From NCBI GenBank assembly GCA_003660555.1, contig QMUK01000013.1, positions 1 through 18,926 of the forward strand: DNA of 18,926 bases, in the 5' to 3' direction. This DNA comes from Thermococci archaeon. GTDB taxonomy: Archaea; Hadarchaeota; B88-G9. Below the pieces are notes generated by a model. It made no database searches, was not told where the DNA came from, and was given only the letters and a program-made list of their open reading frames with translations. Positions within the stretch are counted from its first letter, which is position 1. Each line of letters begins with the position of its first letter. This document shows, piece by piece, positions 1 to 18,926 of the stretch. Made by a program: the position numbers and the translations under genes.

Positions 1-8
1 AGGAGGTG
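1..8 (+). promoter_or_regulatory. Shine-Dalgarno site of truA
   Basis: AGGAGGTG at the window edge lies five bases before the ATG at 14. It is a near-complete complement to the 16S rRNA 3' end and fixes the truA start. Confidence 0.8.
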
Positions 9-13
9 TTTCC

Positions 14-820
14 ATGAAGAAGTGGGCATTGAGACTGGGATACTTTGGATGGAACTATCACGGTTTCCAGAGGCAGCCCGGTCTCAGGACTATAGAGGGT
101 GTGGTTCTAGGAGCTCTCAAGAGGAAATTGGGAGAAATACAAGATTACTCATACGCTAGCAGGACAGACAGAGGAGTTAGCTCCTTTGGAAATGTGATAA
201 GCTTTTCTTCTGAAATCAAACCTATTTTAGGTGCTCTAAATCATGATTTGCCCTGGGATGTTTTCTTTCTTAGCTGCAAGGAAGTCAGTACAGAATTCAA
301 TGCCAGATTTGCTCTCTGTAGGGAATACTCGTACTTCTTGCTTGATAATGGGAATCTCAACTTAGATAAAATGAACGCTGCATGTGAACTAGTTAAAGGG
401 GAACACGACTTTAGATACTTCTGTAAAATAGACAAAAAGAGGAAAATCGGGAAGAGGGGATACAGAAGAAAAGTCCTAGATTGTGAAGTTAAAGAGGGGA
501 AATGCGGATTGATAGTGCTTCGAATTACTGCAGATTCTTTCCTCTGGGAAATGGCCAGAAGGATTCTCTCTGCTGTGGTCTCAATAGGGAGGGGGGAATT
601 GGATCTAAGAGATTTGGAGCTCTCCTTGGAGCTCAAGAAGAAGTTGAACGTAAGACCTTTGGATCCCATCGGTCTAGTACTGACCGGGGTCAGGTATAGG
701 GACTTGGAGCTGAGCCTAGATGATGATGTCAAGAGACGTCTTCATAAGAGAATGTGTGAAAAAATTAGGGAGGAGGGAACCAAGTTCCTCCTCATTAAGA
801 ATTTCTTTGAGGCGTTATAG
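14..820 (+). CDS. truA: tRNA pseudouridine synthase A (TruA)
   Basis: Converts uridines of the tRNA anticodon stem-loop (positions 38-40 in the family) to pseudouridine, in the cytoplasm. The 268-residue length is normal for the family. The catalytic motif RTDRGV lies at residues 50-55, with Asp52 as the nucleophile; the family norm is RTDxGV. Other family landmarks are the FNAR...REYSY stretch after residue 90 and the late FLWEMARRIL helix, which matches the family's F-L-x-x-M-V-R segment. The ATG at 14 has a strong Shine-Dalgarno site (1-8), so the gene is complete. Its TAG stop overlaps the end of the convergent minus-strand gene by six bases. Family assignment is secure; the exact modified positions are inferred from the family. 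Confidence 0.95.
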   Translation: MKKWALRLGYFGWNYHGFQRQPGLRTIEGVVLGALKRKLGEIQDYSYASRTDRGVSSFGNVISFSSEIKPILGALNHDLPWDVFFLSCKEVSTEFNARFALCREYSYFLLDNGNLNLDKMNAACELVKGEHDFRYFCKIDKKRKIGKRGYRRKVLDCEVKEGKCGLIVLRITADSFLWEMARRILSAVVSIGRGELDLRDLELSLELKKKLNVRPLDPIGLVLTGVRYRDLELSLDDDVKRRLHKRMCEKIREEGTKFLLIKNFFEAL

Positions 821-2257
821 ACCTCTTCTAGTCCTCTGCCTTATTTTATCTCCAGTCTCGTCTTCCTCGCTGGGGTTAACTAGCTCTGGGGGTAGTAGCA
901 CTGGAGCGTCTATCCATGAGTAGTCGAACCTGTCTATTATTATGAGGAACTTCTCTTCCCCTGTTTCCACTTGTCCACCGTTTGCAAGCCAGTCTATTAC
1001 TCCTCTCAAGAATCCCTCGTTCTGGGTCTTTAACCTGAGCATATGGTAATCATTGAACAGGGAGGTGTCTCCTATGAACACAGCTCTTCCGGAGTTCCTC
1101 TCCACAGCTACTGCTATTTCTGGTAGGAACGTGTGTTCCCCTCTTTCGTACTTCAGGCTCCCAGTATCGAAGCTAGTGACCCATTCTCCTTTCTCTCTTC
1201 TAAAGAGTAAATCTCCCCAAGAACTGTCTTTTATAACGTATATAGGAGTGTAAACGTCTGCTCCCAGCAAGTCAGCTTTGCTCAACTTCATCATTCTTCC
1301 TTCCGCTGTAAGGTCGTAGGCTCTGAATGGGCCTCTCGCTATGGTATATAGTTTGAGCTCTACTCCGTTCTCTATTGCTGCTGGTTTTGGCATCACTGGT
1401 CTGTGGAGCTTGTCCCCATATACTAGGAGAGTACAGGCTCTCTCAACGTGTATCTTGTCCGCGTAATTATTGAACCTAGTCTTGGAGAAACTCAGGTTCA
1501 TCGTGAGCATTGAGTACTCTTCTCCCTTTATGCTCTTCTTTCTGTTAGTTCTTAGGTTGTAATATATCTTGTAAAGACTCCTTGGAGCCCAAACCTCGTC
1601 GTTTTTCCCTCTTCCTCCCTTAGTTCCAATTTTAGGGTAAGGTTGTTCGAAGTAATATATCCACCTCTCCTCTGGATCTACGTAATGTCTAACGCCCCCT
1701 CCCCATACCTTACCAACTCTCATGTCTTCCACAGGAACCCAGAACCAGTAAGACGGGTCTCCAACTACCTCAGCTATTACTGCGTAGTGGTTGACTCCCT
1801 CCTCTCCCTGGTAAGTGTTGGTATACTCCTTTGCAGTGAGCACGTTGGGGAGGAAAAGGACTCCAAATTCATTCCAGAAGTACCAGTTGTTCTTAACTAG
1901 GTACTCGTTGTAATTTACTGGATCTGCCCCTTCTCCTAGAACCAGGAGTCCTCCTCCGTTGTCTACATAGTAAGAGAGGTGCAACTTATCGCCGGCACTC
2001 AAATCTGCATATGACGGAACTATCACCACGTCGTACTCCAAGAGTTTCTCCTTTTCTTCAGGTAGTTGTTTCACTATTTCCACTTCGTATCCCATTGCCC
2101 CTATGACGGAATACATGTAGCTGAAGTCCTCATCTACCGTCCCATACTCTGGGTTGGCCAAGCTAAGTATCAGAACCTTGCCTTCCTGTGCCTCCGAGAT
2201 AGGCACTATCGAGAATAGCATCAAGGCAACAAGTGGTATTCCAATTCTTCCAAACAT
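815..2257 (-). CDS. secreted protein with GATase1-like (DUF4350/ThuA-like) fold
   Basis: The function is not known. Residues 1-23 form a Sec signal peptide: short basic start, hydrophobic core, cleavage probably after Ser-Glu-Ala. No later membrane span or anchor is visible, so the mature protein is probably released or held by other wall proteins. The segment after the signal (about residues 27-115) alternates beta strands and helices in a Rossmann-like pattern, with DVVIVPSY and a GGGLLVLGEG turn. A later strand, RAVFIGDTSLFND, precedes FLRGVIDWLANGG. Together these resemble the class I glutamine-amidotransferase-like folds of DUF4350, ThuA and IFT52-like proteins, but no nucleophile Cys sits at the elbow. 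I chose ATG 2257 because GGGGAGGG lies eight bases upstream. A GTG at 2263 is possible but only two bases from that site. It has its own promoter (2310-2326) and overlaps truA tail to tail. Confidence 0.8.
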   Translation of the reverse strand: MFGRIGIPLVALMLFSIVPISEAQEGKVLILSLANPEYGTVDEDFSYMYSVIGAMGYEVEIVKQLPEEKEKLLEYDVVIVPSYADLSAGDKLHLSYYVDNGGGLLVLGEGADPVNYNEYLVKNNWYFWNEFGVLFLPNVLTAKEYTNTYQGEEGVNHYAVIAEVVGDPSYWFWVPVEDMRVGKVWGGGVRHYVDPEERWIYYFEQPYPKIGTKGGRGKNDEVWAPRSLYKIYYNLRTNRKKSIKGEEYSMLTMNLSFSKTRFNNYADKIHVERACTLLVYGDKLHRPVMPKPAAIENGVELKLYTIARGPFRAYDLTAEGRMMKLSKADLLGADVYTPIYVIKDSSWGDLLFRREKGEWVTSFDTGSLKYERGEHTFLPEIAVAVERNSGRAVFIGDTSLFNDYHMLRLKTQNEGFLRGVIDWLANGGQVETGEEKFLIIIDRFDYSWIDAPVLLPPELVNPSEEDETGDKIRQRTRRGL

Positions 2258-2309
2258 CCGCACAGCCCTCCCCTATTGTTTTGTGGCGTTCACCCTCTCA
2301 CAGACTCGG

Positions 2310-2326
2310 CTTATATCCTTTTCGGT
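2310..2326 (-). promoter_or_regulatory. BRE/TATA promoter of the secreted GATase-like gene
   Basis: Read on the minus strand this is CGAAAAGGATATAAG. The purine-rich BRE is followed by a TATA box at 2310-2317. A transcript would start about 25 bases downstream (near 2287), leaving a leader of about 30 bases that contains the GGGGAGGG ribosome site. It indicates that the gene can be transcribed separately from purLQ, which ends 150 bases upstream. Confidence 0.6.
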
Positions 2327-2359
2327 AATGTCTTCCTTCTGCGTAATTACATGGTAGAG

Positions 2360-2383
2360 TATTCACGCTTGAATATTATATTC
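2360..2383. repeat. overlapping short palindromes in the purQ downstream gap
   Basis: A perfect palindrome, GAATAT-T-ATATTC, spans 2371-2383. A further TATTC half-site at 2360-2364 pairs with the GAATA at 2371-2375 across six bases. The elements lie in the 155-base gap between purQ and the secreted-protein gene, upstream of that gene's TATA box. They could be an operator or activator site, or a weak hairpin behind purQ. The rest of the gap contains only the promoter and ribosome site. Confidence 0.4.
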
Positions 2384-2412
2384 CACCGATATTAACTCGA
2401 GGGTCGAAGTAG

Positions 2413-3222
2413 TCAAACCTCGTTCAAATAGTGCTTGAGTGAATAGAAGAGTTTGAAGCCGTCTCTCCTGCCTCCACCCCTAGTCCACTCCTGGGACTGA
2501 AACTCTAGAACTGCCCTCTCCGGATGAGGCATTAACCCTATGACGTTTCCCTCTGGGTTGCATATCCCTGCTATGTTAAGCTCTGAACCATTTGGATTCC
2601 AAGGGTATTCGCTTTTGACTTCTCCTTGGAGATCAGAGTACTTGAATATTACTTGATCATTAGAGACAAGCTCCTCCAATACCTCCCTTGGAGCTAGAAA
2701 TCTACCCTCCATATGAGCTATTGGCATTCTTATTAGCTCGTCCTTCTCTATGAGTATGTCTATGGAGCATCTGCCCTTCTCAGAGGAGTGAAGTAGTGTG
2801 ACCTCTCTGCACTCGAATTTCGCTCTGGTGTTCACTGAAAGAGCTGCCTCAGGCTTCCCAGGATTAAATCCTGGTAGTAGCCCACTTTCGACTAGAACTT
2901 GAAATCCGTTACATATTCCTAATACTACTCTCCCCTCCTCGATATAGGATTCTATTTCTCTTCCTAAAGTAGTTCTCAGGTAAGAGGAAAATATGGCTCC
3001 GGCTCTTACGTAGTCTCCGGCTGAGAATCCGCCGGGAATTACGATGGCATGGTAATCCCATATGTCTCTCTTTCTAAGTCTTCCTGAGAACTGTTTGAGA
3101 TGCACTATCTCTGCACTTATTCCAACTAAGTCCAAAGCCCTCTTAGTCTCCTGTTCGCAATTAGTTCCTTCTATTATTAGTACACACGCCTTTACATCAC
3201 TTCCTTCAGATTCCCTCTCCAA
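2413..3222 (-). CDS. purQ: FGAM synthase glutaminase subunit PurQ
   Basis: Class I glutamine amidotransferase that supplies ammonia to PurL for FGAR to FGAM conversion in purine synthesis; cytoplasmic. From the chosen start it is 269 residues. The N-terminal GTNCEQE motif lies around residue 20. The nucleophile is Cys104 in GICNG, and the other triad residues are His233 and Glu235 in MPHPER. The frame stays open upstream to an ATG at 3381, but that stretch lies inside purL and has no family similarity. At the usual family start the codon is GTA, not a start codon. The TTG at 3220-3222 has a GGAGGT site (3232-3237) nine bases upstream, so I place the start there, with eight or so extra N-terminal residues. 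It overlaps the purL end by 31 bases and is probably translationally coupled. Confidence 0.92.
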   Translation of the reverse strand: MERESEGSDVKACVLIIEGTNCEQETKRALDLVGISAEIVHLKQFSGRLRKRDIWDYHAIVIPGGFSAGDYVRAGAIFSSYLRTTLGREIESYIEEGRVVLGICNGFQVLVESGLLPGFNPGKPEAALSVNTRAKFECREVTLLHSSEKGRCSIDILIEKDELIRMPIAHMEGRFLAPREVLEELVSNDQVIFKYSDLQGEVKSEYPWNPNGSELNIAGICNPEGNVIGLMPHPERAVLEFQSQEWTRGGGRRDGFKLFYSLKHYLNEV

Positions 3223-5444
3223 GCCATCTCTACCTCCTCTAGGTCTATTTCCAGATCTAATGAATCCGATATGAATGATAGCTTCTCTCCTTTCTTGGTT
3301 CTGCCTATCAGGTAGTGGTCTATTCCTGATATTTTGTCCAATACTACGTCTAAATTCTTCTTCTCTACTTCTATGATCCATCTCCCGTTGCTTTCAGAGA
3401 AGAGTACGTAGTCTTCCCTATAAGAGTTCGGAATTTTCACCTCGAATCCTATTCCTCCAGCTAATGCCATTTCGCAAAGAGATACCCCGAGTCCTCCCTC
3501 AGATAGGTCGTGACAAGAGAGTATTAGCCCAGAATTCATCATTTTCAATATTGTTTCTGCTTTCCTCTTAGTTTCCCTCGGATTAACTCTAGGTACCATT
3601 CCATATTTCTTCTTTTTTAGAATGTAGTATTGAGACCCACCCATTTCTCTCTTGGTTTCTCCTATTAGTATTAGGTAGCTTTTAGTCGATTTCAAATCCA
3701 TAGTCACGCATTTCCTCACGTCTTCCACTATTCCTATTCCTATTACAGCAGGAGTCGGCACTACTCCTCCTCTTTTAGTCTCGTTGTAAAAGCTCACATT
3801 TCCGCTTATGAATGGAGTTCCGAATTCCATGGCAACTAGTCTCAGTCCCTTGAGAGAACTCACGAACTCCCCCATTCTCTCCTTCTTCTCGGGATTTCCA
3901 AAGTTGAGACAGTCTAGAAGAGAATCCGGCCTTGAATTCACAGATATTAGGTTCCTCACTGACTCCTCTGCAGCACTAGCTGCTCCCCAATAGGGGTTAA
4001 GCTCCATGTAATAGGGATTGACGTCTGATGTGAGGGCTATTCCTCTCCAGCTATGGGGAGCCTTAATGACTGAGGCATCCCCTGGCCCTGGAGACTCTAT
4101 TCTTCCTTGCAATGGTTTAATTACTGTGTTCCCCTTGACGTCATAGTCGTACTGCCGAATTACCTTCTCTTGGCTTGAAACATTTGGAGAGGCGAGTATT
4201 CTCAGTAAGTCTTCTCTTATATCTCCGAGTTCTACTCCCATGTCTTTCTCCTCTCTTTCCTCTATGACATAGGGTCTACTTCTCTCTAATGCCCCTACGA
4301 AGAAATCTGTGTCTATTTCGAAGACTTTCTCTCCCATGTAGTATGCCCTGACTTTCCTTTCTCCAGTAACGGATCCTATCTCACTGTACTCTATTTCCCA
4401 GAAATCCAGTGATTCCCTGACTTTCTCTAGGTTCTCCCTTGGAACAGAGAGGAGCATTCTCTCTTGGGATTCGGAAATCCATATTTCCCATGGTCTCAAT
4501 TTCTGTCTGAGATGTACCTTGTCTAAGTGCACCTCAGCTCCGAGTCCAGCTGAATAACTCATTTCTCCGATGGCTACAGCTAGCCCTCCTCCGCCTAGAT
4601 CTTTCATACCACTTATCAACTTCCTTACTTCCAAGATAGCGTGTATCAGCGGTTCCTTGGTTATTGGATCTCCTATTTGTACCGCTGACCTTTCCTTCTC
4701 TCTTTCTTCAGATAGCTCTTTAGATGCAAAAGATACTCCCATTATTCCGTCTGCACCTGTTCTGCCTCCTACCAGTAATATCACATCCCCAGGAGATCCA
4801 AACCTGCTTCTCACTACGTTAGATTTCTCTACTAAGCCTATGCATCCCACGTTCACTAGGCAATAATCAGAGTAGCTTTCGTGGAATTTAACGCTCCCAG
4901 AAACTGTGGGAATTCCAACTCTGTTTCCGTAGTCCGATATTCCCTTCACGACCATGGCATGCAGATAAGAGTTCCTGGGTTCATCTAGGGGTCCAAAGAA
5001 AAGTACGTCTACTAGAGCTATTGGTTCCGCTCCCATGCAGAGTACGTCTCTTATTATGCCTCCAACACCCGTGGCAGCTCCCCCATATGGCTCCACTGCA
5101 GAGGGGTGATTGTGGCTCTCCATTGCAGCCACGTAGTAATACTCGGAGTCGAATTCTCTGAGTCCGGAATCTTCTCTGAGGAAGACTTCTCCTATTGAGA
5201 GCAAGTATTTCCTTAGGAATCTCTTACTAGACTTATAGGAGCAATGTTCACTCCAAGCCTGGGCTAATCCATAAAGCTCTACATCATATGGGTCTCTTCC
5301 AATTTCTGAGAAGTAATCCCTTATCCTAGTCATTTCCTCGATGTCAAGTCCCAAATTCATTACCTTGCTGATCTCCAACAGTTCCTCCTTATCTCTACCT
5401 CTTACACTTATTTTAAATACCCCGTCTAGAACTTCTGAGAACAA
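3192..5444 (-). CDS. purL: FGAM synthase large subunit PurL
   Basis: ATP-dependent phosphoribosylformylglycinamidine synthase, small-PurL type, which works with PurQ and PurS. Its 750 residues are close to the usual length. WSEHCSYK near residue 65 holds the catalytic His (His67). ESHNHPS at 109-115 and the glycine-rich segments DLGGGG and CHDLSEGG mark the duplicated AIR-synthase-like halves. The only upstream start is TTG 5444, just after an in-frame stop, preceded by GGGAG. A canonical PurL would begin at Met29 (position 5360). The first 28 residues are therefore an extension, with a strand-helix pattern resembling the second half of PurS (inference). It overlaps the upstream epimerase by 32 bases and purQ by 31, so the three genes look like one operon. 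Confidence 0.95.
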   Translation of the reverse strand: MFSEVLDGVFKISVRGRDKEELLEISKVMNLGLDIEEMTRIRDYFSEIGRDPYDVELYGLAQAWSEHCSYKSSKRFLRKYLLSIGEVFLREDSGLREFDSEYYYVAAMESHNHPSAVEPYGGAATGVGGIIRDVLCMGAEPIALVDVLFFGPLDEPRNSYLHAMVVKGISDYGNRVGIPTVSGSVKFHESYSDYCLVNVGCIGLVEKSNVVRSRFGSPGDVILLVGGRTGADGIMGVSFASKELSEEREKERSAVQIGDPITKEPLIHAILEVRKLISGMKDLGGGGLAVAIGEMSYSAGLGAEVHLDKVHLRQKLRPWEIWISESQERMLLSVPRENLEKVRESLDFWEIEYSEIGSVTGERKVRAYYMGEKVFEIDTDFFVGALERSRPYVIEEREEKDMGVELGDIREDLLRILASPNVSSQEKVIRQYDYDVKGNTVIKPLQGRIESPGPGDASVIKAPHSWRGIALTSDVNPYYMELNPYWGAASAAEESVRNLISVNSRPDSLLDCLNFGNPEKKERMGEFVSSLKGLRLVAMEFGTPFISGNVSFYNETKRGGVVPTPAVIGIGIVEDVRKCVTMDLKSTKSYLILIGETKREMGGSQYYILKKKKYGMVPRVNPRETKRKAETILKMMNSGLILSCHDLSEGGLGVSLCEMALAGGIGFEVKIPNSYREDYVLFSESNGRWIIEVEKKNLDVVLDKISGIDHYLIGRTKKGEKLSFISDSLDLEIDLEEVEMAWRGNLKEVM

Positions 5445-6345
5445 GGTCTATCATCTCCCTTATTCCATCTCTCAAAGATATCTCAGCCTCGAATCCGAGC
5501 TCCTTCTTTGCTAGGGATGTGTCAGCAAAACTCCTCTCTATTTCATTTGGTTGTGCTCTTCTCATCTCTGGTTTCTCCATCTCCAACCCAAAGGAGGATG
5601 CCTCCTCTGATAATATTCGATATAGTTCCACTATGCTCGTTTCCTTCCCAGTACCTATGTTTATCCTTCTACTCCTTGTCCTTTTTTCTATCGATAGTAA
5701 AAATGCCCTGGAAACGTCCTCCACATGAATGAAGTCCCTAGTTTGGCTTCCACCGTATATCTTCGGAGGAATTCCTCTGGAAATAGAGGAGAGAAACTCA
5801 TGCAACACTCCTCTTTTCTGCCCCGGACCATACACATTGAATATTCTCAGGGAAACTGTCTCAATTCCGTATTTATCTGAATATTCCTCTAAAATTAGTT
5901 CTCCTATCAGTTTGCTTAGTGCATATGGATTCTCCGGTTTCGGAGGCATGTCTTCCCTCAGGGGTGGATCTTGGTTTCCGTATACGGATGCACTAGATGC
6001 GAACACTATTTTGTCCACACTCCCAGATACAGAAGCTTCCGCTATGTTTGCAGTTGCTAGTACGTTATTCCTGAGATATTCCGCTGGGAAGCACATTGAT
6101 TCAGATGCAGAAGTGAGTGCTGCTCCGTGTACTACTAATGATGCGTCCTTCAGCACTTCCTTTACTCTAGGAAGTTCACCGTAGTTAGAGAGGTCTACTC
6201 TTAGCAGTGGTATGTCCTCAGGCAAGTTATTCCTGTCCCCTGTGGACAAATTGTCCAATACTATCACATCATATCCTTCCTTAGCCAGAGAAGTGGCCAC
6301 TCGCGAGAGTATGAAGCCCGCTCCTCCTGTTACTATTACCGACAT
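5413..6345 (-). CDS. NAD-dependent epimerase/dehydratase (GalE-like SDR)
   Basis: Extended short-chain dehydrogenase that probably acts on a nucleotide sugar, for example as a UDP-hexose 4-epimerase, in the cytoplasm. The 310 residues match the family. The N-terminal cofactor motif reads TGGAGFILS: the first two glycines (7 and 10) are kept, but the third, normally Gly, is Leu13. LDNLSTG near residue 30 fits the acidic NAD-binding position. The catalytic Ser lies in FASSASVYG (about 118), and Tyr141 and Lys145 form the YxxxK pair. GGSQTRDFIHVEDV is the usual substrate-domain segment. ATG 6345 has only a weak AAGGTT site; the TATA box lies about 29 bases upstream, so the message may be leaderless. 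It leads the purLQ operon, although the sugar and purine functions are not obviously linked. The exact substrate cannot be read from the sequence. Confidence 0.88.
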   Translation of the reverse strand: MSVIVTGGAGFILSRVATSLAKEGYDVIVLDNLSTGDRNNLPEDIPLLRVDLSNYGELPRVKEVLKDASLVVHGAALTSASESMCFPAEYLRNNVLATANIAEASVSGSVDKIVFASSASVYGNQDPPLREDMPPKPENPYALSKLIGELILEEYSDKYGIETVSLRIFNVYGPGQKRGVLHEFLSSISRGIPPKIYGGSQTRDFIHVEDVSRAFLLSIEKRTRSRRINIGTGKETSIVELYRILSEEASSFGLEMEKPEMRRAQPNEIERSFADTSLAKKELGFEAEISLRDGIREMIDLVLRSSRRGI

Positions 6346-6370
6346 GTAACCTTTATCACGAGTTCGGTAG

Positions 6371-6380
6371 GTATAAAAAA
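6371..6380. promoter_or_regulatory. shared TATA element between the epimerase and gins23
   Basis: TATAAAAAA on the plus strand reads TTTTTTATA on the minus strand, so one element fits the archaeal TATA consensus both ways. It lies about 29 bases before the epimerase ATG (6345) and about 20 bases before the gins23 GTG codons (6394 and 6397). Both transcripts would then have no leader or a very short one. Confidence 0.5.
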
Positions 6381-6393
6381 GTAGGTAGGTGAA

Positions 6394-6888
6394 GTGGTGC
6401 TCCCCTCCTCTATAAGAGAGATGACTAGGGAAGTTCTCGTTAAAGCTAGGAAGAGCTTCGATACCATTCCACTTGTTAGAGGGGAGGAAGTAAAGGGACT
6501 GACTAAGAATTCCACATGGCAGTATCCTTTATGGCAGGCTCAAGTGCTGGAGGAGGAGGGTCTAGTAGAGATATGTCGAGTAGAGATGTCTGAGATAGGT
6601 AAGAAGTTGATGGCGGAGAGAAGGGGTAAGGCCATTCAAAGAGTGGAAGAGTGGTTTTTCAATAACGCTAGAATTACTCTGAAACGAGAAGAAGACCCAG
6701 AAAAAGAGAGAAAGATGAGATTTAAATTGAAGGAATTGTTAGAGCTGAGATTAGAGAAGATTACCAGAATGGCACTAACCGGTGAGGAAGAGGGGTCAAA
6801 AAACCTCACAGAAGACGAGAAAATCTTATTTAACAAAATAAAAGTCGAATTAGATGAGTTTAGGGAGAGAATATTTAGTGATATTTAA
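6394..6888 (+). CDS. GINS complex subunit, Gins23 type
   Basis: Component of the replicative helicase complex (GINS with MCM and the Cdc45/RecJ-like protein). It has 164 residues. The N-terminal part (about 12-60) looks like the small beta-rich B domain: a PLVRGEEV segment is followed by YPLWQAQVLEEEGLVEI, the family's L-P-x-x-x-A-x-x-L...G segment. The rest is the helical A domain. B-before-A order is the archaeal Gins23 arrangement; Gins51 has the reverse order. The mcm gene 18 bases downstream supports the call, since gins23-mcm adjacency is known in Sulfolobus. Two successive GTG codons (6394 and 6397) follow AGGTGA; the second has better spacing, and an ATG at 6421 is a less likely start. 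Similarity in this family is always low, so the call rests on domain order and context. Confidence 0.8.
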   Translation: MVLPSSIREMTREVLVKARKSFDTIPLVRGEEVKGLTKNSTWQYPLWQAQVLEEEGLVEICRVEMSEIGKKLMAERRGKAIQRVEEWFFNNARITLKREEDPEKERKMRFKLKELLELRLEKITRMALTGEEEGSKNLTEDEKILFNKIKVELDEFRERIFSDI

Positions 6889-6906
6889 GCAGGAGGTGTG
6901 TAATAC

Positions 6907-8916
6907 TTGATAGAGGACCTATCGGAGGCTTTTTCCTCATTCCTGCACATGTATCCATCAGAGGAGAAGTCCTACTGGGATGAAGCAAGAGCAATATCTG
7001 CGAGAGGTGGAAAATCCCTAGTAGTGGATTTCGAACATCTAATAGAATTCGACTTCGAACTGGCTACAGAGACTATATCTAGGCCTTACAAGTATATTGA
7101 AGTGCTTGAAAAGTCTATATTTGAAGTGACAGGACAGGAAATGCACGTTAGGTTCAAGAATCTTCCTGAGATAAAAATGGTGAAGGAAATTAGGAGTGAC
7201 CAAATAGGAAAACTATTAGGAGTAGAAGGTATAGTAACTAGGGTATCAGAAGTGAAACCAAGGATTAATCTGGCTATATTCCAATGTAGGAGATGCGGCG
7301 AGGAAATAGAGGTTCTCCAGTCTGGGGAAGTGATGAAGGTCCCTGGAGTGTGCCCAAATCCATCTTGTGGAAGAAGTGGTCCTTTCGATCTCTTAGAAGA
7401 GAAGTCTGAGTTCGAGGACTGGCAAAGAATAAGGATTCAAGACAGACCAGAGAGGCTCAGGGGAGGAGAAATACCTCGATTCATAGAGGCCATACTCAGG
7501 GACGACATAGTGGACAAGGTAAAACCTGGAGATAGCGTATACATCTCTGGAATACTGAGAACAATTCAAGAGAGGGGGAGAAAGAGTACGAAAACCACAT
7601 TTAGGAAGTATTTGGAAGTAAATTACATAGAAAGTAAGAGTAGGGGAGTGGAGGACTTCGAAATAACTCCTGAAGAGGAGAAGATGATATTGGAGTTATC
7701 TAGAGATCCTTTGATAGTCAGGAAGATAAGAGACTCCATAGCTCCGGGAATATACGGTTATGAAGAGATAAAGGAAAGTATAGCTCTCCAATTGTTCGGA
7801 GGGGTAGCTAGAGAACTACCTGATGGTACTAGAATAAGAGGAGACTGCAATGTCCTATTGGTTGGGGATCCCGGAGTTGCGAAGAGTCAAATACTACAAT
7901 ACGTCTCTAGGATTGCCCCAAAGGGAATATATACTTCTGGAAGAGGGACTAGCGCTGCTGGTCTCACTGCAGCTGTCATAAGAGAAGAAGATGGTTTCAG
8001 TCTTGAAGCTGGAGCTCTAGTCCTAGCGGATGGCGGCATAGCTTGTGTAGACGAAATAGACAAAATGAGGGACGAGGACAGGGTAGCTATACACGAGGCC
8101 ATGGAGCAACAAACGATAAGCATAGCTAAAGCTGGAATAGTTGCGACCTTAAACGCTAGAACGGCTATTCTCGCCGCTGCTAATCCCAAGTTCGGTAGAT
8201 TTGACCCAAAGGAAACTGTTAGTGATCAGATAGATTTGCCTCCAACGCTAATCTCGAGATTCGATTTGATATGGCCAATGGAAGACAGGCCTGATCCAAA
8301 GAGAGATGAAGAACTGGCTAGACACGTAACGGAAGTACACATGGACCCAGAGGTTAGAGTTAGGCCGCCAATAGACCCTGAATTACTCAGGAAGTACATA
8401 ATATACGCTAGAAGGAACGCGCATCCGAGACTATCAAAGGAAGCTTCAGAGAGAATATTGAAATTCTATGTTGAAATGAGGAACAAGGAGAGAGACGAGG
8501 AAGGAGGAAGTGTCCCGATAACAGTGAGGCAATTGGAGGCACTAATAAGATTAGCTGAAGCTAGAGCCAGGATGAGACTCAGCAACGAAGTAACTGCAGA
8601 AGACGCTGAAGAAGTGATAAGACTCATGAAAGAGTGTCTCAGGAGAGTTGGAGTAGATCCTGAGACTAAGAGGTTCGATATAGATGCCATAATGACTGGT
8701 AGGCCCAAGACTAAAAGAGAGAGGCTCTCCAGAGTCTTGGAAATAATAAAAGGATATTACTCTGAAAAGGGAAAGGAGATTTCAGAGAAAGAGCTCATGG
8801 AGCTAGCTAAAGAGGAAGGCATTCCATCCTCGCTAGTGAGGGAGGCCATAAACGTATTCCTCAAGAGCGGAGACATATACGAGCCGAAGCCAGGACATTA
8901 CATGCCACTACACTGA
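6907..8916 (+). CDS. mcm: replicative DNA helicase MCM
   Basis: ATP-driven ring helicase that unwinds DNA at the replication fork. It has 669 residues. The N-terminal domain carries a zinc finger, Cys127-X2-Cys130...Cys149-X4-Cys154. The AAA+ core has Walker A GDPGVAKS (320-327, Lys326), Walker B DEID (382-385), sensor-1 Asn426 in AAANPKFGRF, and the arginine finger in LISRFD (Arg451). A C-terminal winged-helix domain follows residue 600. All catalytic residues are present, and there is no intein or frameshift. The start is TTG 6907, set by an AGGAGGTG site at 6891-6898. It is co-transcribed with the GINS subunit. A T-rich tract follows the stop. Confidence 0.97.
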   Translation: MIEDLSEAFSSFLHMYPSEEKSYWDEARAISARGGKSLVVDFEHLIEFDFELATETISRPYKYIEVLEKSIFEVTGQEMHVRFKNLPEIKMVKEIRSDQIGKLLGVEGIVTRVSEVKPRINLAIFQCRRCGEEIEVLQSGEVMKVPGVCPNPSCGRSGPFDLLEEKSEFEDWQRIRIQDRPERLRGGEIPRFIEAILRDDIVDKVKPGDSVYISGILRTIQERGRKSTKTTFRKYLEVNYIESKSRGVEDFEITPEEEKMILELSRDPLIVRKIRDSIAPGIYGYEEIKESIALQLFGGVARELPDGTRIRGDCNVLLVGDPGVAKSQILQYVSRIAPKGIYTSGRGTSAAGLTAAVIREEDGFSLEAGALVLADGGIACVDEIDKMRDEDRVAIHEAMEQQTISIAKAGIVATLNARTAILAAANPKFGRFDPKETVSDQIDLPPTLISRFDLIWPMEDRPDPKRDEELARHVTEVHMDPEVRVRPPIDPELLRKYIIYARRNAHPRLSKEASERILKFYVEMRNKERDEEGGSVPITVRQLEALIRLAEARARMRLSNEVTAEDAEEVIRLMKECLRRVGVDPETKRFDIDAIMTGRPKTKRERLSRVLEIIKGYYSEKGKEISEKELMELAKEEGIPSSLVREAINVFLKSGDIYEPKPGHYMPLH

Positions 8917-8923
8917 TCATTAA

Positions 8924-8937
8924 TTTTTTATTTATTT
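8924..8937 (+). terminator. T-rich terminator of gins23-mcm
   Basis: TTTTTTATTTATTT begins eight bases after the mcm stop codon. Archaeal RNA polymerase terminates at such T-rich tracts without needing a hairpin. It runs into the stop codon of the convergent gene at 8936. Confidence 0.5.
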
Positions 8938-9208
8938 AGCCCCGGTATTTCAGGAAATCCATTGCCCTTCTCCTTATTCTTTCTGATATGTCCTCTCTAA
9001 TAGATAGTCTCCTTTTTATGTCTTTTATCTCGTCTTTTATTTCCTTTATGTCTCTTCTCTGTTCCTCTAGGATCCTCTTTATTTCGAGTATTTCCTGCAT
9101 GTCCAATCTTCTCGGGAGGCCTCCCTCTTGCTTATTGGTCTTCTCTCCAAATTTGAGCAGATTCATATTCATTAGTATCAGTATCAGTATTATCAGGCTG
9201 AGTATCAT
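8936..9208 (-). CDS. small membrane-anchored coiled-coil protein
   Basis: The 90 residues match no family I recognise. Residues 2-18 are an unbroken Ile/Leu/Met membrane span. A Lys-containing stretch follows, and residues 36-75 are a highly charged helix rich in Ile-Lys-Glu-Ile-Lys heptads, typical of a coiled coil. The positive charges after the span favour a cytosolic C-terminus. I chose ATG 9208 because it forms a four-base ATGA overlap with the stop of the upstream gene and has AGGAG five bases before it. A TTG at 9241 would add 11 residues. The close coupling to the exported coiled-coil gene upstream suggests that the two proteins work together on opposite faces of the membrane (inference). 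Confidence 0.75.
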   Translation of the reverse strand: MILSLIILILILMNMNLLKFGEKTNKQEGGLPRRLDMQEILEIKRILEEQRRDIKEIKDEIKDIKRRLSIREDISERIRRRAMDFLKYRG

Positions 9209-9885
9209 GGACACTCCTGAGAACAGGGTTCCTGCATCCAAATCTCAACCCCCCACCTAGGAGGGATCCATGGGGCTGCGCAATAACTGAATACTCCAAT
9301 GTTAGCCTTTACTGTCCCTTCTGCCCCAACGAATCCCCCTCTTAGTACCAAGAGGAGGTCTCCATAAGTTAAATACTTTTCCGTAGTCAGCGGTACTTGA
9401 CTCAACAGAACTCCGTCTAGGCTGTATATGTTCACTACTGCCTTGTCCTCGAAGATGTCTACATCCACTAGTTCTATTAAGTACTCGCCTGCTCTGACCC
9501 TCTCTCCTACACTCAGCCAAGTCCATCCATTGAAATGTGGTGGCGGGTGCTCTTTACTTCTTAGCCCTGAGCTTTCCCCCTCAGATTCTGTTTTCATCGT
9601 CTCGAGCTCAATAGAAGACTCTATCCTTCTCAGTTGCGAAGAGATCTCATTGAAGTCTGATCTTATCTCATCTAACCTGCTTCTCAGCTCCTCTACTCCA
9701 ACTTCATCCCCAATCTCTTTATTTAGTGTAATGCTTTCTCCGTATGATGTAGTAGTGCCTAAAAGCTCTCTTGAATGAGGTAAAACCCCAGTGCTTTGAT
9801 CTCTAACTATGAGTACCTCTGCCCCTGAGAGGAGGACTAAGAACAAAAGTATTAATAGAGACGTCAAGGCCAAGGGTCTCAACAT
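9205..9885 (-). CDS. exported coiled-coil protein with S-layer-like domain
   Basis: A 226-residue protein of unknown function. Residues 1-21 are a signal peptide or uncleaved anchor. Residues 62-98 form a predicted coiled coil (ELRSRLDEIRSDF..., with hydrophobic spacing). A linker rich in Pro and His follows (113-117). The C-terminal beta-rich domain starts near WTWLSVGERVRAGEY and contains LVDVDIFEDKAVVNIYS, a pattern I associate with archaeal S-layer and secreted envelope domains. Three Cys (202, 221, 225) lie close to the C-terminus and could form a disulfide or bind metal outside the cell. Its stop overlaps the start of the small coiled-coil membrane protein. The 81-base region upstream, shared with the divergent gene at 9967, shows no convincing TATA box. 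Confidence 0.75.
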   Translation of the reverse strand: MLRPLALTSLLILLFLVLLSGAEVLIVRDQSTGVLPHSRELLGTTTSYGESITLNKEIGDEVGVEELRSRLDEIRSDFNEISSQLRRIESSIELETMKTESEGESSGLRSKEHPPPHFNGWTWLSVGERVRAGEYLIELVDVDIFEDKAVVNIYSLDGVLLSQVPLTTEKYLTYGDLLLVLRGGFVGAEGTVKANIGVFSYCAAPWIPPRWGVEIWMQEPCSQECP

Positions 9886-9966
9886 CTATGACTTCCCGCT
9901 TAAGAAGTAGAGGTACCCTGAGAAAAAAGTTACCCCATTCCACCGCATTAACAGAGGGGTGATGTT

Positions 9967-10878
9967 ATGGGAAAGAAGGTAGTTAAGAGGAAAAAAGGAG
10001 TGGGTCGGCGCAGATCAACTAGATTATTCCTTTATAGTCTCCTAGTGATTGGAATAGGTCTTTCACTAATCATTAAAGCTCCCCTCTTTCAGACAGAGAG
10101 TATATCCACTGAGAATTACTTGAGTTTCGGGAACCAAACTGTTTGTAAGCTTAGACTCTCCGTAGTGACCTTAGAAGAGGACATCTGGTCGAAATACTTT
10201 GCTAAAGATGAGAAAATACTGATTTCGGGCGAAATTTCTGAGATAGCTGAGGACCTAGATAATATCTCAGTCAATCTCGTGATTTTCCTACAACCTTTCT
10301 CCGAGATAAACGGGAAAATAGAGGAAACAGAGGTCTCCGATTGGGGCAAAATAAGGAGGAAAACCAATATGATAAATATGGGAGTTCCAATTTATTCTCT
10401 GGCTGATTTCGACTTCTATCTAGAGAAGAGAATTGGGTTGTCTACTGTGTTTTATTCCCCCGTGAATAGAATAGAAATCCCGGACGTGAACGTTACCATA
10501 GATGCTTTCCAAGGAGTGCAGGGTCCAGAGAATGAAATAAAGAGGGAAGTTGAGGATAGGTTTAGGAAATTCGCCACAGGGAGACTTGGATTTTACTCGA
10601 TAGTCCATCAGTTCTCTGGAGACAAGGGGAAAAAGAGTGTTTCCGTACTACTTAGTGTTCCCAAGGAGGAGTTGAGTAGGGCCTCTCCCTACTACAGGAT
10701 GGAAGTCAGGGTGACTAGAAAGAATGGAGACACCATTAACGGGGAAATAACACTACCAAGTGATCTAGGATTTGAAGAATGGAGAAAAGAAAAAGAGGAA
10801 GAGGCAAATAGGATTATCCAAGAAATGTTAGCAAAGATGACTAATCAGACAGTAACCCTTTCGTCAGAGAGGAGGTAG
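9967..10878 (+). CDS. single-span membrane protein with large extracellular domain
   Basis: No family recognised. The 303-residue protein opens with a very basic cytosolic tail (12 Lys/Arg in the first 19 residues), then one span at about 20-38, giving an N-in, C-out topology. The external part is beta-rich and has several N-glycosylation sequons, including Asn-Gln-Thr, Asn-Ile-Ser and Asn-Val-Thr. A Lys/Glu helix lies near the C-terminus (about 268-290). Cysteine is nearly absent. ATG 9967 has AGGGGTGA six bases upstream. It diverges from the coiled-coil pair, and its last 15 bases overlap the end of cetZ on the other strand. Position and topology suggest an envelope role, with no more specific function visible. 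Confidence 0.75.
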   Translation: MGKKVVKRKKGVGRRRSTRLFLYSLLVIGIGLSLIIKAPLFQTESISTENYLSFGNQTVCKLRLSVVTLEEDIWSKYFAKDEKILISGEISEIAEDLDNISVNLVIFLQPFSEINGKIEETEVSDWGKIRRKTNMINMGVPIYSLADFDFYLEKRIGLSTVFYSPVNRIEIPDVNVTIDAFQGVQGPENEIKREVEDRFRKFATGRLGFYSIVHQFSGDKGKKSVSVLLSVPKEELSRASPYYRMEVRVTRKNGDTINGEITLPSDLGFEEWRKEKEEEANRIIQEMLAKMTNQTVTLSSERR

Positions 10879-11976
10879 ATCGAAGCCTCTTCTACTTTCT
10901 TCCTCTTTCCTTTGAAACTCGGATGCAACCTCAAAGAGTTCCCTTATCCTCGGGACATCAGTCAATCCGGAGAGAGCCACTACTGCTGCTACGAAGTGGG
11001 CCCTGGGTATTGGATAGTCCCCGGCCCTTACGTCGTGTCCGACTATCTCACTTTCTAGCCACTTCCTAGCTTTATCTGTACCCATTCTGCTTAGTAGCTC
11101 TGGAGATCCAGCCACTAGAACTAAAGCTCTCTCCGCTGATCTGTAATCGCAAGGTAACGTCAGCTTTCCCTTAACTGCTCTTCTTATTATTGAGACTATC
11201 CTAGTAGTTTTCCCTAAGTCTCCCACTTCCTCCTTCCTTTTTAATATTCCGAGAAATCCTTTCTTTGTCTCTACTTGCTCCATAGAGTAGCCTAAGGTAG
11301 TTATTCCTCCCCTGCCTATCGTGTTTAGGACCTCAGAAGCATCTATTATTTTTTCTCCCACCTCTCCTCCCGGAGACACTTCACCCGCCCTAGAAAGCAG
11401 AGTCATTCTCTTAGCTATTTCCTTGTTTACCTTCTCGTATCCGGAACTACCCTCTCTAGGGGAAACGAAGGCACTGTTATCCACTAGTATGAGTCCGTTC
11501 AGATCGCCTATTGAAGTCTTTATGCTCCTAGCTGCATTTAGGGCATAGACCTCTCCCTCGTCTCTAGAGGGAAGAACTCCTAGTCCATATATGGGCACGT
11601 CTGACCTGTCGGACAATTCCCTAGCGAAGACTGGGAGCATTCCCCCGCCTGTCCCTCCACCTAGCCCCGCGACTAGGAGTATGGCATCGTGTTCACTTCT
11701 CTGATATTGCTCTATCCTCGAAGTTATTTTATCTATTTCTTCTGCTGCTACTTCTGCTCCTAGCTTGCTGTCTCCTCCCGTTCCTTGACCTCTTAGGCTT
11801 TCTCCGACTATAAACTTCCTATCGTCTTTTATGTTATTTAATCCAATTGAATCTGCTTTAGATGTGTTAAAGACTAATGGTGTAAAAGTTTTCGTTGGCA
11901 TTTTCTTCTCTGTCTCAACTAATTCGTTAACTATTCTACTCCCGGCCTTTCCGATACCTATGGCTAGGAACCTCAC
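10864..11976 (-). CDS. cetZ: tubulin/FtsZ-superfamily protein CetZ
   Basis: GTP-binding cytoskeletal protein of the archaeal CetZ family, which controls cell shape in haloarchaea. It has 370 residues. The nucleotide-binding start is GIGKAGSRI. The tubulin signature (T4 loop) is GGGTGGG at residues 106-112. YGLGVLPSRDEG followed by NAARS is typical of CetZ. The acidic T7-loop residue that completes the GTPase site of the next subunit lies in LPCDYRSAERAL (Asp277). The region KARKWLESE...RAGDYP...VAAVVALSGLTDVPRI is diagnostic of CetZ rather than FtsZ. The start is GTG 11976: the upstream gene's TGA stop is embedded in its GAGGTGAT ribosome site, so the two are translationally coupled. Its 3' end overlaps the gene at 9967. 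Confidence in the family is high; the role here is inferred. Confidence 0.93.
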   Translation of the reverse strand: MRFLAIGIGKAGSRIVNELVETEKKMPTKTFTPLVFNTSKADSIGLNNIKDDRKFIVGESLRGQGTGGDSKLGAEVAAEEIDKITSRIEQYQRSEHDAILLVAGLGGGTGGGMLPVFARELSDRSDVPIYGLGVLPSRDEGEVYALNAARSIKTSIGDLNGLILVDNSAFVSPREGSSGYEKVNKEIAKRMTLLSRAGEVSPGGEVGEKIIDASEVLNTIGRGGITTLGYSMEQVETKKGFLGILKRKEEVGDLGKTTRIVSIIRRAVKGKLTLPCDYRSAERALVLVAGSPELLSRMGTDKARKWLESEIVGHDVRAGDYPIPRAHFVAAVVALSGLTDVPRIRELFEVASEFQRKEEESRRGFDLPPL

Positions 11977-11980
11977 GAGA

Positions 11981-12346
11981 TCACCTCATCCTATCTAACA
12001 TATAGACAGAGATTACATATAAAGTTAGGAGTATCCCCAGGAACGCTGAGACCTTGGACTTACCCTCTCCTCGTAGTATTCTGTAACCGAAGTACAGAGA
12101 TATCGCTGACAGAATCAACGATTCTAAGCTGCCGAGAAAGAAGGGTTTCACCATAGGTTGAGTACTAGTAAAGAAGTCTTTCAGATAAGATATCTTTTCG
12201 GAGAAAGATTTCAGCAGATACAGCTTTTCCTTCTGCCTGTAAACTTCAAGCATCTTGTTTAACAAGTAGAATTTACTTAAAATTATCACTAGGGAATCCA
12301 GTATGAAGAGGAGGCCGAGGAGTCTCCAGGGCTTCAAGATCCGCAC
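11981..12346 (-). CDS. three-span membrane protein coupled to cetZ
   Basis: No family recognised. The 121 residues contain spans at about 8-30, 68-91 and 98-117. The basic N-terminus (MRILKPWR) should face the cytosol. The loop at 31-67, rich in Lys, Tyr and Glu, would then be external, and a short RGEGKSK loop internal. The stop codon lies inside the cetZ ribosome site four bases before its start, so both are made from one message. This makes it a candidate membrane partner or regulator of CetZ. The start is uncertain. GTG 12346 gives 121 residues, but TTG 12337 has GGGGTG six bases upstream and would give 118. Confidence 0.75.
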   Translation of the reverse strand: MRILKPWRLLGLLFILDSLVIILSKFYLLNKMLEVYRQKEKLYLLKSFSEKISYLKDFFTSTQPMVKPFFLGSLESLILSAISLYFGYRILRGEGKSKVSAFLGILLTLYVISVYMLDRMR

Positions 12347-12353
12347 CCCACGC

Positions 12354-12362
12354 TTTTTAAAA
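12354..12362 (+). promoter_or_regulatory. TATA-like element in the divergent cetZ promoter region
   Basis: TTTTTAAAA is centred 40 bases before the ATG at 12398. A transcript starting near 12384 would carry a leader of about 14 bases with the GGGTG ribosome site (12385-12389). On the minus strand a second AT-rich element (TTTTTAATA, 12390-12398) is placed to serve the membrane protein-cetZ pair. The two promoters therefore lie face to face within about 50 bases and probably interfere or are co-regulated. Confidence 0.45.
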
Positions 12363-12397
12363 GTACACTACCTAAGGGATGTGTGGGTGTATTAAAA

Positions 12398-13429
12398 ATG
12401 TTCCTCTTCATTGGTCTCGGGGATGCCGGCTGTAGAATCACTGACTCTATAGTTGGTTCCAGAGGAATAATCCAGAGGGAAGAGAAGAGAAGTGGCATAG
12501 TAGTAAACGTCTCCAAGAACTTCCTCATGTCACTAAAGAACGTCCCAATGGAAAACAGAGTGTTACTAAGATACGAAGAGGTTGAGGTCCCCGAGTTTGG
12601 GAGAGATAGAGGAAGAGTCGTTGCCGAGGACCAAATAGACTTCGTCATGGATGCCATAGAGAGAGTGTATACCTCGAGAATACAAGCCTTCATGATGGTC
12701 TTCGGTCTGGGTGGATCCTTCGGCGGTGGAGCTGCTCCGGTACTGGCAGAGAGTCTAAGGAGAATGTATGGGGAAGAGGTCCCCGTTTATTTATTGGGTG
12801 TCATTCCCAGCAAGAACGAACCCGATAACCTCTTTTCTAACGCTTCGAGTACCCTAAGGGAACTCAGCAGATACGTGGATAGTGGTATATTAGTAGACAA
12901 CGACTTCTTCCTCGAGAGAGGACTCGGTAGAACGTCCTTCAACGAGATAAACGAGATGATAGCCAAGCCTATCAGGATGATCACAGTTGATGACGGGGGA
13001 AAGGAAGGAGAATATTCCTTAAAAAGTGCTGAAGTAATAACAGTTCTATCAGAAGGGGGCATAGGAACTATAGGATACTACGAAAGAGAGATAAAGAGAA
13101 AAAGTGGGCTACTATCTGTACTATCTAAAAAAAGGAAGGGATTAATTGAAGAGGGTAAAGTAGACTTAGGTTCCATGGTGGAGGAAACCCTTAGAAATAA
13201 TCTGTACCTAGATTGCGATCCAACTAGTGCCTCTAAGGCTATATTGGTGGTAGCTGGCCCTCCAGAAGAGCTTAGATTCTTCGAGGGACAGAGGATGCTT
13301 AAGGAACTCTTGGGATGTGACGTAGTTGGTGGTCTAAGAGCTGCACCGAGATGGAATAAAGTGGGAGTGACAATCCTGTTAAACGACGTTGAGAGTAGAA
13401 GAGTGCGAGAGATCATGGAGGGTCGATGA
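12398..13429 (+). CDS. divergent CetZ-like protein with altered T4 loop
   Basis: Second tubulin/FtsZ-superfamily protein, 343 residues, alignable with the neighbouring CetZ along its length. Shared features are GLGDAGCRI for GIGKAGSRI, VYLLGVIPSKNE for the CetZ LPSRDEG segment, ILVDND, the FNEINE helix, EGGIGTIGY, and LDCD...AILVVAGPPEEL for the T7 loop (Asp274). The T4 tubulin signature is not canonical: GGGTGGG in CetZ is GGSFGGG here (residues 105-111), so the phosphate-contacting Thr is Phe. The CetZ Ala-Glu-Arg after the T7 loop is also lost. It may bind GTP weakly or not hydrolyse it, and could cap or modulate CetZ filaments (inference). The start is ATG 12398, matching the CetZ N-terminus; a GTG at 12383 would add five residues. 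It is followed after one base by the zinc-ribbon gene. Confidence 0.85.
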   Translation: MFLFIGLGDAGCRITDSIVGSRGIIQREEKRSGIVVNVSKNFLMSLKNVPMENRVLLRYEEVEVPEFGRDRGRVVAEDQIDFVMDAIERVYTSRIQAFMMVFGLGGSFGGGAAPVLAESLRRMYGEEVPVYLLGVIPSKNEPDNLFSNASSTLRELSRYVDSGILVDNDFFLERGLGRTSFNEINEMIAKPIRMITVDDGGKEGEYSLKSAEVITVLSEGGIGTIGYYEREIKRKSGLLSVLSKKRKGLIEEGKVDLGSMVEETLRNNLYLDCDPTSASKAILVVAGPPEELRFFEGQRMLKELLGCDVVGGLRAAPRWNKVGVTILLNDVESRRVREIMEGR

Positions 13430-13430
13430 A

Positions 13431-13580
13431 ATGAATAAAAGTGGAATAGTGAAATGTCCGAGATGCGGATTCGAATTCGACGTGTCTTATGCTAGAGTGA
13501 CCTCATGCCGTACCTGTCCGCTCTCTGTATCGTGTGAAGGGGTCAAGTGTCCTAAATGTGGACACGAATTCCTCAAATGA
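13431..13580 (+). CDS. 49-residue zinc-ribbon protein
   Basis: A very small Cys-rich protein. CPRCG (Cys9, Cys12) and CPKCG (Cys40, Cys43) are the two knuckles of a zinc ribbon. A middle loop adds Cys26, Cys29 and Cys35, giving seven Cys in 49 residues, so a second metal or redox site is possible. Paired CPxCG micro-proteins are known in haloarchaea (HVO_2753 type), but the middle Cys triplet sets this one apart. ATG 13431 lies one base after the stop of the CetZ-like gene and has GGAGG nine bases upstream. An in-frame ATG at 13389 would overlap that gene and add no zinc-ribbon sequence. The operon position suggests a role with the tubulin-like protein, or simple co-transcription. Confidence 0.8.
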   Translation: MNKSGIVKCPRCGFEFDVSYARVTSCRTCPLSVSCEGVKCPKCGHEFLK

Positions 13581-13603
13581 CGCTAGAGTGAACGATGGTG
13601 TAG

Positions 13604-13620
13604 AGGAAACACTTAATAAC
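13604..13620 (+). promoter_or_regulatory. BRE/TATA promoter of the mini-pilin gene
   Basis: GGAAAC followed by ACTTAATAAC fits a BRE plus TATA box. Its centre (about 13615) is 27 bases before the ATG at 13642, predicting a leaderless transcript. A GAGGG at 13631-13635 would be outside that message. Confidence 0.55.
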
Positions 13621-13641
13621 TGAACTGCACGAGGGCACAAC

Positions 13642-13803
13642 ATGGAACGGGGGCAGGCTAAAGTCGAATACATGGCTGTTATAGCTCTTGCTCTGATTTT
13701 ATCAGTTATCTCTCTGATAACAATATTGAAACACGGAAGTGGTGAGATAGCAAACAAGGAATTAGAGAATCTAAATAACTCGTTAGAAAATTTCAAAAAA
13801 TGA
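13642..13803 (+). CDS. mini-pilin-like protein with class III signal peptide
   Basis: A 53-residue protein. The start has the archaeal prepilin/archaellin pattern: a short charged leader MERG, cleavage before Gln5, the conserved QxxxEY (Gln5, Glu9, Tyr10), then a hydrophobic helix at about 11-28. This is the class III signal peptide (DUF361 type) cut by an FlaK/PibD-like peptidase, leaving the hydrophobic stretch on the mature protein. The remainder, about 25 residues rich in Asn, Glu and Lys, is a short amphipathic helix with no globular head. The mature product of 49 residues could be a minimal pilin subunit or a small envelope peptide. The start is supported by a promoter placed for a leaderless message. 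No pilus ATPase or platform gene is nearby. Confidence 0.85.
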   Translation: MERGQAKVEYMAVIALALILSVISLITILKHGSGEIANKELENLNNSLENFKK

Positions 13804-13831
13804 AAAATTAGATTAGGTGGGGGAGCAACAC

Positions 13832-14515
13832 TTGGACGTTCTCAAGAGAGCAATTGTCGGAGAAGTGAATGACTTAACGCATAGGTTCTTCTCGAGGTAT
13901 GGTAGGGGGGAGTTCAAGGGCCCTTCTATTGCTTGGAGAACTGGGAAAACTATATCTGTTAAAGGTTCCTTCACTTATGAAACACCCGTCGGAGAAGCAG
14001 TTGCCTCTAGTCTTAAAGGAAGCGAATACAAAGTTTCTGGAAGAATATGGAGCTACTTTCCAATAGATGATAAATCGAAAGAAATCAAAATAGATGGGAA
14101 GATGTCTCCCGATGAAATACTGTCCATTTACTCTAGATATTCTGAAAAAGCCTTCATAATAATCTCATTTGGTGATAAAAACACCTCAATGCGATGCAAG
14201 AAGAGGATTCCGAAACCGATGGAATTAGGAGAGCCTAGATTCTTCTCTGCCAAATTGAGAGACACTTATTTCTTAGAGAATGTATTAACGGATGAGGAAT
14301 TTTCAAGTTTGGAGAAATATGCGGAACTAGGAAGGGATTTCTCCTTAACCAACACAATAAGGGTAAAGAGAATTGAAATTCCGGAAGGAATTACTGATCC
14401 AGAAAAAAAGAGAGTTCTATCGGAGAGAATTGGAGAAATTCTGAGGAAGATAAGTATATCTAAGAAAGGAAATGTTATTAAGGAGCTTTTCTTCGAATAC
14501 AAGTTTAGGGCCTAG
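13832..14515 (+). CDS. uncharacterised soluble protein upstream of a YlqF-type GTPase
   Basis: I do not recognise the family. From the chosen start it has 227 residues, with no signal peptide or membrane span. Residues up to about 70 contain RYGRGEFKGPSI and a strand-turn-strand segment around KTISVKGSFTYETP that looks like a small beta domain. Further on, strands alternate with charged helices, including IPKPMELGEPRFF near residue 130 and a Lys/Glu-rich C-terminal helix. It is basic overall, which would suit RNA or ribosome binding (inference). TTG 13832 has GGGGGAG six bases upstream; a GTG at 13817 is in frame but lacks a ribosome site. Its TAG stop is followed immediately by the GTPase TTG, so the two are co-transcribed. 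Confidence 0.75.
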   Translation: MDVLKRAIVGEVNDLTHRFFSRYGRGEFKGPSIAWRTGKTISVKGSFTYETPVGEAVASSLKGSEYKVSGRIWSYFPIDDKSKEIKIDGKMSPDEILSIYSRYSEKAFIIISFGDKNTSMRCKKRIPKPMELGEPRFFSAKLRDTYFLENVLTDEEFSSLEKYAELGRDFSLTNTIRVKRIEIPEGITDPEKKRVLSERIGEILRKISISKKGNVIKELFFEYKFRA

Positions 14516-15310
14516 TTGAGTTTGAGGAGTCTAGAGAGGGTAATTAGAGAAGGAGACGTAGTACTCGAAGTAGTTGATTCTAGAGCTCCAGAGAGATTCA
14601 GATGTCCTGAAATTGAGAACTTAGCCAGAAGATTGGGGAAGCCCATAGTGCTTTGCCTAAATAAGTGCGATCTGGTTCCGAAAGATGTGGTAGAGCAATG
14701 GAAGCGTTTTCTAAGGAAACACTTTGACGAAGTAGTCTTCACTTCAGCCAGGGATCACCACGGAACTATAATACTTAGAAGAGCTATAAGGAAGGTGAGT
14801 AGAGGAAAAAGGCCCGTTAAGGTGTCTGTAGTTGGATATCCAAATGTAGGTAAGAGTTCAATAATAAACGCCCTTAAAGGAAGGAGGTCCTCTCCGGTCT
14901 CGTCTATTCCGGGGTATACTAGAAAAGAAATGGAGTTGGATGCAAAGGGGGGAATACGAGTATTAGACACTCCCGGAGTCTTCCCCCAAAGAGAGGATAA
15001 AGATGCCTATCTGAGAGGTACGATAGACCCGGATAAACTCAAAGATCCTGTTAAAGGTGCGATCGAAGTGATAAGGGAAGTCAAAGACAAAATGCCTGGT
15101 GCTTTAAGGGAAAGATACCAAATAGATGAGAACTTAGATCCAATTGAATTTCTAGAGCTACTTGGGAGAAAAAGAGGTAGGTTCACCAAGGGAGGAGAGG
15201 TAGACCTAGAGAGAGTTGCTAAGGAATTAATTAGAGAGTTTCACGTTGGGAAGATAAGATATTACATACTCCCGGGTGATGAATTTGCAAATAGGCGAAT
15301 TCTCCCCTGA
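14516..15310 (+). CDS. circularly permuted GTPase, YlqF/RbgA family
   Basis: Ribosome-biogenesis-type GTPase, probably acting in large-subunit assembly like YlqF/RbgA and the Nog2/Lsg1 relatives. It has 264 residues. The G motifs are in permuted order: DSRAP at 21-25, G4 NKCD (49-52), G5 TSAR (76-79), then G1 GYPNVGKSS (107-115), G2 around PGYT (Thr135), and G3 DTPG (151-154). The hydrophobic replacement of the catalytic Gln after DTPG (Val155-Phe156) is normal for this class. A C-terminal helical domain follows. TTG 14516 directly follows the stop of the preceding gene without a clear ribosome site, which suggests translational coupling. Its 3' end overlaps the decarboxylase start by 32 bases. 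The family is certain; the rRNA target is inferred. Confidence 0.9.
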   Translation: MSLRSLERVIREGDVVLEVVDSRAPERFRCPEIENLARRLGKPIVLCLNKCDLVPKDVVEQWKRFLRKHFDEVVFTSARDHHGTIILRRAIRKVSRGKRPVKVSVVGYPNVGKSSIINALKGRRSSPVSSIPGYTRKEMELDAKGGIRVLDTPGVFPQREDKDAYLRGTIDPDKLKDPVKGAIEVIREVKDKMPGALRERYQIDENLDPIEFLELLGRKRGRFTKGGEVDLERVAKELIREFHVGKIRYYILPGDEFANRRILP

Positions 15311-16457
15311 AGAATTGGCTGATATGTACGGAACTCCTCTTTTAGTCGTAGACGTTTCTAAGGTAAAGGAGAGAATTGAGGAATTCAAACTACATCTCAA
15401 GGAAATTCCTCATTTATTGTGCTACTCTGTCAAAGCTAATCCTATTCCAGGACTACTCAAGGAGATCTCCGACACTGTGTTGCTAGAGGCATCATCTCCT
15501 GGAGAGTTATTGGTCTCCCTAAAAGCTTCAAAGCCGGATAGAATTGTGTTAGATGGATTTAAAGACAGTGACTTAATCACCGCTGCTATGAAACTAAACG
15601 TATTCCTTCTAAATTCTGATTCGATACAGGAACTATCTGAGATTGGTAAGATGAAGATGGATCTAGATTTCCAAGTTGAGACTATCTTTGGGATTAGAGT
15701 GTCCCTAGGCCTAAAGGGAGAGAGTGACATCGTCTCAACTTCTACCCTAGAAGACAAATTCGGAGTGGTTCCAGAACAGATTAGGGATGCTCTCAGGATT
15801 TCAAATGAATTTGGACTTGAGCTTAAGTGTATTCACACCCACATAGGTTCTCAGATAGAGAGACCAGGCACCTATAGGGAAGTAGTTGAGAGAATGTTCT
15901 CACTACCTCACTCAGAGGAGTTCGACTTATTCGATCTGGGTGGTGGTTTCGGAATAAGGTATTCAAAGACTGTGCCGAGCCTAGAAGCTTTCTTAGGGGA
16001 GTTATCCGATGCATACCTAGAGATCTCGGATAGAGTTGGATTTTGCCCAAAAATCATACTTGAGCCTGGTAGATCCATAGTGGGAGAAAGTGGATACTTC
16101 ATCTCCAGAGAGAAGACTAGGAAAAAGAAAGGAAGGGTGGAATGGTCCATAGTTGACTTAAGCACCAACCACCTGCTAGAAAGGCTTTACCTATTTAGGA
16201 CGTATCCCAGCTGGAACGAGGGCAATGAGGTCAAAATCGGTGGACCACTGTGTTTCTCTGGGGATGAACTAGGAGTGGGAAGAGTATCCAATGGTCTTCT
16301 AGTTTTGAAGAATTGCGGCGCATATACCATAAGCAAATCCTCCCAATACAACCTCTACCCTAGACCGAAAGTAATACTAGTAGATGGGTACAAGTCATGG
16401 GAGATAAAGGAGGGAGAGAGTTACCTAAAAGTACTGAATGACTTCGGAGCTGATTAA
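15279..16457 (+). CDS. fold-III PLP-dependent decarboxylase, DAP decarboxylase-like
   Basis: Related to meso-diaminopimelate decarboxylase (LysA), which makes lysine. It has 392 residues, slightly short. The PLP lysine is Lys52 in YSVKANP. His188 in HTHIGSQ stacks on the cofactor, and GGGFG (221-225) with EPGRS (262-266) binds its phosphate. GAYTISKSSQYN and PRPKVILVDG match the LysA C-terminal part. The inter-subunit specificity motif, CESGD in true DAP decarboxylases, reads CFSGD (325-329). The catalytic Cys is kept, but the Glu that contacts the far end of DAP is Phe. The VDLSTNHLLE segment also departs from the usual VDAGMNDL. It may therefore act on another amino acid or a peptide-bound substrate. 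ATG 15279 follows a GTG at 15276; either could start, and it overlaps the GTPase end. Confidence 0.88.
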   Translation: MNLQIGEFSPEELADMYGTPLLVVDVSKVKERIEEFKLHLKEIPHLLCYSVKANPIPGLLKEISDTVLLEASSPGELLVSLKASKPDRIVLDGFKDSDLITAAMKLNVFLLNSDSIQELSEIGKMKMDLDFQVETIFGIRVSLGLKGESDIVSTSTLEDKFGVVPEQIRDALRISNEFGLELKCIHTHIGSQIERPGTYREVVERMFSLPHSEEFDLFDLGGGFGIRYSKTVPSLEAFLGELSDAYLEISDRVGFCPKIILEPGRSIVGESGYFISREKTRKKKGRVEWSIVDLSTNHLLERLYLFRTYPSWNEGNEVKIGGPLCFSGDELGVGRVSNGLLVLKNCGAYTISKSSQYNLYPRPKVILVDGYKSWEIKEGESYLKVLNDFGAD

Positions 16458-17394
16458 ATTGGAGGCTAGGAGAATTCAGAGGACTGGGAAATCTACTCTC
16501 GTTGTGTCTCTTCCAAGGAAGTGGGTGAATAGGGTTGGTCTTAGAAAGGGGGACTTGGTTTGGATATCAGAGAGAGAAGACGGGTCCTTGGAAATAAGAC
16601 CGAAATTATCTGAAGATACAGATAAATCCGTAGAACTAGACCTAACCAAGAGCGAAAACTGGAAGAACGATTTGCTAGCCTGCTATCTGTCCGGGTTCAG
16701 CAGGATACGAGTGGTCTCTAGGAAAAGAATTCCTCCCGAGATCAGAGAGGAAATAAAAGGGATATCAGAAAAGTTAATAGGACTGGAAATAGTTGAAGAG
16801 GATTCAAATTCAGTACTAATGCACGATTTGTTAGATTTGTCTGAATTACCACCGAAGAAGGCTCTTAAAAGGGCTTACGTAATAGCCACATCAATGAATG
16901 AGGATTCTATTACTTCGCTGGAAGAAGGGGATGAAAAACTAGCAAAGGACGTTATAAAAAGAGACGATAGAGTAGATAGGCTCTATTTCTTAGTCGTTAG
17001 GCAACTGAGAAAGGCTATAACCGATTCAAGCTTCTCATCTAAAGTAGGTATTACCCCACTCGAGTGCCTAGACTTCAGAGTAGTGGCCGAACACGTAGAG
17101 AGAATTGGAGATTACTCAGAGGGGCTAGCGAGACTCTCGATCAAGTACGGTAAGTTTCCCAGCGAGGTAATATCTGTAGGTAAAGCTACCGTGGAGATAC
17201 ACCAAGAGGCCATGAATGGCTTCTTGAAGAGGTCCTACTCCAAGGCAGAAAGAGCTAGACAGAAATACACTGAGATTATGTCAAAAATAAAAGAAATAGA
17301 CCTGAGGGAAATGAGCGTGAGGGAAGCAGTAACTTTAATATCTATGATTGGAGAGACCGGAAAGGACATTGCTGACATAGTCACTCCGTGGTGA
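16438..17394 (+). CDS. AbrB/SpoVT-PhoU domain regulator
   Basis: Archaeal phosphate-uptake-regulator-type protein, 318 residues. Residues about 8-50 form a SpoVT/AbrB swapped-hairpin DNA-binding domain: RRIQRTGKSTLVVSLPRKWV, then GLRKGDLV. The C-terminal half is two PhoU-like three-helix repeats. The first begins near residue 143, with the RDDRVDRLYFLVVRQL helix; the second contains the RVVAEHVERIGDYSEGL helix, whose acidic and His residues are typical PhoU metal contacts. Such proteins are thought to link DNA binding to phosphate status. No pst transporter gene lies nearby, so the regulated process here is unknown. ATG 16438 overlaps the decarboxylase by 20 bases; TTG 16459 is an alternative start. 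The next gene starts on the last base of the stop codon. Confidence 0.88.
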   Translation: MTSELIKLEARRIQRTGKSTLVVSLPRKWVNRVGLRKGDLVWISEREDGSLEIRPKLSEDTDKSVELDLTKSENWKNDLLACYLSGFSRIRVVSRKRIPPEIREEIKGISEKLIGLEIVEEDSNSVLMHDLLDLSELPPKKALKRAYVIATSMNEDSITSLEEGDEKLAKDVIKRDDRVDRLYFLVVRQLRKAITDSSFSSKVGITPLECLDFRVVAEHVERIGDYSEGLARLSIKYGKFPSEVISVGKATVEIHQEAMNGFLKRSYSKAERARQKYTEIMSKIKEIDLREMSVREAVTLISMIGETGKDIADIVTPW

Positions 17395-17783
17395 TGTGTT
17401 TGGGAATCGGAACTAAGTTGTACAACCTCGTATTAGCATTGATAAACTTCTTCTTTCTGGTAATTGGGCCTTACATATTTTCCAAGGAAATGGAAGTAAT
17501 TGGTCTGAGTTACGAGTTGAAAATAGGATTCCTTCCGTTTCTATTTATAGGAGGATTGTGTACTGTTCTAGCTCTTCTTAGAATGTTCATGGACGATAAA
17601 TCAAGAAGATACAGGGCAGTGGGAACCACTGGGACTTTCTTGGTCTCTCTCTACTTTTTCCTAGCTTGGGAATACTTGGTCATAGAAGCGGTATGGGAAA
17701 TCCTGAGGGGTGTTTTCCTGGTAATTTGGGTTTCCTTCCTACTTTTGGCCATTGCGAAATTAGTTCGTGTCTTTAAATCCTAG
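17394..17783 (+). CDS. four-span membrane protein
   Basis: No family recognised. It has 129 residues from ATG 17394, with hydrophobic segments at about 9-28, 44-63, 77-95 and 101-122 and almost no soluble part. A short basic loop, DDKSRRYR, between the second and third spans should be cytosolic, as should the C-terminal KLVRVFKS end. The start shares one base with the PhoU stop (TGATG); two GTG codons just upstream (17388, 17391) are in frame. Coupling to the AbrB-PhoU gene suggests related function, perhaps sensing or transport, but no transport motif is visible. The TAG stop lies in a CTAG shared with the stop of coaD on the other strand. Confidence 0.75.
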   Translation: MCLGIGTKLYNLVLALINFFFLVIGPYIFSKEMEVIGLSYELKIGFLPFLFIGGLCTVLALLRMFMDDKSRRYRAVGTTGTFLVSLYFFLAWEYLVIEAVWEILRGVFLVIWVSFLLLAIAKLVRVFKS

Positions 17784-18256
17784 TTCCTCACCTTATTCTT
17801 TATAATCCTCCCATTCCTGTCTATTTCTCCTCTTCTTATTCTAGTAGAGCTTATTTTCTCTCCATCTTCTGCCAATACGAGTGGGATTACCACTAGGTCT
17901 AGGGGCTTAATCCCTCTACTCTCTCTAATCTCATTCAATTTCTTCCCCTTATCTAAGTTCTCTTCGGTTAGTATTATCGCCTCTATATCCTTGTCCATAG
18001 CCTTTTCATCGAATGGGCCATTTATCTCTACTATCTCGTATTTGTCAAAGTTCAATTTAGAGAATAGCTTCTCTAATTCCTCCTTTCTCTTGTTATAGGG
18101 CATGAATACTCCTTTTCTTCTCAGGTACTCGTCACTGGTTAGTCCTATTACCAGACTCTCAGAAAGAGTGATTGCTTTCCTTATCACTAACTCATGTCCC
18201 TTGTGTAGTGGTGCAAAACTCCCAGAAAATGCTATCTTCTTGTACTTCCTCGTCAA
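17780..18256 (-). CDS. coaD: archaeal phosphopantetheine adenylyltransferase (CoaD-like)
   Basis: Nucleotidyltransferase that adds AMP to 4'-phosphopantetheine, giving dephospho-CoA in coenzyme A synthesis; cytoplasmic. Its 158 residues match the archaeal enzyme (known from Pyrococcus abyssi). GSFAPLHKGH at residues 12-21 holds the HxGH motif (His18, His21). ISSTRIRRGEID at 135-146 is the second nucleotide-binding motif. The start is TTG 18256, which overlaps the stop of the upstream phosphodiesterase gene as TTGA. The ribosome site AGAGGT lies inside the end of that gene, so the two are coupled. The archaeal family is distinct from bacterial CoaD, and other cytidylyltransferase substrates cannot be fully excluded. 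Confidence 0.87.
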   Translation of the reverse strand: MTRKYKKIAFSGSFAPLHKGHELVIRKAITLSESLVIGLTSDEYLRRKGVFMPYNKRKEELEKLFSKLNFDKYEIVEINGPFDEKAMDKDIEAIILTEENLDKGKKLNEIRESRGIKPLDLVVIPLVLAEDGEKISSTRIRRGEIDRNGRIIKNKVRN

Positions 18257-18777
18257 AACTTATACCTCTTGGTGACCACTTCTCCATGAATTAATTTCTT
18301 TATTCTGAATTCTCTTTCCTCTGGGATTAAGATTCCAAAACTCGGTATTCCATCTGCCTTTCCACCAGACCAAACTCCAGTCGCGCTTCCTGGATTAAAT
18401 AGAACCACTTCCCTGTAAATGGAGAAATCAGATCTGTGCGTGTGTCCACTGATTAGAACTGATACGTTCATTTCGATTGCTATGTCATAGAGTTGCTCCT
18501 TATTTCCTCTTGGATATACCTCGGCTCCGTGGGTCAGCCCTACTCTAAATCCAAGATCTACTGTTTCCCTCATGGGTAGGTCTAAGTAATCCATGTTTCC
18601 CCTGACTGCCTTCACCTCGCCTATCTCTTCTAACTCTTCTAACACCTCTTCGGAAACTAAGTCTCCAGTACAGAGAACTAAGTCGAACTCCTCCTTTACT
18701 ATTTCTTTCCATAATTTCCTTGGTATCTCCTCAGCCCTTTCTGGGATGTGGGTATCACCAATCACTAGAACTCTCAT
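18253..18777 (-). CDS. metallophosphodiesterase, MJ0936/YfcE type
   Basis: Calcineurin-like phosphoesterase of the small YfcE/MJ0936/Vps29 class, 174 residues. Metal ligands are Asp8 and His10 (GDTH), Asp39 (TGD), Asn61 (GNMD), His83 (LTHG), and His112/His114 (GHTH). The set is complete, so it should be active on phosphodiesters or similar model substrates; the natural substrate of the family is not settled. ATG 18777 has AAAGGAGG seven bases upstream. The frame is open further upstream to the window edge, but that stretch has no family similarity. It is coupled to coaD by a four-base overlap. The TAG of another frame ends one base before the start, suggesting one more gene upstream. Confidence 0.9.
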   Translation of the reverse strand: MRVLVIGDTHIPERAEEIPRKLWKEIVKEEFDLVLCTGDLVSEEVLEELEEIGEVKAVRGNMDYLDLPMRETVDLGFRVGLTHGAEVYPRGNKEQLYDIAIEMNVSVLISGHTHRSDFSIYREVVLFNPGSATGVWSGGKADGIPSFGILIPEEREFRIKKLIHGEVVTKRYKF

Positions 18778-18778
18778 A

Positions 18779-18926
18779 CTAGGGCCTCCTTTTCCTAACG
18801 TACCAAATTCCCTCTTTCTGATAGACCTCAAGAGACCCTCCATATTTATGCATTTCTTCCATCCTTCTCCTAGTCTCTTCCTCTCTTTTGGATGATAATA
18901 TCGATAGGACCCCACTTAATACAGAA
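18779..18926 (-). CDS. C-terminal end of an unidentified gene entering from the right edge
   Basis: A frame is open from the window edge to a TAG at 18779-18781, one base before the phosphodiesterase start. It gives 48 residues with an amphipathic Lys/Arg/Glu helix and a short beta-like tail ending LEVYQKEGIWYVRKRRP. The stop overlapping the ribosome site of the next gene is the spacing used for other operon pairs in this window, which is the main support. A competing frame (the phosphodiesterase frame) is also open here. I cannot name a family from this fragment. Confidence 0.45.
   Translation of the reverse strand, partial: SVLSGVLSILSSKREEETRRRMEEMHKYGGSLEVYQKEGIWYVRKRRP

Follow-up and report, generated by a model that had tools for sequence, protein, structure and literature searches.

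A CetZ-type paralogue with altered phosphate-contacting loops, a candidate pseudo-GTPase, beside a canonical cetZ gene in a Hadarchaeota genome

Introduction

The window analyzed here (the whole 18,926-nucleotide stretch of contig QMUK01000013.1) carries two cetZ-type genes, and one of them, P0001, encodes a protein in which a GTP-binding loop that is canonically GGGTGSG reads GGSFGGG. The question raised by this locus is whether P0001 is a working CetZ GTPase, a gene copy on its way to being lost, or a protein that has kept the CetZ fold for a different role. The features in and around P0001 are as follows.

10864..11976, minus strand: neighboring CetZ, P0002, 370 amino acids, with T4 GGGTGGG, T3 GQGTGGD, T7 IIDASEV and C-terminal FDLPPL (Pfam CetZ_C 3e-60)
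11981..12346, minus strand: predicted membrane protein, 121 amino acids, between both cetZ genes (hydropathy; no Pfam match)
12354..12362, plus strand: TATA-like TTTTTAAAA, a putative archaeal promoter ~36-44 nt 5' of the P0001 ATG (sequence reading)
12398..13429, plus strand: CetZ-type paralogue P0001, 343 amino acids, pseudo-GTPase candidate (Pfam, AlphaFold model, fold match)
13431..13580, plus strand: zinc-ribbon-like protein, 49 amino acids, starting 1 nt past the P0001 stop (sequence; sub-threshold zinc-ribbon matches)
13642..13803, plus strand: 53 amino acid protein with an N-terminal GQxxxEYM-hydrophobic segment (sequence; no Pfam match)

The membrane-protein gene lies 4 nt upstream of P0002 on the P0002 strand, and these two genes form a unit that is divergent from P0001. 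The TATA-like sequence sits in the 51-nt divergent gap between P0001 and the membrane-protein gene; matches from a sigma-70 scan did not exceed chance, which is the expectation for an archaeon. The 53 amino acid protein (MERGQAKVEYMAVIALALIL...), encoded near the cetZ genes, resembles a protein with a class III (pilin-like) signal peptide. The CetZ genes of Thermococcales and of some Halobacteria have been linked to type IV pili (PMC9856176); for the cetZ locus in this window, a pilus link is only suggestive.

Family assignment and integrity of the P0001 gene

The frame at 12398-13429 of the plus strand comprises 343 codons with zero internal stops. Its translation gave Pfam matches above the cut-off to Tubulin (4.6e-17, 63.4 bits, cut-off 33) and to CetZ_C (5.1e-18, 65.6 bits, cut-off 21.6), and scored 40.7 bits against the NCBIfam FtsZ equivalog TIGR00065, below the cut-off of 295.2. 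An AlphaFold (AF2) model built with 42 homologues had a pLDDT of 88.2 and a pTM of 0.88. The closest fold to this model was that of CetZ1 (4b46; Z 39.9, rmsd 2.4 A, 313 residues), and the nearest solved proteins were the CetZ1 and CetZ2 of Haloferax. By Pfam and fold together, P0001 is unmistakably a member of the CetZ family. It resembles Haloferax volcanii CetZ1 (4b46) and CetZ2 (4b45) over the whole length of the fold (Z 39.9 and 37.9; 33% and 30% identity) and shares with them T6, the ribose Glu and the T7 Glu, but differs in that T3, T4 and T5 are degenerate, the T7 Asp is a Lys and the C-terminal tail is missing.

The initial annotation had P0001 aligning with the neighboring CetZ throughout, and this is borne out, since P0002 has the same domains and aligns over nearly the full length at 32% identity. 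P0002 differs from P0001 in having T4 GGGTGGG, T3 GQGTGGD, T7 IIDASEV and a C-terminal peptide, and the two are not sisters in the tree described below. P0001 ends in REIMEGR, and in the alignment the tail that carries the acidic-hydrophobic peptide of other CetZs (a DIEPLF-like end) is absent.

The in-frame codon score of P0001 is 0.38 per codon, compared with at most 0.07 in the other frames, and resembles that of neighboring genes. Because the frame is open and codon-biased, P0001 is not an evident pseudogene; it has stayed open at ~35% identity to its relatives and, with its codon usage and confident predicted fold, is not evidently undergoing gene decay. We consider it improbable that P0001 is a dispensable, lineage-specific duplicate heading for loss: no orthologue turned up in the genomes searched and its branch is long (1.37-1.73 changes per site), as such decay would have it, but a neutral frame of 343 codons is not expected to be open at this divergence, codon usage is normal, structural positions are kept and the model is confident.

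Nucleotide-binding loops

The loops of the nucleotide pocket, and the T7 stretch, were located in P0001 at the following positions.

12413..12439, plus strand: T1 loop GLGDAGCRI, with Asp9 for Gln (alignment)
12584..12613, plus strand: T3 position EVPEFGRDRG, with the GHGxGxD motif lost and a 2-residue deletion (alignment)
12710..12730, plus strand, residues 105-111: T4 loop GGSFGGG, canonical GGGTGSG (sequence; 252 homologues)
12803..12841, plus strand: T5 loop IPSKNEPDNLFSN, with the ribose-side Glu141 kept and Gly142 changed to Pro (alignment)
12896..12901, plus strand: T6 Asp-Asn kept, guanine side (alignment)
13016..13036, plus strand: T7 stretch SLKSAEV, with Asp209 changed to Lys and Glu212 kept (alignment)

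The GGSFGGG loop is encoded at 12710-12730 exactly as first read. The N-terminal GLGDAG had been described as kept, and its glycines are indeed retained, but the position that is Gln in 29 of 29 canonical CetZs, and Gly or Lys in paralogues, holds Asp9 in P0001. In T3, GHGVGADNxLG has become VPEFGRDR--G, with one of seven conserved positions kept and PEFGRDR in place of the GHGxG(A/T)(D/N) motif, and the EG motif of T5 reads EP. The T7 Asp had also been described as kept, which proved incorrect: where canonical CetZs have VVDxSEV, P0001 has SLKSAEV, the conserved Asp is Lys209, and only Glu212, at the catalytic position, is retained. Conserved positions lost on the bottom, or T7, side are Asp209, Arg310, Asp313 and Pro315. 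Judged from the aligned loops, the initial annotation understated the change in P0001, having missed the T3 loss, the EG to EP change in T5 and the missing C-terminal tail.

P0001 retains the glycines of T1, the Glu of T5, the Asp-Asn of T6, the Asn of H7 and the Glu at the catalytic position of T7; the kept and changed residues together show that the pocket is preserved on its guanine and ribose side and has been lost on its phosphate side. In FtsZ, T2 and T3 touch the beta and gamma phosphates and T4 the alpha and beta phosphates (PMC8456036), and a single T4 change, G105S or T108A, markedly cuts GTPase activity (PMC3618327). Because its T4 is GGSFGGG and not GGGTG[SAG]G, P0001 is classified by its motifs as a CetZ-fold paralogue that fails the GTPase-defining motifs, and not as a working CetZ GTPase.

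Rarity of the T4 change and selectivity of loop loss

The T4 loop was compared across 252 distinct, mostly archaeal tubulin-superfamily homologues in which it is covered. P0001 is the sole protein of the 252 without the third Gly, which the other 251 all have. The Thr is present in 247, and apart from P0001 it gives way to Ala, Met or Val in four proteins whose glycines are intact. P0001 alone has Phe in place of the Thr and alone has the Gly and the Thr both changed. With such a distribution, the change is not put down to chance. A sequencing error was also considered and rejected, since turning Gly-Thr into Ser-Phe takes several substitutions and T4 is not the only loop altered.

Conserved columns were defined as those at least 90% conserved in the 29 canonical CetZs. 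At the conserved positions of T3, T4 and T5, P0001 keeps 8/22, compared with 18/22 in C24b, an equally divergent CetZ paralogue of the same genome (Fisher p=0.005), and with 109/132 pooled over the rows of the hydrothermarchaeal paralogues termed CetZ-b (p=2e-5, from rows that are not independent); the neighbor P0002 keeps 17/22. Outside T3-T5, P0001 and C24b are alike (45/81 and 38/81 kept; p=0.35). Inside P0001 alone, the phosphate loops and the rest of the protein did not differ significantly (Fisher p=0.80), and the informative comparison for loop loss is with equally divergent paralogues rather than within P0001. The contrast between P0001 and C24b is limited to T3-T5, and therefore constraint has been released at the phosphate site and not over the whole protein.

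At the sequence level, the proposal that P0001 may be a non-hydrolysing or weakly binding CetZ is well supported, more firmly than first supposed, because every loop that contacts the phosphates has changed and constraint has been lost there specifically. As to its biochemistry, we infer little or no GTP binding by P0001, and no hydrolysis. It is very improbable that P0001 still works as a GTP-binding CetZ whose loop is simply unusual, in the manner of members of the tubulin superfamily in which T4 changes are tolerated. The T4 Thr is indeed replaced by Met, Ala or Val in a few FtsZ-like paralogues of archaea whose pocket is otherwise largely intact, and the guanine contacts persist in P0001, but in P0001 T1, T3, T4 and T5 are altered together and T3 has a 2-residue deletion.

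Orthologue search and ancestry

Searches of about 990 archaeal genomes returned no orthologue of P0001, and peptide-pattern scans of genome contigs and viral contigs likewise found none. Protein searches of its own phylum (28 genomes), of Hydrothermarchaeota (23 genomes) and of 392 genomes sampled from the phylum of genome G034 returned only other CetZs at 28-39% identity, the best matches being canonical CetZs at 31-39%. Searches of three more phyla (29, 115 and 292 genomes) came back empty at an E threshold of 1e-35, a result that speaks only to close orthologues. The host genome is the sole member of its class in the searched set, and the weight of any claim about P0001 is limited because one genome carries it.

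The host has six tubulin homologues: two FtsZ proteins (contigs C16 and C5), a tandem cetZ pair (C24a and C24b) and the window pair P0001 and P0002. A tree of 36 CetZs placed P0002 and C24a as sisters (support 99/94). The best position of P0001 was beside the CetZ-b clade of ~338 amino acid paralogues (84/76), on a long branch and not firm. P0001 as the sister of P0002, that is, as a recent local duplicate, was rejected (AU p=0.026), and P0001 joined to P0002 and C24a together was borderline (AU p=0.074). A constraint placing P0001 inside canonical CetZ was not rejected (p=0.22), though it lies outside in the best tree, and the topology test neither rejected nor supported a grouping with C24b.

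Other degenerate paralogues beside cetZ

CetZ-b is found at L008:2641-3657, L112:6001-7017, L113:6001-7017 (Ca. Pyrohabitans jungbluthii JdFR-16) and other loci, and in Hydrothermarchaeota (L112, L113) it starts about 1-15 nt 3' of canonical cetZ. Like P0001, CetZ-b is a divergent, shorter CetZ-like protein encoded beside a canonical cetZ, and it is the candidate sister group. The two differ in that CetZ-b has a fully conserved GTP pocket, a T7 acid that is not conserved and a C-terminal peptide of the DIxPLF type, whereas the P0001 gene is divergently oriented to cetZ with a small TM gene between, and not directly downstream. The host's own C24b (L037:8121-9272, contig C24) occupies the same position beside cetZ and has an intact T4 with T7 IIGSSSV, the catalytic-position Glu being a Ser. 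Degenerate neighbors of canonical cetZ thus turn up repeatedly (CetZ-b, C24b and P0001), and the three may or may not share an origin.

P0001 may derive from CetZ-b as an old second lineage that adjoins canonical cetZ, both in Hydrothermarchaeota and at the host's own C24 locus, with the a/b pairs duplicated together in the host. P0002 and C24a are well-supported sisters that each adjoin a divergent paralogue, in the best tree P0001 attaches to the CetZ-b clade, and the sisterhood of P0001 and P0002 is rejected and its inclusion with P0002 and C24a nearly so. The support is nevertheless weak and involves long branches, P0001 with canonical CetZ is not rejected, and the degeneration is opposite, CetZ-b keeping the pocket and losing T7. 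We regard this origin as possible but somewhat unlikely; it is compatible with P0001 being a pseudo-GTPase.

Tandem FtsZ-like arrays at L043 (G042), L135 (Bathyarchaeota) and L130 (Thermoprotei) mix members that keep the T4 loop intact with members whose T4 Thr has become Met, Ala or Val. P0001 is similar in having its T4 Thr replaced beside an intact-loop relative, but these paralogues are FtsZ-like and not CetZ, mainly the Thr is changed, and their other loops are mostly intact. In the FtsZl1 family, T6-H7 and the usual C-terminal domain are not identifiable (Makarova and Koonin 2010, PMC2875224). Like FtsZl1, P0001 belongs to the tubulin superfamily and is without part of the filament and nucleotide machinery; unlike FtsZl1, it keeps T6-H7 and the C-terminal domain and has lost the phosphate loops instead.

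A separate observation concerns a protein of 270-434 amino acids, with an N-terminal signal, a coiled-coil ectodomain, a C-terminal TM segment and a short basic tail, whose gene follows canonical cetZ, or cetZ-b if present, usually within 0-30 nt and in several archaeal lineages.

L037:9284-10192; L040:8731-9564; L042:8000-9184: signal/coiled-coil/TM gene
L082, L084, L088, L090, L091, L093, L094, L096, L103, L106-L111: signal/coiled-coil/TM gene also downstream of cetZ

A leave-one-out HMM of these proteins matches the host's own C24 copy (5.9e-25, with coiled-coil bias possible), and no window protein matched the family. The protein could be a membrane anchor for CetZ; no description of it was found in the literature looked at.

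A proposed role for P0001

Tentatively, and with a little less than an even chance of being right, we propose that P0001 is a pseudo-GTPase CetZ, most likely acting on the cell's own canonical CetZ filaments as a regulator that does not hydrolyze GTP. Filaments of the tubulin type are built such that each GTP site is completed by the T7 face of the adjoining subunit (PMC8456036), and therefore P0001, with a live T7 Glu and a dead GTP face, could cap a CetZ filament at the end where GTP is exposed and halt its growth. Its partners would be P0002 next door, the C24a protein, or both. The T7 face of P0001 could dock on the GTP face of the terminal CetZ subunit, whose active site the retained Glu212 could even complete, and the dead nucleotide face could not accept the next GTP-dependent subunit, such that the chain would be ended or broken. 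For such a regulator speak the adjacency of P0001 to a canonical cetZ and a genome with four CetZ-type and two FtsZ proteins. The partner, cap or mixed-filament role first suggested for P0001 is plausible, and we infer it from adjacency to a canonical cetZ in one genome. Against a regulator, P0001 comes from one genome, with no orthologue showing that the degenerate loop is maintained, its interaction with CetZ is a prediction, and the P0001 and P0002 genes are divergent and not a tandem operon.

Docking by P0001 may be impaired too, because conserved positions on the T7, or bottom, side are also lost, and for the same reason a use outside filaments is possible. The CetZ fold of P0001 might have been taken into such an unrelated use, its remodelled pocket (Asp9, Arg69, Arg71, Phe108) binding another ligand or a protein. 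Conserved residues have been lost from both longitudinal faces, the C-terminal tail is missing, and the exchange of glycines for Phe and charged residues points to a pocket of a new kind, not just a looser one; on the other side, P0001 adjoins a canonical cetZ and retains the T7 catalytic-position Glu and the guanine-side residues. We judge this use unlikely. More speculative, and distinctly unlikely, is the general idea that some archaeal CetZ cytoskeletons combine a catalytic CetZ with a half-dead partner. Here, P0001 (dead GTP face, live T7 Glu) and C24b (live GTP face, dead T7, Glu to Ser) would be complementary, in an alpha/beta-tubulin-like division of labor of independent origin.

Nearly all of the tubulin-superfamily members compared keep the T4 phosphate loop, and polymerization is coupled to GTP. 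If P0001 is under selection, a CetZ that has lost its phosphate site and kept its fold would be a natural test of the role of the nucleotide in CetZ assembly. Taken with the hydrothermarchaeal CetZ-b paralogues beside cetZ, which lack a conserved T7 acid, P0001 suggests that archaea may have catalytic and non-catalytic tubulin pairs outside the alpha/beta-tubulin line.
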